This document shows positions 1 to 64,000 of a DNA stretch of 64,000 bases, one piece after another (positions within the stretch are counted from its first letter, which is position 1; every line of letters begins with the position of its first letter). The notes beneath the pieces were generated by a model. That model was not told the origin of the DNA and made no database searches. It saw only the letters and a list, made by a program, of their open reading frames with translations. Source of the stretch: Acidocella aquatica (GTDB taxonomy: Bacteria; Pseudomonadota; Alphaproteobacteria; Acetobacterales; Acetobacteraceae); NCBI RefSeq assembly GCF_030160635.1, contig NZ_BSOS01000090.1, positions 1 through 64,000 of the forward strand. The letters are read 5' to 3'. A program made the translations under genes and the position numbers.

Positions 1-59
1 GCCGAGCTCACCAAGCCGCCGCACAGAAAGCGTACATCAAATCTAAATCACAACTGTAA
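1..59 (+). CDS. possible 3' end of an unidentified gene (partial)
   Basis: The third forward frame is open from the window edge to a TAA at 57-59 and would encode a C-terminus ending in AAAQKAYIKSKSQL. The composition looks protein-like, but only 18 residues are visible, so neither function nor coding status can be established. The first frame is also open here and runs on into the repeat, so chance cannot be excluded. Confidence 0.25.
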   Translation, partial: RAHQAAAQKAYIKSKSQL

Positions 60-207
60 TGCTAGGCCGCTCAGGATGAACGAACCTAAACCGATCACAC
101 GCTGGAGAATTCAGCGAATAGCTGAATCCTCCAGCCTTATTTTTGAACGAGTGATTCCATGCGTTTAGCTTGAACGCTCCGCGTCAATCGAAACGCATAT
201 TGCTCTA
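60..207 (-). repeat. variable-core palindromic intergenic element, copy R1
   Basis: Read on the minus strand, this begins TAGAGCAATATGCG, forms a stem of ATGCGTTT with AAACGCAT, and continues through an AATCACTC end. A second near-perfect 15-bp stem follows (GCTGGAGGATTCAGC against 101-115), then the start of another unit. The layout matches the copies near 5.5, 34, 49.5, 54.4 and 63.9 kb although the stem sequences differ. The first TAG of the element (205-207) is the stop codon of the outer-membrane protein gene beside it. Confidence 0.7.
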
Positions 208-1143
208 GAACTTGGTAATCAGGCGAACATTAACAATCGTGCCCGCCACGTCGTTCTTGGTATAGATGTTCTGGTCCCAGCTGGCGAGAACATTGATGCC
301 GCCAAACTGATAGCCCACCATCGGCCCGGCGCCATAGCTTTCTTCCATGTGGTTCGTCAGACGCACGCCATTCAACGTATCAGCCGTGATCTGGTTCATC
401 TGATGCGCGCCGATGCCAAAAGTCCAGGCGCCGATGGTCTTCGCGAGCGTATAATCAACCGAGAACTGATCGCCGGACATGTAGTTATAGCCAGTGGTTT
501 TATCGGCGGTAACAGGTTCAGCCAGATGCATGTCGGCGCTGATATTCCAGCCATTGCTCAGCCAGCTCAACCCGAGATCTTCCTGCACCGCGAAATACCC
601 ATTGCCCGAGGGCAGGCCGCCATTGTTCAGCTTGCCGTTGATCAGATCGGGCATGGTGGAGCTGGCATCGGGCAAATAGAGTTCCAGTCCGGTCTTCACA
701 AAATAATCATGGGGCAGGGTCCAGGCCAGCTGGCCGGGGATGAGAATCGTGTTGAACGTGCCCCAGTTGCCGCTGCCGGTGTGGCCGGTGATGCCGGATG
801 CTGACGTGTAGTCAAACGGCTGGGCAATGGCGAGCGAATAGCTGGCGCCCAGCACATTAATGCCCGGAACCCACAAAACAATCGGCACCTCGACCAGAAT
901 ATTCGCGGTAGCACCAGGAATATTATGGCCTGTGTTGTCTTTAACCGTGGTGTCCGTCCAGTAATTATCCAACACGCCGTAAACGCCGGGCGGCGGGGTG
1001 GCGCCGGCGGCCAGCCCTTCGTTCACGCCACGCAGATAAGGATTCCAAAGCTCACTGGCATTGGCCGGAGCGCAGACCACGAAGCCAAGCACCACCGCCG
1101 CCGCGCCAACCAGCAGGCGCGGATCAGATTTTGTTTTTGTCAT
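205..1143 (-). CDS. outer-membrane channel-like protein (phenol MetA-degradation/SphA family)
   Basis: This 312-residue protein has a clear signal peptide, with a positively charged start, a hydrophobic stretch at about residues 11-24, and APANA before a likely cleavage site. The mature part alternates short amphipathic strands rich in Gly, Asn, Trp and Tyr and ends in a terminal Phe, as outer-membrane beta-barrels do. The pattern resembles the family of transporters named after meta-pathway phenol degradation proteins, which are thought to pass hydrophobic substrates. It lies downstream of and co-directional with the aldehyde dehydrogenase pair, 157 bases away, so it could belong to the same regulon. 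Its stop codon is supplied by a repeat element. Substrate unknown. Confidence 0.7.
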   Translation of the reverse strand: MTKTKSDPRLLVGAAAVVLGFVVCAPANASELWNPYLRGVNEGLAAGATPPPGVYGVLDNYWTDTTVKDNTGHNIPGATANILVEVPIVLWVPGINVLGASYSLAIAQPFDYTSASGITGHTGSGNWGTFNTILIPGQLAWTLPHDYFVKTGLELYLPDASSTMPDLINGKLNNGGLPSGNGYFAVQEDLGLSWLSNGWNISADMHLAEPVTADKTTGYNYMSGDQFSVDYTLAKTIGAWTFGIGAHQMNQITADTLNGVRLTNHMEESYGAGPMVGYQFGGINVLASWDQNIYTKNDVAGTIVNVRLITKF

Positions 1144-1300
1144 TTTATCGGTCCCTGTTTGTTTATATTTTCAACATTTTTCCGCGCAAAAATCCCGCGA
1201 GCGGCATCACGCCGTCCGCACAACCGCGCGCGCGGCCGCGGTATCTGGCAAATACAATCCTGATGTTATGAAACCCGGCGCGGAGTCCGGCGGCCTTGTG

Positions 1301-1663
1301 TCAGGCCAGGGCCGCCAGCTCCGCTTCGGTGAACACGCGCGAGCGGGTCAAAAATCGCTGCCCCGACCCGTTCTCCAACGAGAACATGCCGCCCATGCCG
1401 GGCACCACGTCGATGATGAGTTGCGTGTATTTCCAGTATTCAAACTGCGAGGGGCTCATATGGAATTTCGCCCCGCCGATTTCGCCCAGCTCCACATCGT
1501 CCGGGCTGAGCAGATAGTCGCCCTGTTTAAAGCACATCGGCGATGAGCCGTCGCAGCAGCCGCCGGACTGGTGGAACATGATAGGGCCATGTTCCGCCGT
1601 CAGCTTCGCGATCAGCCCGCGTGCCGCCGGGGTGGCGAGCACGCGCGCTGGTTTATTGCTCAT
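1301..1663 (-). CDS. DUF779 domain protein, aldehyde dehydrogenase partner
   Basis: This 120-residue protein starts at the ATG at 1663, 13 bases after the dehydrogenase stop. A longer reading would overlap that gene without better support. The core HQSGGCCDGSSPMC with a later EYWKYTQLIIDV segment is the DUF779 signature. Members are commonly encoded directly after acetaldehyde-type aldehyde dehydrogenases. Their role is not established; the cysteine cluster suggests metal or redox chemistry (inference). It is almost certainly co-transcribed with the dehydrogenase from the sigma-54 promoter at 3277-3292. Confidence 0.85.
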   Translation of the reverse strand: MSNKPARVLATPAARGLIAKLTAEHGPIMFHQSGGCCDGSSPMCFKQGDYLLSPDDVELGEIGGAKFHMSPSQFEYWKYTQLIIDVVPGMGGMFSLENGSGQRFLTRSRVFTEAELAALA

Positions 1664-1676
1664 CGCCGTGCCCTGC

Positions 1677-3209
1677 TCAGAAAAATCCAAGCGCCTTGGG
1701 GCTGTAGCTCACCAGCAGGTTCTTGGTCTGCTGATAATGGTCGAGCATCATCTTATGGTTCTCGCGGCCAATGCCCGATTGCTTATACCCGCCGAACGCC
1801 GCATGCGCCGGATAGGCATGGTAGCAATTGGTCCACACGCGCCCGGCCTTTATGCCGCGGCCCATGCGGTAGGCACGGTTGCCATCGCGCGACCACACGC
1901 CGGCACCCAGGCCGTAGAGCGTATCATTGGCGAGTTCCAGCGCCTCGGCCTCGTCCTTGAAAGTGGTAACCGCGAGCACCGGCCCAAAAATCTCTTCCTG
2001 GAACAGCCGCATCTTGTTGTTGCCCAGAAACATTGTCGGTTCGATATAAAAACCACCGGAGATACCACCCTCCATCGCCGGGCGGACACCGCCGGTCAGC
2101 AGCTTGGCACCTTCCTGCTTGCCGATGTCGATATAGGAGAGAATTTTCTGCACCTGTTCGGAGGAAGCCTGCGCGCCCAGCATGGTGCTCATATCCAGCG
2201 GGTTGCCCTGCTTGATGGCATGCACCCGCTTCAGCACTTTTTCCATGAACCGGTCGTAAATGCTCTCCTGGATCAGCGCGCGCGACGGGCAGGTGCAAAC
2301 CTCACCCTGGTTGAAGGCGAACATCACCAGGCCTTCAATCGCCTTGTCCAAAAAGTCATCATCCTGCGCCATCACATCCTCGAAGAAGATGTTGGGCGAT
2401 TTGCCACCGAGTTCCAGCGTGACGGGGATGAGATTGTGGCTGGCATATTGCATGATCAACCGGCCGGTCGTGGTCTCGCCGGTAAAGGCGATTTTGGCGA
2501 TCCGGCTGGAGGAGGCGAGCGGCTTGCCCGCTTCCAGGCCAAAGCCATTCACAATATTCAACACGCCGGGCGGCAGCATGTCGCCCACCAGCTCAGCCAG
2601 CACCATGATGGAAACAGGCGTCTGCTCGGCCGGTTTCAACACCACGCAATTGCCCGCGGCGAGCGCCGGGGCGAGTTTCCAGATCGCCATCAGGATCGGG
2701 AAGTTCCAGGGGATGATCTGGCCAACCACGCCAAGCGGCTCATGAAAATGGTAGGCAACGGTGTCATCGTCAATCTGGCTCAGCGCACCTTCCTGCGCGC
2801 GCACGCAGGCGGCGAAATAGCGCATATGGTCAATCGCGAGCGGAATATCGGCAAAGGTGGTCTCGCGGATCGGCTTGCCGTTGTCCACGGTCTCCGCATA
2901 GGCGAGCAGGTCGAGGTTCTGCTCCATTTTATCAGCCATGCGGTTGAGAATGAGCGCGCGCGCGGCCGGCGAGGTTTTGCCCCAGGCCTCGGCGGCGGCA
3001 TGCGCCGCATCGAGCGCCAGATTAATATCGGCCTCGGTCGAGCGGGCGGCCTGGGTGAACACCTGGCCGGTGATGGGGGAGACATTATCAAAATACTGGC
3101 CCGCAAGGGGAGCGGTGAACTTGCCGCCGATGAAATTGTCGTAGCGTGGTTTAAAGGCAAATCCGCTCACGGCGCTTCCGGGCAGGGGAGCAATGGCTGC
3201 ATCAAGCAT
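1677..3209 (-). CDS. NAD-dependent aldehyde (acetaldehyde) dehydrogenase, ExaC/AldB type
   Basis: This 510-residue enzyme oxidises a short-chain aldehyde, probably acetaldehyde, to the acid with NAD+ in the cytoplasm. Visible landmarks are the cofactor-site segment [14 protein letters not shown], the general-base Glu in LELGGKSPN (about 271) and the nucleophile in GEVCTCPSR (Cys305, followed by a second Cys at 307). The C-terminal part contains [19 protein letters not shown]. The GEVCTCPSR form and the DUF779 neighbour are typical of the ExaC/AldB branch used in ethanol and acetoin metabolism. Start ATG at 3209 has a GAGGA ribosome-binding site. A sigma-54 promoter lies 68-83 bases upstream, and the divergent AcoR-type activator is the likely regulator. 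Exact aldehyde preference is inferred. Confidence 0.92.
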
Positions 3210-3276
3210 GTGGGTTTCCTCGTTTTTGGTTTTCGGACACGTATCGGCGCCACGTTGGGAGCCTTGAAAACATTAT

Positions 3277-3292
3277 AGCAAAGAGCATGCCA
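3277..3292 (-). promoter_or_regulatory. sigma-54 (-24/-12) promoter of the aldehyde dehydrogenase operon
   Basis: On the minus strand the sequence is TGGCATGCTCTTTGCT. The GG (3291-3290) and GC (3279-3278) dinucleotides are exactly 10 bases apart and sit in TGGCA...TTGC context, close to the sigma-54 consensus TGGCACG-N4-TTGCW. Transcription would start near 3266, giving a leader of roughly 57 bases before the dehydrogenase ATG. A sigma-54 activator gene is divergently transcribed beside it. Confidence 0.85.
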
Positions 3293-3345
3293 AAACCACA
3301 CAAATGCTTATCCGCGAGGCATTCCGCCAATGCTGCTGCGCAGCA

Positions 3346-3364
3346 TGTCCCATCCGCCGGAACA
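3346..3364. promoter_or_regulatory. candidate upstream activator site 1
   Basis: The dyad TGTCCC-N7-GGAACA lies about 80-98 bases upstream of the inferred sigma-54 start, in the range where enhancer proteins bind. It shares both half-site types with the second dyad at 3389-3405. An overlapping palindrome, ATGCTG-N5-CAGCAT, sits at 3330-3346. Assignment to the AcoR-type protein is inferred from position and repetition. Confidence 0.45.
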
Positions 3365-3388
3365 CCTGACCGCGCCAAAGCAGGACAC

Positions 3389-3405
3389 TGTACCAAAATG
3401 GAACA
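3389..3405. promoter_or_regulatory. candidate upstream activator site 2
   Basis: The dyad TGTACC-N5-GGAACA repeats the half-sites of the dyad at 3346-3364. It lies about 123-139 bases upstream of the inferred dehydrogenase transcription start and 109 bases before the activator start codon. It could therefore serve both divergent genes. Confidence 0.45.
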
Positions 3406-3513
3406 TCAGTGGTAATAACTTGCCACAGACATTCACGCCGCCTAACCAAAAGATCCAGGAAAGACCCGATAAAGAGTTTCAATAATTCATCAGGGTGAGG
3501 GAAATGCCGGTCC

Positions 3514-5469
3514 ATGGAGCCATTTGCCGAAACTGCCAGCGCAGGACTAATGCTTCGCCAGCCCGCGAGGCTCGCGACTGATCCAGCCGATATCAGCCGC
3601 TCCTGGCAGCGTTGCCGGCAAGCGGGGCTGATGCCCGAACTCGCCCGTGTCGACGGCCCGCACATGGGCCAGACACAATTGCGCGCCGCCACAGACCGCC
3701 GCGCCACGCTCATCGCCCAGGCACGCCCGGTCATAGACTACATCTATAGCCAGATCCGCGATTCCGGCTGTGTCATGCTGCTTTCCGACGAGAACGGCTA
3801 TCTCCTGGAATCCGCCGGCGACACTGATTTCTGCACCCGCGCCGCGCAGGTTGCCCTGCAGCCCGGCGCCTGCTGGGCAGAGAACACGCGCGGCACCAAC
3901 GCCGTCGGCACGGCGCTGATCGAGGGCCGGCCGATCGTGGTGAACGGCACCGAACATTATCTGCGCCACAACAATTTCCTTGCCTGCGCCGCGGCGCCGC
4001 TGGTCGAGCCGGGCGGGCGGATGCTCGGCGTCATCGATATTTCCTGTGACGCGCGGCGCTACCATCCCCATACGTTCGGCCTCGTGCGCGCCGCCGCGCA
4101 GATGATCGAAAACCGTATTTTCGAACTCACCTTCGTCAACCAGATGAAGCTGCGCTTCCACCTGAGCAGCGCCTGCCTCGGCAGCGTCATGGAAGGCACC
4201 CTTGCCCTGAGCGAGGACGGCCGCATCATCGGCGCCAACCGCACCGGCTTTCACCTGCTGGGCCTGACCCCGGCCGATATCGGCGAGCGCGACATTGCCT
4301 CGGCGCTGGGTATCGGCCTGCGCGAACTGCTGGACCTGAACCGCCACGCCCAGGGCCGCCCCGTGGCACTGCACCGGCGCGGGAGCGAGAGCATGTTTAT
4401 CATGGTCGAGCATGTGCGTCCGCCACAATTCCTGCCGGGAAACCTGCCCGCGGTGGCGCCGAAAACCACCACGGAGGATGCCCTGGGCGCGCTCGATACC
4501 GGAGACGCGCGCGTGCATACCGCGATTGCGCAGGCACGCCGCGTGCTGGGCCGCAAGGTGCCCATTCTGCTGCAAGGCGAAACCGGCGCCGGAAAGGACG
4601 TCTTCGCCCGCGCCATCCACGCCTCCAGCGGGCGCGCGCAAAAGCCGTTTGTCGCGGTTAACTGCGCGGCGCTGCCGGAAAGCCTCATCGAATCCGAACT
4701 CTTCGGCCACGCCCCCGGCTCCTTCACCGGCGCGCGGCGCGAGGGTGCGCTCGGGCGCATCCGCGAGGCCCATGGGGGCACGCTGTTTCTCGACGAAATC
4801 GGCGACATGCCGCTGCACATGCAAACCCGTCTGCTGCGCGTGCTGGAGGATGGCTACGTGACCCCCATCGGCGGCAAGCCGGTGCCGGTCGATTTTCTGC
4901 TCATCAGCGCCACGCATTGCGACCTGAAGGCGCGCATCGGCACGCAGGAATTCCGCGCGGATTTATACTACCGCCTGAACGGGCTGACGATCGCCCTGCC
5001 CCCCGCGCGCGAACGCACCGATCTCCCGGAACTGATCGAGCGTATCCTGGCCCGCGAGGCCCTCGAGCGCGGCGATGGCACACAATTGCAACTTGCCCCC
5101 GAACTGGCCGGCGCATTTGCCCGCTACCCCTGGCCCGGCAATCTGCGCCAGCTCGCCGGCATGCTGCGGACCGCATGCCTGATGCTCGATACGGGAGACA
5201 CCGAGCTGCGCCTGGAACATCTGAGCGAGGAGGCACAGGCCGAACTCAACCGCAAACACACCGCTCCGCCGCCCACGGCCCGCCCCGTCACCCTGCGCGC
5301 ACGCGCCGACGCGCTGATCGGCAACGCCGTGGCGGAGACCGGCGGCAACGTCGCCGCCGCCGCGCGCAAGCTCGGCATCAGCCGCAATACCCTCTACCGC
5401 CGGCTTGCCGCCGGGGCGATCCCGCCGGAGGCCACCAAAACCCTGCAGCCACGAAAACTGAACAGCTAG
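3514..5469 (+). CDS. AcoR-type sigma-54-dependent transcriptional activator
   Basis: This 651-residue regulator has the three-part layout of the AcoR/AcxR group. An N-terminal GAF-like sensor spans about residues 60-210 (ENGYLLESAG and FLACAAAPL). The AAA+ engine has Walker A GETGAGKD near 355, the sigma-54 contact loop near 401 and Walker B GGTLFLDEIGD near 420. A C-terminal Fis helix-turn-helix follows (NVAAAARKLGISRNTLYRRL, about 610-632). The contact loop reads GSFTGA instead of the usual GAFTGA. It probably senses an alcohol, aldehyde or related small molecule and drives the divergent dehydrogenase operon. Its TAG stop is the first triplet of a repeat element. Confidence 0.92.
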   Translation: MEPFAETASAGLMLRQPARLATDPADISRSWQRCRQAGLMPELARVDGPHMGQTQLRAATDRRATLIAQARPVIDYIYSQIRDSGCVMLLSDENGYLLESAGDTDFCTRAAQVALQPGACWAENTRGTNAVGTALIEGRPIVVNGTEHYLRHNNFLACAAAPLVEPGGRMLGVIDISCDARRYHPHTFGLVRAAAQMIENRIFELTFVNQMKLRFHLSSACLGSVMEGTLALSEDGRIIGANRTGFHLLGLTPADIGERDIASALGIGLRELLDLNRHAQGRPVALHRRGSESMFIMVEHVRPPQFLPGNLPAVAPKTTTEDALGALDTGDARVHTAIAQARRVLGRKVPILLQGETGAGKDVFARAIHASSGRAQKPFVAVNCAALPESLIESELFGHAPGSFTGARREGALGRIREAHGGTLFLDEIGDMPLHMQTRLLRVLEDGYVTPIGGKPVPVDFLLISATHCDLKARIGTQEFRADLYYRLNGLTIALPPARERTDLPELIERILAREALERGDGTQLQLAPELAGAFARYPWPGNLRQLAGMLRTACLMLDTGDTELRLEHLSEEAQAELNRKHTAPPPTARPVTLRARADALIGNAVAETGGNVAAAARKLGISRNTLYRRLAAGAIPPEATKTLQPRKLNS

Positions 5470-5623
5470 AGTGCGATCGTTTGAGGTTCGCTCGGATGAG
5501 CGAGCCGAAAGCGTGAATCGCCCTCAGAAAAACAGGTTAGAGCATGATCGCACTTAAAGCGATCAAGCTCTAGAGTGCGATCGTTTGAGGTTCGCTCGGA
5601 TGAGCGAGCCGAAAGCGTGAATC
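5467..5623 (+). repeat. variable-core palindromic intergenic element, copy R2 (A-B-A array)
   Basis: Two identical 53-base A units (5467-5519 and 5571-5623) begin TAGAGTGCGATCG, contain an imperfect stem around GGTTCGCTC/GAGCGAGCC and end GTGAATC. The first copy continues with GCCCTC. Between them is hairpin B, GAGCATGATCGC and GCGATCAAGCTC around an ACTTAAA loop (5540-5570), one mismatch from perfect. The first TAG is the stop codon of the sigma-54 activator gene. The following 5624-5766 is AT-rich with no credible gene. Confidence 0.85.
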
Positions 5624-5766
5624 AGGCGCTTGCCGTAAAGATCACCATCAATTTCATTGTTTTTTCGTTACAAAACCGCACAAATTGGGGTGCAAGCAAA
5701 AAATTAAACCGCACTAACAGTGCGTTATTTAAACTTCCTCACAACTGCTTCACGTGAAGCACCCCC

Positions 5767-6666
5767 TCAGCTCTCATCCTTCGCCGCGCTCTCCTCGGCC
5801 TCCGGCGTCAGCGTCCGGCGCGCCCGCAGCCTGCGTATCCGCCTGGCATCCGCCTCCAAAACCAAAAACTCCACCCCCGAGGGATGCGCGATAATCTCCC
5901 CCTTCGCCGGCACCCGCCCCGCCATGTTAAACACCAGCCCGCCCACGGTCTCGATATCCGCATCGCGCTCATCGCTTGAGAGCACCTGCCCCATCTTCTC
6001 CTCAAACGCCTCCACCGGCAGCAGCGCGTTCAAATCCAGCGAGCCATCCGCCCGCTCCACCACCATCGGGCCTTCAATCTCATCATGTTCGTCGGAAATA
6101 TCGCCAACAATCGTCTCAACCAAATCCTCGATCGTCACCAGCCCGTCGATCCCGCCATACTCATCGACCACCAGCGCCAGATGCGTGCGCGTCTGGCGCA
6201 TCTGCAACAACAAATCCAAAACCCCCACCTGCGGCGCCACCAGCAACGGCTTGCGCAGGATTTTCTCCACCGAAAACTCCGCCGGCGTTCCGCTGAAGGC
6301 AAAAACATCCTTGATATGCACCATCCCCAGCAGGTCATCGAGATGCTCCCGATACACCGGCAACCGCGAATGCCCTTCCTGGCGCAACAACTCTATCGCC
6401 TGCTCCAGACTAACATCGGCGCGCATCGCGATGATATCGGGCCGCGGCACCATCACGTCATCGGCGCTCATCTCGCGCAACCGCAACACATTGGCGATCA
6501 GCGCGCGCTCCTGCAAATTCAGCCCCACCCCCTCGCCGCCTTCGCTCAGCGCGCCTTCCGCCCCGGCCTCCAGCACCAATTCCGCGATGGAATCGCGCAC
6601 CGACTGCTCATTGCTGCGCAACCGGTTCAAAATCCGTCCAAATGCCGAGCTCATCGGTTTTTCCAT
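5767..6666 (-). CDS. CorC/HlyC-family CBS-domain protein
   Basis: This 299-residue protein has tandem CBS domains (about 70-200, including DDVMVPRPDI and ALVVDEYGGIDGLVTIEDL) and a C-terminal CorC_HlyC transporter-associated domain (about 215-285). The N-terminal membrane DUF21 domain of larger paralogues is absent, so this is the short cytoplasmic form annotated as magnesium/cobalt efflux CorC or hemolysin C. True function is uncertain. An alternative ATG at 6654 overlaps the ybeY stop as ATGA, suggesting translational coupling; the longer start has its own GGTGG site. It is the last gene of miaB-phoH-ybeY-corC. Confidence 0.85.
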   Translation of the reverse strand: MEKPMSSAFGRILNRLRSNEQSVRDSIAELVLEAGAEGALSEGGEGVGLNLQERALIANVLRLREMSADDVMVPRPDIIAMRADVSLEQAIELLRQEGHSRLPVYREHLDDLLGMVHIKDVFAFSGTPAEFSVEKILRKPLLVAPQVGVLDLLLQMRQTRTHLALVVDEYGGIDGLVTIEDLVETIVGDISDEHDEIEGPMVVERADGSLDLNALLPVEAFEEKMGQVLSSDERDADIETVGGLVFNMAGRVPAKGEIIAHPSGVEFLVLEADARRIRRLRARRTLTPEAEESAAKDES

Positions 6667-7085
6667 GGATTCGCCACCTTCAACCGCGCCAGAATTTTCG
6701 CCTCCTCGCTTTCCATCTCCCGCGCCTCGCCCACGTGATGATGGTCATAGCCCTGCAAATGCAGCGCGCCATGCACCAGCAGATGCACCAGATGCGCCAT
6801 CACCGTCTTGCCTTCCCGTTCCGCCTCGCGCCGCACCACGCCCAGCGCCAGTAAAATTTCCGGCGGCCGCTCATAGGTCAAAACATTGGTCGGCTTGTTC
6901 TTGCCCCGGTCGCGATAATTCAGCCGCCGCACCGTGCGGTCATCGGTGAGCACCACATCCGCCTCGCACCCCGCCGCCCGCAATGCGCGCGCCACCACGC
7001 GCCCCACATCACGCACATAAAAATTCCAGCGCCGGTCTGCCACAACCACTTCGCCCCCGAAGGGGTAACGACTTCCAGGTTCCAT
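6651..7085 (-). CDS. ybeY: endoribonuclease YbeY (rRNA maturation factor)
   Basis: This 144-residue metalloprotein has the zinc signature HGALHLQGYDH, with ligands at about His105, His109 and His115, and the family segment NYRDRGKNKPTNVLTY. YbeY takes part in 16S rRNA 3'-end maturation and ribosome quality control with PhoH-family partners. It follows phoH by 9 bases and overlaps the corC-like gene, as in many proteobacteria. Confidence 0.93.
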   Translation of the reverse strand: MEPGSRYPFGGEVVVADRRWNFYVRDVGRVVARALRAAGCEADVVLTDDRTVRRLNYRDRGKNKPTNVLTYERPPEILLALGVVRREAEREGKTVMAHLVHLLVHGALHLQGYDHHHVGEAREMESEEAKILARLKVANPWKNR

Positions 7086-7094
7086 TTATCCGTT

Positions 7095-8117
7095 TTATCC
7101 GTGCCGCTCGCGCGAGACTTCCCGGGCGGCGGCATGGCGCTGGTCATAGGCCTCCACAATCCGCCCGACCAGCGGATGGCGCACCACATCGGCATTATTG
7201 AACCGCGCCACGCCAATGCCCGAAATCCCCTCCAGCGTGTCCAGCGCATCCGCCAGCCCCGAGCGTGTGCCGGTGGGCAAATCCACCTGCGTCAAATCGC
7301 CGGTAATCACCATGCGCGTGCCCTCGCCCATGCGGGTCAAAAACATTTTCATCTGCACGGCGGTAGTGTTCTGCGCCTCGTCCAAAATCACGAACGCATG
7401 CGCCAGTGTCCGCCCGCGCATGAACGCCAGCGGCGCGATCTCGATCTCCCCCGTCGTCATCCGCTTGGTCAGTTGGTCGCCGGGCAGCATGTCGTTCAGC
7501 GCGTCATAGAGCGGGCGCAGATACGGATCTACTTTCTCTTTCATATCACCAGGCAAAAACCCAAGCCGCTCGCCCGCCTCCACCGCCGGGCGGGAGAGCA
7601 CAATGCGGTCCACCCGGCCCGAGGTCAGCATCGCCACCGCCTGCGCCACCGCCAAATAGGTCTTGCCAGTGCCCGCGGGCCCGAGCGCAAACACCATCTC
7701 ATGGCGCGCCAGCTGGTCAATATACGCCGCCTGCGCCGCGCTGCGCGGGCCAACCGCCCCCTTGCGCGTGCGGATCGCGGGCAGATCCGAGAGCGGCAGC
7801 CGCGGCTCCACCGCCGGGTCGCTCATCCGCATCGCCGCATCCACCTTTGGCCCATCGATCATCTCGCCACGTTCCAACTGCCGGTAGAGCGCCGCCAGCG
7901 TCGCTTCCGCCGCGGCAACCTGCTCAAGCGAGCCGGTGATGGAAACACGGTTCCCCCGGCACGCCAGCCGCACACCGAGCCGCTGCTCGATCCTGGCCAG
8001 ATGCCGGTCATGGTCCCCCAGCAACAACGAGAGCAGCGCGTTGTCGCCAAAGGTAAGGGTGAGGGACCGCGGGGGCGGGGCGGGTTGGGTAGAAGTGGAT
8101 GCGATGATCTGGCTCAA
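7095..8117 (-). CDS. PhoH-family ATPase (YbeZ)
   Basis: This 340-residue protein has a P-loop ATPase core with Walker A GPAGTGKTYLAVA, Walker B FVILDEAQN and the motif RMVITGDLTQVDLP. It is a cytoplasmic nucleotide-binding protein thought to act with YbeY in RNA metabolism. The start codon is TTG at 8117, overlapping the miaB stop as TTGA, with AAGGAG upstream. This indicates translational coupling within the operon. Confidence 0.9.
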   Translation of the reverse strand: MSQIIASTSTQPAPPPRSLTLTFGDNALLSLLLGDHDRHLARIEQRLGVRLACRGNRVSITGSLEQVAAAEATLAALYRQLERGEMIDGPKVDAAMRMSDPAVEPRLPLSDLPAIRTRKGAVGPRSAAQAAYIDQLARHEMVFALGPAGTGKTYLAVAQAVAMLTSGRVDRIVLSRPAVEAGERLGFLPGDMKEKVDPYLRPLYDALNDMLPGDQLTKRMTTGEIEIAPLAFMRGRTLAHAFVILDEAQNTTAVQMKMFLTRMGEGTRMVITGDLTQVDLPTGTRSGLADALDTLEGISGIGVARFNNADVVRHPLVGRIVEAYDQRHAAAREVSRERHG

Positions 8118-9472
8118 GCTGCGATTTTCTCCTTGTCCAATAGCGTGCCTAAAAGGGAGTTGGGATTAGCCTGGGTAATTTTCACCGCGTGAATTTCGCC
8201 GGTCAGCTCCACCGGAGAGTCCACAACAACCGGCTGCGCATAAAGCGATCGCCCGGCAATCTGGCCCGGGTGGCGGCCAAGCCCGGTAAAGAGCACCGGG
8301 GTGTTCAGCCCCACGGTCGCGGCGTTGAACGCATCCTGCTGGCGCCGCAGCTCCGCCTGCAACTCATACAGCCGCGCGTTCTTCACCTCATCGGCAATCT
8401 GCGCCAGCCCCGCCGCCGGGGTGCCGGGGCGCGGGGAATAATTGAAACTGTAAGCCAAGGCGAACCCGGTCTCGCGCACCAGCGCCATGGTGGCGGCAAA
8501 GTCCGCATCGCTCTCGCCCGGATGCCCGATGATAAAGTCCGAGGTGAACGCCATATCCGGCCGCACCTCGCGCAACCGCGCCACGATCCGCCTGAAGTCA
8601 TCGGCCTTATGCTTGCGGTTCATCGCCGCCAGAATTTTATCCGAGCCGGACTGCACCGGCAGATGCAAAAACGGCATCAGCGCCGGATTATCCCGGTGCG
8701 CCAGAATCAGCTCCTCGGTCATGTCGGAGGGATGCGAGGTCGTATAGCGCAACCGGCTCAACCCCGGGATCTCCGCCAATTCGCTCAGCAGCCGCGCCAG
8801 GCTCCAAATCCGCCCATCCGGCCCTTCGCCGTGATAGGCGTTCACATTCTGCCCGAGCAGCGCAATTTCGCGCGTCCCCTGCGCCACCATCCGCCGCGCC
8901 TCGGCCACTATGCCGGCCACCGGGCGCGAGGCCTCGGCGCCCCGCGTATAGGGCACCACACAGAACGAGCAGAATTTGTCGCAGCCTTCCTGGATGGTCA
9001 GGTTCGCGATCACCCCCTGCGGCGCCGCCGCATCTGGCAGAAAATCAAATTTTTTCTCGACCGGAAAATCAGTGTCGATCACCGCCCCCTTGCCGCGGTG
9101 CACCTGCGCGATCAGCTCCGGCAGCCGGTGATACGCCTGCGGCCCAACCACCATATCCACATAGGGCGCGCGTTTGAGCAGGATATCCCCCTCCGCCTGC
9201 GCCACACAGCCGGTCACGGCGATCATCATCCGGTTGCCGGTGGCCTCCTTGAGGTCCCGCAGCCGGCCCAGCGCGGAGAATACCTTCTCCGCCGCCCGCT
9301 CGCGGATGTGGCAGGTGTTCATAATCACCATATCCGCCCCTTCGGGGCTGTCCACGGTTGAGTAGCCCAGGGGCGCCAGAACATCGGCCATGCGCGCACT
9401 ATCGTACACGTTCATCTGGCAGCCATGCGTCACAATATGCAGTCTACGGGTGTTGCGATCCGTCACGTTCAT
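8114..9472 (-). CDS. miaB: tRNA-2-methylthio-N6-dimethylallyladenosine synthase MiaB
   Basis: This 452-residue radical-SAM methylthiotransferase adds the 2-methylthio group to i6A37 of tRNAs. The N-terminal UPF0004 domain carries cluster cysteines (GCQMN near 18, NTCHIRE near 54, TGCVAQ near 88). The radical-SAM motif is CDKFCSFC (about 162-169), and a C-terminal TRAM domain is present. Length and motif order are normal. It is the first gene of the four-gene operon running leftward. Confidence 0.95.
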   Translation of the reverse strand: MNVTDRNTRRLHIVTHGCQMNVYDSARMADVLAPLGYSTVDSPEGADMVIMNTCHIRERAAEKVFSALGRLRDLKEATGNRMMIAVTGCVAQAEGDILLKRAPYVDMVVGPQAYHRLPELIAQVHRGKGAVIDTDFPVEKKFDFLPDAAAPQGVIANLTIQEGCDKFCSFCVVPYTRGAEASRPVAGIVAEARRMVAQGTREIALLGQNVNAYHGEGPDGRIWSLARLLSELAEIPGLSRLRYTTSHPSDMTEELILAHRDNPALMPFLHLPVQSGSDKILAAMNRKHKADDFRRIVARLREVRPDMAFTSDFIIGHPGESDADFAATMALVRETGFALAYSFNYSPRPGTPAAGLAQIADEVKNARLYELQAELRRQQDAFNAATVGLNTPVLFTGLGRHPGQIAGRSLYAQPVVVDSPVELTGEIHAVKITQANPNSLLGTLLDKEKIAA

Positions 9473-9580
9473 TTGCAGAATTCCATCCGGTTTTCCCGGA
9501 CGGAAAAGCGCGTGTAACCCCGGCAGGTCAAGGTCAATTCCATGGGAATCCTCCTGAGCGTATCCCCACGAAGCTCTGTT

Positions 9581-10345
9581 TCATGGCGCCGTGTCAAGAA
9601 AATTTAGATGATTATCCCGTGACTTAATCTCAAGCCCATGCCCCAGCGCCACCCGCTGGTCGAACACAAAACACGCCCCGCGCCACTTGCTCTGCGCCTG
9701 CGGCATCTCTTCCAGATACCGCAAAATCCCGCCCTGAAGCTGGAAAACCTGCTCAAACCCCGCCTCCAGCATAAAGGCGCTGGCCTTCTCGCAGCGTATG
9801 CCGCCGGTGCAGAACATCGCGATTTTTTTATGTTTCGCATCCGCCAGCCGCTCGTTCACAAAATCCTTGAACCCGGTGAAACTGGTCAGCCCCGGGTCGA
9901 TCGCCCCTTCGAACGTGCCGAATTCAACCTCGAATCCGTTGCGGGTATCCACCAGCACCACATCGGGGTCCTCCAGCAGCGCGTTCCACGCAAGCGGCGC
10001 CACATACTGGCCAAGCCGCGTGGCCTCATCCACGCTCTGGCCAAAGGTGATGATCTCGCGTTTCAGCTTGATCTTCAGCCGGTCAAAATGGGCGGCCCCG
10101 GCGTGGGAAAACTTCACCTCCAGCCGCTCGAATGCCGGACGCGCGGCGGTGGGCGCGCGCAGGCGTTCCACAAACGCATCAATCGCCGCCGGCGCCCCGG
10201 CGATGGTGCCGTTGATCCCCTCCGGGCTGACCAGAATGGTGCCAAAAATTCCCAGCTCCGCGCAGGCGGCCTGAAACTCCTCGCGCACCGCCCCGGGCTG
10301 TTCCAGCCGCAAAAACTGATACAATGCGGCCACCTTGTTCATCAT
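9581..10345 (-). CDS. trhO: tRNA uridine(34) hydroxylase TrhO (UPF0176 rhodanese)
   Basis: This 254-residue protein has an N-terminal acylphosphatase-like region with SPEGINGTIAG and a rhodanese domain with the active-site loop CTGGIRCEK (Cys179, second Cys at 185). These are diagnostic for TrhO/YceA, which makes 5-hydroxyuridine at the tRNA wobble position with oxygen. The first ATG overlaps the acyltransferase stop as ATGA, so it is coupled to the envelope-glycan operon although its function is tRNA modification. Confidence 0.9.
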   Translation of the reverse strand: MMNKVAALYQFLRLEQPGAVREEFQAACAELGIFGTILVSPEGINGTIAGAPAAIDAFVERLRAPTAARPAFERLEVKFSHAGAAHFDRLKIKLKREIITFGQSVDEATRLGQYVAPLAWNALLEDPDVVLVDTRNGFEVEFGTFEGAIDPGLTSFTGFKDFVNERLADAKHKKIAMFCTGGIRCEKASAFMLEAGFEQVFQLQGGILRYLEEMPQAQSKWRGACFVFDQRVALGHGLEIKSRDNHLNFLDTAP

Positions 10346-11100
10346 GCTTCGATACGTCCTTGTCTGAGGGCCGCGGCATTATGCGCGATACGCGCTTCCA
10401 GCGCCGCGGCAAATGCCTTGCGATTGGGGAAGGTTCCGGGGGCGATCGGCGCATCCAGCAAAATCGTCGCATGGACACTGCGCCGCCGGCCGATCCGGTT
10501 GAAATGCGGGGCCAGCTCCATATCGCCATACCAGGCGATCTCCGGCCGGTCGGCGCGCAAAACCGGCATCCCATCCAGCCCGTCGTAAACCAATGTCACC
10601 GGCTGCACATAGGGTTTGGCGGCCGCGTCCGCCAGCACAAAAAACGACGAGGCGAACGGCAAAATCCGGTTGCCGTCGGAGGTGGTGCCCTCAGGAAACA
10701 GAATAATGCCGTCCCCCGCGTTCAGCCGCGCCGCCAGCGCGCCCTGTTCGCGCGCCACATTGGTGCGGTTGCGCGAGACGAACACGGTGCGCCCCAGCCG
10801 CGCGATCCAGCTGATGAAAGGCCAGCGCCCGATCTCCCCCTTGGCGACAAAACAACCCGGCAGCACGCTGCCCAGCGCCACGATATCCAGCCAGGAGCAA
10901 TGGTTGGCGATGAAGAGGCTCGGCCGGTGCGCCGAGATCTCCCCCACGACCCGCAGCCGCAGCCCCAGCACGCGCGCCACGCCGCGCCAGTAAACCTGGG
11001 CGAAGCCCACCTTGCCACGCCCCGGCAGCACCAGCAGCAGCGCCTGAATGGGCATGCAAAACAGCGTCCACAGCAGGATCGCCACCACCCGCAGCAGCAT
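10342..11100 (-). CDS. 1-acyl-sn-glycerol-3-phosphate acyltransferase (PlsC family)
   Basis: This 252-residue membrane acyltransferase has an N-terminal hydrophobic segment (MLLRVVAILLWTLFCMPI), the catalytic motif NHCSWLD and the substrate motif FPEGTTSDG. The frame stays open upstream inside the neighbouring gene, but the ATG at 11100, 5 bases past that gene's stop, gives a normal family N-terminus. It could make phosphatidic acid, or it could acylate a lipid or glycan made by the surrounding locus. Its stop overlaps trhO. Confidence 0.87.
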   Translation of the reverse strand: MLLRVVAILLWTLFCMPIQALLLVLPGRGKVGFAQVYWRGVARVLGLRLRVVGEISAHRPSLFIANHCSWLDIVALGSVLPGCFVAKGEIGRWPFISWIARLGRTVFVSRNRTNVAREQGALAARLNAGDGIILFPEGTTSDGNRILPFASSFFVLADAAAKPYVQPVTLVYDGLDGMPVLRADRPEIAWYGDMELAPHFNRIGRRRSVHATILLDAPIAPGTFPNRKAFAAALEARIAHNAAALRQGRIEA

Positions 11101-11105
11101 ACGGA

Positions 11106-12155
11106 TCAGGGCGCACCGCCCTTCAGCATGGTGCGGAGGTCCTGCAAAATCGGCTCCGGGTCGGCGGCCAGGCTGTCGCGCACCACCTCCACCCAGTCGC
11201 CCACGTCCTCGACCTTGGTCGGGTTGTCGCGCAGCAGCTCGCGCTTGATGAAGGGAAAGCCCGAGAGCAGCAGCTGGCGCCATAAATCCGAGGTCGGGTT
11301 GAGCGCCACGCGCCGGGCCACGCCGTCGCGGATGCGCAGCACCTGGAGCTTACGGGTGATCTGGATCGGGTCGGCCTTGCCCAGCTCGCTCTCCTCGGCC
11401 AGGATCAGCTTTTCCAGCTCGTCGCGGTTGACCAGCTTGATCAGCTTCTCATAAGGCCATAGCGCAGCGCAGCGCAGCCCGCCCTTCACCATCGCCTGGG
11501 TCACGCCCACCTCATAGGCGTTCACGATATAGAATTTCATCGGCACCGGGCGCACGCTGCGCCAGAATTTCCCCCAGGCCTCAGCGCGCAGCGCCGCCGG
11601 GCCGAACGCCAGGAAGAACGATTGCAGATGGTAGCGCACCTGCCAGCTCTCCGTCAGGCCCCATATATCGGCCTTCTCGTAGTTGAGGCGGCGCAGCACA
11701 TCGCCCAGCGGCACCAGCGGGCCGAACACGCTGTCGTTGACGAGGATCACCTCTTCAGTGCCCGCGCGCGGCAGCCCGAGATAATCCACCGCATCGCGCC
11801 AGGCGCCGAAATCGTAGCCGATGTTGCGCCGCAGGATCACCACCGCGCATATCTCGCGCACCGCCTGCAGGGAGGCGGGCAAAAGCTTGCCGGCATTGCT
11901 GACGAAGACCACCGTGCGGCCGGCATCGCGCAGTTCGCGCATATAGTCGAGCAATTGCGCACGCACCACGCCGCGCCCGTCAAAATGCATGAAGATCGCG
12001 ATTTTCGGCCCGAGCGTGACCTCACCCTCCGGCCAGACCCGCAAAATCTGGCGCGGGCTGCGCAACTGGCCGATGGCGCGGGCCAAGGGGACCAGCACAT
12101 ACCATTTGCAGCCCACGAAAAACGCGCGAACCTGCTTTTTCAGATAACCGATCAT
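11106..12155 (-). CDS. RgpF-like rhamnan-synthesis family protein
   Basis: This 349-residue protein resembles the rhamnan synthesis F (RgpF) family of polysaccharide enzymes. Evidence includes the motif RRNIGYDFGAWRDAVDYL and the following VILVNDSVFGPL, which read as a glycosyltransferase-type nucleotide-sugar site. It begins MIGYLKKQVRAFF with a basic amphipathic start and no clear transmembrane span. The ATG overlaps the stop of the repeat methyltransferase as ATGA. Together with ugd and the WecA-like enzyme it points to surface-polysaccharide synthesis; the sugar is not predictable. Confidence 0.75.
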   Translation of the reverse strand: MIGYLKKQVRAFFVGCKWYVLVPLARAIGQLRSPRQILRVWPEGEVTLGPKIAIFMHFDGRGVVRAQLLDYMRELRDAGRTVVFVSNAGKLLPASLQAVREICAVVILRRNIGYDFGAWRDAVDYLGLPRAGTEEVILVNDSVFGPLVPLGDVLRRLNYEKADIWGLTESWQVRYHLQSFFLAFGPAALRAEAWGKFWRSVRPVPMKFYIVNAYEVGVTQAMVKGGLRCAALWPYEKLIKLVNRDELEKLILAEESELGKADPIQITRKLQVLRIRDGVARRVALNPTSDLWRQLLLSGFPFIKRELLRDNPTKVEDVGDWVEVVRDSLAADPEPILQDLRTMLKGGAP

Positions 12156-15100
12156 GCCGGGGAGCCCTCAAGTTGTTGGCGCAGGTCGTCCGGCGCATCT
12201 GGATAAACCCCGGTGAAACTCCGCAACAGGGCCATCGCCTCTTCGCCGCGCTGCAAATGGTTGAGCACCACGATCTCACCGCGAAACGCCGGCCAGAACA
12301 GCGGGGCCGCGGCCGCGCCAGGGGGGTGGCGCTTCACCAGCGCATCGCGCAGCCGGGCGAACACCGCGGCGGCGCGGCGCCAGTCGTCGCGCTGCTGCAA
12401 AAACAGCATCCCCGCCGCGAACAGCGCGTTGCAGGCGGCTTCGTCGTGGGGCGGGCGCAGTTTCAGCAGCAGCGGCTCAACCAGATGCAGCAGCAGCCGT
12501 GCGCTGGCAAAATCCCCGGCGTTCACCAGGGTCACGAAGGCGGCGAGCGCCAGGCCCTCCATACGCGCCTCCTCCAGCCCGCCGCGCAGGGCTTCCTCCA
12601 GCCGCTGCACGATGCGCGTGCCATCGCCCTGGCGCAGCTCCAGCATTAGCAGCGCCGCCAGCGCGTCATGGCGCAAGCTGGGCTTGCAGGCGGCCAGCCT
12701 GCGCTCCACCGCGCGGCCATGCGCCAGCGCCTCGGTGAATTCTCCTTCGTTCACCAGCCGCACGAAACCATCCACCAGCAGCGGACCGAGCACCGCCGGG
12801 TCGCCGCCTTGCTGTTCCAGCCGGAAAATCCGCGCCAGCGCCGCCTGCGTGCGGGCAAAATGCAGGTCCAGCATCACGCTGGCCAGCCGCGCGTCATCGG
12901 CGGCGGCGCCCGGCAAGCTGTCCAATTCGGCAAAACAAGGCGCCGCCGCCGCCAGCGCCCCGGCTTCATCATAACGCGCGGCGTTGACCAGCCCGGTATA
13001 GGCACCCAGCAGCAACGCCACCTGGCGCGCGGGCGCCACCTCAACCCCGGCGAAACGCCCCGGCACCAGCGCGGGGTCGCCCACCGCAAGGTCCACCACC
13101 GCGAGCGCGATGGCGGCATTGCTCCCCGCCGCCCCGCCCTGGCGCGCGGCCAGCGCCGCCACATCATGCCGCGCGGCGAACGCCTGCGCCTCGGCGAGGC
13201 GCGAGGCATTGGCCAGCCGGATGAAGGCTTCCAGCAGCAAAACATCGCGCCGCGCCGGGCCGATCTCCAGCCCCTCCAGCCGCGCCGGTATCTCCGCCGG
13301 GTCGCCCACGGCAAGGTCAAGCACCATGCGCGCCAGGGCGGCGTTGCGCGCCACCTCGCCGCCGGTCCGCGCCGCCAGGGCGGGGACCTCATGCGCGGCG
13401 ATGAAGCCCAGCGCCTCGTCATAACGCGAGGCGTTCACCAGCCGGATGAACGCCTCCAGCAACAGAATATCGCGCCGCGCCGGGTCGATCTGCAGCCCCG
13501 CCAGCCGGCCCGGAATTTCCGCCGGGTCGCCCGCCGCGAGGTCGAGCACCATCTGCGCCAGCCGCGTGTCCTGGCCGGTTTTGGTGCCCGCCGCGCGCGC
13601 TGCCAGGGCGTCTATGCCATAGCAAGCCGCCGCCGCCTGCGCCTCGGCATAGCGCGAGGCATTCACCAGCCGGGTGAACGCCTGCAGCACAACCGCATCA
13701 GCATCCTCGCCAAGCTCGCCCAGCGCCTGGGCATATTCAAACGCGCGCATTGTCTCCCCGCCCGGCGCCAGCACGAAATTGGCCAGGCTGAGCAGCGCGT
13801 TGCGGCGCAGGTCATCGGGCAGCGCCGGGTCCGGCATATCGGCCAGCAGCGCCGCCTTCAGCGCGCCCGCCGCCTCCAGCGCCTCGGCATTGACCAGCGC
13901 GATGAAGCCGCGCCAGCCATCCACCACATCGCCGCGCACGATTAGCCCGGCGGCGCTGGCGGCATCGCCCGCCTCGGCCTGGCAGAGCAATATCTCGGTC
14001 TCGATGATGCGGCCGATGCTGGCCGAGAGGCCATCGGTGAGCGAGCGCTTGGCCAGCGCGCCCTGCAACGCTTCCACCGCCGCCCCGGCGAGGCGCAGCA
14101 GCGCCAGCAGTTCGGCGCGGTCCGTATCCAGGCTCAGCAGATGCATCGCCCGGCCGAACAGAATCATCCCCAACCCCAGCGGCATCAGCCGCGCCAGCCC
14201 GGCCAGGCTGGCATCCGCCGCACCTTCGGGCAGGGCGCGCATACCGGCCAGGTCCAGCCCGAAGCGCGCCCGCGCCGCGGGCAGCAGCACGTTCCACGCG
14301 GCTTCCACCGCCGCCACGTCGCCATCATTCGCGGCCTCGAACAACCCGCGCCCGGCAAAGCCGAAACACAGATCGCTCCCCGGCGCGGTGATCTGGCTGC
14401 GCTCCACCAGATAATGCCGGTACATCACCCGCCCGGCGGCGCCATCCCCAGAGATTTCAAACAGCGCCGCGCTGGCATAGGCGGTGAGCGACATTCCCTC
14501 GCGCAGCACGGTGACATGCGCGAACCCGGCGGCGCGCAGCGCGTGCTCCAGGCTGGCCTTGGTCTGCAGCACCAGATGCGCGCCCGGCGAGAGCAGCGGC
14601 ATCAGCGCGCCTGCCTCCAGCGCCGGGGTGATGTAGCCGCCATCCGGCGTGGTGAGCACCAGAAGGCCTTGCGCCCCCAGCGCCGCGCGCATCAGGGCCA
14701 GAAATTCCGGCGGATGTTCCAGATGCTCCAGCACCTCGGTGGCGATCGCCACGTCCCACGGGCCGTCCGGCACCTCGGCCTTCGTGAAATAGCGCTGGCG
14801 GATGTCCAGCCCCAGCTCGCGCGCGCCAAAGGCGGCCAGGGGCGAAGGGTCATACCCCACGCCCTGCCAGCCGCGCGCGCGGATGGAGAAATCCAGCCCG
14901 AAGCCGTAGGCCCCGCCAATTTCCAGCACCCGCGCCCCGGCTGGTTTTTGCACCCGCGTCAGCGGCGCCGAGATGGGCCACACGCCCGCCCCCAGCTGCA
15001 CCTGATAGATGTTCCAACCGATCTCGATCAGCTCATCGGTGCCATAGTCCATCGTGTGCGTGTTATCGACGAAACGCGCCGTACAGGCCGGGCAGATTTG

Positions 15101-15265
15101 CAGCACGAAGCGATGCACCGCATCGGGCGGGCGGTAGTCGATTTCAAGAAACTGCTCAGCCTCGACCGCGGCGCCGCAATTGGGGCAGAGCGCGGAGGCC
15201 GTGCGCCGCTCCAGCCAGTCTACCTCGATATGCGCGGCGATCCGTATTTTGCGGGCTGCCGCCAT
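12152..15265 (-). CDS. large SAM-methyltransferase with C-terminal 75-residue helical repeats
   Basis: Start is the ATG at 15265, sharing one base with the upstream stop (TGATG), giving 1037 residues. An N-terminal zinc-ribbon-like pair (CPNCG and CPAC) is followed by a class I methyltransferase domain: VLEIGGAYGFG for SAM binding, then IATEVLEHLEHPPEFL. The remaining two thirds are alpha-helical. At least five tandem units of about 75 residues share the core AFIRLVNASRY...VLDLAVGDPAEIP...LLLE. Three units are close to identical, also at DNA level (about 12965-13690). The methyltransferase half resembles those in O-antigen and capsule loci. The repeats probably form a superhelical scaffold (inference). 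Substrate unknown. Confidence 0.75.
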   Translation of the reverse strand: MAAARKIRIAAHIEVDWLERRTASALCPNCGAAVEAEQFLEIDYRPPDAVHRFVLQICPACTARFVDNTHTMDYGTDELIEIGWNIYQVQLGAGVWPISAPLTRVQKPAGARVLEIGGAYGFGLDFSIRARGWQGVGYDPSPLAAFGARELGLDIRQRYFTKAEVPDGPWDVAIATEVLEHLEHPPEFLALMRAALGAQGLLVLTTPDGGYITPALEAGALMPLLSPGAHLVLQTKASLEHALRAAGFAHVTVLREGMSLTAYASAALFEISGDGAAGRVMYRHYLVERSQITAPGSDLCFGFAGRGLFEAANDGDVAAVEAAWNVLLPAARARFGLDLAGMRALPEGAADASLAGLARLMPLGLGMILFGRAMHLLSLDTDRAELLALLRLAGAAVEALQGALAKRSLTDGLSASIGRIIETEILLCQAEAGDAASAAGLIVRGDVVDGWRGFIALVNAEALEAAGALKAALLADMPDPALPDDLRRNALLSLANFVLAPGGETMRAFEYAQALGELGEDADAVVLQAFTRLVNASRYAEAQAAAACYGIDALAARAAGTKTGQDTRLAQMVLDLAAGDPAEIPGRLAGLQIDPARRDILLLEAFIRLVNASRYDEALGFIAAHEVPALAARTGGEVARNAALARMVLDLAVGDPAEIPARLEGLEIGPARRDVLLLEAFIRLANASRLAEAQAFAARHDVAALAARQGGAAGSNAAIALAVVDLAVGDPALVPGRFAGVEVAPARQVALLLGAYTGLVNAARYDEAGALAAAAPCFAELDSLPGAAADDARLASVMLDLHFARTQAALARIFRLEQQGGDPAVLGPLLVDGFVRLVNEGEFTEALAHGRAVERRLAACKPSLRHDALAALLMLELRQGDGTRIVQRLEEALRGGLEEARMEGLALAAFVTLVNAGDFASARLLLHLVEPLLLKLRPPHDEAACNALFAAGMLFLQQRDDWRRAAAVFARLRDALVKRHPPGAAAAPLFWPAFRGEIVVLNHLQRGEEAMALLRSFTGVYPDAPDDLRQQLEGSPA
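12965..13690 (-). repeat. 225-bp tandem repeats inside the methyltransferase gene
   Basis: Units recur about every 225 bases with a conserved start encoding AF(I/T)RL(V/A)NASR, beginning near 13690, 13464 and 13240, with a more diverged unit near 13012. Length differs only by whole codons, so the frame is kept. The similarity suggests recent in-gene duplication or gene conversion. Confidence 0.8.
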
Positions 15266-16965
15266 CAGGCGAAGAGTTCCGGCACCCGCGCCTTGAGGGC
15301 CTCGTTCAGCTCCGCCCGGCGATCCCACAGGCTGCGATACCATTGCGTGCGCGCGGCGACCTGATAGGCGAGCATGCGCTCTCCCGCGACATAGGCGCGC
15401 GCCTGGTCGGCCATTTTGCGCGTGGCCTCGGGGTAGGCGAGCAGCCGCAGCAGGCTCGCGCGCAGCTCCCCCGGGTCGTTGAAGAGCATGCCGGTTTTGC
15501 CGTTCTGGATGCTGCCCGCATAAACCACGTTGCTGGCGATCGCCGCCACGCGCGCCGCCCCGGCCTCGATGAACTTGAGGTCGGACTTGGCGCGGTTGAA
15601 GGGCGTATCGGCCAGCGGCATGAAGGCGATATCCGCGGCGCCCAGCATGCTCATATAGGTCGCGTAATCGGCCATCGGGTCGAAGCGTTTATGCGGCGTC
15701 TCCAGGGCGTTGTAAAAACCCTCGTCGCGCAGGACATGGAAGCGCAGCCGATCGCCAACGGCGCGCGCCACCTCGTTGAGCACTGGCATCAGCGGCGCCC
15801 AGTCGGCCTCGCGGTTGAGCGCGCCGAAAAACAGCGTCAGATGGTCGGGGTCGTTGAAATTATTCACCGGCGGCAGCGCGAAAATGCCGTTGCGGAACAC
15901 CTGGATTTCCGGGTTCTGCGGCGCCAGCGTCTCGGCCAGCGCCGCCGTGCTGGTCTGGATCGCGTGGACGCCGCGGAAGGTCAGCAGCTCGCCCAGATTG
16001 ATGCCGCGGTCTTCCATGAACTGCGGGTGGTCGTCGAACTCGCTGACGATCACATAATCCTTCTCCAGCAGCGCGCGCAGCCGCGCGATGCCGGATTCAC
16101 CCAGCAGCAACGGCCGGTGCAGCACGGCGATGCGCGGCGAATCGGCCAGGCGGGGGTCAAAATCCGCCTCGCTGGCGATGGTGCCCAGCAACGCGCTGTC
16201 GGTCCGCATGGCGCGGATCGGCTCGATGACGCGCACATCGCTCACCCCGCCCTGGGGCGTCAGCATGGTGGCGCTCAGCTCGATGCGCGCCTGCGCCGAT
16301 TTACGGGCGCGCCAGATGAATTGCAGCGGCACCGCGCGGTTGAGATATTCCGCCGGGTTGACGCCGAGCGCCTGCAGGCCGGGCGCAATCGCGGTGACGA
16401 ACTGCTCCGCCTGCTCGCGCGCGATCGGCCGCGGGGCGACATCGGAGAGTTGCAGCCCGGCATTGGCCAGGGCCTGGCCCATCATGCGCGGGGTGAACCA
16501 GCGCAGATGCGTATGGTCGAACAGCCCCTGCTCCTCATAGTCAAAACTGCCGGTCAGCAGCCGGGCGGCAAAGGACCAATGCTCGACATTGGGCATGCAG
16601 ACCAGCACCGTGCCCTCGGGCGAGAGATATTTCGCGTGTTCGGCCAACAGCGCCCAGGGGTCGACCAGATGTTCAAGCACATCGCCATAGATGATGCAGT
16701 CGATCCCTTCGGGCACATTGAAGGGCATCGGGTTTTTTTCAACATCGCCGCAGAACACTTCGGAAATCCGCTCCCTGGCGTGGGCTGCGGCGTCCTCGTC
16801 GAGGTCGATGCCGAGCACCCGCGCCCTGGGGTTGCGGCGCAGATAATCGGCGCCCAGCGCCCCCTGGGCACAGCCGACATCAAGAATCGTGCGGGCCGAA
16901 AGCGGGATTTTTTCAAGCAGTTCGGGGTTGGCGAAATCCGGATAATGCGTGTGAACGGCGGTCAA
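15265..16965 (-). CDS. methyltransferase-glycosyltransferase fusion
   Basis: This 566-residue protein carries two enzyme-like halves. Residues about 20-190 are a class I SAM methyltransferase (ILDVGCAQGALG, LGIDLDEDAA, IIYGDVLEHLVDPW). Residues about 250-560 resemble a GT-B glycosyltransferase, with VFRNGIF, FFGALNREADW and a late FIEAGAARVAAIAS donor-site segment. The first codon is TTG at 16965 with AAGGA 9 bases upstream; no in-frame ATG is well placed. It sits between ugd and the repeat methyltransferase and probably builds and methylates the same glycan. Confidence 0.78.
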   Translation of the reverse strand: MTAVHTHYPDFANPELLEKIPLSARTILDVGCAQGALGADYLRRNPRARVLGIDLDEDAAAHARERISEVFCGDVEKNPMPFNVPEGIDCIIYGDVLEHLVDPWALLAEHAKYLSPEGTVLVCMPNVEHWSFAARLLTGSFDYEEQGLFDHTHLRWFTPRMMGQALANAGLQLSDVAPRPIAREQAEQFVTAIAPGLQALGVNPAEYLNRAVPLQFIWRARKSAQARIELSATMLTPQGGVSDVRVIEPIRAMRTDSALLGTIASEADFDPRLADSPRIAVLHRPLLLGESGIARLRALLEKDYVIVSEFDDHPQFMEDRGINLGELLTFRGVHAIQTSTAALAETLAPQNPEIQVFRNGIFALPPVNNFNDPDHLTLFFGALNREADWAPLMPVLNEVARAVGDRLRFHVLRDEGFYNALETPHKRFDPMADYATYMSMLGAADIAFMPLADTPFNRAKSDLKFIEAGAARVAAIASNVVYAGSIQNGKTGMLFNDPGELRASLLRLLAYPEATRKMADQARAYVAGERMLAYQVAARTQWYRSLWDRRAELNEALKARVPELFA

Positions 16966-17015
16966 TGGGCGCTATCCTTAAAAATCGGGTGATGGCAGGG
17001 CGGCATGGCGGGGTT

Positions 17016-18323
17016 TTATGCCCGGCCAATGCCGTGATAGGCAAATCCCGCGTCGCGCAGGGCCTGCGGGTCGAATACATTGCGCAGGTCCACCACGACG
17101 CTGCCGCGCATCAACTGGCGCAGCATAACCGGGGCCAGGGCGCGGAATTCATTCCATTCGGTCACCAATACCAGCGCGTCGGCGCCGGCCAGGGCGTCGT
17201 TCACGCCGGTTGCGAAGATAACGCCACCGGGCAGCAGCGGCCTTGCGCCAGCCATCGCCTCGGGGTCGAACGCCACGACCTGCGCGCCGGCGGCCGCCAG
17301 CCCCTGGATGAGCGGCAGCGAGGGTGCCTCGCGCATGTCATCGGTCTCGGGCTTGAAGGCCAGGCCCAGCACGGCGATGCGCAGGCCCTGCACGCTCCCG
17401 CCGCAGGCCGCCACCACGCGCCCCGCCATCGCCTCCTTGCGCGCATCGTTCACCGCCACGACCGCCTCGATCAACCGGCTCGGCGCGCCCGCCTCTTCGG
17501 CGATGCGCATCAGCGCCAGCGTGTCCTTGGGGAAGCAGGAGCCGCCGAACCCCGGCCCGGCATGCAGGAACTTGCGGCCGATGCGGCCATCCAGCCCGAT
17601 GCCGCGCGCCACGTCGTTCACATCCGCGCCCAGTTTCTCGCACAGATCGGCCATTTCGTTGATGAAGGTGATCTTCATCGCCAGGAACCCGTTGGCTGCG
17701 TATTTGGTCAGCTCGGCGCTCTCCAGCCCGGTGAAGACGATCGGCGCCTCGCGCAGATAAAGCGGGCGGTAGAGCCGTTGCAACACCTCGCGGGCGCGCT
17801 CGCTCTCGGCGCCCACCACCACGCGGTCCGGCCGCATGAAATCGGTGATCGCGCTGCCCTCGCGCAGAAACTCCGGGTTGGCCGCGACCTCGATCGCCAG
17901 ATCGGGCCGCAGCTTTTGCGCCAGCTCCGCGATTTTGCGCCCGGTGCCCACCGGCACGGTGGATTTGGTGACGATCACCGCCGGATGGTCCAACGCGCGC
18001 AGCACCTGCTCCACCGCGGCGAAGACATAGGTAAGGTCGGCATGGCCATCGCCACGGCGGGTGGGGGTGCCGACCGCGATGAACACGGCCTCGGCCTGGG
18101 CGATGCCCTCCTCCAGCGTGGCGGGGAAGCTCAGGCGCCCGGCGGCGGTGTTTTCGGCCACCAGCCGGTCCAGCCCCGGCTCGTAGATGGGGATTTTTCC
18201 CTCCAGCAGCATGGCGCGCTTGGCGGCATCAGCCTCCACCACCGCGACCGAGACGCCGAACTCGGCGAAACAGGCGCCCGAGACCAGGCCAACATAGCCG
18301 CCACCGATGATCGCAATCCTCAT
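17016..18323 (-). CDS. ugd: UDP-glucose 6-dehydrogenase
   Basis: This 435-residue enzyme oxidises UDP-glucose to UDP-glucuronate with 2 NAD+. It starts MRIAIIGGGYVGLVSG (Rossmann loop) and carries VGTPTRRGDG, STVPVGTG, ANPEFLREG and the catalytic GGSCFPKD. The ATG at 18323 is preferred because a GGGGG run lies 7 bases upstream; a second ATG at 18329 is too close to it. It opens the leftward glycan operon and is divergent from the WecA-like gene, implying a glucuronate-containing surface polymer. Confidence 0.93.
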   Translation of the reverse strand: MRIAIIGGGYVGLVSGACFAEFGVSVAVVEADAAKRAMLLEGKIPIYEPGLDRLVAENTAAGRLSFPATLEEGIAQAEAVFIAVGTPTRRGDGHADLTYVFAAVEQVLRALDHPAVIVTKSTVPVGTGRKIAELAQKLRPDLAIEVAANPEFLREGSAITDFMRPDRVVVGAESERAREVLQRLYRPLYLREAPIVFTGLESAELTKYAANGFLAMKITFINEMADLCEKLGADVNDVARGIGLDGRIGRKFLHAGPGFGGSCFPKDTLALMRIAEEAGAPSRLIEAVVAVNDARKEAMAGRVVAACGGSVQGLRIAVLGLAFKPETDDMREAPSLPLIQGLAAAGAQVVAFDPEAMAGARPLLPGGVIFATGVNDALAGADALVLVTEWNEFRALAPVMLRQLMRGSVVVDLRNVFDPQALRDAGFAYHGIGRA

Positions 18324-18456
18324 ATCCATACCCCCAATTCGCCTGAATGCGGTTCTGGCTTGGCCGTGTGCCGCAGGCAAGCCCCCGCCACCAGGGGTTG
18401 TCATCAATTCGCGGCATCTTCAAATTTGCGCGGCTTTCAGCCATGGTCGGTTACAT

Positions 18457-19527
18457 ATGAATCCCGCCATCTCCCTCGGCCTGCTCGCCCTGCCCCGGCA
18501 TATCGCCCTCATGGCCGGGCTGGCCATTTTCTCGGCCATTATCGTGCGCGGGATGATCATGCTCGGCGTGCCCGACCGCCCGGACGCCCGCAAGGCGCAC
18601 AGCCGGACCACGCCGAAATCAGGCGGGGTTGGCATTGTCGCCGCCTTCATGCTCGGCGTGCTGCTGCTGCACCGCTATGGGCAGGTCTCGCGCATCGCGG
18701 AGGGGTATTTCCTGGGCGTGATCGGCGCCGCGTTTCTGATGGCGGGGATCTCCTTTCTCGATGATCTGCTCGATCTCTCATTTGTGATCAAACTGGCCAC
18801 CCAGCTCGCCGCGGCGGTGGCCGCCGTGGCCGCCGGGCTTTGGATGCCCACGCTGGCGCTGCCCTATTACGGGGTGCTCAACCTCGGCTGGGCGGGCATG
18901 CCGCTCACCGTGTTTTTTTTGCTGTTTGTCACCAATGCGATGAACTTCATCGACGGGCTGAACGGGCTGGCCGCCGGGGTGACGCTGTTCGCCTGCCTGT
19001 TCCTGGCCGGAATCGCCGGGATATATGGCGGTTTTTTTGTCTATACCGCCTCGCTGCTGCTGGCGGGCGGGGTGTTGGGGTTTCTGCCGTTCAACTTTCC
19101 ACAGGGGCGGATTTTCATGGGCGATGTCGGCAGCCAGTTCTGCGGCTTCATGCTGGCGCTGTTCGGCATCGCCGCCACGCGCTTCGAGGGCGCGCCGCTC
19201 TCCTTCCTGCTGGTGCCGCTGCTGCTCTCGGGCGTTTTGTACGATGTCGGCTTCACGCTGATCCGCCGGCTGCTGGCGGGGGAGAACATCGCCCGCGCGC
19301 ATAACGGGCATCTCTACCAAGTGGTGCGCCGCGCGGGGATGGACGCGCGGGTGGTGGCCCTGCTGCACTGGGGGTTCACCTTGCTCGGCGGGGTGTGCGC
19401 GCTGGTGTTCCTCAACCTGCCCCCGGCCTGGAAGCCGCCGTTTCTGCTGCTGCCGCTGGCGGTGCAGATCGGCTGGACGTTTTATGTGCGCCGCCGCGCC
19501 AGGACGGCTAATATCGGGGTCTGGTGA
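18457..19527 (+). CDS. WecA/MraY-family undecaprenyl-phosphate phosphosugar transferase
   Basis: This 356-residue polytopic membrane enzyme has about ten hydrophobic spans. Catalytic landmarks are DDLLD at 102-106, NAMNFIDGLNG at 160-170 and the cytoplasmic loop ARAHNGHLYQ. RPDARKAHSRTTPKSGG near the start binds the polyprenyl phosphate side in this family. It starts glycan assembly by moving a phospho-N-acetylhexosamine from a UDP donor to undecaprenyl phosphate. Peptidoglycan MraY is unlikely because the neighbourhood has no mur genes. It is divergent from ugd and the glycan operon. Confidence 0.88.
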   Translation: MNPAISLGLLALPRHIALMAGLAIFSAIIVRGMIMLGVPDRPDARKAHSRTTPKSGGVGIVAAFMLGVLLLHRYGQVSRIAEGYFLGVIGAAFLMAGISFLDDLLDLSFVIKLATQLAAAVAAVAAGLWMPTLALPYYGVLNLGWAGMPLTVFFLLFVTNAMNFIDGLNGLAAGVTLFACLFLAGIAGIYGGFFVYTASLLLAGGVLGFLPFNFPQGRIFMGDVGSQFCGFMLALFGIAATRFEGAPLSFLLVPLLLSGVLYDVGFTLIRRLLAGENIARAHNGHLYQVVRRAGMDARVVALLHWGFTLLGGVCALVFLNLPPAWKPPFLLLPLAVQIGWTFYVRRRARTANIGVW

Positions 19528-19533
19528 AGCGTT

Positions 19534-20268
19534 TCAGAACCCGAAGATGGAGACCAGCAGCGGCAGCGCCAGCGAGGTGATGATGCCGTTCAGCCCGATC
19601 GCCAGCCCGCCGAAGGCGCCCGCCGTCTCGTTGAGGGTGAGCATGCGCGCGGTGGCCAGCCCGTGCGCGACGGTGCCCGCCGCCAGCCCGCGCGCGCGCC
19701 AGTCCGCCACGCGGGTGAAGCGGAACATGCCCGAACAAACCAATGTGCCGAACATCGCCGTGACCATGACGAACACCGCCGTGAGCGAGGGGATGCCGCC
19801 GAGGTTTTGTGAAATTCCCATGGCGATGGGGGTTGTCACCGATTTGGGGCCAAGGGAGATCACCACGTCGCGCGGGGCGCCCAGCGCATGGGCGATGACC
19901 ATGGCCGAGCCGGCGGCCACGAAGGAACCGGCGCTGAGCGAGACGAAAATAGCGAGGAAATTCGCCCGGATCGCCGGCCAGTTGGCAAACATCGGGACGG
20001 CCAGGGCAACGGTGGCCGGGCCAAGCAGGAAGTGGATATACACCGCGCCCGCGAAATAGGTCTGGTAGCTGGTATGGGTGAGCAGCAGCAGCGCCGCCAT
20101 GATGACGATGGAGAGCACCGTCGGGTTGCTCAGGGCCGAGCGGCCGGCCTTGCGGTCGATGAAGCTGGCGGCCTCCCAGACGCAGAGCGTGGCGGTGAGG
20201 CCGAGCAGCGGCTGGGTCTGCAGATAGACCCAGACATGAAAAAGCGGCAGCGGCAGGAGATTATGCAT
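19534..20268 (-). CDS. LrgB/CidB family membrane protein
   Basis: This 244-residue polytopic membrane protein has the LrgB-family hallmark ISLGPKSVTTPIAMGIS followed by GIPSLTAVFV and GTVAHGLATARML. LrgB proteins act with LrgA/CidA partners and are linked to murein hydrolase control or export of small organic acids such as pyruvate; which applies here is unknown. It overlaps the LrgA-like gene by 8 bases. Confidence 0.9.
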   Translation of the reverse strand: MHNLLPLPLFHVWVYLQTQPLLGLTATLCVWEAASFIDRKAGRSALSNPTVLSIVIMAALLLLTHTSYQTYFAGAVYIHFLLGPATVALAVPMFANWPAIRANFLAIFVSLSAGSFVAAGSAMVIAHALGAPRDVVISLGPKSVTTPIAMGISQNLGGIPSLTAVFVMVTAMFGTLVCSGMFRFTRVADWRARGLAAGTVAHGLATARMLTLNETAGAFGGLAIGLNGIITSLALPLLVSIFGF

Positions 20269-20617
20269 CGGCCGCTGCCGCGCGGTTGACGAACCACTGC
20301 ATCAGCATGCCCGTAACCACCAGCCCGAGCAGCGTGGACACGGGAATCGCGATGGCGATGGCCAGGGCGTTCTGGCGCAGCACCGGCAGTTCGTTCACCA
20401 CGCCCACGCCGGCGGGCACGAAGAGCAGGCCGAGATATTTCAGCAACCCTTGCGAGACATCGCGCAGATGCGCCGAGGGGCCGCCGGTTTTGAGCAGATA
20501 GGCCAGCAGCATCACCAGCCCGAGCACCGGGCCTGGCACCGGCAGGTAGGTTGCCGTCGCGATCACGGTGCCCGCCAGCTGGCAGAGCAGTAATATGAGC
20601 AATCCCCGAATCAGCAT
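20261..20617 (-). CDS. LrgA/CidA family holin-like membrane protein
   Basis: This 118-residue protein has four hydrophobic spans and the conserved segment [17 protein letters not shown], then [12 protein letters not shown]. The ATG at 20617 has a GGGGAGGG ribosome-binding site; upstream in-frame codons are not needed. It forms a two-gene unit with the LrgB-like protein. LrgA and LrgB together control an efflux or autolysis-related membrane process. No LytS/LytR-like regulator is nearby. Confidence 0.88.
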
Positions 20618-20864
20618 CGTGCCCTCCCCCGCCGCCCTGTTTCCCGGTCCGCAATGGCACGCGGGATGCGCCATACTGGCCTATCAAATATTTACCCGGG
20701 CCTCGCAACCGGCGCCCCGGCACAGCTGGCATGCCCCCGCACCAACCCCGCCGCGCCTTTTGGCAAGGCTGCCCTTGCATCCGGGGCCGCTGGCGCGTAA
20801 AGGCGGCGCTTCAATTCAATGCCGCCGGTCGGGATCGGTGGTGCAATATCCAGGAGCGCACACG

Positions 20865-21092
20865 GTGAAAGCCAATATTCATCCGGACTATCACGAGATC
20901 AACATCATCATGACCGATGGTACGGAATTCAAGACCATGTCCTGCATGGGCAAGGCCGGCGACACGCTGCGCCTGGATATCGATCCGAAGTCTCACCCGG
21001 CGTGGACCGGCGTGCAGCGCGTGATGGACACCGGCGGCCAGGTCGCCAAGTTCAACAAGCGCTTCGCCAGCATCGGCACCCGCAAAGGCTAA
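20865..21092 (+). CDS. rpmE: 50S ribosomal protein bL31, cysteine-poor form
   Basis: This 75-residue protein starts with GTG at 20865, with CAGGAG 8 bases upstream. It reads [20 protein letters not shown] and contains [13 protein letters not shown], typical bL31. Only one Cys is present, so the zinc-binding set of the C+ form is missing. This C- form is usual in Alphaproteobacteria. A strong terminator follows 19 bases after the stop. Confidence 0.95.
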
Positions 21093-21111
21093 CCGGCCGC
21101 AACCGGACCTT

Positions 21112-21144
21112 AAAAAACCCACGCCCTTTGCCGTGGGTTTTTTT
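21112..21144 (+). terminator. rho-independent terminator after rpmE
   Basis: A 12-bp stem, AAAAAACCCACG with CGTGGGTTTTTT around an 8-base loop, ends in a run of T residues directly after rpmE. Confidence 0.92.
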
Positions 21145-21169
21145 ATGCCCAAAGCCCGAGAGGAATATC

Positions 21170-21586
21170 ATGTCCACCGCCGCAACAAGCCAACTGGTCG
21201 AAACCTATTATCAAACCTTCAATGCGGGTGATCGGGAGGCGTTTCTGGCGCTGCTTACCGAGGATGTCATCCACGGCATCAACCAGGGGGAGGAGCAGCG
21301 CGGGCGCGGCCTGTTCCGCGTGTTTCTGGCCCGCATGGACCATTGCTACCGTGAGGAGATCCGCGATGTGGTGGTGATGGTCAACCATGACGGCAGCCGG
21401 GCGGCGGCGGAATTCATGGTGCATGGCACTTATTTGAATACCGATGAGGGGCTGCCCGAGGCGCGGGGGCAGCGCTACATTCTGCCCGCTGGTGCGTTTT
21501 TCACCATCCGGGACGGCAAGATTGCCCGCATCTGCAACTATTACAACCTGCCGGACTGGACCCGCCAGGTTAGCGGCGGCGTGTAG
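21170..21586 (+). CDS. SnoaL-like/ketosteroid isomerase-related protein
   Basis: This 138-residue protein has an NTF2-like fold pattern. It opens LVETYYQTFNAGDREAFLAL and continues VIHGINQGEEQRGRG, then LPAGAFFTIRDGKIARICNYYNLPDW at the C-terminal end. This is the SnoaL-like polyketide-cyclase/ketosteroid-isomerase-related family, whose members have varied or unknown substrates. The ATG at 21170 has GAGAGGA upstream. It lies just beyond the rpmE terminator, so it probably has its own promoter; none is obvious. Confidence 0.8.
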   Translation: MSTAATSQLVETYYQTFNAGDREAFLALLTEDVIHGINQGEEQRGRGLFRVFLARMDHCYREEIRDVVVMVNHDGSRAAAEFMVHGTYLNTDEGLPEARGQRYILPAGAFFTIRDGKIARICNYYNLPDWTRQVSGGV

Positions 21587-21587
21587 T

Positions 21588-21668
21588 TTAAGGGGCGGCC
21601 TGCGCCATATCACTGTTAAGGGGCGGCCTGGCGCCATATCACTGTTAAGGGGCGGCCTGCGCCGCCAG
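21588..21668 (-). repeat. threefold direct repeat derived from the 3' end of mltG
   Basis: The 28-29 base unit TTAAGGGGCGGCCTG(G)CGCCATATCACTG occurs at 21588-21615 and 21616-21644. A third, coding copy starts at 21645 with the mltG stop codon. Each spacer copy thus repeats the last codons of mltG (AGGCCGCCCCTTAA on the minus strand) plus about 14 bases. The units differ by one inserted base. Confidence 0.88.
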
Positions 21669-22637
21669 GGTGGCACGATAGGTCTCGATGTTGCGCAGTT
21701 GCGTCTTGAAATTATCAGCGAACACATGGCCGCCAGTGCCGGTGGCGACGAAATACAGCGCCTGCGTTGAGGCTGGGTGCAGCACGGCCTGGATGGCGGC
21801 CAGCCCCGGCGCGCAGATCGGCCCCGGGGGCAGGCCTGGATGGGCGTAAGTGTTGTAGGGTGACGGGTTGGCGAGGTCGGCGCGGCTGATCGGCATGCCA
21901 CCCGAGGTTTGCCCGCCGCTCGCGGCGTAGATGACGGTGGGGTCGGCCTGGAGCTTCATGCCCATGGCCAGCCGGTTTTCATAAACGGCGGCGACTTTCG
22001 GCAGTTCGGCGGCCACCGGGGTTTCCGCCTGCACGATGGAGGCGAGGGTGAGGGCCTGTTGTGGCGATTGCAGCGGCAGTGCCGGGTCGCGCTGGGCCCA
22101 GGCTGCGTCCAGGCTGCGCTGCATCGCTTTTTGCGCCCGCGCCAGGATGGCCTCGCGTTTGGTGCCCAGAGTGAAGTCGTAGGTTTGCGGCAGCACCGAG
22201 CCTTCGGGCGGGGTGGCGACGCTGCCGCTGGCAGGGCTGGCGGCGTTGAGGATTTTGGCGATTTCCGCGCCTGTCAGCCCCTCGGGGATGGTGACCTGGT
22301 GCTGCACCGGGGCGCCTTGGCGTAGGATGCGCAGAATATCGGCGAGGCTGGAGCGCGCGGGAATGAGAAATTCACCAGCATGCAGTGGACCATCCGCCCG
22401 GGTGAGGAACACCGCGATGCGGAAGATAAGCGGATTGCCGATGGCGCCAGCGCGCGCGAGCACGGCGCCGGTGGCGGCAATGCCGCCCGGCGGGATCACC
22501 AGATCGGTGCTGGCCTGCAGCGGGCCGGGGCCGTTGAAGCTTTGCTCCACCGCCATGCGCTCAAGGCGGAGCAGGACCAGCAAGGTGACCAGAAAAATGA
22601 TGATCCGCCCCCGCAGGCGCGGCAATTTTGTGCTCAT
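21645..22637 (-). CDS. mltG: endolytic murein transglycosylase MltG
   Basis: This 330-residue YceG-family protein has one N-terminal membrane span (about 8-23). It has the LysM-like/catalytic layout with VTIPEGLTGAEIAKIL, the catalytic LASIVQAETPVAAELPKVA and LQADPTVIYA...SPYNTYAHPGLPPGPI. It cleaves nascent glycan strands in the periplasm to end peptidoglycan polymerisation. It lies directly after fabF, as in many Alphaproteobacteria. Its 3' end has been copied twice downstream. Confidence 0.93.
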   Translation of the reverse strand: MSTKLPRLRGRIIIFLVTLLVLLRLERMAVEQSFNGPGPLQASTDLVIPPGGIAATGAVLARAGAIGNPLIFRIAVFLTRADGPLHAGEFLIPARSSLADILRILRQGAPVQHQVTIPEGLTGAEIAKILNAASPASGSVATPPEGSVLPQTYDFTLGTKREAILARAQKAMQRSLDAAWAQRDPALPLQSPQQALTLASIVQAETPVAAELPKVAAVYENRLAMGMKLQADPTVIYAASGGQTSGGMPISRADLANPSPYNTYAHPGLPPGPICAPGLAAIQAVLHPASTQALYFVATGTGGHVFADNFKTQLRNIETYRATLAAQAAP

Positions 22638-22674
22638 GCCAGGCCGGCCGGGGGGTTAGCGCGCAACCGCTGCC

Positions 22675-23937
22675 TCAGGGCGCCCTTTTGAACAGGATCG
22701 AGGCGTTGGTGCCGCCAAAGCCGAAGCTGTTGGAGAGGGCGACGTTGACCTTGCGCTCCTGCGCCTTCAGGGCCACGCGATCGATCACGCTGGCGCGGCT
22801 TGGCTCATGCAGGTTGAGCGTGGGCGGCACAATGCCATCGCGGATGGCGAGGATGCTGAAGATAGCCTCGATCGCCCCGGCGGCGCCGAGCAGGTGGCCG
22901 GTGGCGGATTTGGTCGAGGACATGGCGAGGCCCTTGGCGGCATCGCCGAACATGTTCTCCACCGCCTCAAGCTCCAGATCGTCGCCCATGGGGGTCGAGG
23001 TGCCGTGCGCGTTGACGTATTGCACATCCGCGGGGGAGAGGCCGCCGTTTTTGAACGCCGCCTTCATCGCGCGGAAGGCGCCGTCATGATGTTCGGCCGG
23101 GGCGGTGATGTGGTGCGCGTCGCCGGACATGCCGTAGCCGCCGATTTCGGCGTAGATTTTGGCGCCGCGCTTTTTGGCGTGCTCGTATTCCTCAAGCACC
23201 ACCACGCCGGAGCCTTCGCCCATGACGAAGCCGTCACGGTCTTTGTCCCAGGCGCGGGAGGCTTCGGCCGGGCGGTCGTTAAAGCCGGTGGAAAGCGCGC
23301 GGGCTGCGCAGAACCCGGCAATGCCGAGCGGGTTGACCGCAGCCTCGGCGCCGCCGGCGACCATGACATCGGCATCGCCGAAGCCAATGAGCCGCGCCGC
23401 GTCGCCAATGGCATGCACGCCGGTGGCGCAGGCCGTGACGGCGGAGTGGTTGGGGCCTTTCAGCCCGTATTTGATGGAGACCTGCCCCGAGACCAGATTG
23501 ATGAGGGCGGCAGGGATGAAGAACGGCGAGAGCCGCTTGGCGCGCCCCTCATGCACGGTGATCGAGGCGTCATAAATGGTCTGCAGGCCGCCGATTCCCG
23601 AGCCGATCATCACGCCGCTGACGTATTTCTCTTCCTCGGTCTGCGGAATCCAGCCGGAGTCCTCGATGGCCATGCTCGCCGCGGCGATGCCGAGATGGAT
23701 AAAGCGATCCATCTTCTTCAGCTCTTTGACGGCAATCCACTCGGAGAGGTCGAGACCGCCATCGGCGGCTTTGCCGGCCGGGACCTGACCGGCGATTTTC
23801 GCCGTCAGCTCCGTGGTGTCGAATGACTCAATGGCGGTGATCCCGGAGTCTCCGTTGATCAGCCTCTTCCAGACATGCTCAACACCAACCCCAAGCGGGC
23901 TGGCGATTCCCATCCCTGTTACGACAACACGGCGCAT
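22675..23937 (-). CDS. fabF: 3-oxoacyl-ACP synthase II (FabF)
   Basis: This 420-residue condensing enzyme of fatty-acid elongation has a Cys-His-His triad: Cys in VTACATGVHAIGDA, His in NAHGTSTPMGD and His in KSATGHLLGAAGAIEA. It starts MRRVVVTGMGIASPLG. It follows acpP with a 37-base gap and precedes mltG. Confidence 0.96.
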   Translation of the reverse strand: MRRVVVTGMGIASPLGVGVEHVWKRLINGDSGITAIESFDTTELTAKIAGQVPAGKAADGGLDLSEWIAVKELKKMDRFIHLGIAAASMAIEDSGWIPQTEEEKYVSGVMIGSGIGGLQTIYDASITVHEGRAKRLSPFFIPAALINLVSGQVSIKYGLKGPNHSAVTACATGVHAIGDAARLIGFGDADVMVAGGAEAAVNPLGIAGFCAARALSTGFNDRPAEASRAWDKDRDGFVMGEGSGVVVLEEYEHAKKRGAKIYAEIGGYGMSGDAHHITAPAEHHDGAFRAMKAAFKNGGLSPADVQYVNAHGTSTPMGDDLELEAVENMFGDAAKGLAMSSTKSATGHLLGAAGAIEAIFSILAIRDGIVPPTLNLHEPSRASVIDRVALKAQERKVNVALSNSFGFGGTNASILFKRAP

Positions 23938-23974
23938 GCGAACTCCTCGAACGGGTATCGTTCAGTCAGCCTGA

Positions 23975-24214
23975 TTATTCGGCTTTCTGCTTCTCGATGT
24001 ATTCGATCGCGTCTTTGACCGTGGTGATCTTTTCGGCGGCATCTTCGGGGATTTCAACGCCGAAAGCTTCCTCGAACGCCATCACCAGTTCCACGGTGTC
24101 CAGCGAGTCAGCACCCAGGTCGTCGATGAAAGAGGCTTCCGTGGTGACCTTGCCCTCGTCAACGCCGAGATGCTCGACAACAATTTTCTTAACCTTGTCG
24201 GCGATTTCGCTCAT
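23975..24214 (-). CDS. acpP: acyl carrier protein
   Basis: This 79-residue acidic protein carries the phosphopantetheine site [15 protein letters not shown] with the modified Ser at residue 37. The ATG at 24214 gives [18 protein letters not shown], the usual start. It lies between fabG and fabF. The 126 bases separating it from fabG probably hold an extra promoter, as acpP is normally expressed strongly. Confidence 0.97.
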
Positions 24215-24340
24215 AAAATTCACTTTCCTAGAACTGATGTGGTGGAGACCCTTGGTGCCGGGGGCACCGCAGGAGACAATTTGGTTAATCTTCAGACGCC
24301 GCGCGCTTAGCACGGTTTATTGTGCCGCGCCAAGCAGGCG

Positions 24341-25078
24341 CTAGAGCATCGCCATTCCGCCGTTGATGTGCAGGGTGGCTCCGGTGACCCATCCGGCCTC
24401 CTCGGCGGCCAGATAGACCACGGCGGCGGCGATGTCAGCCGGGGAGCCCAGGCGGCCGAGCGGGATTTTGGTGGCGAGGTCGGCGCGCTGCGAGTCGCTC
24501 AGCACATCGGTCATCGGGGTGGCGATGAAGCCCGGGGCGACGAGGTTGACGGTGATGCCGCGCGAGGCAACTTCCTGCGCCAGCGCCTTGGTCATGCCGA
24601 TGAGCCCGGCCTTGGCGGCGGCATAGTTGGCCTGGCCGGGGTTGCCGGTGGAGCCGACCACGGAGCCGATGTTGATGATCCGCCCGGCCTTGCGGCGCAG
24701 CATGAACTTGAGCGCCGCGCGGATCAGGCGGAAGGGAGCGGCCAGATCAACGTTGAGCACCTTGTCCCAGTCGGCGTCGGACATGCGCATGGCCAGACCG
24801 TCCTTGGTCAGGCCGGCGTTGTTGACCAGGATGTCGACTTTGCCCATCGCGGCCTCAGCGGCGTTGATCAGCTCAAGCGCGGCCTCGGGCTGCGAGAGGT
24901 CGGCGGGGATGACATGCACCCGCTCCGAAAATTCAGCCGCCAGCGCATCCAGCGCCTCGCGCCGCGTGCCCGAGAGGGCGACGGTGGCGCCTTGTTTGTG
25001 CAGGGCGCGGGCGATTTGCGCGCCGATGCCGCCGGAGGCGCCGGTGACCAGCGCGGTTTTTCCTGTCAGGTCAAACAT
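24341..25078 (-). CDS. fabG: 3-oxoacyl-ACP reductase FabG
   Basis: This 245-residue short-chain dehydrogenase has the cofactor loop TGASGGIGAQIA, NNAGLTKDGLAMRM, the catalytic Ser in NIGSVVGSTGNPGQAN and the Tyr/Lys pair in YAAAKAG. It reduces 3-oxoacyl-ACP with NADPH. It starts immediately after the fabD stop with no gap, indicating one transcript. Confidence 0.96.
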   Translation of the reverse strand: MFDLTGKTALVTGASGGIGAQIARALHKQGATVALSGTRREALDALAAEFSERVHVIPADLSQPEAALELINAAEAAMGKVDILVNNAGLTKDGLAMRMSDADWDKVLNVDLAAPFRLIRAALKFMLRRKAGRIINIGSVVGSTGNPGQANYAAAKAGLIGMTKALAQEVASRGITVNLVAPGFIATPMTDVLSDSQRADLATKIPLGRLGSPADIAAAVVYLAAEEAGWVTGATLHINGGMAML

Positions 25079-26035
25079 TCAGAGAACTTTCAGCAGGGCT
25101 TCAATATCAGCCGGGGAACCGGCGGAGGCGGTGGCGGCGTCTGGCGCGATGCGCCTGACCAGCCCAGCGAGCACCTTGCCGGTGCCAAGCTCGATGAAGC
25201 TGTCAACGCCCAGGGCGGCCATTGTCTGCACGCTCTCGCGCCAGCGCACGGTGGCGGTCACCTGTTGCACCAGAAGATCGCGGATCAGGTTGGGGTCGGT
25301 GGCCTTGGCGGCGCTGACATTGGCGACCAGCGGGAGCAGCGGCGCGCGCGGCGGGGTGTTGGCGAAGGCCTCGGCCATGGCGTCGGCCGCCGGGGCCATC
25401 AACGCGCAATGGAAAGGTGCCGAGACAGGCAGCAGCATGGCGCGCTTCACGCCCTTGGTTTTGGCGATTTCGATGGCACGCTCGACCGCGCCCTTGTGGC
25501 CGGAGATGACCACCTGGCCGCCGCCGTTGTCATTGGCGCAGGCGACGATTTCGCGCCCGTTCGGGCCCATTTCGGCCTCGGCGCAGATTTCACGCGCCAC
25601 TTCAAGCTCAACACCGAGCAGGGCGGCCATGGCCCCCTGCCCCGCCGGGACGGCGCGCTGCATGGCCTGGCCGCGCAGCTTCAGCAGGCGGGCGGTGTCG
25701 GCGATGGAGAACGACTCCACGGCGGCGAGGGCGCTGTATTCGCCCAGGCTGTGGCCGGCGACCAGCGCCACTTTTTCCTTGAGCACCAACCCGCCCTCGG
25801 CCTGGAGCACCCGCAGCACGGCGAGGGAGACGGCCATCAGCGCGGGCTGCGCGTTCTCGGTGAGGGTCAGCTCCTCGATCGGGCCCTCGAACATCAGCTT
25901 CGAGAGCTTCTGCTTCAAAACTTCGTCGACTTCCTCGAAAACCGCGCGCGCGGGGGCGAAAGCCGCTGCCAGGTCGCGGCCCATGCCGACGGTCTGGCTC
26001 CCTTGTCCGGGGAATATAAAGGCGTGAACCGCCAT
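25079..26035 (-). CDS. fabD: malonyl-CoA:ACP transacylase FabD
   Basis: This 318-residue enzyme loads malonate onto ACP. It has FIFPGQGSQTVGMG at the start, the nucleophile in GHSLGEYSALAA, and the active-site His in VSAPFHCALM. It is the first gene of fabD-fabG-acpP-fabF-mltG. A 73-base gap separates it from the DUF1489 gene upstream. Confidence 0.96.
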   Translation of the reverse strand: MAVHAFIFPGQGSQTVGMGRDLAAAFAPARAVFEEVDEVLKQKLSKLMFEGPIEELTLTENAQPALMAVSLAVLRVLQAEGGLVLKEKVALVAGHSLGEYSALAAVESFSIADTARLLKLRGQAMQRAVPAGQGAMAALLGVELEVAREICAEAEMGPNGREIVACANDNGGGQVVISGHKGAVERAIEIAKTKGVKRAMLLPVSAPFHCALMAPAADAMAEAFANTPPRAPLLPLVANVSAAKATDPNLIRDLLVQQVTATVRWRESVQTMAALGVDSFIELGTGKVLAGLVRRIAPDAATASAGSPADIEALLKVL

Positions 26036-26108
26036 GTCCTGGGTCTCCTACTAACTGCGGCGCACCTAGCATGAGCCGCCGGTTCGTCAAAATTTTCGAT
26101 AGGTCCGG

Positions 26109-26525
26109 TTACAAAAGACCAAGCCCGGCCAGCGCGCGGCGCATGTCCTCGGGCATTTCATCGGCCTGAGCGCCCGAAGCCGCGAGGTCGGGCGGGGCCT
26201 CGGCGGGTTCCAGGTAGCGCCAGCCCTGAAATGCCTTTTTGGCAAAGCCCGCGACCTGCACCGGCACAGGGGCAAGCAGGAGCACGGCGCAGCGCGAACC
26301 GTCTTCGCGCGTGGCCGATTCGACGCCGAGGATTTTTTGGCGGGCCTGCACGATGCCGCCGATCACCCAATAGAGGGAGCCGCCGTCACAAAGTTCATCG
26401 GCGCGTTTGGGGAGGTTGCGGGTTTGGTAGCGCAACGGCTGGCCGGCGGTGGCGCGGCTGGCCTGGAGGGCGGCGAGGTGCGCGAAATCACGCACCCCGA
26501 CGGCCAGTTTGATGAGGTGGATCAT
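26109..26525 (-). CDS. DUF1489 family protein
   Basis: This 138-residue protein begins MIHLIKLAVGVRDFAHL and contains GGSLYWVIGGIVQARQKILG and FQGWRYLEP, the pattern of DUF1489. The family is largely restricted to Alphaproteobacteria and has no known function. No signal peptide or membrane span is seen. It lies between ilvC and fabD on the same strand. Confidence 0.85.
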   Translation of the reverse strand: MIHLIKLAVGVRDFAHLAALQASRATAGQPLRYQTRNLPKRADELCDGGSLYWVIGGIVQARQKILGVESATREDGSRCAVLLLAPVPVQVAGFAKKAFQGWRYLEPAEAPPDLAASGAQADEMPEDMRRALAGLGLL

Positions 26526-26568
26526 CGCGCGCGGAACTCGCGGAGAGGCCGCGCGCGATGCATGGCCA

Positions 26569-27630
<1,062 letters not shown>

Positions 27631-27708
27631 CTATTACTTTTTGCGCGCACTGTCACCTTTGCCGCGCGGTGCGAAAAAGCATGACAGAACCCCGATTTGC
27701 GCAATGAT

Positions 27709-27736
27709 ATTACGAAAAGGACGGTGATTTCGTAAT
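27709..27736. promoter_or_regulatory. inverted repeat upstream of ilvC, possible operator or terminator
   Basis: A perfect 9-bp dyad, ATTACGAAA and TTTCGTAAT separated by 10 bases, lies about 120 bases upstream of ilvC and 20 bases past the RND pump stop. It could bind a dimeric regulator or end the pump transcript; there is no T tract. Confidence 0.4.
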
Positions 27737-27755
27737 TATCCGCGGTAAGCCGCTC

Positions 27756-30700
27756 TCAATGCCCCATCTTGCGCCGCGCCCGCGCCGCCGCCGTTTTCTC
27801 GCGCAGGCGCTGAAACACGGCATAAAGCAGCGGAATGATGAAAATTCCCACCAGGGAGGCCGCGATCATCCCGGCGAAAACCGGGGTGCCGAGCGAGCGG
27901 CGGCTGATTTGCGCGGCGCCGGTGGCGATGACCAGGGGGATCAGCCCGGCGATGAAGGCGATGGAGGTCATCATCACCGCGCGAAAGCGCATGCGCGCGC
28001 CCAGCACGGCGGCCTCGATGATGGGCAGGCCCTCGGCGCGGCGCTCCTTGGCGAATTCGACGATCAGGATGCCGTTTTTCGCCGCCATGGCGATGAGGGT
28101 GACCATGCCGATCTGCACATAGAGATTGATGTTGAGCCCGCACGCCCAGACGCCGAACAGCGCGCCGAACACGCCGATGACGACTGAGAGCAGCACCGGC
28201 ACCGGGATCACCCAGCTCTCATAGAGCGCCACCAGGAAGAGATAGGCGAACAGCACCGAGAGCAGCAGAATCGGGCCGGTTTGGCCGGCGGCGGCGTTTT
28301 CGAGATAGGCGGTGCCGGTCCACTCGAAGCTGTAGCCCGGCGGCAGGGTGCGGTTGGAAATCTCCGTCATCGCCTTGATGGCCGTGGCCGAGGAGACTCC
28401 GGGCGCCGGGTTGGCGACGACGGGGACCGCCTCGGTGTCGTCGTAGCGCGAGATGATGGGCGGCTCCAGAATGGTGCTGGTGGTGGCCAGGGCGCGCAGC
28501 GGCACCATCGCCCCGGTGCTGGAGCGCACATAGCTTTGGTAAATGGCGTCCGGCGTTGCGCGGTCGGGCGCGATGCCCTGGATATTCACCTGCCAGACGC
28601 GGCCATACAGGTTGAACTGGTTGACGAAATAGCCGCCCAGCGTGGCCTGCAGGGTGGTGTAGATGTCGCTCATGTTCACGCCGAGCGCGCCGGCCTTGTC
28701 GCGGTCTATGTTGAGGAACAGCGTGGGGGTTTGCGCGTTGTAGGTGGAGAAGACCTTGCCGAGCCGCTTGTCCTGGCCAGCCGAGATCAGCAGCCCGTTG
28801 AGCACCGCCTGCATCCGCGCCGGGGATGCGCCCTCGGTGTTCTCCAGCTCGTATTGCAGCCCGCCGTTGATCGAGAGGCCCGAGATCGCCGGGAAATTGA
28901 AGGCGACCAGCCGGGCGTCACGCAGCTGGCTGCCGATGCCGAACACATGCTTGATCGCGGTATCGGCGTTGTTGGCAACACCGGGGCGCTCGGCAAAAGG
29001 TTTCAGGCGGACCAGGAAAAAGGCGGAATTGGACTCCGAGGCGGCATCGAGGATCGAAAAGCCCATGACCGACATGACATGGCTGACCTGGGGCAGTTTC
29101 TCCAATTTTTTCACCAGCGCGTCGGCCGCAACCTCAGTGCGGTTGACCGAGGCGCCGGGCGGCAGGGTTATCTGCGCGAAGAAGGCGCCCTGATCCTCAT
29201 TGGGCAGAAACCCGCCGGGGGTGAACATCGCCATGGCGCCGGCGGCCAGCGCGAAGGCGGCGATGACCGCCAGGCCGAGCCATGCCTTGCGCAACCCCCG
29301 GGTGACGATGCTGGTGTAGCCGTCGCGGGCGCGGTCGATCCCGCGCAGGACGTGCTCCAGCACGCCATGCGCCCGGTGGCCGGGGCGGAGCAGAAGCACG
29401 CAGAGCGCCGGGGAGAGGGTGAGCGCGTTGAAGGCGGAGATCAGCATCGCCACGCTGACGGTGACGGCGAATTGCTGGAACAGCAGGCCGGAGAGGCCGG
29501 GGATGAAGGCGATCGGCACGAACACCGAAAGCAGGACGAGGGAGATGGCGATGATCGGCGCGGTGATCTGGCGCATTGCCAGCTTGGCGGCGTCGCGGGG
29601 GGATAAATCGGGGCGCTCGGTCATCACCCGCTCGACGTTTTCCACCACCACGATGGCGTCATCCACCACGATGCCGGTGGCGACAACCAGGGCCAGCAGT
29701 GTGACCGTGTTGGCCGAAAAACCAAAGGCCAGCAACGCTGCGAAGCTGCCGGTGAGGGCGATGGGCAGCACCACCATCGGCACCACCGCCGCGCGCCAGT
29801 CGCCCAAAAAGAGAAACACCACCAGCACCACCAGGAAGAAGGCGGCGGCCAAGGTGCTCTCGACCTCATGGATGGTCTCGCGCACGAAGCTTGAGGTGTC
29901 GAAGACGATGTTGGCCTTCAGCGAGGGCGGGAAATGCTGTTGCAGCGCCGCCAGCTCCTTGGCCACGGCGGCGGAGGTGGCGATGGCATTGGCGCCGGGG
30001 GCCAGAAATATGCCGATGGCCTGGCCGTCGCTGTTGTCGATTTTGTTGATGCGCGTCTGGGTCTGCGCGCCCAGCACCACCTGCGCCACGTCCTTGAGGC
30101 GCAGCAGCGAGCCATCGGGGTTGGCGCGCAGCACGACGTCGCCGAACTGTTCCGCCGTGGTCAGGCGGCCTTGTGTCTCGACCGTCATCTGCAACTGCTG
30201 CGTGGCGGCGTTGGGCGGGGCGCCGATGGCGCCGACCGGCGCCTGCACGTTCTGCGCCTTCAGCGCTGTTATGATGTCCTGCGGGGTGAGCCCGAGCTGG
30301 GTGAGGCGGTTGGTGTTGTAGTAGACGCGCATAGAGTAGTTCTGCGGCCCGAACAGGAAGGCCTGGCCGACGCCGGGCACGCGGGCCAGAGGGTCCAGCA
30401 GGTTGAGGGTGACGTAGTTGGAGACCTGCAACTGGCTGAGCTGGTTGCCGGGGCTGGAGATGAAGAGATAATCCAGAATGGCGGAGGAGCGCTTGATGAC
30501 CGAAATGCCCTCCTGCTGCACCAGTGCCGGGAGTTGCGAGGTCGCCTGCTGCACCGCGTTGGTGACGTTCACCGTGTCGATGTTGGGGTCTGACCCCACG
30601 CGGAAGCTCACCATCAGGGTGTAGCTGCCATCGTTGGCGCTGGTGGAGGACATGTAGATTTCATCGTTGAGGCCGTTGATGGCCTCCTCGATCGGCTCGG

Positions 30701-30887
30701 CCACCGTCTGCTCCACCACCTTCGCCGAGGCGCCGGGGTAGTTGACCGTGACCATGACCTGCGGCGGCACGATGTTGGGGAATTGCGCCACCGGAATGCG
30801 CGTGAGCGCGATGGCGCCGGCCAGGATGATGATGAGCGCGTTGACGATGGCAAAGCGCGGGCGATCAATGAAGAAGGCGGAGAGCAT
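27756..30887 (-). CDS. RND multidrug efflux permease (HAE1/AcrB family)
   Basis: This 1043-residue inner-membrane proton antiporter has the normal AcrB length and 12-span layout with two large periplasmic loops. It begins [20 protein letters not shown]. The proton-relay pair Asp-Asp is in [15 protein letters not shown], and the second half has [13 protein letters not shown]. It pumps hydrophobic or amphipathic compounds from the periplasm through an adaptor and an outer-membrane channel. It overlaps the adaptor gene by one base. No outer-membrane factor or TetR/MarR regulator is encoded beside it. Confidence 0.93.
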
Positions 30888-31963
30888 CAGTTCTGGGCCG
30901 CGGGCTGGGGATTTACCTGCATGCCCGGATGCACCGACTGGATGCCCTCGGTGATGATTTTATCGCCCGGCGCGACACCGGAGAGCACCGGCGCGTCGGT
31001 GGTGGTCAGCGGCCCCAGCGTCACGTTCTGGCGCTTCACGATGTTCCCCGGCCCAACCTCGAGCACATAATCACCGAGCTGATCGGCGATGACGGCGGCA
31101 AGCGGGATGACGATGCGCGATTGCGGCTGGCGGGCGCGCAAGGTGACCGTGACGAACTCGCCATCGGTCAACGCATGGTCAGGATTGGCGATGCTGGCGC
31201 GCCAGGCCAGGGTGTCGGTGTTTTGCGTCACCTGATTGTTGATGAAATCGACCGTGCCGGTCTGGGCGTAGGTGGAGCCGTCCGGCAGTTGCAGCAGCAC
31301 GTCCATATGGGCGGCCCGGGCGCGGTATTTCAGCGCGTCAGCCATGGGCAGGGAGAAGTCCACATACATCGGGTCTTCGGCGACGATGGTGGCCAGCACG
31401 CCGCTCTGCGGCCCGACGACATTGCCCACGTTCACCGTGGTGGCGCCGATGATGCCCGCGAGCGGCGCGCGGATTTGGGTGTAGCCGAGGTTGATCTGCG
31501 CGGTTTGCAGCTGCGCCTGGGCGCTTTGCACAGCCGCCTCGCCGGAGAGGTAGGTTGCCTGGGCGAGGTCCACCGTGGATTGCTGGCCGGCGGCGGTGTG
31601 CAGCAAGGCCTGCGCCCGGCCTAGGGTAAGCTGGGCGGCATGCGCCTGCGCCTGGGCCTGGGCCAGCGCCGCCTGCGCCTGGGCCACCAGCGCCTGATAG
31701 GGCGGCGGCTCGATGACATAGAGCAGGTCGCCCTGTTTCACGGCCTGACCATCGGTGAAGTTTTGCGACTCCAGATAGCCGGTGACCCGCGCCTGGATGT
31801 TAACGGTCTGGGGCGACTGGATGTGCCCGACATAACTCTGCTGGGCATAAACCGGCTGGCTGGCGGCGGTGATGACCCCGACAACAGGGGGCGGCGCGCT
31901 CTGCGCGCAGGCAAGGCCACCCGCCAGGCATGTGAGCAGCCCGGCCGCAATAATCTGTTTCAT
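30887..31963 (-). CDS. RND efflux periplasmic adaptor (membrane fusion protein)
   Basis: This 358-residue protein has an N-terminal signal peptide ending near ACAQ, a lipoyl half-motif ([11 protein letters not shown]), a long Ala/Gln-rich coiled coil (about 95-165) and a beta-barrel domain. It is the AcrA-like adaptor linking the permease to an outer-membrane channel. It lies first in a two-gene operon with the permease. Whether the N-terminus is lipidated is unclear because the lipobox is poor. Confidence 0.9.
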
Positions 31964-32073
31964 TTCAATCTTTCCCGCCAGCGGATCGCAATTCTGGGGC
32001 TAATATGGGCCGGGGTCGCGCCCGGTCAATGCACGCGGGCGCGAGGCCGCGCTTGCCGTTTCATGACCAGGCA

Positions 32074-32079
32074 TATAAT
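32074..32079 (+). promoter_or_regulatory. candidate -10 element for the MaoC-like gene
   Basis: TATAAT lies 100 bases upstream of the GTG start, with a weak TTGCCG 15 bases before it. A perfect palindrome, GCGGTTAACCGC, follows at 32113-32124 and could be an operator in the leader. The 216-base gap between the efflux adaptor and this gene contains no ORF of note. Confidence 0.35.
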
Positions 32080-32179
32080 GTGCGTGCGAACCAGAAGCGG
32101 CCACATGCCATTGCGGTTAACCGCCGCGAAAGGCAAAACCAAAGCAATATTATTTCGACGAATCAGGAAAGGCGCCCAC

Positions 32180-33031
32180 GTGGATATTGAAAAAATCAGG
32201 AACATGCAGCTCGGCTCGATCGAGCAGAGCTATGACAAGCGTGACACCATTCTCTACGCGCTCGGCCTGGGTTTTGGCGCCGACCCGATGGATGAGGCCG
32301 AGCTGCCGTTTGTGTATGAAGGCAATCTGCTCTGTGTGCCGTCATATGTGAATGTGCTCTGCCATCCTGGCTTTTGGGCGCAGGACGCGGAATACGGCAT
32401 CGACTGGGTGAAGCTGCTGCACGCCGAGCAGGAATTTAAGATGCACCGGCCGATGCCCGCCACCGGCACGCTGCGCGGCGAATACCGCGTTGCCGGGGTT
32501 GAGGATAAAGGCCCTGGGCGCGGCGCGCTGCTGCACCAGGAGAAAGAGCTGTTCGACGCCGCCAGCGGCGAGAAGATCGCCACCGTGCGCTCCACGCTGT
32601 TTTTGCGCGGCAACGGCGGCGAGGGCGGGTTCGGCACGGTACCGGCGGCGGCCGAGCCGGTGCCCGAGCGCGCGCCCGACCGCGTGGTGATAATCCCCAC
32701 CCTGCCCCGCCAGGCGCTCATTTATCGCCTGAGCGGCGACTGGAACCCGCTGCACGCGGACCCGGCGATTGCGCGCAAGGCGGGGTTCGACAAGCCGATT
32801 TTGCACGGGCTGTGTACCAACGGCATCGCCTGCCGGGCTGTTCTCTCCAGCTATTGCGGCAATGACCCCGCCCGCTTCGGCGGCATGTTCGTGCGCTTCA
32901 GCAAGCCGGTGATGCCCGGCGAGACGATCCGCTTCGAGTTTTTCGAGGAGCCGGACCGGCTGCGCTTCCGCGCCATTGCGGTGGAACGCGATAGCGTTGT
33001 GTTGGACCGCTGCAGCGCCACGCTGGTTTGA
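32180..33031 (+). CDS. MaoC-like enoyl-CoA hydratase 2
   Basis: This 283-residue double hot-dog protein starts with GTG at 32180, with AGGAAAGG upstream. The C-terminal half contains the hydratase-2 motif LSGDWNPLHADPAIARKAGF followed by PILHGLCTNG. This is the catalytic Asp/His set of MFE-2-type R-specific enoyl-CoA hydratases. The N-terminal half lacks it, as is typical of the two-domain form. It would hydrate a trans-2-enoyl-CoA. A long GC-rich hairpin follows the stop. The neighbours give no pathway, so the substrate is unknown. Confidence 0.87.
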   Translation: MDIEKIRNMQLGSIEQSYDKRDTILYALGLGFGADPMDEAELPFVYEGNLLCVPSYVNVLCHPGFWAQDAEYGIDWVKLLHAEQEFKMHRPMPATGTLRGEYRVAGVEDKGPGRGALLHQEKELFDAASGEKIATVRSTLFLRGNGGEGGFGTVPAAAEPVPERAPDRVVIIPTLPRQALIYRLSGDWNPLHADPAIARKAGFDKPILHGLCTNGIACRAVLSSYCGNDPARFGGMFVRFSKPVMPGETIRFEFFEEPDRLRFRAIAVERDSVVLDRCSATLV

Positions 33032-33039
33032 CCCGCAAA

Positions 33040-33070
33040 CGCCGGCGGCCTTGATGCAAGGCCGCCGGCG
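33040..33070 (+). terminator. strong GC-rich hairpin after the MaoC gene
   Basis: CGCCGGCGGCCTTG and CAAGGCCGCCGGCG form a perfect 14-bp stem with a 3-base loop, 9 bases after the stop codon. There is no T tract, so termination is probable but unproven. Confidence 0.55.
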
Positions 33071-33160
33071 GCTTGAGCCGGATGCCGCGACATAAAAATA
33101 TCATACAACTCCGGGCTATGTCGTGGCAACCAAACGGCATGTTCCCTATATGGAGGCAAC

Positions 33161-33952
33161 ATGAGCAATTCACTGACATCGGCCCTGAACGACCCACGCA
33201 TCCTGCACCTCGCCGGGGGGCATAACTTCCGCGATATTGGCGGCTACATCACGGCCGGCGGCAAGCGCGTGGCGATGGGCCGGGTGTATCGCTCGGCAAA
33301 TCTGGCGCGCCTCACCGATGAAGACCATGATCTCATCGCGAATTTGAACATCCGCCTGATCTTCGATCTGCGCGACAACCGCGAGCGCAAGCGCCGCCCC
33401 TCGCGCCACGCACCGGATGCCGGGTATGAGGTTTGGGCGCGCGACCACACCGGCAGCACGGCGGATTTGATCTCGGCCTTGTCCGCCCCCGGCGCCACGG
33501 CGGAGACCTCGCGCCAGAAGATGGTCGATATCTACAAGCACCTGGCCTATGAGCAGGCGGAATCCTATACCGAACTGTTCCGCCGCATTGCCAGAGGCGA
33601 TGTGCCGCTGTTGTTCCATTGCGCCGCCGGCAAGGACCGCACCGGCGTGGCCGCCGCGCTGCTGCTGGATGTTCTGGGTGTGCCGCGCGAGGCCGTGATC
33701 GAGGATTATCTGCTCACCGAGCATTTTTTCGAGCATAATCTTGCGATCGTGCTGACGGATTTTGACACCAATGCGCTGAAGGATGTCGAGCAATCCATCT
33801 GGGCGCCGATGATGCATGCCGAGCGGGCGTATATTGAATCAATGTTCTCCACCATCGAGGCCAGACACGGCTCGGTCGAGAATTTTTTGTGTGAAGCCAT
33901 CGGCCTGACCAAGGCCGAGCTGGAGAGCGTGCGCGCAGCACTGCTGGAGTAA
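33161..33952 (+). CDS. protein tyrosine phosphatase (Y_phosphatase3 family)
   Basis: This 263-residue protein has NFRDIGGY near the start and the active-site loop HCAAGKDRTGVAAALLL, with nucleophile Cys154 and Arg160 (CX5R). These define the bacterial tyrosine/dual-specificity phosphatase group that includes lipid-active enzymes. The ATG has GGAGG upstream. No signal peptide is seen. It lies after the MaoC gene and before a repeat element. Physiological substrate unknown. Confidence 0.88.
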   Translation: MSNSLTSALNDPRILHLAGGHNFRDIGGYITAGGKRVAMGRVYRSANLARLTDEDHDLIANLNIRLIFDLRDNRERKRRPSRHAPDAGYEVWARDHTGSTADLISALSAPGATAETSRQKMVDIYKHLAYEQAESYTELFRRIARGDVPLLFHCAAGKDRTGVAAALLLDVLGVPREAVIEDYLLTEHFFEHNLAIVLTDFDTNALKDVEQSIWAPMMHAERAYIESMFSTIEARHGSVENFLCEAIGLTKAELESVRAALLE

Positions 33953-33983
33953 GCGGTGCGGCGCCAAGGTTGCTGGCGCCGCT

Positions 33984-34090
33984 TTAGAACGCGATCGTTT
34001 GAGGTTCGCTCGCCTGAGCGAGCCGAAAGCGTGAATCGTCCTCAGAAAAATGGCCAGAGCCTGATCGCACTTAAAGCGATCAGGCTCTAA
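33984..34090 (+). repeat. variable-core palindromic intergenic element, copy R3
   Basis: Unit A (TTAGAACGCGATCGTTTGAG... to GTGAATCGTCCTC) is followed by hairpin B, GAGCCTGATCGC and GCGATCAGGCTC around ACTTAAA. That stem is perfect; compared with R2 both sides carry the change that restores pairing (C with G). It fills the gap between the convergent phosphatase and sulfotransferase genes. Confidence 0.85.
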
Positions 34091-34095
34091 CAATT

Positions 34096-35358
34096 TCAGA
34101 TTTCGCTGGGGACGTTGAAATAGTCCTGATAGCGTTGAAACGCCTTGCGCTCGGCCGCGATCATATCCGCCTCGCCCGTTGCGTAGCGGTGCGCGGGGCG
34201 GCTGGTGCGCGGGTGGCGGCCGATATAGGCCTGCATGCCCTGGAGGCCCGCCGCGCTGATCTCGCGCCCGGCGAATTGGTAGATGCCGCGCACCACGCTC
34301 AGCGGGTCGTTGATGAAATCGTCATACTGCGTGCTGTGCAGGCGGTTTTTTGGGATGATCCCGGCCTCGATCCAGTCGATCGGCCTGGCCAGCATCTGTG
34401 AGCTGGAAACGGGGTCCGCCACCGCGCCAAAAGTTCCCGCGGGGATAATCCGGTCGCTGCGCGCCCAGGCCAGGGTGCCGACCATGTTGACCGCCGAGGC
34501 GAGAGCGACGATCGGGTCGCGGTGCATCCAGACCAGCTGAATGTCAGGGTAGACCTGCAGCACATCGGGCATATAGTTCAGCGCATCAGGCGATTTGAGC
34601 ACCCATTGGCGTTTGGGCTGGCGCCATTGCTGAAGCTTGAGCACCCGCTTTTCATAGGCCACGGCGTTAACTTTTGAACGCGACGCCATATAGGCGGTGT
34701 GGCTGGGCGATTGGCCGTAGATGTTCTGCCATGAAGGCATCTGGAAGCTCAGGCAATAGACATGGATGCTTTCAGTCGGCACCTCGGCGGTCCATTCATG
34801 GATCGCGTCCATTTCCGGGGTCACGCGGCTCCACATGCGCATGCGCGCGTCGGCGATGGCGATGCGCGGGTCTTCGCCCTCATGCGCTGGCGGCAGGCCG
34901 GGGAACATCGCCTGCCAGGTGCGCATGACCGCGTTGTCAGGGTCGGCGGCCAGCAGGTTGATCATCGCCGAGGTGCCGGTGCGGCCCTGGCCGGTGATGA
35001 GGATGGGGGCGATGATTTCCTCGTCCTCGATTTCCGGGTGGCGGCGGTAGGCCTCCTCGACCTGCAGGCGGCCTTCGAGCAGCATCAGCATGTCGGAGCG
35101 GGTCATGATCCGGCCCATCAGGTTCAGCTCGGCCTCGTCATCGAGACCACGGCAGACCAGCTCGAAGGGTTCGCGCCAGTCATCGCTGCCGAAATCGCTC
35201 AGGCCGGTGTTGGCGGCGGCCGAGGCGATGAGCGAGCGCGCATCCAGCGGGACGATGCTTTTAATGTCGAGATGCTTGCCCTCGGCATTGATTTTCGCGA
35301 CCCAATCGGGGCGGCCCGGCGGGGTCCAGCTAACGCGGCGCTGATTTGAGAGTTCCAT
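34096..35358 (-). CDS. PAPS-dependent sulfotransferase family protein
   Basis: This 420-residue protein has the 5'-phosphosulfate loop ITGQGRTGTSAMINLLA and the 3'-phosphate segment MHRDPIVALASAVNMVGTL, the two PAPS-binding motifs, plus WVLKSPDALNYMPDVL between them. The ATG at 35358 follows GAGGAAGG by 10 bases; the frame is open further upstream but without a better site. It is divergent from the DUF1214-like gene. It would transfer sulfate to an unknown acceptor. Pairing of such sulfotransferases with DUF1214-like proteins suggests a lipid or xenobiotic role (inference). Confidence 0.83.
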   Translation of the reverse strand: MELSNQRRVSWTPPGRPDWVAKINAEGKHLDIKSIVPLDARSLIASAAANTGLSDFGSDDWREPFELVCRGLDDEAELNLMGRIMTRSDMLMLLEGRLQVEEAYRRHPEIEDEEIIAPILITGQGRTGTSAMINLLAADPDNAVMRTWQAMFPGLPPAHEGEDPRIAIADARMRMWSRVTPEMDAIHEWTAEVPTESIHVYCLSFQMPSWQNIYGQSPSHTAYMASRSKVNAVAYEKRVLKLQQWRQPKRQWVLKSPDALNYMPDVLQVYPDIQLVWMHRDPIVALASAVNMVGTLAWARSDRIIPAGTFGAVADPVSSSQMLARPIDWIEAGIIPKNRLHSTQYDDFINDPLSVVRGIYQFAGREISAAGLQGMQAYIGRHPRTSRPAHRYATGEADMIAAERKAFQRYQDYFNVPSEI

Positions 35359-35393
35359 GGCAGAGTAACCTTCCTCCATATTTTTGTGTCTTA

Positions 35394-35421
35394 TATTTAT
35401 AGGCATACAACACATTGTCAA
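35394..35421 (-). promoter_or_regulatory. predicted sigma-70 promoter for the sulfotransferase gene
   Basis: On the minus strand TTGACA (35421-35416) is followed after 16 bases by TAAATA (35399-35394). The surrounding sequence is AT-rich. The start codon lies about 30 bases further on. Confidence 0.5.
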
Positions 35422-35434
35422 CAAGCGTACCACA

Positions 35435-35463
35435 TTGACAGCACGGGGCAACCACGCAAGAAT
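35435..35463 (+). promoter_or_regulatory. predicted sigma-70 promoter for the DUF1214-like gene
   Basis: TTGACA (35435-35440) is followed after 17 bases by AAGAAT, with AGAGGA and the ATG shortly after. The two TTGACA boxes of the divergent promoters are only 13 bases apart, so one regulator could control both genes. Confidence 0.45.
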
Positions 35464-35487
35464 GTCCAAAACGAAGAGGAATCCAGC

Positions 35488-36714
35488 ATGAGCGAGATCA
35501 GCACCACCGCCGCCCCCATCCTGAAGGAAGCCTGGGAGCGTTTCCACGCCGCGCAGCAGGAGGTGCTGGGCTGGATGGAAGACAGCAGCCGGTTCAAGGA
35601 CATCCCGCAGCATCGCGCGAAGGCCTATCATACCATGATGGAGGCGCTGGCGATGTGCTACAATTTCGCGGTGGCGCCGCGCATGCACAATCCGCGTCTG
35701 TTTGTGAACACCGGCTGGCAGACGGAAATGTATACGCTGGGCCAGAACGGGCCGGACCTGCATTATGCCGTCACCTTTCTGGATGGGCGCCAGACCTACC
35801 GGCTGACGGGAAATTATGGTGACTGCGTGCTGATTTTGGCGCAGGTGCTCAATCATCTGTCAGGCCACCCGGACTCAAGGGCCATTGGCAATTACGATTT
35901 TTCAACGTTTGAGATTGGCGCCGACGGCTCGTTCGAATTTATTCTCAGCGCCGACGAGCACAAGGGAAACTGGATTAAGCTTGACCGCGAAAGCCCTTAT
36001 CACTTCCTGCTGTTCCGCCGTTTCATGGGCGACTGGAACGACAAGCCCTGCACGATGCAGCTCGACCGGATCAGCGAAATCGCGGATGATTATTATGACG
36101 CCGATGAATTCGATGAGACCGCGATGGCGGCGCGCATCGACCGCGCGACTGAATTTTTGCGGTATATGATCCGCGACTTCAACATCAACCTTTATGAATT
36201 CTACACAAAGAACGGCGGCGGCTTCAATCACATGGCGTTCCTGCCCGGCACGGTGACGAGCCAGGTTGGCAGCCCATCCTCCAACTACGCGATGGCGGTG
36301 TTCGACCTGGCGCCGGACGAGGCGCTGGTGATCGAGCTCGATCGGCTGCCCGATGGTGTGTACTGGTCGCTCCAGGCCGGGGATGTGTGGTCGCGCTCGC
36401 TCAACTTCACCTATCGCCAAACCTCGATCAGCATGCGCCACGCGGCGGTGGATGCCGATGGCGGCTTCAGGGCCGTGGTGGCGCATAAGGACCCGGGCGT
36501 TGCCAACTGGATCGACACCACAGGCCATCTGCAGGGCACCGTGGTGTTTCGCAACTACCGCGCGACCCGCGAGCCGGTGCCCTCGACCCGGAAGGTGAAA
36601 TTCGCCGAGCTGACAAGCGTGCTGCCGGCAGGGACCGTAAAAATGACCCCGGCGGAGCGGGTTGAGGCCTTGCGCAAACGCCGCGCAGGGTTTTTGAAGC
36701 TGCACGGCGAATGA
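35488..36714 (+). CDS. DUF1214-like protein of unknown function
   Basis: This 408-residue protein starts at an ATG with AGAGGA 7 bases upstream. Segments such as TYRLTGNYGDCVLILAQVL, GSFEFILSADEHKGNW and, near the end, GTVVFRNYRA suggest the DUF1214 superfamily; I am not certain of the family. No signal peptide or membrane span is present. It is divergent from the sulfotransferase gene through a shared promoter region. The next gene downstream encodes a small ferredoxin-like protein 24 bases away, so these may be co-transcribed. Confidence 0.6.
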   Translation: MSEISTTAAPILKEAWERFHAAQQEVLGWMEDSSRFKDIPQHRAKAYHTMMEALAMCYNFAVAPRMHNPRLFVNTGWQTEMYTLGQNGPDLHYAVTFLDGRQTYRLTGNYGDCVLILAQVLNHLSGHPDSRAIGNYDFSTFEIGADGSFEFILSADEHKGNWIKLDRESPYHFLLFRRFMGDWNDKPCTMQLDRISEIADDYYDADEFDETAMAARIDRATEFLRYMIRDFNINLYEFYTKNGGGFNHMAFLPGTVTSQVGSPSSNYAMAVFDLAPDEALVIELDRLPDGVYWSLQAGDVWSRSLNFTYRQTSISMRHAAVDADGGFRAVVAHKDPGVANWIDTTGHLQGTVVFRNYRATREPVPSTRKVKFAELTSVLPAGTVKMTPAERVEALRKRRAGFLKLHGE

Positions 36715-36738
36715 CGCCGGATTTGCAGGAGCAGGATT

Positions 36739-37080
36739 TTGGGTACCAGACTGCCAGACGACCCCGCGCCGTATTTTGAGACGCATGTGTTCGTGTGCGG
36801 CAACCGCAGGCCGGAGGGCCATGAGCGCGGTTGCTGCGCCTCAAAGGGTTCGGAGAAAATCCGCGACTATATGAAGGCGCGGGTGAAGGAGCTGAAGATA
36901 CAAAATGTGCGGGTGAACCAGGCGGGCTGCCTGGACCGCTGCGAGCTTGGCCCCTGCGCCGTGCTCTATCCCGAGGGTGTGTGGTATAAATTGGATTCCT
37001 TCGCGGCGGTTGAGCAGGTGCTGGAGCGGCATATCCAGGCCGGCGGGCGCGTGCGGGAGCTGATGCTGCCCGAGGCATGA
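36739..37080 (+). CDS. thioredoxin-like [2Fe-2S] ferredoxin
   Basis: This 113-residue protein starts with TTG at 36739 behind an AGGAGCAGGA site. Cysteines at 20, 32/33, 64 and 68 (FVCGNRRPEGHERGCC and GCLDRCELGPC) follow the ligand pattern of thioredoxin-fold 2Fe-2S ferredoxins. It would carry one electron in the cytoplasm. Its stop overlaps the alkB start as ATGA, so the two are translationally coupled. An electron-supply role for AlkB iron is possible but speculative. Confidence 0.82.
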   Translation: MGTRLPDDPAPYFETHVFVCGNRRPEGHERGCCASKGSEKIRDYMKARVKELKIQNVRVNQAGCLDRCELGPCAVLYPEGVWYKLDSFAAVEQVLERHIQAGGRVRELMLPEA

Positions 37081-37700
37081 CGGCGGAGCTGTTTCCGGTA
37101 AGCACCCCGGGGCTGACGCAGCTGCCGGGGTTCGCGCGCGGCGAGGAGGAAGCCCTGTTGGCGGCGGTGGAGGCGGTGATCGCCATGGCGCCGTGGCGCC
37201 AGGTGGTGACGCCGGGGGGCAAGCCGATGTCGGTGCATATGAGCAATTGCGGCGCGGCGGGCTGGGTCTCTGACCGGCGGGGCTATCGCTACAGCGCGGT
37301 GGACCCGCTGAGCGAGAGGAGCTGGCCCGCGATGCCGGGGTGTTTTGCCCGGCTGGCGGCGCGTGCCGCGGCGGCGGCCGGGTTTGCGGGGTTTGCGCCC
37401 GATGCCTGCCTGATCAACCTCTATGAGCCTGGCGCACGCATGGCCCTGCACCAGGACCGCGATGAGGTGGATTTTTCAGCGCCCATCGTCTCGCTCTCGC
37501 TCGGGCTGCCGGCGGTGTTTTTATGGGGCGGCGCGGCCCGCGCTGACAAGGCGGCGCGCATCGAGCTGCACAGCGGCGATGTGGTGGCCTGGGGCGGGGC
37601 CGCGCGGCTGAATTTTCATGGCGTGCTGCCGCTGCGCGAGGGGGTGCACCCGTTGCTGGGCCGGCGGCGGATCAACCTGACGTTCCGCAAGGCGTTATAG
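37077..37700 (+). CDS. alkB: alpha-ketoglutarate-dependent DNA repair dioxygenase AlkB
   Basis: This 207-residue Fe(II) dioxygenase reverses N1-methyladenine and N3-methylcytosine damage by oxidative demethylation. Iron ligands are His125, Asp127 (YEPGARMALHQDRDE) and His181 (RLNFHGVLPL). The 2-oxoglutarate-binding Arg lies in RRRINLTFRKAL. The match to E. coli AlkB is close through IVSLSLGLPAVFLWGG and HSGDVVAWGG. Ada is not adjacent. It is coupled to the ferredoxin-like gene. Confidence 0.95.
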   Translation: MTAELFPVSTPGLTQLPGFARGEEEALLAAVEAVIAMAPWRQVVTPGGKPMSVHMSNCGAAGWVSDRRGYRYSAVDPLSERSWPAMPGCFARLAARAAAAAGFAGFAPDACLINLYEPGARMALHQDRDEVDFSAPIVSLSLGLPAVFLWGGAARADKAARIELHSGDVVAWGGAARLNFHGVLPLREGVHPLLGRRRINLTFRKAL

Positions 37701-37749
37701 ACGGCTTGCGGGCCAGCACCGTTTTGGTTCTGGCCCGCTCACATGGTTT

Positions 37750-37775
37750 CAAAAACCGGGGCGTTGCCGCCCCGG
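37750..37775 (-). terminator. terminator of the agmatine/putrescine operon
   Basis: On the minus strand CCGGGGCG-GCAA-CGCCCCGG is followed by TTTTT, 15 bases after the permease stop. A second hairpin, CGGGCCAG...CTGGCCCG, at 37709-37737 lies just past alkB and may serve the plus strand. Confidence 0.85.
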
Positions 37776-37790
37776 CCAGGGTAGGGCTGC

Positions 37791-39170
37791 TTATTCTTCC
37801 GCCACGATGTCGGCAACCAGCGTGCCGTAGCCGGAGGGGCGGTAGAAGATGATGCCGATGAGCAACCCGCCGACACCGACGATCTTCACGGTCATATTGA
37901 AGGTCGAGAGCGCGTAGAGGCCGAGGCCGATGAGGGCCAGGGCGCTGAGGAGCGGGTACACGGCGTAGTGGATGAAGGTCCAGAGCGAGGTTTTGTAGCT
38001 GTCGCGATAGACCCAGGCGCAGACCAGCCCGGCCAGACCGTAATAGTAGCAGACCTGCACCGCGATGGCGCTCACCGAATCACCCAGGATGGTGGCGATG
38101 GAGGGCATGAAGCTGGAGATGAAGATCATCACCAGGCCGACGGCCAGCAGCAGGTACATGGTGCGCACCGGCGTCACCGTCTTGGCGTGAACAAGTGCGA
38201 AGAAGGTGGGGAGCGCACGGTCCCGGCCCATGGCGAAGAGGGTGCGGGAGAATTGCAGCATGGTGGTCTCGAGCGTGGCGACCGAGGAGAGAATAAGCGC
38301 CAGGGAGGCCGCATAGCCGCCCGCCTTGCCCAGGCCCGCGGCAACCGCGACGTGGTAGATCAGGTTATCGGAATAGCCGGAGGATTCGGCGAGGGTGAAC
38401 ATCATCAGCGCCGCCACCGTGAAGGCGACGAAGGAGGCGATGGTGACGAAGATGCTCAGGAACCCGCCCTGGCCAGCCGCGTTGGGGGTGTCAATCTTGG
38501 TTTCTTCGGCGAGGTTGCAGGTAACATCCCAGCCCCAGTAGAGGAACACCACCACCAGCGAGGAAGAAATGAAGGTGCCCGGCGCGTAGTTGAAGCCGAA
38601 CCAGGACCAGGAGAAATGCGTCACCGCGCCGGAGGCGCTGGTGTGAAGGAAGGCCGCTATGGAGATGCCGAAGAGGATCAGCAGCTCGATCGAGCTCATC
38701 ACCACCTGGATTTTGCTGGTAAGCTCGATGCCGGCGATAAGCACGGCGCCAATGCCCACAAACCAGAGCGCGCCGATGAAGGTGGTCAACACCACGTTGC
38801 TCGCCAGCGAGGGATCAAAAAGGTCAATGGTTGCGGTGCCGAGCGGCACGCTGCCGGTGACCATGAACACCATGGCGGCGATGAGCAGGGCCCAGCCCGA
38901 GAAATAGCCAAAAAATCCGCCGAACACCGATTTGGTCCACTCATAGGCGGCGCCGGCATTTGTCATTTTAACATTGAGGCCCTTGTAGGCGACCGCGATA
39001 CCCAGCATCGGCACCGCGAAAACCAGCAGCGCATTCGGCGACACCGCCCCGGCAGTTGCCAGCAGGCCCGCGATGGCCACGGCGATGGAGAACCCCGGTG
39101 CGGAACCGGCGATTCCCATGATGATAGATTCGAAGAACGATAGAGAATTTGATTTTAGTTTTGTACTCAT
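37791..39170 (-). CDS. APC-family amino-acid/polyamine permease
   Basis: This 459-residue protein has about 12 hydrophobic spans. It begins with SFFESIIMGIAGSAPGFSIAVAI and has the APC-family segment TNAGAAYEWTKSVFGGFFGYFSGW. The ATG at 39170 is preceded by AAGGGGG. As last gene of the agmatine/putrescine operon it is the likely importer of agmatine, putrescine or a related amine; specificity is inferred from context only. Confidence 0.87.
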   Translation of the reverse strand: MSTKLKSNSLSFFESIIMGIAGSAPGFSIAVAIAGLLATAGAVSPNALLVFAVPMLGIAVAYKGLNVKMTNAGAAYEWTKSVFGGFFGYFSGWALLIAAMVFMVTGSVPLGTATIDLFDPSLASNVVLTTFIGALWFVGIGAVLIAGIELTSKIQVVMSSIELLILFGISIAAFLHTSASGAVTHFSWSWFGFNYAPGTFISSSLVVVFLYWGWDVTCNLAEETKIDTPNAAGQGGFLSIFVTIASFVAFTVAALMMFTLAESSGYSDNLIYHVAVAAGLGKAGGYAASLALILSSVATLETTMLQFSRTLFAMGRDRALPTFFALVHAKTVTPVRTMYLLLAVGLVMIFISSFMPSIATILGDSVSAIAVQVCYYYGLAGLVCAWVYRDSYKTSLWTFIHYAVYPLLSALALIGLGLYALSTFNMTVKIVGVGGLLIGIIFYRPSGYGTLVADIVAEE

Positions 39171-39193
39171 TCTAGCCCCCTTGATATTTAACT

Positions 39194-40303
39194 TTAAGTC
39201 CTTGGCAGTTGCTGGGTGATGCAATGAATATTGCCCCCACCCAGGAGAATTTCGCGGGCCGCCACCATGACAATCTCCCGCTCTGGGAAAAGCCGGGCCA
39301 ATACGGCCCGGGCGGCGGCATCCGTTGCGACACCGAAGCATGGTGCAATTATCGCGCCGTTCGCAATATAAAAATTCACGTAAGAGGCCGCGAGGCGTTC
39401 GCCAGCCGCGCGGTTCATGCCGTTTTCGGCATGGTCGATTCCGGCGGCTTCTTCCTCGGAGATGAACATCGGCGTGGGCATCGGGATATGCTCGACCGTG
39501 ATCGGGCGGCCCTTTGCATCGCGCGCGCCTTGCAGACGCTCATGCGCCGCGCGGGAGATTTCATAATGCGGGTCGGCCGGATCGTCGCACCAGGTGAGCA
39601 GCACGACGCCGGGGCGCACGAAGCAGGCCAGATTATCGATATGTCCGCCGGTCTCGTCGCCGGGCACGCCCTCGCCCAGCCAGATGACATGCGAGGCGCC
39701 GAGATAATCTTTCAACACCCGCTCCATCTCCTGGCGGGTCGCGCCCGGGTTGCGGTTTTCGTTGAGCAAACATGCCTCTGTAACGAGCACGCTGCCTTCG
39801 CCATCGACGTGAATCGCCCCGCCCTCGATGATTTTTGGCGCGCGGAAGCGCCGTGCGCGCTCCATCTCGAGCATTTTGGCGGCTACCTGGTCGTCCAGAT
39901 CCCACGGAAAATATAAGCCGCCCTGCAGACCGCCCCAGGCGTTGAAGGGCCAGTCCACCCCGGCGCGCTCCCCCGCCGGGTTGAGCAGAAAGGACGCGCC
40001 CACATCGCGCGCCCAGGAATCGTTGGTGCTGAGCTCAACCACGCGCACCGCTTCGGGCAACATCGCGCGGGCGTGCGCGAATTGCCGGGCGCTGACCAGC
40101 ATTGTTACCGGCTCGAAGCGGGCGATGGCCGAGGCCACCGCCGTGAAGGCCGCCTGCGCGGGCTTGGCGCCTAAGCGCCAGTTATCCGGCCGCTCGGGCC
40201 AGATCATCCAGCAGCCCGCATGGGGCGCCCACTCCGCCGGCATCGCAAAGCCAAGTTCACGTGGCACTGGCGCGCAGGCGGCCGCCTGGTTAGCGGGCAC
40301 CAT
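39194..40303 (-). CDS. aguA: agmatine deiminase
   Basis: This 369-residue enzyme converts agmatine to N-carbamoylputrescine and ammonia. The C-terminal GGGNIHCITQQLPR holds the catalytic Cys near residue 361. WPFNAWGG, EGGAIHVDGEGSVLVTEACLL and GHIDNLACFVRPG carry the other guanidine-site residues. The ATG at 40303 overlaps the end of aguB by 14 bases; a second ATG at 40318 is less likely. Confidence 0.94.
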   Translation of the reverse strand: MVPANQAAACAPVPRELGFAMPAEWAPHAGCWMIWPERPDNWRLGAKPAQAAFTAVASAIARFEPVTMLVSARQFAHARAMLPEAVRVVELSTNDSWARDVGASFLLNPAGERAGVDWPFNAWGGLQGGLYFPWDLDDQVAAKMLEMERARRFRAPKIIEGGAIHVDGEGSVLVTEACLLNENRNPGATRQEMERVLKDYLGASHVIWLGEGVPGDETGGHIDNLACFVRPGVVLLTWCDDPADPHYEISRAAHERLQGARDAKGRPITVEHIPMPTPMFISEEEAAGIDHAENGMNRAAGERLAASYVNFYIANGAIIAPCFGVATDAAARAVLARLFPEREIVMVAAREILLGGGNIHCITQQLPRT

Positions 40304-41177
40304 GAATATGCCTGCCATCAAGCGTGAGCAGCGGGGTGTAGAGTTCGGGGCGGCGGTCACGGAAAACGCCCCAGGAGGCGCGGATGTGGGCCAGGGCTTC
40401 AAGGTCGAACGTGGCGGTGAGGAAGGTTTCCGCAACACGGTCAGCCTCGGCGACTTTGGCGCCCGTGTTATCGGCGATGAACGACGAGCCATAGAAGGTG
40501 AGCGCGGTGCCATGCGCCCCCTGCTCGGTGCCGACACGGTTGGAGGCGACCAGCGGGGTGAGATTGGCGGCGGCGTGGCCCTGCATGGTGCGCTGCCAAT
40601 GGCCGCTGGAGTCCAGCGTGGAGTCCTGCGGCTCGGAACCGATGGCGGTGGGGAAGAAGAGCAGCTCCGCGCCCATCAGCGCCATGGCGCGCGCGGTTTC
40701 GGGAAACCACTGGTCCCAGCAGATGCCGACGCCGATGCGGGCGTATTTGGTATCCCACACCTTGAAGCCGGTATCGCCGGGAGAGAAATAGAATTTCTCG
40801 GAATAGCCGGGGCCATCGGGGATGTGGGATTTGCGGTAGTAGCCGAGATTGGCACCATCGGCATCAAGGATGACGATGGTGTTGAAGAAACTCTGGCCGG
40901 CGCGCTCGAACACCGAGATCGGCAGCACGACGCCAAGCTCCTTGGCGATGGGCGCGAAATGTTTGACCGCCGCGTTTTCCTCCAGGGATTTCGCCAGCCC
41001 GAAATAGGCGTGGATCTGGTCCTGGCAGAAATAAGGTGTTTCAAACAATTCCTGGATCAGAATGATCTGCGCACCCTGCGCCGCCGCCGCGCGGACCAGT
41101 TTCTCGGCCCGCGCGATGTTTTCCGGAGCGTTGGCTCCGCAGGCCATTTGCGTGGCCGCGACTGTGACGTTTCTCAT
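40290..41177 (-). CDS. aguB: N-carbamoylputrescine amidase
   Basis: This 295-residue nitrilase-superfamily enzyme hydrolyses N-carbamoylputrescine to putrescine, CO2 and ammonia. The triad is Glu43 (LIQELFE), Lys116 (GYYRKSHIP) and Cys153 (GVGICWDQWFPE). The ATG overlaps the stop of the glutamate-putrescine ligase gene as ATGA. The next gene is aguA, so two consecutive steps are coupled. Confidence 0.95.
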   Translation of the reverse strand: MRNVTVAATQMACGANAPENIARAEKLVRAAAAQGAQIILIQELFETPYFCQDQIHAYFGLAKSLEENAAVKHFAPIAKELGVVLPISVFERAGQSFFNTIVILDADGANLGYYRKSHIPDGPGYSEKFYFSPGDTGFKVWDTKYARIGVGICWDQWFPETARAMALMGAELLFFPTAIGSEPQDSTLDSSGHWQRTMQGHAAANLTPLVASNRVGTEQGAHGTALTFYGSSFIADNTGAKVAEADRVAETFLTATFDLEALAHIRASWGVFRDRRPELYTPLLTLDGRHIHGAR

Positions 41178-42541
41178 GCTGTCTCCAGATACGCATCGTA
41201 TTCGACATCGGAGATCCGCCGCCGCATCTCATTCACCTCCTGACGCTTGCAGGCTGTGAAGACACGCTGGAAGTCGGCGCCGAAAATGCTGGCGATGTGC
41301 GGAGAGTCTGAGAATTTATCGAGAGCAGCGGACCAGGCGATCGGCAGTGATGGCGCGCTGGGGCTGCGCCGCTCGCCAAAAGTTTCCGGTCCGGGGTCGG
41401 CTTTGGTCTCGATCCCGTTCAGCGCCGAGCCGAGCAGCGAGGCGAAGGCGAGATAGGGGTTGCAGTCAGCGCCGGCGACGCGGTGCTCGATGCGTGAGGC
41501 CTGCGGGTCAGCGGTGATGACGCGCATCGCCGCCATGCGGTTGTCGTGGCCCCAGTCGCCGAAGGTGGGCGCGTGGACGCCGGGGGCAAAGCGCCGGTAG
41601 GAGTTGGCGTGCGGCGCCAGAGTCAGCATCGTGTCAGGCAGCGCCTTGATGATTCCGCCCAGTGCGTTGTAGAGCATCGGCGCGGCGCGCTCGGGCGTGC
41701 CCATGAAGACGTTGCTGCCGTTGCGATCAAGCATCGACATATGCACATGCATGCCGCTGCCCGCCCATTGCCCATAGGGCTTGGCCATGAAGGTCGCGGT
41801 TAGCCCGTGTTTGCGCGCCACCTGCTTGATGGTGCGCTTGAACAATGTCGCTGAGTCGGCGACGCGCAGAGCGTCGGTCGAGTATTTCAGCGTCACCTCA
41901 AACTGCCCTGGGCCGTTCTCGCTGATCAGCGTTTCCAGCGTGATGCCCTGCGATTTTGCGTTGGACATCATCTCGCGCAGGATCGGCTGATAGTCATGGA
42001 TTTCGCCCAGGCCCACCGCATCGATATGCCAGCCGCGCCAGCCGGAATAATCGGCGCCGCGCGGGGCGATTTTCAAACCGCCGGTCTGGCCCTGGTCCAC
42101 CAGGTAGAACTCCAGCTCCACCCCCAGCGCGGGGGTGAGGCCGGCGGCGGTGTAGCGCTCCAGCACGCGCGAGAGGACACCGCGCGGATCGAGGTAGAAA
42201 TGGCTGCCGTCAGCCTCGCGCATGGTCAGCATGGCCTGGCAGGCCGTGCCGTCCGCCCAGCCCATATGGGTGATGGAATGCGGGACGGCGGTGCAGAGGC
42301 CGTCGGGGTCGCCGGTGTCAAGGGCGATGCCGCCCTCCACCACGTCGCGGCCCCAGATATCCAGCAGGAAGGCCGAGCGCGGCATAGCGATGCCGACGCC
42401 GAGCAAGGCTTTCGCCTTGTCCGGCTGCAGCCACTTGCCGCGCGGCACACCGTTCACGTCGATGATGAAGGCTTCAATATATTCAGCCTGAGCCATCAAC
42501 TCCAGTTTATCGGTGTTGCCGGCAATCGCCGGCGCGCTCAC
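41174..42541 (-). CDS. puuA: glutamate-putrescine ligase (glutamine synthetase family)
   Basis: This 455-residue member of the glutamine synthetase family has the metal/ATP-site segments GVELEFYL, ENGPGQFEVTL, GSGMHVHMS and NSYRRFAPG. The branch with VNGVPRGKWL near the start matches gamma-glutamylpolyamine synthetases (PuuA/SpuI) rather than GlnA. The start codon is GTG at 42541, overlapping the aminotransferase stop as GTGA. It would make gamma-glutamylputrescine; puuBCD are not in the window. Confidence 0.88.
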   Translation of the reverse strand: MSAPAIAGNTDKLELMAQAEYIEAFIIDVNGVPRGKWLQPDKAKALLGVGIAMPRSAFLLDIWGRDVVEGGIALDTGDPDGLCTAVPHSITHMGWADGTACQAMLTMREADGSHFYLDPRGVLSRVLERYTAAGLTPALGVELEFYLVDQGQTGGLKIAPRGADYSGWRGWHIDAVGLGEIHDYQPILREMMSNAKSQGITLETLISENGPGQFEVTLKYSTDALRVADSATLFKRTIKQVARKHGLTATFMAKPYGQWAGSGMHVHMSMLDRNGSNVFMGTPERAAPMLYNALGGIIKALPDTMLTLAPHANSYRRFAPGVHAPTFGDWGHDNRMAAMRVITADPQASRIEHRVAGADCNPYLAFASLLGSALNGIETKADPGPETFGERRSPSAPSLPIAWSAALDKFSDSPHIASIFGADFQRVFTACKRQEVNEMRRRISDVEYDAYLETA

Positions 42542-43917
42542 AATGCCACCTCATGCTTCACTTTCTCATAGGTCTGGTCGAAGGATTTCTTCGCCAGCGC
42601 GACCATGAGGTCGATTTCCTCATGCGAGATGATCAGCGGCGGGGCGAACACCATTGTATCGCGCACGGCACGCATGATCAGCCCGTTGTTGATGCAGAAG
42701 TCACGGCACATCTGGCCGACGCGGCCGTTTTTCTCGAAGAACCGGCGGGTGCGCTTATCGGCGCTCAGCTCGATGCCGCCGATCAGCCCGATGCCGCGCA
42801 CGTCGCCCACGAGCGGGTGATCGTCGAACACTTCGTGGAATTTCTGGCGCAGCACCTCGCCCATCACCACAGAGCGCTCAACCAGCCCCTCGCCTTCGAT
42901 GATATCAAGATTCTTCAGCGCCACGGCGCAAGCAACCGGATGCCCCGAATAGGTGAAGCCGTGATAATATTCGCCGGTCTGGTTGATGAGCACATTGGCC
43001 ACACGGTCATGCATCAGCACCGCGGAGAGCGGGATGTAGCCTGAGGTGATGCCCTTGGCGACCGTCATCATATCCGGCTTGATACCGAAATAATCGGAGC
43101 CGAACATTTTGCCGGTGCGGCCAAATCCGCAGATCACTTCATCGGCGATCAGCAGGATGTCGTGTTCCTTGCAGATGCGGTTGATCTCGGGCCAGTAGGT
43201 TTCGGGCGGGATGATGACGCCGCCGGAGCCTTGCAGCGGCTCGCCGATGAAGGCGGCGACGTTATCAGCGCCGAGTTCCTTGATTTTATCTTCCACCTGT
43301 TTGGCGGCATAAATCCCGAATTCAGCCGGGCTCATCTGGCCGCCGTAGCCATACCAATAAGGCGGCATGACCTGCACGAAGTTTGGCATGTCGCCAGCCT
43401 GGCGGTGCATGTCCACCATCCCGCCGGCGGAGGCGCCGAGGGTGGTGGAACCGTGGTAGCCATATTCACGGCCGATGACGAATTTCTTTTCCGGCTTGCC
43501 CAGGGTCTGCCAGTAAACACGCGCGGTGCGCAGGGCGGTGTCTACCGCCTCGGAGCCGGAGCAGGCGAAGAAGACGTGGTTGATGCCCTCGGGGGCGAGC
43601 TTGGCCAGACGCTGCGCGAGAGCGGCGGCCGGCGGGTTCGTGGTTTTAAAGAACGTGTTGTAGTAAGGCAGTTTGGTCATCTGCGCGGCGGCAGCCTGCA
43701 CCAGCTCGGGGCGGCTGTAACCGGCGTTGACGCACCACAGGCCGGCCATGCCGTCCAGAATGCGGTTGCCGTCTGAGTCTTTCAGAAATACCCCGTCACC
43801 CTCGGTGATGACGCGCACACGGCCTTCGTGCAGCGCCTTATGGTCTGTAAACGGGTGTAAATGATGTGCGTTATCAACGCTCTGCCAGTTAACGGCATCG
43901 CCAGCTTTATCCAACAT
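42538..43917 (-). CDS. spuC: class III aminotransferase, putrescine-pyruvate type (SpuC-like)
   Basis: This 459-residue PLP enzyme has FFACSGSEAVDTALRTA, the YGYHGSTTLGASAGG substrate loop, LIADEVICGFGRTGKMFGSD and the PLP Lys in TVAKGITSGYIPLSA. The family uses putrescine, spermidine or beta-alanine as amino donor; SpuC is the best fit by context. It is the first gene of the operon. The 212 bases between its start and the terminator at 44129-44165 should contain the promoter; no clear operator was recognised. Confidence 0.87.
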   Translation of the reverse strand: MLDKAGDAVNWQSVDNAHHLHPFTDHKALHEGRVRVITEGDGVFLKDSDGNRILDGMAGLWCVNAGYSRPELVQAAAAQMTKLPYYNTFFKTTNPPAAALAQRLAKLAPEGINHVFFACSGSEAVDTALRTARVYWQTLGKPEKKFVIGREYGYHGSTTLGASAGGMVDMHRQAGDMPNFVQVMPPYWYGYGGQMSPAEFGIYAAKQVEDKIKELGADNVAAFIGEPLQGSGGVIIPPETYWPEINRICKEHDILLIADEVICGFGRTGKMFGSDYFGIKPDMMTVAKGITSGYIPLSAVLMHDRVANVLINQTGEYYHGFTYSGHPVACAVALKNLDIIEGEGLVERSVVMGEVLRQKFHEVFDDHPLVGDVRGIGLIGGIELSADKRTRRFFEKNGRVGQMCRDFCINNGLIMRAVRDTMVFAPPLIISHEEIDLMVALAKKSFDQTYEKVKHEVAL

Positions 43918-44128
43918 AACTGCTTCTCCCTAAAGATTTAATGATCGCGCCCGCGCAATTGACGCGGGCAAGAAAAAATCTCAGGCGCGGGGGGGGCTGA
44001 AGCCTATGCGTGCGCAAAGAAGAAGAAGTTCTTCCTTGAAGCTAAGCCCGACAGGAGCGGTTACCAAAAACATGCGCAAGCTTTGCATGGCCGCCGTGCA
44101 AGTTCAAGACAATTATAATATCATGAAT

Positions 44129-44165
44129 AAAAAAGCGGCTGGGAATGACCCCAGCCGCTTTTTTT
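44129..44165 (-). terminator. bidirectional rho-independent terminator after the cytochrome-porin gene
   Basis: AAAAAAGCGGCTGGG pairs with CCCAGCCGCTTTTTT around a short loop, with A and T tracts on the two sides. It lies 26 bases after the minus-strand stop of the Cyc2-like gene and insulates it from the polyamine operon. Confidence 0.92.
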
Positions 44166-44190
44166 CGTAACTTAAGGTTTTATGCGGCGC

Positions 44191-45549
44191 TCAGAACACC
44201 AGCCAGATACCGGTGAACAACACGTCGTTGGCTTGGGCGGAACGGCCGTTGCCGTCGTAGTTATGCGCCAATCCGTTGAACTGGGTGTAGAACGTATCCT
44301 CGATGAAGAACTTGGCATTCACCCAGGGGAAGAATTTGGGGCCATCGGTGTTGAAGGGATAGTAATCCAGCTCGGTGGTGTAGCTCTGGGTATTGGGTTT
44401 GCCATTGGCGTTGGCGGTGCCGGTGTTGTAGAGCCCGGAATCCGCATTGCCGGTGATGTTATCGAATGCTTCCGTCACGCCGAACATCTGGTGCCATAGA
44501 TAGGAGGCGTTCAGTGATTCGCTATCGAGCGAATCGTTCAGGTTGGCGGTGCCGCCTTGTGGGTAAGACGCAGCCCAGTGCTGGAACTCATGGAAATATG
44601 CGGCCTGCACGGAGAACGCATGTTTCACGGTGATATACTGGTATTGCGCGTCCACGCCGACATCGGCCAGCGTATCCGTCGGCCCATGGGTGAAGCCGGA
44701 GGGATAGGGATGATCGATCAGCCCGGAGGTGCCAAGTTCGATCGACTGCTTCCAGGAGCTGTGCTGCAAGGCCAGGCGCCAGTAGGGAATCGGCCCAGGG
44801 ATCGGCGCTTCAGGCCCTACGCCCAGGGTGAAGGCGGCGTGATTCGGCAGCGCCTTGTAGAGGTCGGCTTCGGCGTAGAGCAGGTCCGACGGTGTGACGT
44901 TGAGCGCGGCGTAGCCGCCTACGCCGGCCACCGCCTGCGCCAGGCCGGTGGTCTGCAGCCCGGCTGTCTGCCCGACACCCAGCCCGGCCGGAATAAAGGG
45001 ATAGCCCCAGGCCGGCAGCGTGTTCCACAAATCAGTGAGACCCGGCGCGTTGTTGAAGGTGAAGCCATAGACCAGCCGCTTGTTGGCGAGTGTTGTCATC
45101 TGCGCCAGGCGGATGTCCAGGTTGTCCCAGTGGAACTGATGGCCGATGCCGTCAAACGTGCCCTGGACAAAGCCACCCAGGCCGATGTTGCCATCCAGCG
45201 CGCCACCATAGAACAGGCTGGTCTGCTGGATCGACCATGCATTGTTGCTGCGGAAATCCGGCGCCAAGCCGCCCGGCACTTTATCGTGCAACTGGGTGAA
45301 GCCGCCTTCGACCATCGCCGCGAAGTTTTTTATGTCAGGGAAAGTGCCGCCCTGCACATAGCCGTCCATTTTAAAGGCACGGCCAAATGGGGTGAGTTGT
45401 GGGAAGCCGATGTGACAGGCCGAACAGGGCATGCCGGTCTGCGCGGCGAAGGCCGGAATCGCTCGAGCCTCCCTTGGCATCGCCGTTATCGCCACAACGC
45501 CGGCCAATGCGCCCATCGCACTCGCCCAGTTCAATTTATTCCGCTTCAT
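44191..45549 (-). CDS. fused c-type cytochrome/outer-membrane porin, Cyc2-like
   Basis: This 452-residue protein has a signal peptide (cleavage near AREARA). Directly after it is one heme c site, CSACH (Cys42, Cys45, His46), in the context IPAFAAQTGMPCSACH, then FPQLTPFGRAFKMDGY. The rest is a beta-barrel: alternating strands rich in Tyr, Trp, Asn and Gly, ending in Phe. A single heme at the mouth of a barrel in one chain is the design of Cyc2, the outer-membrane iron oxidase of Acidithiobacillus and neutrophilic iron oxidisers. Similar proteins also occur in bacteria not known to oxidise iron. No periplasmic cytochrome partner is beside it. A perfect FNR/FixK box lies upstream. Iron oxidation is a hypothesis. 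Confidence 0.75.
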   Translation of the reverse strand: MKRNKLNWASAMGALAGVVAITAMPREARAIPAFAAQTGMPCSACHIGFPQLTPFGRAFKMDGYVQGGTFPDIKNFAAMVEGGFTQLHDKVPGGLAPDFRSNNAWSIQQTSLFYGGALDGNIGLGGFVQGTFDGIGHQFHWDNLDIRLAQMTTLANKRLVYGFTFNNAPGLTDLWNTLPAWGYPFIPAGLGVGQTAGLQTTGLAQAVAGVGGYAALNVTPSDLLYAEADLYKALPNHAAFTLGVGPEAPIPGPIPYWRLALQHSSWKQSIELGTSGLIDHPYPSGFTHGPTDTLADVGVDAQYQYITVKHAFSVQAAYFHEFQHWAASYPQGGTANLNDSLDSESLNASYLWHQMFGVTEAFDNITGNADSGLYNTGTANANGKPNTQSYTTELDYYPFNTDGPKFFPWVNAKFFIEDTFYTQFNGLAHNYDGNGRSAQANDVLFTGIWLVF

Positions 45550-45604
45550 CGCGCACTCCTACTGAATGATGGCTGTGATCTGACAGCCAGAACGATCGGC
45601 TACC

Positions 45605-45618
45605 TTGATCTATCTCAA
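45605..45618 (-). promoter_or_regulatory. FNR/FixK-type binding site upstream of the Cyc2-like gene
   Basis: On the minus strand the sequence is TTGAGATAGATCAA, a perfect TTGA-N6-TCAA palindrome. It lies 55 bases before the start codon and is followed by an AGGAG ribosome-binding site. In the class II position it would place transcription start near 45570. The gene is therefore probably controlled by oxygen or redox state. Confidence 0.75.
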
Positions 45619-45751
45619 GAACGCCGCGCCGCATTAAAAACAGTTCCGCTAAAAAAATATTTCTCAATTGACGCGGCAAATTTGCCACACTTGGAGGCGG
45701 CAGAATGTACCGGCCTTGCCCCGCGCGCCCGAGTTCGGCACAAATCGGCGC

Positions 45752-46771
45752 ATGTCAGATCTTGATCAGCTTTTGAACGCCCGCGGCAACACCGCCGAAC
45801 TCGGCGCCCATGCCATTGCCGCCTGTTTCGACGCTACGGGCCAGACCTGCGCCTTCGCCATGGGGGATGGCAGCCTGCGCCTGGCCACGGCGGGGCTTTG
45901 GTCCAGTGTTACGGCGCATAAGGGCGCCGTGCTCTCCCTAGCGCGCCACCCGGTGGCGCCGGGGTTTATCACCGGCGGTGATGACGGCAGGCTGCTCGCG
46001 GTGAGCCTGGAGGGCGGCATCACCGAAATTGCCCGATTCGGCTCCAAATGGGTGGATCATGTGGCGAGTTACGCCGGCAAAGTGCCGCTGCTCGCCGCCG
46101 CCGCCGGCAAGAACCTGCATCTGTTCAACGGCAAGGGCGAGGTGCTGCGCGCCCTGCCCCACCCCAGCACCGTCACCGGCATCGCTTTTGACAGCAAGGG
46201 CAAGCGCATCGCCGCGTCACATTATAACGGCGCCTCGCTTTGGTTCACCGCCTCCACCTCTGAGACGCCGCGCAAACTGGAGTGGAAGGGCAGCCATACC
46301 GGAGTCGCCATCCACCCGCAGGGCGAGGCCGTGGTGACCTCGATGCAGGAAAATGCCCTGCACGGCTGGACCCTGCCGGAAGGCAAGCACATGCGCATGG
46401 CGGGCTACCCGGCCAAGTGCGAATCCTTCGGCTTCACCCGTTCCGGGCGCTGGCTGGCCACCGCCGGGGCGGATACCATTGTGCTGTGGCCCTTCTTCGG
46501 CGGCGGGCCGATGGGCAAGGCTCCGCTGGAGCTTGGGATGGGCGACGGCATCGCCAAGCGCATCGCCTGCCATCCGGAGACCGAGGTGCTGGCCGCCGGT
46601 TTTGACACTGGCCTGCTGCTCATCGCCGATATCGCCCAGGAACATATCCTGCCGGTCTGCGGGCCGGGCCGCGGCGCCATCAGCGCGCTTGCGTGGAACC
46701 CGTCAGGCTCGCACCTCGCCTTCGGCACCGAAACCGGTTTTGCCGGGGTGGTGGATTTCTCGCGGCGGTAG
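45752..46771 (+). CDS. WD40-repeat protein
   Basis: This 339-residue protein is built of about seven beta-propeller repeats, seen as recurring blocks such as VLSLARHPVAPGFITGGDDG, VTGIAFDSKGKRIAASHYNG and ISALAWNPSGSHLAFGTETG. No signal peptide is present, so it is probably cytoplasmic and acts as a scaffold. It is divergent from the Cyc2-like gene, 202 bases away, so the FNR/FixK box could influence both. Partner proteins are unknown. Confidence 0.82.
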   Translation: MSDLDQLLNARGNTAELGAHAIAACFDATGQTCAFAMGDGSLRLATAGLWSSVTAHKGAVLSLARHPVAPGFITGGDDGRLLAVSLEGGITEIARFGSKWVDHVASYAGKVPLLAAAAGKNLHLFNGKGEVLRALPHPSTVTGIAFDSKGKRIAASHYNGASLWFTASTSETPRKLEWKGSHTGVAIHPQGEAVVTSMQENALHGWTLPEGKHMRMAGYPAKCESFGFTRSGRWLATAGADTIVLWPFFGGGPMGKAPLELGMGDGIAKRIACHPETEVLAAGFDTGLLLIADIAQEHILPVCGPGRGAISALAWNPSGSHLAFGTETGFAGVVDFSRR

Positions 46772-46787
46772 GGCGCTGGGAGGCGGG

Positions 46788-46877
46788 GACCCCAGCTTTC
46801 GCTGGGGTGACGGGGTTGGTGGAGACCCCAGCTTTCGCTGGGGTGACGGGGTTGGTCGCCGGGGTGACAGGTTTGGT
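46788..46877 (+). repeat. tandem hairpin repeats after the WD40 gene
   Basis: The 33-base unit GACCCCAGCTTTCGCTGGGG...TTGGT occurs at 46788-46820 and 46824-46856, followed by a partial third copy (46857-46877). Each full copy forms the stem ACCCCAGC/GCTGGGGT. The repeats separate the convergent WD40 and bactofilin genes and may act as terminators or REP-like sites. Confidence 0.8.
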
Positions 46878-46896
46878 GGGGTGGCGGGGGAGCGGC

Positions 46897-47490
46897 TTAA
46901 TCCTCGTGGGCGGGGAGGCCGGTGTCGGTCAGCATTTCGATCCGGCCGGTGATCTGGCCGCCGTCCTCCACCTGCAGGCGGCGGCAGCGCGCGGTGCCCA
47001 GCACGCGGCCTGAGGAGCGGACGATGAGCGCGTGGCGAGCGACGAGCGTGCCGTCGATGGTGCCGGCGACTTCGGCTTCGTCAACCTCGACTTCGCCCTT
47101 GAACAAGCCGCCCTGGGCGATGGAGAGTTCGACCAGACCATTGATCATGGCGGCTTCCACGGTGCCTTCAACCACCAGGCGTTCGGCGTCCTGCACGGTG
47201 CCCTGGACGCTGATGCCGCGGCCGACCACGAGGGTGCGGCGCTGGCCGTCATCGCGCGGGCCGGCGGCGGTGCTGCTCACGGTGGAGCGGGCCGGCACGG
47301 CGGGGGCGGCGGGGGCTGGCATATGCGGCGTGAAGGGGGAACGGGCCATCGTGGTCTCCTTGAAATTGTATTGAGCCGGGGCGGCATCGGGTTCGGCGGC
47401 CGCGGCGGCGGCTTCCGGCACGGGGGTCTCGGCAACCGGCGGCAGCGGGGCGGCGGGTTTCGGCTCTTCAGGCTTGCGTTTGTTGAACAC
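46897..47490 (-). CDS. bactofilin (polymer-forming cytoskeletal protein)
   Basis: This 197-residue protein starts with GTG at 47490 behind a strong GGAGG 4 bases away. A Pro/Ala-rich N-terminal tail (about 1-80) precedes the bactofilin beta-helix: TLVVGRGISVQGTVQDAERL, VEGTVEAAMI and GLFKGEVEVDEAEVAGTIDG. Bactofilins self-assemble without nucleotide and localise cell-wall or morphogenesis factors. No M23 peptidase gene, a common partner, is adjacent. Confidence 0.93.
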   Translation of the reverse strand: MFNKRKPEEPKPAAPLPPVAETPVPEAAAAAAEPDAAPAQYNFKETTMARSPFTPHMPAPAAPAVPARSTVSSTAAGPRDDGQRRTLVVGRGISVQGTVQDAERLVVEGTVEAAMINGLVELSIAQGGLFKGEVEVDEAEVAGTIDGTLVARHALIVRSSGRVLGTARCRRLQVEDGGQITGRIEMLTDTGLPAHED

Positions 47491-47632
47491 GAATCCTCCG
47501 TGGCACAAAAATGGTACCAATGGGCTAGCACGGGCCGCTGTACCGGGACAACCTCAGCCATGCGGCGCAAACATTTGCCCGCGCGCCAGCAGCAGTGGTA
47601 TCGCCGGGCGCAAAACCCTTGGAGAGAGCAGC

Positions 47633-48610
47633 ATGGCCGTCACCCGTTACGATATCACCGGCATCGGCAATGCCATCGTTGATCTCTTGTTACCAACTGA
47701 TGACGCATTTTTAAACCGGCATGACATGCCCAAGGGCAGCATGTCGCTGATTGATGCCGACACCGCCACCAGACTCACCGCCGCCATGCAGGGCGGGTTG
47801 ACGGCCTCGGGCGGCTCGGTTGCCAACACCTGCGCGGTGGCCGCGGCACTTGGCGCGCGCGTCGCCTTCCTTGGCAAGGTTGCGGCGGATGAGATGGGCG
47901 AGACGTTCCGCCGCGAGATCACCGCGCACGGCGTGCACTTCCCCACCGCGCCGCTGCAGGCGCATATCCCCACCGCGCGGTGCCTCATTCTGGTTACGCC
48001 GGACGGCCAGCGCACCATGAACACCTACCTGGGCGCGGGCGGCGAATTCTCGCTGGCCGACCTGGACGAGACCGTGATCGCCGCCTCCGCCGTGACCTAT
48101 CTGGAGGGCTATCTGTTCGACCCGCCGGCGGCCCAGGCCGCCTTCGCCGAAGCCGCCAGAACCGCGCGCGCGGCGGGGCAGAAAACGGCACTCTCGCTCT
48201 CCGATGCGTTCTGCGTGGACCGCCACCGCGATGGCTTCCGCCGCCTCATCGCCGAGGGTATCGACATCATCTTCGCCAACGAAGCGGAAATCTGCAGCCT
48301 GTATCAGCGCAATGATTTTGCCGAGGCGGCCGCCGAGGCCGCGCGCGATATCAAACTCGCGGTGCTCACCCGCAGCGAGGCTGGCAGCATCATCCTGCAC
48401 GAGGGCACGCAAACCCATGTCGCCGCGGCGCCAACCCAGGTGGTCGACACCACAGGCGCGGGCGATGCCTATGCCGCGGGCTTCCTCACCGCCTACACCA
48501 AGGGCGGGAGCCTGCACGCCGCCGGTACGCTGGGCGCCAGCGCGGCGGCACTGGCGATCAGCCGGATCGGCGCGCGCCCACCGGCCAATGAGCTGAAAGC
48601 CCTGGCGTAA
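47633..48610 (+). CDS. PfkB-family kinase, adenosine kinase type
   Basis: This 325-residue ribokinase-family enzyme begins YDITGIGNAIVDLLLPTDD and has the dinucleotide GGSVANTCAVAAALG and the catalytic/anion-hole DTTGAGDAYAAGF near residue 275. This form of the N-terminus matches alphaproteobacterial adenosine kinases, which make AMP from adenosine; another sugar or nucleoside substrate is possible. GGAGAGA precedes the ATG. The TSUP gene follows after 5 bases. Confidence 0.85.
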   Translation: MAVTRYDITGIGNAIVDLLLPTDDAFLNRHDMPKGSMSLIDADTATRLTAAMQGGLTASGGSVANTCAVAAALGARVAFLGKVAADEMGETFRREITAHGVHFPTAPLQAHIPTARCLILVTPDGQRTMNTYLGAGGEFSLADLDETVIAASAVTYLEGYLFDPPAAQAAFAEAARTARAAGQKTALSLSDAFCVDRHRDGFRRLIAEGIDIIFANEAEICSLYQRNDFAEAAAEAARDIKLAVLTRSEAGSIILHEGTQTHVAAAPTQVVDTTGAGDAYAAGFLTAYTKGGSLHAAGTLGASAAALAISRIGARPPANELKALA

Positions 48611-48615
48611 TCCAC

Positions 48616-49368
48616 ATGATCCCGGCCCTCATTCTCCTGGCGCTGGCCTCGTTCATCGCCGGCGCGCAAAATGCGCTGGCGGGCGGCGGTTCGTTTCTGG
48701 TCTTCCCGGCGCTGCTGTTCGCCGGGCTTAACCCGCTCGCCGCCAACATCACCTCCACCATCGCGCTGTTCCCCGGCCAGGTGACAACCTCGCTCGCCGG
48801 GCGCAGCCTGGTGGAGGGGGCGGCTGGGCTTTCCATCCGCATGCTGGTTGGCATCAGCCTGGTTGGCGGGGGGATTGGCGCGGTTTTGCTGCTGGCCACG
48901 CCGGTGAGCATTTTCACCCATCTCGTGCCTTATCTGGTTCTGTTCGCCACCGCGGTTTTCGCCTGGGGCAGTTTTGCCGCGAAAAAGCGCGCCGAGGATG
49001 AGCCCGCGCACATCACCCCGCGCGGCGCCATGGTGGCGCAGTTGCTCATCGCGATCTACGGTGGCTATTTTGGCGGCGGCATCGGTATTCTGATGCTGGC
49101 GGCGCTCACCGCGGCCGGGCTCTCCGTGCGCCACGCCGGGGCGACCAAGAACATGCTCGCCGGTGTCATCAATGTTGCCGCTGTTGTCATATTCATTGTG
49201 CAAACCAGCATCCATTGGCGGCTTGTGCTGCTGGTGGCGATCGCCGCCATCGGCGGCGGCCAGGTTGGCGTTTATATGCTCCGGCGCATCAACGAGACGG
49301 TGCTGCGCATCGGCATCACCGCCATTGGCATCCTGCTCACCATCGGTCTGTTTCTGCACGCAGGCTGA
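48616..49368 (+). CDS. TSUP-family (TauE/SafE) membrane transporter
   Basis: This 250-residue protein has about eight hydrophobic spans. The family signature is present twice, as GAQNALAGGGSFLVFPALL with NPLAANITSTIALFPGQV, and as YGGYFGGGIGILMLAAL. TSUP proteins export sulfite, sulfoacetate or other organosulfur anions; the substrate here is unknown. It is probably co-transcribed with the kinase. Confidence 0.88.
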   Translation: MIPALILLALASFIAGAQNALAGGGSFLVFPALLFAGLNPLAANITSTIALFPGQVTTSLAGRSLVEGAAGLSIRMLVGISLVGGGIGAVLLLATPVSIFTHLVPYLVLFATAVFAWGSFAAKKRAEDEPAHITPRGAMVAQLLIAIYGGYFGGGIGILMLAALTAAGLSVRHAGATKNMLAGVINVAAVVIFIVQTSIHWRLVLLVAIAAIGGGQVGVYMLRRINETVLRIGITAIGILLTIGLFLHAG

Positions 49369-49799
49369 GGCTGGCGGGGGTGATGATTTATAAAAAACCC
49401 GTCACATTTACGTTTGTCAGGGTAAAGTCCGGCGAGACGGCTTGCCGCCGGAAATGCATCCCCTAGATCAATATTGGTTTAGCTTGAATCACCCGATTCA
49501 AGCTAAACCAATGAAATTGATCGTAAAACATAAGGTTGAGCGTGATTGACGTGAGGCAATCACGCTCTAGAGTGCAATGACTTCAAATTTACCCGCTTTG
49601 CGGGCCAATTTGAAGTCTGAATCGCCCTCTATCCTAATAATCGAGAGGCGGATTCAGGCATGAGATGTCATCCGGCTCTGGAACTCAAACGCTTGCATAT
49701 ATTCAGTTATTCAGGACAATTCGTCATTATCTCATGACCGTTTCGCATCGTGCCAATTTTGGAGCCGGCCTTGAACCTCGCAAGAGGTGCCGTACCCCC
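49369..49799. other. 431-base non-coding interval
   Basis: The first 94 bases show nothing recognisable apart from a short AT-rich patch. Repeat copy R4 occupies 49463-49658. The remainder is the leader of the outer-membrane protein gene at 49800. An ATG at 49665 would extend that gene but would spoil its signal peptide. Confidence 0.7.
49463..49658 (+). repeat. variable-core palindromic intergenic element, copy R4
   Basis: It contains a perfect 18-bp stem (49473-49490 with 49495-49512), hairpin B with GAGCGTGATTG/CAATCACGCTC (49538-49567) and a second A unit TAGAGTGCAATGACTTC...GACTTCAAATT/AATTTGAAGTC...TCTGAATCGCCCTC (49568-49629). An inverted copy of that last end follows (AGAGGCGGATTCAG, to 49658). 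The flanks match the other copies, while all stem sequences differ from them. Confidence 0.85.
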
Positions 49800-50567
49800 A
49801 TGGCGGCCCGGCGCATCGGGAGCTGCCTGTTGTTGGGGCTGGCGCTGCCGGCGGCGGCGCGGGCGGACCCGGCGAGGCCGTTCAGCATCAATGTCGAGCC
49901 GTCGTATTTCGGCGGGACGTTCGGAACATCGAACACCGTTAGCGTTTACGAAGTGCCGGTGACTTTTGAGTATCATGGCGCGCGGCTGCGCATGCGCCTG
50001 GAGATTCCCTATATCGCGTTGACGGGGGCGGGGCTTCTGAGCGGCGGTTCGGTTATCCAGACAAGTGGCCACCCTGTATGGCGCACCGGGCTTGGGGATA
50101 TCTGGGTTGGCGGCGATTACCGCGTGCTTGATACCGCCGGGTACCGGCCTTCCGTCAGACCCTATGTGAAAGTTAAGATACCGACCGCCTCGCGCGCCCA
50201 GGGGCTTGGCACCGGACGGCCCGATATTGAGTTTGGCAGCCATTTTGAATGGAATTTGGATGGCAGGATTCTGCCCTACGCGCGGGCCGGCTACAGGGTG
50301 GTTGGGCAGGCGCCCGGGCTGAAGCTGCGGAACGCCTTTACGTTCGAGGCCGGGGCCAGCGTGGTTGTACCCCACCATGGCTATGTGACAGCCTTGTTCC
50401 TTGATAGCGGAACACTCCAGCGCGGGGCCGGACCGGCCGAACAGTTGATTGGGGCGTATACCGTCCGGCTTACAGCGGCGCTTGAGTTTCAGACCTATCT
50501 CACCCGCGGCCTGACACCCAACAGCCCTGCGTTCGGTGCGGGAATGGGGCTGACCGAGAAATTCTGA
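49800..50567 (+). CDS. outer-membrane beta-barrel protein
   Basis: This 255-residue protein starts at the ATG at 49800 with AGAGGTG upstream. The signal peptide is MAARRIGSCLLLGLALPA with AARAD at the cleavage site. The mature protein shows alternating strands and turns (FEYHGARLRMRLEIPYIALTG, GLGDIWVGGDYRV) and ends in Phe, as barrel proteins do. The pattern resembles MetA-pathway transporters like the protein at 205-1143, but with little direct similarity. Function unknown. Confidence 0.72.
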   Translation: MAARRIGSCLLLGLALPAAARADPARPFSINVEPSYFGGTFGTSNTVSVYEVPVTFEYHGARLRMRLEIPYIALTGAGLLSGGSVIQTSGHPVWRTGLGDIWVGGDYRVLDTAGYRPSVRPYVKVKIPTASRAQGLGTGRPDIEFGSHFEWNLDGRILPYARAGYRVVGQAPGLKLRNAFTFEAGASVVVPHHGYVTALFLDSGTLQRGAGPAEQLIGAYTVRLTAALEFQTYLTRGLTPNSPAFGAGMGLTEKF

Positions 50568-50581
50568 GCCCGGGTTTACCA

Positions 50582-50609
50582 CTGATTATGCACCGGAACG
50601 CATAATCAG
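50582..50609 (+). terminator. hairpin after the outer-membrane protein gene
   Basis: CTGATTATGC and GCATAATCAG form a perfect 10-bp stem with an 8-base loop, 14 bases after the stop. No T tract follows, so termination is uncertain. Confidence 0.5.
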
Positions 50610-50747
50610 GCGGTGATTGCCACACGCACTTGACCGTGGGACTTTCTTCCACGATAATCGAGCCAAGCCTTCATACCTGCCAGGCTGAAGCGCGTTTAGC
50701 GCGCGCAGGCTGGTGGTTTGTCCTGCAACCCGTTTGGAGCATTTTCG

Positions 50748-51617
50748 GTGAACCGTCGTAGCGCTGACTCATCGGGCCGCGATCACCAGCCGGCTGAACA
50801 AGGCGGCCTGGCGAATTCACCGGGCATGCGCATGCGGGCCTGCGCCGTTTGTGAAAATGGCGGCAGGGCCGCACGGGCGCTGGCCTATGCGAAGGTGGGC
50901 AGGCACCTTGTTGAATGCGTGAACTGCGGATTTACTTATGTTCCGGTAGCGCCCGGCGCCGCGGCGCAAACGCATGCCGCGCGCGATGGCCGGTTGCTCC
51001 TGGGTGATCGGCTTCTGAACTGGCTGGACCGCGCGACCTGTTGGCGGAGGTTTATGTTTTCTCCGCTGGAGCCTTATGAGATATTGAACAAACTTGGCCC
51101 GGATTCCGGAAATGTGGTTGATGTCGGCTGTCACCGGGATAATCTCCGGCTCATTTCCCGGCGGTTTTCCATCTATGGCCTGGAGGCATTCCCGGCATTT
51201 TCGGTGCGTACCCGCACGGAGGCCACGCAATCAGGCGCGACGGTTTTAAGCACCACGGCGGCCGAAGGGTTATCGCGGTTTCCTGACCGTTCGCTGGCCG
51301 GGGTGGTGCTGCATTCGCATCTGGAGCGCGATCCCGATGCGCGCAGCGTGGTTGAACTGCTCGGCCAAAAGCTCAGATTTGATGGCCTCGCGGTATTGAA
51401 ACTTGCCAACTACGGCTCACTTAACCGGCGTTTCATGGGAAAGCGGTGGTATAAATTCAATTTTCCTGAATACCTCAATTATTTCAGAAAGCGTGATATT
51501 TCCGCCCTGGCATCGCATTTTGGATTGGAGGCTTCTTTTCCCTTCATGCTTTCACTTCCCACGGATGATAATTTCATCGCGATTTTGAAACCAACCATCC
51601 CGATTGAGATATATTAA
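50748..51617 (+). CDS. class I SAM-dependent methyltransferase with N-terminal zinc-ribbon
   Basis: Start is taken as GTG at 50748 (GGAG 9 bases upstream), giving 289 residues. A TTG at 50718 and an ATG at 50826 are alternatives. Cys pairs CAVCEN and CVNCG (about residues 31-57) precede a methyltransferase core with VVDVGCHRDNLRLISRRFSI, then AGVVLHSHLERDPDAR. This architecture resembles sugar or lipid methyltransferases in envelope loci. Codon use is less GC-rich than neighbours, especially in the last third, which suggests acquisition by transfer. Confidence 0.7.
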   Translation: MNRRSADSSGRDHQPAEQGGLANSPGMRMRACAVCENGGRAARALAYAKVGRHLVECVNCGFTYVPVAPGAAAQTHAARDGRLLLGDRLLNWLDRATCWRRFMFSPLEPYEILNKLGPDSGNVVDVGCHRDNLRLISRRFSIYGLEAFPAFSVRTRTEATQSGATVLSTTAAEGLSRFPDRSLAGVVLHSHLERDPDARSVVELLGQKLRFDGLAVLKLANYGSLNRRFMGKRWYKFNFPEYLNYFRKRDISALASHFGLEASFPFMLSLPTDDNFIAILKPTIPIEIY

Positions 51618-52297
51618 TGGTTTTTTAATAAGACATGCTTCGCCCACCGATTGTGGACCGGCTGAATCGTAGCGCAGCAGGAGATTTCCGTGAATTGCGC
51701 TTGCGGTATGGCGGGAATGAAAAAACGGGCTTTTTTTCGCTGACGGACTCACCCAAACACCAACCATCTTCATCAAACACGAAGGACACGCGGCATTGTC
51801 ACCTTTCATCGTCATATTCAAATCCATGTCTGCGCTTGATCATATTTTATTTGGAATCGTCACGGCCTTTGCCTTGTCGGCATGCCGGTTCATCAACCGG
51901 GATATTTCGGTTGTGGGAGATTTTCTGGCTGTCGCTTTTCCGCTCTGTGCATTTTTGCTCATGCTGATACCGGTTAAGGTTCTCATCCGGGTAAAAAGCA
52001 ATTTTCGCAGCCAGGCGGCGATGTTGCGCTCCGGCACGGGGGCCACGCCCGGCGTTGGGGCTTAATGGCGGGTGTTTCAATTTTAGATTGAAATAGCCTG
52101 CAAACATGCCAATGACCGTCAGGTCATTTTCCGCAATAACCCGGCGGATTTCGCGCCGCGGGGCTTGCAAAACGGTGACAGCAAGCTATGTGGAACAAAT
52201 GCCCACAAATTTGCGGCGGCAGGATTAAGCAGGGAAAATAATGCGGGCACGCGGAGCTTATTGCCGGACCCGCCGGGAAGGAAGAGTTTAGGAGTTA
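51618..52297. other. 680-base lower-GC interval with small hairpins
   Basis: This stretch is clearly richer in A and T than the window average. It has short palindromes: GAAAAAA/TTTTTTTC near 51720, TTTCAAT/ATTGAAA near 52075-52093 and AATGACC/GGTCATT at 52111-52128. One small possible membrane-protein gene (51826-52065) is listed separately. No other gene, tRNA or mobile-element remnant is recognised. Confidence 0.65.
51826..52065 (+). CDS. possible small membrane protein
   Basis: A 79-residue frame starts at ATG 51826 and encodes two hydrophobic stretches (HILFGIVTAFALSAC and LAVAFPLCAFLLMLIPVKV) and a basic tail. There is no convincing ribosome-binding site and no recognised family, so it may not be real. 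It follows the methyltransferase in the lower-GC patch. Confidence 0.35.
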   Translation: MSALDHILFGIVTAFALSACRFINRDISVVGDFLAVAFPLCAFLLMLIPVKVLIRVKSNFRSQAAMLRSGTGATPGVGA

Positions 52298-53119
52298 ATG
52301 GAAGCAGACGTTGAAACCATGGTGCGCCGCTTGCTCAGCCCGCTCATCGTTTATCTGATGCGGCGCGGGGTGGGTTATATCGCGCTGCGCGATCTGCTGA
52401 AAAAAATTTATGTCGAGGAGGCGCTCGGCCGCCACACCGCTGAGGAAGCGCCGACGGACAGCACTATCAGCCTGGTCACTGGAATTAACCGCCGCGAGGT
52501 GAAGCGCCTGCGCGATGATGCGCTGCAGGCGCGCAAAAGCGAGGTCCGCGACCCGATGGCAGGCGTCAACATGGCGGCGCGGGTTGTGGCAACCTGGGTT
52601 TCGGCCCCGGTGTTTCTTGATGCGCACGGCGAACCCCGCCATCTCGGCACGCGCGGCAGTGACGCGGAGCCCAATTTCGACTCGTTGCTGCGGGCCGCCA
52701 AGGTTGATGTGCGCGCCCGCACGGTGATCGAGGAGCTGAACCGGGCCGGTATCGTCGAGCGTGACGATGAGGACCATTTGTATCTGCTGCGGGCGGCGTT
52801 CACGCCGGGGACGCCGAAGGACAAAATGCTGTTTCTTGCCGCCAATGTCAGCGATCATCTGCGCAGTGCGCTGCATAACCTGGCCCCTGATGAGCCGCCG
52901 TTCATCGAGCGCGCACTCTTTCATAACGGGATCAGCGCGCGCCAGCTAGAGGCGGTGCGCCCCGCGCTCTCCACGATGGCTGACAGGATGCTCCGGCGGG
53001 CCAACGAGAAACTGCTGGAAAGCAGTGCCGATTCGCCGGCCGCCGATGCCGGGTTGCCGCTGAAACGGCTGCGGCTGGGCGTGTATTATTACGAAACCAG
53101 CGCCGAAGACCAACCCTGA
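52298..53119 (+). CDS. DUF6502 family protein
   Basis: This 273-residue soluble protein has an ATG behind TTAGGAG. The N-terminal half (LLSPLIVYLMRRGVGYIALR, then STISLVTGINRREVKRLRDD) reads like a winged-helix or helix-turn-helix domain. The later part has VIEELNRAGIVE and LFLAANVSDHLRSALHNL. This matches DUF6502, of unknown function. The gene is 1 base from a DUF5666 secreted protein gene. The HTH-like region suggests a regulatory role (inference). Confidence 0.75.
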   Translation: MEADVETMVRRLLSPLIVYLMRRGVGYIALRDLLKKIYVEEALGRHTAEEAPTDSTISLVTGINRREVKRLRDDALQARKSEVRDPMAGVNMAARVVATWVSAPVFLDAHGEPRHLGTRGSDAEPNFDSLLRAAKVDVRARTVIEELNRAGIVERDDEDHLYLLRAAFTPGTPKDKMLFLAANVSDHLRSALHNLAPDEPPFIERALFHNGISARQLEAVRPALSTMADRMLRRANEKLLESSADSPAADAGLPLKRLRLGVYYYETSAEDQP

Positions 53120-53120
53120 C

Positions 53121-54407
53121 ATGAATGTTCTCCCGCAAACCCGCATCAAGGCTTCGCGCTGCGCCGGGATGTTCCCGCTTGGGCTGGCGCTCGCCCTGTT
53201 ATGGGCATGCGCGGTGGTACTCCCCGCGCCGGCGCGGGCGCAAACCAGTGAAACCGGCGGCATTGGCGGCACCGGGATCAGCGCGGGGACCGGCGGCATC
53301 GGCGGCACCGGGATCAGCGCCGGAACGGGCGGCATTGGCGGCACCGGCATTGCGCGCTCCGGCATGCCGGTCACCGGGTATGGGCCGATCCAGGCCTTTG
53401 GCAGCGTGTTCGTGAACGGCCGTGAATATGCCATCGACGGCCGGACGCTGGTGATGATTGATGGCGCTCCGGCCACGGTATCGGCGTTGCGCGTGGGTGA
53501 TATCGCCAATGTAAGGGGCGTCATCACCACGGCGCGCGGCGGCTACGCCAGGGAAATCGCCATTGTGCACCCGATCATCGGCCAGGTGACGGATATCGCC
53601 CCGGATGGCGCCAGCGCCACCGTGCTCGGGCAGCATGTGGTCGCGCCACCCGGCCAGACGCCCTTTGCCGGGATCACCCCCGGCGCCCTGGTTGCGGTCT
53701 CCGCGCTGCCCAGGCCCTCGGGCGACTGGGTGGCGCAACGGATAACCCGGCTGCCGCCCGGCAATCATTTCCAGCTTGCGGCGGTCGTCACATCGCTGGC
53801 GCCTGGGCGGCTGGCGGTCGCCGGCACCAGTATTCTGGCGCAGCCCAGCCTCACGGCACGGCTCTCCGCCGGTGAGCGGGTTATCGTTAGCGGAAGCTTG
53901 AGCGCGCAGGGCCTGCGGGCCGATACCGCCCTGCCCGCCCCGGTTGCGCTGGGCCAGCCGGGAGGCGTGGTCGAGGTGCGCGGTTATTTCCAGACCAATG
54001 CAAAGGGGCAGCTGGTCACCGCCGATGGTCTGCTCGCCTCCGGCGCGCCGGCCGGGCTGCATCTGAACGGCCAGAATCTGGTCGAAATTCAGGGCGAGCT
54101 GACCGCCGCCGATTCGATCAGCATCGACCTGATCGATACTGAAATGCTCGATGCGGAGGATTGGACCGGCGCGCCGGCAAGCCGCGCGGGACCGGCGGTT
54201 GCCACACCACAGCGCGGCGAGGAACCCGCCGAAGACCTGCAAAAGCCGGAGACGGGTGTTAAGCCAGCGTCACAGAAACCAGATGCTTCCGATGTGAACA
54301 GGGCGCCGGAAACCGGCCCAGAGCACACCGTGCCAGAGGTTGAAACGCCCGACATTGAAGCGCCGGACGTTGAAACGCCTGAAATTGAGAGTCCGTCAAA
54401 GGATTAG
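53121..54407 (+). CDS. secreted DUF5666 protein with glycine-rich 12-residue repeats
   Basis: This 428-residue protein has a signal peptide (hydrophobic about 17-35, PARA before the cleavage site). Three copies of GGIGGTGISAGT follow (about 45-80). Several DUF5666-type beta domains come next (QAFGSVFVNGREYAIDGRTL, and later repeats of the same kind). The C-terminal tail is acidic and Pro-rich, with a pentapeptide pattern such as ETPDIEAPDVETPEIESP. It is exported, perhaps to the cell surface. It follows the DUF6502 gene by 1 base, so the two form one operon. Its TAG stop is the beginning of repeat R5. Function unknown. Confidence 0.75.
   Translation: MNVLPQTRIKASRCAGMFPLGLALALLWACAVVLPAPARAQTSETGGIGGTGISAGTGGIGGTGISAGTGGIGGTGIARSGMPVTGYGPIQAFGSVFVNGREYAIDGRTLVMIDGAPATVSALRVGDIANVRGVITTARGGYAREIAIVHPIIGQVTDIAPDGASATVLGQHVVAPPGQTPFAGITPGALVAVSALPRPSGDWVAQRITRLPPGNHFQLAAVVTSLAPGRLAVAGTSILAQPSLTARLSAGERVIVSGSLSAQGLRADTALPAPVALGQPGGVVEVRGYFQTNAKGQLVTADGLLASGAPAGLHLNGQNLVEIQGELTAADSISIDLIDTEMLDAEDWTGAPASRAGPAVATPQRGEEPAEDLQKPETGVKPASQKPDASDVNRAPETGPEHTVPEVETPDIEAPDVETPEIESPSKD
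53253..53352 (+). repeat. 36-bp coding tandem repeats (GGIGGTGISAGT)
   Basis: Three consecutive 36-base units, two full and one partial, encode the glycine-rich 12-residue repeat just after the signal peptide. They are almost identical at the DNA level, so copy number may vary between strains. Confidence 0.85.
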
Positions 54408-54546
54408 CGCGATCGTTTGAGGTTCGCTCAACCGAGCGAACCTCAAACGTGAATCACCCTCATAAAAATGGCCAGAGCCCGATCGCATTTAAAGCGATCA
54501 GGCTCTGGGATAACCATTTAGGCTTGCTCGGGCGAGCGAGCCTAAA
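54404..54546 (+). repeat. variable-core palindromic intergenic element, copy R5
   Basis: It starts TTAGCGCGATCG, with the TAG being the stop codon of the DUF5666 gene. Unit A is a perfect 16-bp stem here (CGTTTGAGGTTCGCTC and GAGCGAACCTCAAACG, loop AACC), whereas R2 and R3 have an imperfect version. It ends GTGAATCACCCTC. Hairpin B, GAGCCCGATCGC/GCGATCAGGCTC (54475-54506), follows, then a third stem, TTTAGGCTTGCTCG/CGAGCGAGCCTAAA. Confidence 0.87.
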
Positions 54547-54575
54547 CGCCAAGCTATCGCGCGCCAGATATTGGT

Positions 54576-55451
54576 TTAGCGCGCAGGCTTTGGCGGCGTC
54601 ACTGAATAATCGTAAAAACCACGCCCGGATTTGCGGCCGTACCAGCCCGCTTCCACGTATTTTATCAGCAGCGGCGCGGGGCGGTATTTGTCTTCGCCGA
54701 GGCCGTTGTGGAGCACGCGCATGACTTCCAGCAGCGTATCCAGGCCGACGAAATCCGCCAGTTCGAGCGGGCCCATCGGGTGGTTGGCGCCGAGTTTCAT
54801 GCCGGAGTCGATCGAGGTGACAGTGCCCACGCCCTCAGCCAGGGCGAAAATCGCCTCGTTGAGCATGGGGCAGAGGATGCGATTGACGATGAAGCCGGGG
54901 GCATCGGCCGCCGTGGCGATGGTTTTGCCGAGTTTTTCGGCCAGCGCGTAAATGGTGTTGTAGGTCTCGTCCGAGGTGGCCATGCCACGGATGATTTCCA
55001 CCAGTTTCATCACCGGCACCGGGTTGAAGAAGTGCATGCCGATGAATCTGTCGGCCCGGCCGGTGATGCTGGCCAGCTTGGTGATGGAGATGGAGGAGGT
55101 GTTGGAGGCGATGATGGTGTCAGCCCCGATGAGGGGGGTGAGCGCCTTGTAGATGGCCTCCTTGATCTCCTCGCGCTCGGGCGCTGCCTCGATGATGACC
55201 TGGGCGTTGGCGAGAGCGGTGTAGCTGGTGGAGGTGACGAGGCGGCTCAGCGCCTCGTCCTTCGCCTGGGCGGTGAGGCTGCCCTTGGCGACTTGGCGGT
55301 CCATGTTTTTGGTCATGGTTGCCAGGGCCTTGGGGAGCGCCGCTTCAAACGAGTCCACATGTATCACGTTGAAGCCCGCGAGCAGGGAGGCATGGGCAAT
55401 GCCATTGCCCATGAGACCGGCGCCGATGACGCCAACGTGCGTGATTTTCAT
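54576..55451 (-). CDS. 3-hydroxybutyryl-CoA dehydrogenase
   Basis: This 291-residue NAD-dependent enzyme has [20 protein letters not shown] for cofactor binding, [14 protein letters not shown], and the substrate-site [15 protein letters not shown] with [21 protein letters not shown]. It interconverts acetoacetyl-CoA and 3-hydroxybutyryl-CoA, or related short acyl chains. It overlaps etfA as ATGA, so it is the third gene of etfB-etfA-hbd, linking beta-oxidation to the electron-transfer flavoprotein. Confidence 0.9.
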
Positions 55452-56377
55452 AGTGCTTTTTCAAGCTCCGGCAGGATGGTGAAGAGGTCGCCGACGAGGC
55501 CGTAATCGGCCACCTGGAAGATTGGTGCGTCTTCGTCCTTGTTGATGGCGACGATGACCTTGGAGTCCTTCATGCCGGCCAGGTGCTGGATGGCGCCCGA
55601 GATGCCGACGGCGATGTAGAGGTCCGGGGCGACGATCTTGCCGGTCTGGCCGACCTGATAGTCGTTGGGGACGAAGCCTGCATCCACCGCCGCGCGCGAG
55701 GCGCCGACGGCGGCGCCGAGCTTGTCGGCTATGGGGTCGAGCAGCTTGGTGAAGTTCTCGCCGTTCTGCATGCCGCGCCCGCCGGAGACGATGATTTTCG
55801 CCGCGGTGAGTTCGGGACGCTCGCTCTTGGAAAGCTCCGAGGAGAGATATTTGGACTGCGGGGCAACGGCCGCGACGGTCAGGGTTTCAATGCTGGCGGA
55901 GCCGCCTTCGGCCGCGACGGGGTCGAAGCTGGAGGCGCGCACGGTGATGACTTTTTTGGAGTCGGAGGATTTGACCGTGGCGAGCGCGTTGCCGGCATAG
56001 ATCGGGCGGATGAAGGTATCGGCATCGACCACGCCGGAGATGTCGCTGAGCGGCTGAACATCGAGCAGGGCGGCGACGCGCGGCAGCACGTTTTTGCCAG
56101 CGGCGGTGGCGGCCCACATGATGTGCGCGTAGCTGCCCGCGAGCGAGACGATGAGGGCTGAGAGCGGTTCGGCCAGGCCATGCGTCAACGAGGCATCGTC
56201 GGCCACCAGCACCTTGGCGACACCGGCGATTTTCGCGGCCTCGGCGGGCGCGTTGCCGACGCCCGAACCTGCGATCAGCACATGAACTTCACCCAGCAGC
56301 GCTGCCGCGGCGATGGCCGAACGGGAGGGCTGCTTGATGCCATGGGCATCAAAGTCGAGAACAACAAGTGAGGTCAT
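55448..56377 (-). CDS. etfA: electron transfer flavoprotein alpha subunit
   Basis: This 309-residue FAD-binding subunit has the alpha-subunit signatures [35 protein letters not shown] and [19 protein letters not shown], then [20 protein letters not shown]. With EtfB it carries electrons from acyl-CoA dehydrogenases to ETF-ubiquinone oxidoreductase. It follows etfB after 2 bases. Confidence 0.95.
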
Positions 56378-56379
56378 GA

Positions 56380-57129
56380 TCAGATCACCTTCGCTTCATT
56401 ACGGAGTTTGTCGATAAGGGCGGCAACATCGGCCACCTTGATGCCAGCCTTGCGCACCGGCGGCTCGTTGACGCTGAGGATGCTCAGGCGCGGCGCCGGG
56501 TCAACGCCCAGGTCTTCCGGCTTCATCACGTCGATGGTCTTCTTGCGGGCCTTCATGATGTTGGGCAGCGAGGCGTAGCGCGGCTCGTTCAACCGCAGGT
56601 CGGCGGTGATAACGGCGGGCATGGTCAGGGCGACGGTTTCCAGCCCGCCATCAACCTCGCGGGTGACGGTGGCGGTGCCATCGGCGATTTCGACCTTGCT
56701 GGCGAAGGTGCCCTGGGGCCAGCCGAGCAAAGCGGCGAGCATCTGGCCGGTGGCGTTCATGTCATCATCGATCGCCTGCTTGCCGAGGAGGACCAGCTCC
56801 GCACCTTCCTTGATGGCGATGGCCTTGAGCATTTTGGCGACGGCCAGAGGTTCAAGCGCAACGTCGGTCTCCACCAGAATACCGCGGTCAGCGCCCATGG
56901 CGAGCGCGGTGCGGATGGTCTCCTGGCACTGCGTAACGCCCAGCGAGACGGCGATGATTTCCGTGGCGATGCCCTTTTCCTTCAGGCGGACGGCTTCCTC
57001 GACGGCGATTTCATCAAACGGGTTCATCGACATTTTAACGCCGGCGGTCTCAACGGCTGTATGGTCCGATTTGACCCGGACCTTGACGTTGTAATCGACC
57101 ACTCGTTTTACGGCGACCAGCAGTTTCAT
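56380..57129 (-). CDS. etfB: electron transfer flavoprotein beta subunit
   Basis: This 249-residue subunit starts [20 protein letters not shown] (ATG at 57129). It has the AMP-site and family segments [20 protein letters not shown] and [20 protein letters not shown]. It is the first gene of the etf operon; the promoter must be in the 99 bases before it. Confidence 0.95.
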
Positions 57130-57228
57130 GGTTCTATTCTCTACCTCGGTTATGGCACCCTTGGTGGGCGCGTCACTGATATTGTATGTCGTTGCTCGTG
57201 AAAAGTACTCTAGCACACAATCTTTAGT

Positions 57229-58386
57229 CTAGGGTTTGAGGCGACACAGGCGGAAAATGGCTTCCTCTATGTCCGGTAGCGCGGCGCAATAGCTCATCCT
57301 GAAGAAATTCTTGCCCCTTTGTGCGTCGAAATCGTAGCCGGGTGTAACGGCAATATCGGCTTCGTCAAGCAGCCGGGCACAGAAGGCGCCGCTGTCGGCG
57401 GCGCGGCTTGAGCTGTCGGCATAGAGGTAAAAGGCGCCGTCTGGCGGCGAAATTTTCGTAAAACCAGCGGTTTCAAGGCCGGTGAGCAGCATCTGGCGCG
57501 CGGTGGCGTAGCGGGCGCGGTTGGCTTCCAGCTCCTGCGTGCAGGCGAAGGCGGCCTGGGCGGCGACCTGTGAGATATAGGAGGGTGAGACGAAAAAATT
57601 CGCCGCCAGCCGCTCCACCGGGCGCACCAGCTCCTCAGGGCACACCATCCAGCCGACGCGCCAGCCGGTCATGGAGAAATACTTGGAAAAGGAGTTGATG
57701 ACGATCGCGCTTTCAGAAAACTGGGCGGCAGAGGCGATGGGTTTGCCGTAGGTCAGGCCGTGGTAGATCTCATCCGAGATCAAACGGATACCGTTGGCGT
57801 GGCAGTAGCGCGCCAGGGCTTTAAGCTCATCAGGGGAGAGCATGGAGCCGGTGGGGTTGGCCGGGCTGGCCACGATCAGCCCGTCGGGCTTGCGCTCCAA
57901 CGCCTCCAGCATGGCAACCGTGGGCTGAAAGCCGGTTTCGATGCCGCAGGGGAGGATCAGCGGTTTCAGGCCCAGCGCGGTGGCGATATTAACATATGGC
58001 GGGTAATAGGGGGCGGCCAGGGCGATGGTATCGCCGGGGTCGAACGCGGCCAGAAAGGCCAGCGGAAACGCCCCCGAAGCGCCGAATGTCACCGCGATGC
58101 GGGCCGGGGCGATGGTTGTACCGTACCAGTCCTGAATATGCGCGGCGATGCGCTCACGCAGGGGCAACATGCCCAGAGCCTCGGTGTAGCCCAATGTGGC
58201 GCCGGTGCGCAGCGCGGCCTCGGCCGCCAGACGCGCGCCCAGCGGCAGGCCGGTGCCGGGCTGGCCAACTTCCAGGCGCAAAATCCTTGCATCGCCCGGT
58301 TGGCGGCGTTGCGCGCGGGCGTTGGCCTCGGCGATGACATCCATCACCCGGAAGGGCGGAACCGCCCGGCCTATGCCGATTTTCAT
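57229..58386 (-). CDS. class I/II pyridoxal-phosphate aminotransferase
   Basis: This 385-residue enzyme has the fold-I landmarks SPANPTGSMLSPDEL, LISDEIYHGLTYG and the PLP Lys in NSFSKYFSMTGWRVGWM. It belongs to the aspartate/aromatic aminotransferase group; the amino donor cannot be told from sequence alone. It lies co-directional between the GGT-like gene and etfB, with 45 and 99 bases on either side, so it probably has its own transcript. Confidence 0.87.
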   Translation of the reverse strand: MKIGIGRAVPPFRVMDVIAEANARAQRRQPGDARILRLEVGQPGTGLPLGARLAAEAALRTGATLGYTEALGMLPLRERIAAHIQDWYGTTIAPARIAVTFGASGAFPLAFLAAFDPGDTIALAAPYYPPYVNIATALGLKPLILPCGIETGFQPTVAMLEALERKPDGLIVASPANPTGSMLSPDELKALARYCHANGIRLISDEIYHGLTYGKPIASAAQFSESAIVINSFSKYFSMTGWRVGWMVCPEELVRPVERLAANFFVSPSYISQVAAQAAFACTQELEANRARYATARQMLLTGLETAGFTKISPPDGAFYLYADSSSRAADSGAFCARLLDEADIAVTPGYDFDAQRGKNFFRMSYCAALPDIEEAIFRLCRLKP

Positions 58387-58431
58387 CGGCGGGCCGCGTT
58401 CGGCACGTTCAGGCCAGGGAGCTTTGTGCGC

Positions 58432-59616
58432 CTAACGCCCACCGATCGCGAGACCCTGGCCGGATGGGTCGGCGGTGGCGGTGCAGGTTGCCTCCCCGCC
58501 GGGAACGCCGCCAGGGCAGGAGATGGCGTTGGCGCGCGAGATGGCGCCCTGGCCGGTGCCGGTGGTGGTGGCGCGGAAGGTGCCGTTGGCAGTGTAGGTG
58601 ACTGTGGCGGCCAGCGGCGCGGGCTGGCCGGGGCGCGGGGCGGCGGCGAGGAGGATGCCGGTGCCAGGTGCGATGCGGCCGGTGCCGAACAGGTTGTTCA
58701 TGGTGACGGCACAGCTTACCACGCCGCCGTTTTTGTCCAGCGCGGAGAAGCTGGCGGTGGCGGGCTGTATGGGGCCTGGTGTGGCGGCCGGCAGGGACGC
58801 GGTGGTGAGAGCGCCGTTGCTGCTGATATTGGGCGCGGTGAAATGCGGAAGGTTGGTGGCGAGGTCTGACGCCAGGAGCCCGGCGCCGGCCTGATCAGCC
58901 GCGGCGGCGAAATTCTGCGCGTAGCTGCCGGCGTAGAGCCCCTGGACGCCGAGGACGCGCAGCGATTCCAGCGTGGCGGCGAGGTCTGGCTGCACCAGAT
59001 TGGCGCCGGTGGGCAACAGCGCGCCATTGGGGGCGAAGACGGCAGCGGCGGCGGGGTCTGACGCAAGGGCGCCGCCGACCACCTGGAGGTCGGACTCGAG
59101 GGCCGGGGAGACAGGCACGCCACCTGCGAGACGCTCAGCGGGAACGATAACGCTGGCGGCGGGGAGCACACCGTAGCGGGCCTGCAAGGCCAGCAGGCCG
59201 CGCGCGAGACTGGGGACAGCGGCGGGGCGGTTGCCGGAGAGGCTCGCGGGGGCGCCGGCCGGGAACAGCAAGGCGACGGGCGGTTGGGCATTGCCCTGGG
59301 AATCCGGCATTTTAACGATGCAGGCGCCGCCGCCGCCAAGACCGGCGCGCGAAGGCAGGGTGACGCTGAGCACAAAGCCAGCGGCGGCGGCGGCGTCAGC
59401 GGCATTGCCGCCCTGGTTGAGGATCTGGCGGGCGGCCAAGGCGGCCTGGGGTTCGTCCGCCGTGGCGTAGCCAAACACGGTGGGGGCGGCGGCGGTCTGG
59501 CCGAGGCTGGCGCTGGCGCCGCCGCCTAATAAATGGCCGCAACCCGGCAGCAGGGTGAGTGCCGCGAGGGCGATTGCACGGGACGCGCTGGCGCGGGAAA
59601 GAGTCTGGCTACGCAA
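58432..59616 (-). CDS. degenerate gamma-glutamyltranspeptidase-like lipoprotein
   Basis: This 394-residue protein starts with TTG at 59616 and has a lipoprotein signal ending LTLLPGC. The following GGNAADAAAAAGFVLSVTLP and GLGGGGACIVKM match the large subunit of gamma-glutamyltranspeptidase. FSALDKNGGVVSCAVTMNNL with GTGILLAA matches the start of the small subunit. Typical enzymes are about 550-580 residues. In the small-subunit start the usual TTHxS is TASFS, so the catalytic Thr is kept but the next two residues differ, and much of the middle and the C-terminal end is missing. Activity is doubtful. The C-terminus has paired Cys and is Gly/Thr-rich. Confidence 0.72.
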   Translation of the reverse strand: MRSQTLSRASASRAIALAALTLLPGCGHLLGGGASASLGQTAAAPTVFGYATADEPQAALAARQILNQGGNAADAAAAAGFVLSVTLPSRAGLGGGGACIVKMPDSQGNAQPPVALLFPAGAPASLSGNRPAAVPSLARGLLALQARYGVLPAASVIVPAERLAGGVPVSPALESDLQVVGGALASDPAAAAVFAPNGALLPTGANLVQPDLAATLESLRVLGVQGLYAGSYAQNFAAAADQAGAGLLASDLATNLPHFTAPNISSNGALTTASLPAATPGPIQPATASFSALDKNGGVVSCAVTMNNLFGTGRIAPGTGILLAAAPRPGQPAPLAATVTYTANGTFRATTTGTGQGAISRANAISCPGGVPGGEATCTATADPSGQGLAIGGR

Positions 59617-59716
59617 AATGGTTCGCCCCCAGGTTAAAGCATCAGGTTAAAGCGGCCGGATATGGTCCGGCCGTTGCTTAACGGTGAATACGGCTTCGGG
59701 CAACTTGGGAGCGGTT

Positions 59717-60358
59717 TTAGGCCTCCACCGCCGTGCAGCTGCGCGGCGAGATCATCGCCAAAAACTCGCGGCGGGTTGAGGGGTCATCGCGGAAGGCGCC
59801 GAGCATGCGGCTGGTGACCATGCTGGCACCCGGTTTGTGGACGCCACGGGTGGACATGCACTGATGCCCCGCCTCGATGACCACCGCGACGCCGCGCGGC
59901 TGCAGCACGTCATTGATGGTATTGGCGATCTGCGCGGTTAGTTTTTCCTGGATCTGAAAGCGGTGGGCATAGGCATCAACCACGCGGGCAAGCTTGGAGA
60001 TGCCGACGACGCGGGTGCCCGGCAGGTAGGCGACATGCGCCTTGCCGATGATGGGGACCATGTGATGCTCGCAATGGCTCTCGACGCGGATATCGCGCAA
60101 CACGACCATCTCGTCGTAACCCTCGATTTCCTCAAAGGTACGGGCGAGCAGGGCGACCGGGTCTTCACCGTAGCCACGGAAAAATTCTTCATATGAGCGC
60201 ACGACACGGCCGGGCGTATCGAGCAGGCCCTCGCGCTCAGGGTCTTCCCCGGCCCAGAGGAGCAGGGTGCGGACGGCGGATTCAGCTTCCGCGCGGCTGG
60301 GCTTTTTGGCGGCGCGCGGCGCCTTGGTGAGCTTTGCTTTGGATGTCACGACGTTCAA
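59717..60358 (-). CDS. folE: GTP cyclohydrolase I
   Basis: This 213-residue enzyme forms dihydroneopterin triphosphate, the first step of folate synthesis. It has the zinc site [20 protein letters not shown] and [19 protein letters not shown], then [18 protein letters not shown]. The start is TTG at 60358 with GGAG upstream, giving a basic N-terminal tail ([18 protein letters not shown]). The 198 bases before it up to apaG contain nothing else recognisable. Confidence 0.95.
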
Positions 60359-60556
60359 GGCGGGTCTCCGTCTGCGATGTTATTAAGTACCTGAGCGATC
60401 AGGGTGTTGAGTTATACGATTAGCCCCCGAAGGTGGATCAATTTCGCGCCGCGAGAAATCACGCCGCTATGTGAAGCCCTAAACGGCCATATGGGCAATG
60501 ACAAAAAACCCGCAACCCATGACAGCGCATGTGGCCGCAGTTTTGCGCCAAAACGA

Positions 60557-60961
60557 TTAATGAACCCTTGTGTTTTGGTGCGGGCTATCCAAGCTGAAAG
60601 CCGGGATTTCAATGTCAAACTGGCGGTCCTCGTCCACCGCGAGCATGTGGTATTGGCCGGTCATGAAGCCGGAGGGCGTGGAGAGCGGCGTGCCGGAAGT
60701 GTATTCAAAGGTCTCGCCAGGCTCCAGCACCGGGGTTTCACCGATGACGCCCTCGCCATGCACATGCTGGCTGCGGCCGTGGGCATCGGTGATGTGCCAG
60801 GTGCGGCGGAGCAGCTGCACGGTGAGCGGGCTGGCGTTGGTGATGGTGACACGGTAGGCCCAGGCGAAACGCGCGGCCTCGGGGTCTGACTGGTCGGCCA
60901 GATAAAAAACCCGCACCGTGACGGTGATGCCGGCGGTGGTTGCCTGAAAGCCTGGGTTCAT
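60557..60961 (-). CDS. apaG: ApaG protein (DUF525)
   Basis: This 134-residue protein is a single ApaG/DUF525 beta domain: ITVTVRVFYLADQSDPEAAR, WHITDAHGR, PSGFMTGQYHMLA. It is linked to Co2+ resistance and diadenosine tetraphosphate homeostasis in enterobacteria; biochemical function is unsettled. It is the usual alphaproteobacterial length. Confidence 0.92.
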   Translation of the reverse strand: MNPGFQATTAGITVTVRVFYLADQSDPEAARFAWAYRVTITNASPLTVQLLRRTWHITDAHGRSQHVHGEGVIGETPVLEPGETFEYTSGTPLSTPSGFMTGQYHMLAVDEDRQFDIEIPAFSLDSPHQNTRVH

Positions 60962-60998
60962 GCGCGGTATTTTCCTAGCAGCAGGTTAGGTCTTGGCC

Positions 60999-61066
60999 AT
61001 AGAGCATTTTGGTTTTGGCGAGCAATTTTACCCGATCAGATGATTCCATCTGATCAAATGTTGCTC
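60999..61066 (+). repeat. nested hairpin related to the palindromic element family, copy R7
   Basis: TAGAGCATTTTGG opens a palindrome with AGCA...TGCTCT ends and a perfect inner stem, GATCAGATG/CATCTGATC (61034-61055). The AGAGC/GCTCT flanks are those of hairpin B in R2, R3 and R5. It lies between the divergent apaG and TPR genes. Confidence 0.5.
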
Positions 61067-61169
61067 TGGCGCCAGCGTCATGGAAGCGTAACGCAGCCGG
61101 GAGAGGCTCACAAGCCAGGAATGTAAACACGCGCTTTGCCTGATCGGGCGGCGCTGCTACACCGGGGCG

Positions 61170-62864
61170 ATGGATAAGTTCTCCCTGGTTCGCCGCCGTT
61201 TTGCCGTTGCCGCCTGCGTAATGCTTTCGGCCTGCGCGGCGGCGGGGCCTAGCGGGGCGGCAAGCTACCCGCCGCCAAATGCCGCCTACGGTGCGTATCT
61301 GGCGGCCCATTATGCCGCCGCGCGGAACGACCCAGCGGCAGCGGTGAAATATTTTACCCGGGGGCTGGCGGCCGCGCCGGGCAATCCGGCGATGATCGGG
61401 GAAGGATTTCTGGCCTCGGTGCAGGCGGGCGCCCCCCAGGCGCTGGCGCTGGCGCCGCAGCTGCCGGGCAATACGCTGGCGGCGCTGCTGCTGGGCAATC
61501 AGGCCGCGATGGCTGGCGACTACGCGCAGGCGGCGGCGGTGTATGGCGCTCTGCCCCAGGATGATCTGCTGGGGTTGATAAAGCCGGTTCTGCTGGCGTG
61601 GTCCAGGTTTGGCCAGGGCAATACACAGGCGGCGCTGAAGGTGTTGCAGCCGTATTTCAGCGCCGGGGCGTTCGCGCCGGTTTATGTGCTGAACGCGGCG
61701 ATGATCGCCGATGCGGGGCACGATATCAGCGATGCGGCGCAATATTACAACGCCGTGAGCAATGAGCAGCCAAATCTGCGGTTGGCGCAGATTCTGGCGA
61801 GCTGGCAGGCGCGCCAGGGGGCGCAGGCGCTGGCGCAGCAGGAGCTGGATTCACTGGCGCAGGCGCATCCCGATTTGCAGATTGCGCTGCCGGGGTTGCA
61901 GGCGCAGATCGCGCAGCCCGTGGTGGCGACGGCATCACAAGGACTGGCGGAAGCGTATCTCACCCTGGCGGGATCATTGAACCAGTCTTCATCGGCATTT
62001 CTGCAGCAGGTGTTTCTGCGTTTTGCCCTGCAATTACGGCCGGATTTAACCGCCGCGCGGCTGCTGCTGGCCAATACGCTCTCCGGCGCGGATAATCCGG
62101 CGGCGACCCCCTCCCCTGTTATGTTGCAAAACGCCCTGGATGCCCTGGCACCCGTAACGCCACATGATCCTCTGTTCGCCCCGGTGGCCATGCAGGAAGC
62201 CAATTTGCTCGCAAGCCTGGGACGCTCCGCCGACGCCGTCACACTGCTCGACAAGTTGATCGCGATAAGCCCGCAGGACCCGGGCCTGCTGGCGACCGCC
62301 GGAGACACGTTGCGCGCCGCCAATGAGATGGAGGCGGCAATTCCCTATTACAGCAAGGCGATTGCGGCCATGGGTGACCCGCCGCCGCCGGCCGCGTGGT
62401 CATTGTTCTTTGACCGCGGCATTTGCGAAGATACGGTGAAGGACTGGGCGGCGGCGGAACCTGACATGCTGCAGGCGTTGGCGCTGGGGCCGAACCAGCC
62501 GTATGTGCTGAACTATATAGGTTACACCTGGGCCATGAAGGGTGAAAAACTGGACGAGGCGCAGGCGATGCTGGAGCGCGCAATGGCGCTTGACCCCAAT
62601 GACGGCGCGGTGATCGACTCGCTGGGCTATGTGAACATGAAGCGGGGCAATATCCAGACCGCGCTAAGTCTGTTGACGCAGGCGGTGCAGCTCTCGCCCG
62701 ACGATGCCGAAGTGAATGGGCATCTGGGTGATGCATTCTGGCAGGCGGGCGAGAAACTGCAGGCGGCGTATCAGTGGCAGCGCGCCCTTTCGCTGGGGCC
62801 GGATGCGAAGCTGGAAGCCGAGCTGAAGGCGAAGATCCAGCAGAATTTTCCGCCGGTTTCATGA
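61170..62864 (+). CDS. TPR-repeat lipoprotein
   Basis: This 564-residue protein has a lipoprotein signal (FAVAACVMLSAC, lipidated Cys near 22). The mature part is Ala-rich and built of tetratricopeptide repeats, clearest near the C-terminus: LNYIGYTWAMKGEKLDEAQA, DSLGYVNMKRGNIQTALSLL and GHLGDAFWQAGEKLQAAYQW. It is probably anchored in the outer membrane and scaffolds an envelope complex (inference). The stop overlaps the ispE start as ATGA, a common arrangement in this class. Confidence 0.87.
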   Translation: MDKFSLVRRRFAVAACVMLSACAAAGPSGAASYPPPNAAYGAYLAAHYAAARNDPAAAVKYFTRGLAAAPGNPAMIGEGFLASVQAGAPQALALAPQLPGNTLAALLLGNQAAMAGDYAQAAAVYGALPQDDLLGLIKPVLLAWSRFGQGNTQAALKVLQPYFSAGAFAPVYVLNAAMIADAGHDISDAAQYYNAVSNEQPNLRLAQILASWQARQGAQALAQQELDSLAQAHPDLQIALPGLQAQIAQPVVATASQGLAEAYLTLAGSLNQSSSAFLQQVFLRFALQLRPDLTAARLLLANTLSGADNPAATPSPVMLQNALDALAPVTPHDPLFAPVAMQEANLLASLGRSADAVTLLDKLIAISPQDPGLLATAGDTLRAANEMEAAIPYYSKAIAAMGDPPPPAAWSLFFDRGICEDTVKDWAAAEPDMLQALALGPNQPYVLNYIGYTWAMKGEKLDEAQAMLERAMALDPNDGAVIDSLGYVNMKRGNIQTALSLLTQAVQLSPDDAEVNGHLGDAFWQAGEKLQAAYQWQRALSLGPDAKLEAELKAKIQQNFPPVS

Positions 62865-63709
62865 TGCTGCGGCGTTTTGCACCGGCGAAGGTGAATTTGT
62901 TCCTGCATGTCACCGGTAAACGGGCGGATGGGTATCATTTGCTCGACAGTCTGGCGGTGTTTCCCGCCGTGGGGGATGTGGTGGGCGTGGCACCCGGCGA
63001 GGCGCTGACGCTTAGCCTCTCTGGGCGGTTTGGCGGGGTGTTGCGGGCGGAGCCGGATAATCTTTTGTTGCGCGCGGCGCGGGCGTTGCGGCCCGATGGG
63101 CATGCGGCGCTTTCGCTCGAGAAAAACCTGCCGGTGGCGTCAGGCATTGGCGGCGGCTCGGCCGATGCCGCGGCGGCGTTGCGGTTGCTGGCGCGCTACT
63201 GGGGCATAAAGGCGCCTCTGGAGGAGATTGCCCTTGGGCTGGGGGCGGATGTGCCGGTTTGTCTGGACTCGAAACCGGCGCGGATGGGCGGAATTGGCGA
63301 GGTTTTATCCCCGGCGCCGGCGCTGCCCCAATTTGGCATGGTGCTGGTGAATCCGGGGGTGGCGGTGCCCACGCCGGCGGTGTTTCGCGCGCGGCGGGGG
63401 GGATTTACGCCACCGGCGGAACTGGCGGACCGCTGGGCGGATGCGGCTGGCATGGCGGCTGATCTGGCGCGGTGCACGAATGATCTGCAGGCGGCGGCAA
63501 TCGGGATTGAGCCGGTGATCGGCGAGGTGCTGAACGCGCTGGCGGAGCTGCCCGGCGCGCTGCTGGCGCGCATGAGCGGCTCCGGCGCGACATGCTTCGC
63601 GTTGTTTGCCACGCCGGCGCAAGCGGCGGCGGCGGCGGGGGGGATAAACCAGCCGGGCTGGTGGTGTTGGGGTGGGGGGCTTTACGACCCTGCCCTTGCC
63701 GACATATGA
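62861..63709 (+). CDS. ispE: 4-diphosphocytidyl-2-C-methyl-D-erythritol kinase
   Basis: This 282-residue GHMP-family kinase acts in the MEP isoprenoid pathway. It has RFAPAKVNLFLHVTGKRADGYH at the start (motif 1), PVASGIGGGSADAAAALRLL for ATP and LLARMSGSGATCFALF near the end. The ATG at 62861 overlaps the TPR gene stop; a second ATG follows at 62864. tRNA-Gln starts 11 bases after the stop. Confidence 0.94.
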   Translation: MMLRRFAPAKVNLFLHVTGKRADGYHLLDSLAVFPAVGDVVGVAPGEALTLSLSGRFGGVLRAEPDNLLLRAARALRPDGHAALSLEKNLPVASGIGGGSADAAAALRLLARYWGIKAPLEEIALGLGADVPVCLDSKPARMGGIGEVLSPAPALPQFGMVLVNPGVAVPTPAVFRARRGGFTPPAELADRWADAAGMAADLARCTNDLQAAAIGIEPVIGEVLNALAELPGALLARMSGSGATCFALFATPAQAAAAAGGINQPGWWCWGGGLYDPALADI

Positions 63710-63720
63710 GCAGGGCGCAT

Positions 63721-63795
63721 TGGGACGTCGCCAAGTGGTAAGGCAGCGGATTTTGATTCCGCCATTCGGAGGTTCGAATCCTCCCGTCCCAGCCA
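63721..63795 (+). tRNA. tRNA-Gln (anticodon UUG)
   Basis: The acceptor stem TGGGACG pairs with CGTCCCA, followed by discriminator G and an encoded CCA (63793-63795). The anticodon stem GCGGA/TCCGC encloses TTTTGAT with anticodon TTG. The T arm has GGTTCGAATCC. The length is 75 bases with an intact cloverleaf. Confidence 0.95.
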
Positions 63796-63904
63796 GCTAA
63801 ACTTTTCCGCGAAATATCAGCCGGTTTTGGGCAGTGACCCGAAAGCAGGCGGCGCGGCCATAACTGATGTTAAGCAGTCATGCCGGGGTCATCGCACTCA
63901 GTCC

Positions 63905-63968
63905 AGAGGGCGATTCAGACCCCGGCTTTTGCCGCTGAGCGGGGCAAGCCGGGGTCATCGCACTCTCT
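63905..63968 (-). repeat. variable-core palindromic intergenic element, copy R6
   Basis: Read on the minus strand this gives TAGAGAGTGCGATGACCCCG... to GTCTGAATCGCCCTC. The core is a stem of GACCCCGGCTT and AAGCCGGGGTC (63918-63956). A second partial unit (GAGTGCGATGACCCCGGCA) follows at 63881-63900. The ends match R4 (AGAGTGC-R-ATGA ... TCTGAATCGCCCTC) but the stem is entirely different. Confidence 0.85.
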
Positions 63969-64000
63969 AAAAATGAATGAACTAAGAATGAGTGAAATTC

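Follow-up and report, generated by a model that had tools for sequence, protein, structure and literature searches.

The window (the whole 64,000-nt stretch of the Acidocella aquatica genome that was analysed) carries six dispersed palindromic repeats, R1 to R6, and a relative of them, all present at the coordinates first reported. R2, R3 and R5 make up one 107-nt subfamily (the R2 type), and the second half of R4 together with R6 belongs to a sister (GAC) type. In the R2-type unit, about 107 nt long, a linker close to AGAAAAAnnGC joins hairpin A to hairpin B. Hairpin A has an inner helix and an outer helix, the latter with a single mismatch, and a TGA bulges out on its 3' side. The short ends by which the first-pass annotation had delimited the repeats are real, but the unit is larger, comprising hairpin A or its sister-type counterpart H1, the linker and a second hairpin, usually bounded by TA.

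R2 starts at the end of a gene (3514-5469), the left TA being the first two bases of its TAG stop. Hairpin A (5467..5525, plus strand) runs from the fixed end GAGTGCGAT through the stem and the TGA bulge to the fixed end ATCGCCCTC, and is followed by the linker AGAAAAACAGGT and hairpin B (5526..5572, plus strand), which has one A/A mismatch and the end ..GCTC|TA. At this TA(G) end a second, truncated R2-type copy begins (5571..5623, plus strand). R3 (33985..34090, plus strand) is of the R2 type with a perfect hairpin B, which had been ascribed to matching changes on both arms. This was a misreading: the R3 form GAGCCTGATCGC is the commonest among the copies listed, and the A/A mismatch of R2 looks like decay of it. 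R5 (54405..54508, plus strand) is an R2-type copy at the TAG stop of the gene 53121-54407, for which the related genome G015 has its stop (TGA) at the same codon. The arms of R5 hairpin A are perfectly complementary, with CCTCAAACG in place of CCGAAAGCG.

R4, previously taken as a single copy, is two elements end to end. Unit 1 (49464..49571, plus strand) has a two-hairpin layout like the R2 type and a different sequence (GATCAAT../..TGAAATTGATC), and unit 2 (49568..49680, plus strand), of the sister type, begins where unit 1 closes with TA(G), with H1 at 49570-49629, a linker at 49630-49643 and an inverted H2 with a shortened core at 49644-49680. R4 is absent from the corresponding site in the relatives G010, G022, G015 and G002. 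R6 (63904..63970, minus strand) is a sister-type H1 with core CCCCGGCTT and lies downstream of a tRNA gene (63721-63792). The relative at 60999..61066 (plus strand), a GAG outer stem plus hairpin, is akin to the others in layout and lacks the right-end string; it is absent at the same site of G045, G002, G010 and G022. R1 (60..207, minus strand) is a degenerate two-hairpin element with arms at 101-115/121-135 and 159-173/184-198, and on the right it ends in CTC|TA, which coincides with the TAG stop of the minus-strand ORF 205-1143. It was listed as a copy sharing the common ends; it carries neither of the end strings, and its two hairpins (101-135, 159-198) have a similar layout. At 57190..57260 (plus strand) is an empty site, where the window reads GTCTAGGG and G010, G002 and G022 hold another, TA-flanked palindromic sequence.

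All eight window stretches that were folded are more stable than shuffled sequences (z −3.9 to −9.1, with 0 of 200 shuffles as good in each), which upholds the self-complementarity first described. At the Rfam gathering score the window gives a tRNA only, and four stretches from elsewhere (L212, L210, L228 and L062) give no match.

Distribution of the subfamilies

Searching the 4.03 Mb A. aquatica genome with a pattern of the shared ends, GAGNGCRATN{10,40}GAATCRCNCTC, gives 45 matches, and the reversed control gives none, which confirms shared ends on dispersed copies. The cores, which had been described as freely changing, are of the GGTTCGCTC type in 43 of the 45 matches, R2 among them, and differ in the remaining two, which are the second half of R4 and R6. 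R3 and R5 fall outside the strict pattern by small changes, though they are of the R2 type. A pattern of the core returns 59 rows, and since two copies are found on both strands, these correspond to 57 distinct R2-type copies.

The sister-type pattern, GAGNGCRATGACN{12,42}GTCTGAATC, has 115 matches in 21 of 38 genus genomes (reversed control 0), nearly all of 53-54 nt, with very different and mostly self-complementary cores. About 12 nt beyond the matched hairpin, H1, there is usually an inverted hairpin H2, with ends like those of H1 and a core of its own. A stricter pattern, run over GTDB species genomes, yielded 106 stretches from organisms whose depositors named them Acidocella, Rhodospirillales or Proteobacteria bacterium (all MAGs), Rhodovastum, Magnetospirillum, Paramagnetospirillum, Phaeospirillum and Telmatospirillum. 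These stretches contain 109 sister elements. The right end is recognisable in 71, here called complete, and the other 38 are excluded from counts that involve both ends. Most complete elements (59/71) are 133-135 nt long and consist of two opposed hairpins and a linker, with an outer end of about 13 nt (TAGAGCSSGATGM) present at both ends. Counts of ends and stop codons use all 106 stretches, and those of covariation, GANTC number and G.T or A.C pairs the first 80. Across these data sets, core variety lies mainly between subfamilies and species, and less between copies within the A. aquatica genome. Three plasmid queries gave no match, and viral contigs gave no sister-type stretch.

Complete sister elements contain one to five GANTC sites, mostly three or four (54 elements), compared with 0.234 per 134 nt of flank, two of the sites in each element being imposed by the search pattern. 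A GANTC starting at 107-113, near the tip of H2, occurs in 55 of the 71 and is not imposed by the search. Four contigs of G022 (C20, C23, C29 and C65) carry tandem arrays of hairpin A, repeated about every 63-69 bp in a way that suggests insertion of copies at one another's ends. Two further repeats of 77-82 bp (L068:1394-1470 and L072:7191-7272) have many matches in relatives.

TA flanks, empty sites and stop codons

Among the 71 complete sister elements, TA is found on the left in 64, on the right in 61 and on both sides in 55, leaving 16 that lack it on one or both sides. The target has the form YTAR in 51 of the 55 elements flanked on both sides. The first 80 stretches alone give TA on both sides in 43/54 elements and YTAR in 41/43, and the left foot of the element is TTA or CTA in 49 of 54 and GTA in one. 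For the R2 type, TA stands on the left in 30 of the 36 copies with flanks examined, and on both sides in 9 of the 17 with a recognised right end, a weaker result than for the sister type.

Empty sites in relatives carry a single TA, as seen at two sites, D and F. Site D is empty in G022 (CCGTTAAGGCTGG) and filled in G010 (CCGGTA[element]TAAGGCTGG); A. aquatica, G010 and G002 hold elements of two types here, all starting at the same stop codon. Site F is empty in G015 (GTTCTAGC) and reads GTTCTA[elements]TAGC in A. aquatica. The window's own empty site at 57.2 kb also has a single TA and is filled in G010, by an element of a different palindrome family. A clean TA duplication was not seen at 60999 in comparison with relatives. 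For R4 and R5 the flanks are too diverged for the alignments with relatives to give an exact boundary, and none was obtained for sites A, B and C either, in alignments that left out the stretches for sites E and H (L140-L146) and some of those for C (L131-L133). In a separate case, the linker of one element is interrupted at a CTAG by a nested transposon with a DDE_Tnp_1/DUF772 transposase (L220:2289-3877), flanked by TA on either side.

The TA is very often part of a stop codon. In-frame placement was assessed with the longest upstream ORF of at least 100 codons, each frame having a one-in-three chance expectation. The upstream ORF stops in frame at the left TA(G) in 36 of 46 sister elements (p 5e-10) and 19 of 21 R2-type copies (p 8e-8), and the right end of the sister type is an in-frame stop in 26 of 33 (p 1e-7), values to be read with the proviso that element copies are not strictly independent events, though each has its own flank. 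The 26 stretches outside the initial set repeat the result (left 7/8, right 5/6). Of the 55 sister elements with TA on both sides, 38 abut a stop on one side or both, the left end doing so in 20 and the right end in 24, which is about equal. In the R2 type the hairpin A end abuts a stop in 20 of 30 copies (ORF of at least 100 codons in frame), against 4 of 12 for the other end, a hint of directionality. Some of the in-frame stops outside the window could belong to truncated genes. As background, 464 kb of sequence contain 1125 YTAR sites, of which 8.9% are stops; among non-genic sites the share is 19%, by simple ORF calling and with element copies included. The excess of stops above this background therefore reflects more than the availability of TA, whether by preference or by selection. 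One R2-type copy (L033:1490-1610) lies within the loop of what looks like a rho-independent terminator (aaaaagggggcttt[TAGAG..CTCTA]AGCCCCCTTTTTTT).

Covariation of the stems

That structure is kept without sequence is borne out in the wider family by covariation statistics, the test of compensatory substitutions that had been proposed. In 32 distinct H1 sequences of 60 nt, standard pairs fill 91.9% of pair cells. Shuffles reach 83.8%, none of 500 being as high, and sliding the pairing gives no more than 44.7%. All 12 variable pairs of the inner stem have changed on both sides, and the covariation score is 0.289 against 0.125. The invariance of the ends in this set is no proof of constraint, because the search pattern fixed them. 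Over the first ten pairs, the Watson-Crick fraction is 0.824 in 59 unique H1 cores (0.533 with arms reassorted) and 0.895 in 41 unique H2 cores (0.576 with arms reassorted). Each genome has a dominant core; nevertheless, at least two Watson-Crick pair types are found within one assembly in 28 of 132 combinations of assembly and position for H1 and 10 of 108 for H2. H1 and H2 stems of the same element differ beyond their shared ends, and each is palindromic. At the mismatch in the outer helix of hairpin A (the fourth base, GAGY), pairing is absent in 44 of the 45 matches to the ends pattern, in which both bases were free. G.T and A.C pairs stand at 36:16 in H1 and 8:11 in H2, a mixed picture that does not point consistently to strand-specific RNA selection.

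Two sets of sequences bear on how the stems change. In the R2 type, the right arm is CCGAAAGCG or a near form in 54 of 57 copies and the complement of the left arm (CCTCAAA..) in the other three, and the complementary tract ends at a different place in each of these: before the TGA bulge in R5, at CTCAAA in L068:14777, and at the very end in L055:262, where it passes through the bulge, which is missing. L055:262 is best read as derived, because the TGA bulge is common to the sister type. These copies fit arm-to-arm copying through template switching in at least one case; template switching is reported for RNA hairpins in PMC8794818. At 57.2 kb, G002 (L126, G002:C55) and G022 (L127, G022:C12) share an orthologous TA-flanked palindrome that is inverted between them, AGCACCCTG..CAGGGTGCT in one and AGTGCTCTG..CAGAGCACT in the other. 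It shows three stem differences, all mirrored on the other arm, which fits template switching and may also reflect stepwise compensation. The suggestion of a copying process that rewrites stems thus has direct yet limited support, from the 3/57 exact-complement copies and the mirrored differences at 57.2 kb.

Candidate transposases and the nature of the repeats

DDE_3 (IS630) transposases score above the cut-off in 26 of 38 genus genomes, A. aquatica having one match, to half of the model. Among 30 IS630 loci, seven have two TA-flanked ends about 1050 bp apart, and 13 of these 14 ends begin with TAGAG. Some IS630 copies of the genus therefore start with TA|GAG like the repeats; one also has GATGACTTTA, and one IS630 end reads TAGAGTCTGATGACTTTAAG. 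Other ends occur as well (CCTC.. in L157 and L177, TAGTG.. in L162). The IS630 copy of G023 (L148) is cut off on the left and, with one end on the contig, ends in TAGAGTCTGATGACTTTAAGTTGC; three of its four IS630 relatives end in TAGAGC. Of 1038 distinct 26-mers that start with TAGAG, 348 are family-like, and of the 30 nearest to the G023 end 29 are family-like, the other being an IS630 end. Compared with the ends of the two-ended copies, R4 unit 1 matches L149_R at 20 of 26 ungapped positions (p 0.007, one of ten tests), and R2 hairpin A and the GAC H1 and H2 have no significant match to the seven end pairs (p 0.6, 0.7 and 0.2). A search for pairs of terminal inverted repeats at the loci examined found no autonomous copy with two GATGA ends, and in three Magnetospirillum-group genomes the exact 13-base pattern gave no facing ends 0.8-4 kb apart. 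Three candidates for an autonomous partner were rejected: L220, where the DDE_Tnp_1/DUF772 transposase nested in a linker is one that we take to be IS1182-like, and L244 and L286, each of which is read as two neighbouring elements.

All seven two-ended IS630 copies (L149-L156 except L152) carry at least two GANTC sites no more than 62 nt from the 5' end of the transposase, whereas the opposite end has none except for TAGAGTC itself. Judged from sequence, CcrM control of transposition is a possible role of these sites.

In our assessment the repeats are quite probably non-autonomous miniature transposable elements, that is, CIR-like MITEs of the IS630 type built of two opposed hairpins and a linker, and they are probably moved by a transposase of a known kind. 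This would be an IS630-clade enzyme recognising TA|GAG..GATGA and acting in trans on YTAR targets, which are mostly stop codons of flanking ORFs. As each element end starts with G, a TAA or TAG that receives an insertion still reads as a TAG stop afterwards, and the fresh YTAG sites created each time give rise to tandem copies. The arms would stay complementary mainly through template switching at replication, with weak selection on the hairpin in 3' UTRs perhaps helping to keep the stems; both of these steps are less certain, and selection on structure may also contribute to complementarity. The first-pass annotation overlooked the TA flanks, the placement at stop codons, the GANTC sites and the link to IS630. 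Several observations count against the IS630-type MITE reading: the missing autonomous copy with two GATGA ends, the single end of the G023 IS630, the other IS630 ends, the non-significant comparisons of R2 hairpin A and the GAC H1 and H2 with the seven end pairs, the 16/71 sister elements without both TAs, the 9/17 of the R2 type, the lack of a clean TA duplication at 60999, the 36:16 ratio of G.T to A.C in H1 (though not in H2), such as RNA selection on one strand would produce, and a stop excess beyond TA sites.

Some of these would be expected if the repeats were structured RNAs under selection (3' UTR stabilisers, attenuators or terminators), with stepwise compensatory mutation and with mobility secondary. 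Their position at stop codons places them in 3' UTRs, and the end bias of the R2 type, the strong covariation, the G.T excess of H1 and the copy inside a terminator-like stem all agree with such a role. The near-equal use of left and right sister ends at stops does not, nor do H2 without a G.T excess, the empty sites in relatives and the lack of an Rfam match, and we regard this explanation as distinctly unlikely. It is improbable that the repeats are separate MITE families that merely share IS630 ends, palindromic by way of terminal inverted repeats and with no rewriting of stems: H1 and H2 differ within an element and yet are each palindromic, and multiple Watson-Crick pair types occur within one assembly, although a single dominant core per genome and the differing inner sequence among IS630 ends would suit it. 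A further proposal is that only the shape of the inner stem is inherited, one arm being copied onto the other at replication or transposition, so that template switching makes the stem sequence drift en bloc, and that the enzyme reads the folded strand through the fixed end, the constant mismatch and the TGA bulge with its CcrM site, which would make movement depend on replication and on the state of methylation; this we consider unlikely.

Single-strand recombination sites of the attC kind would likewise have only ends, mismatch and bulge fixed, because the recombinase reads the folded strand, and the mismatch that is nearly always unpaired and the bulge kept while the stem sequence varies are in keeping with this. 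The copies are nevertheless mostly dispersed with TA flanks and not in cassette arrays, and searches for Y1 and IS630 enzymes found no recombinase link, which makes such sites a very improbable explanation. Inverted pairs of bulged hairpins are also typical of REP/REPIN elements moved by RAYT (a Y1 transposase), as in BIMEs; the studied repeats do form inverted hairpin pairs with a 3' bulge, and the A. aquatica genome does encode a RAYT. No RAYT had been noted in the window, correctly so, as the sole Y1_Tnp match of the genome lies on contig C88 (NF047646, 210 bits) and is tied to a different palindrome. The 38 genus genomes contain eight Y1_Tnp loci, in seven genomes, at E ≤ 0.05 (two or three of them under the Pfam cut-off on their own). 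In all eight, GTAGG-type palindromes lie in the 250 nt preceding the frame or the 400 nt following it, where the studied repeats are absent, for which reason RAYT was rejected as the mover. The repeat-rich genomes G008, G022, G005, G023, G012 and G002 have no Y1_Tnp match. REP hairpins bear a GTAG/GGAG tag at the foot, which is lacking here, where the foot is nearly always TTA or CTA. TA duplication is not expected of Y1 enzymes, in contrast to the TA at the element flanks. Movement by RAYT is accordingly scarcely probable.

The nearest known kind is CIR, the CcrM-associated intergenic repeats of Caulobacter (Chen and Shapiro 2003), which PMC2229807 describes as repeats of about 110 bp that have a linker between two arms, contain GANTC and end in TA. 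Measured against that description, the studied repeats share the two inverted-repeat arms with a linker, the GANTC sites, the TA termini, the intergenic position and alphaproteobacterial hosts. They differ in that these hosts are Acidocella-like and Magnetospirillum-group bacteria and in the sister-type length of mostly 133-135 nt, and TA duplication, stop-codon preference, covarying stems and the IS630 link go beyond what is described for CIR. The same source states that more information is needed on the mechanism of CIR mobility. It presents RUP and Correia/NEMIS as MITEs with terminal TA, the proposed mover of RUP being IS630-Spn1. The studied repeats resemble both in small size, terminal inverted repeats and TA, and RUP in the IS630 link, but have opposed hairpins, a bulge, a linker, stems kept only as shape, and GANTC. 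YPAL and ERIC are, according to PMC2229807, also palindromic intergenic MITEs. YPAL targets span or adjoin dyad symmetry, with 3-26 bp duplications and no terminal TA, which the studied repeats do have; ERIC shares the terminal TA and is not described there as having a linker between two arms. GTAG REPs with RAYT, of 20-40 bp, have palindrome termini that often supply TAG stops to flanking ORFs, and occur as inverted pairs in BIMEs (PMC3733652). The studied repeats are like them in giving TAG stops and in their inverted hairpin pairs, and unlike them in TA duplication, in hairpins of about 57-60 nt and in having no RAYT association that we could find.

With ends, mismatch, bulge and spacing constant and paired stems varying, the repeats form a natural series across two groups of Rhodospirillales-like bacteria, in which two questions can be put to the test: whether template switching or compensatory selection keeps the arms complementary, and why stop codons are where a TA-targeting element settles. 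On the IS630-type MITE reading, CIR-like alphaproteobacterial repeats would become linked to the IS630 group, and their GANTC sites would be a possible methylation switch. RAYT-like genes were recorded separately (L022:1339-1929, L020, L021 and L103-L107), at no more than two per genome, and the cores of the GTAGG-type palindromes beside them vary between genomes (GTAGGATGGGT.., GTAGGGTGCAATGCC.., GTAGGGCGGAAAAGCG..).
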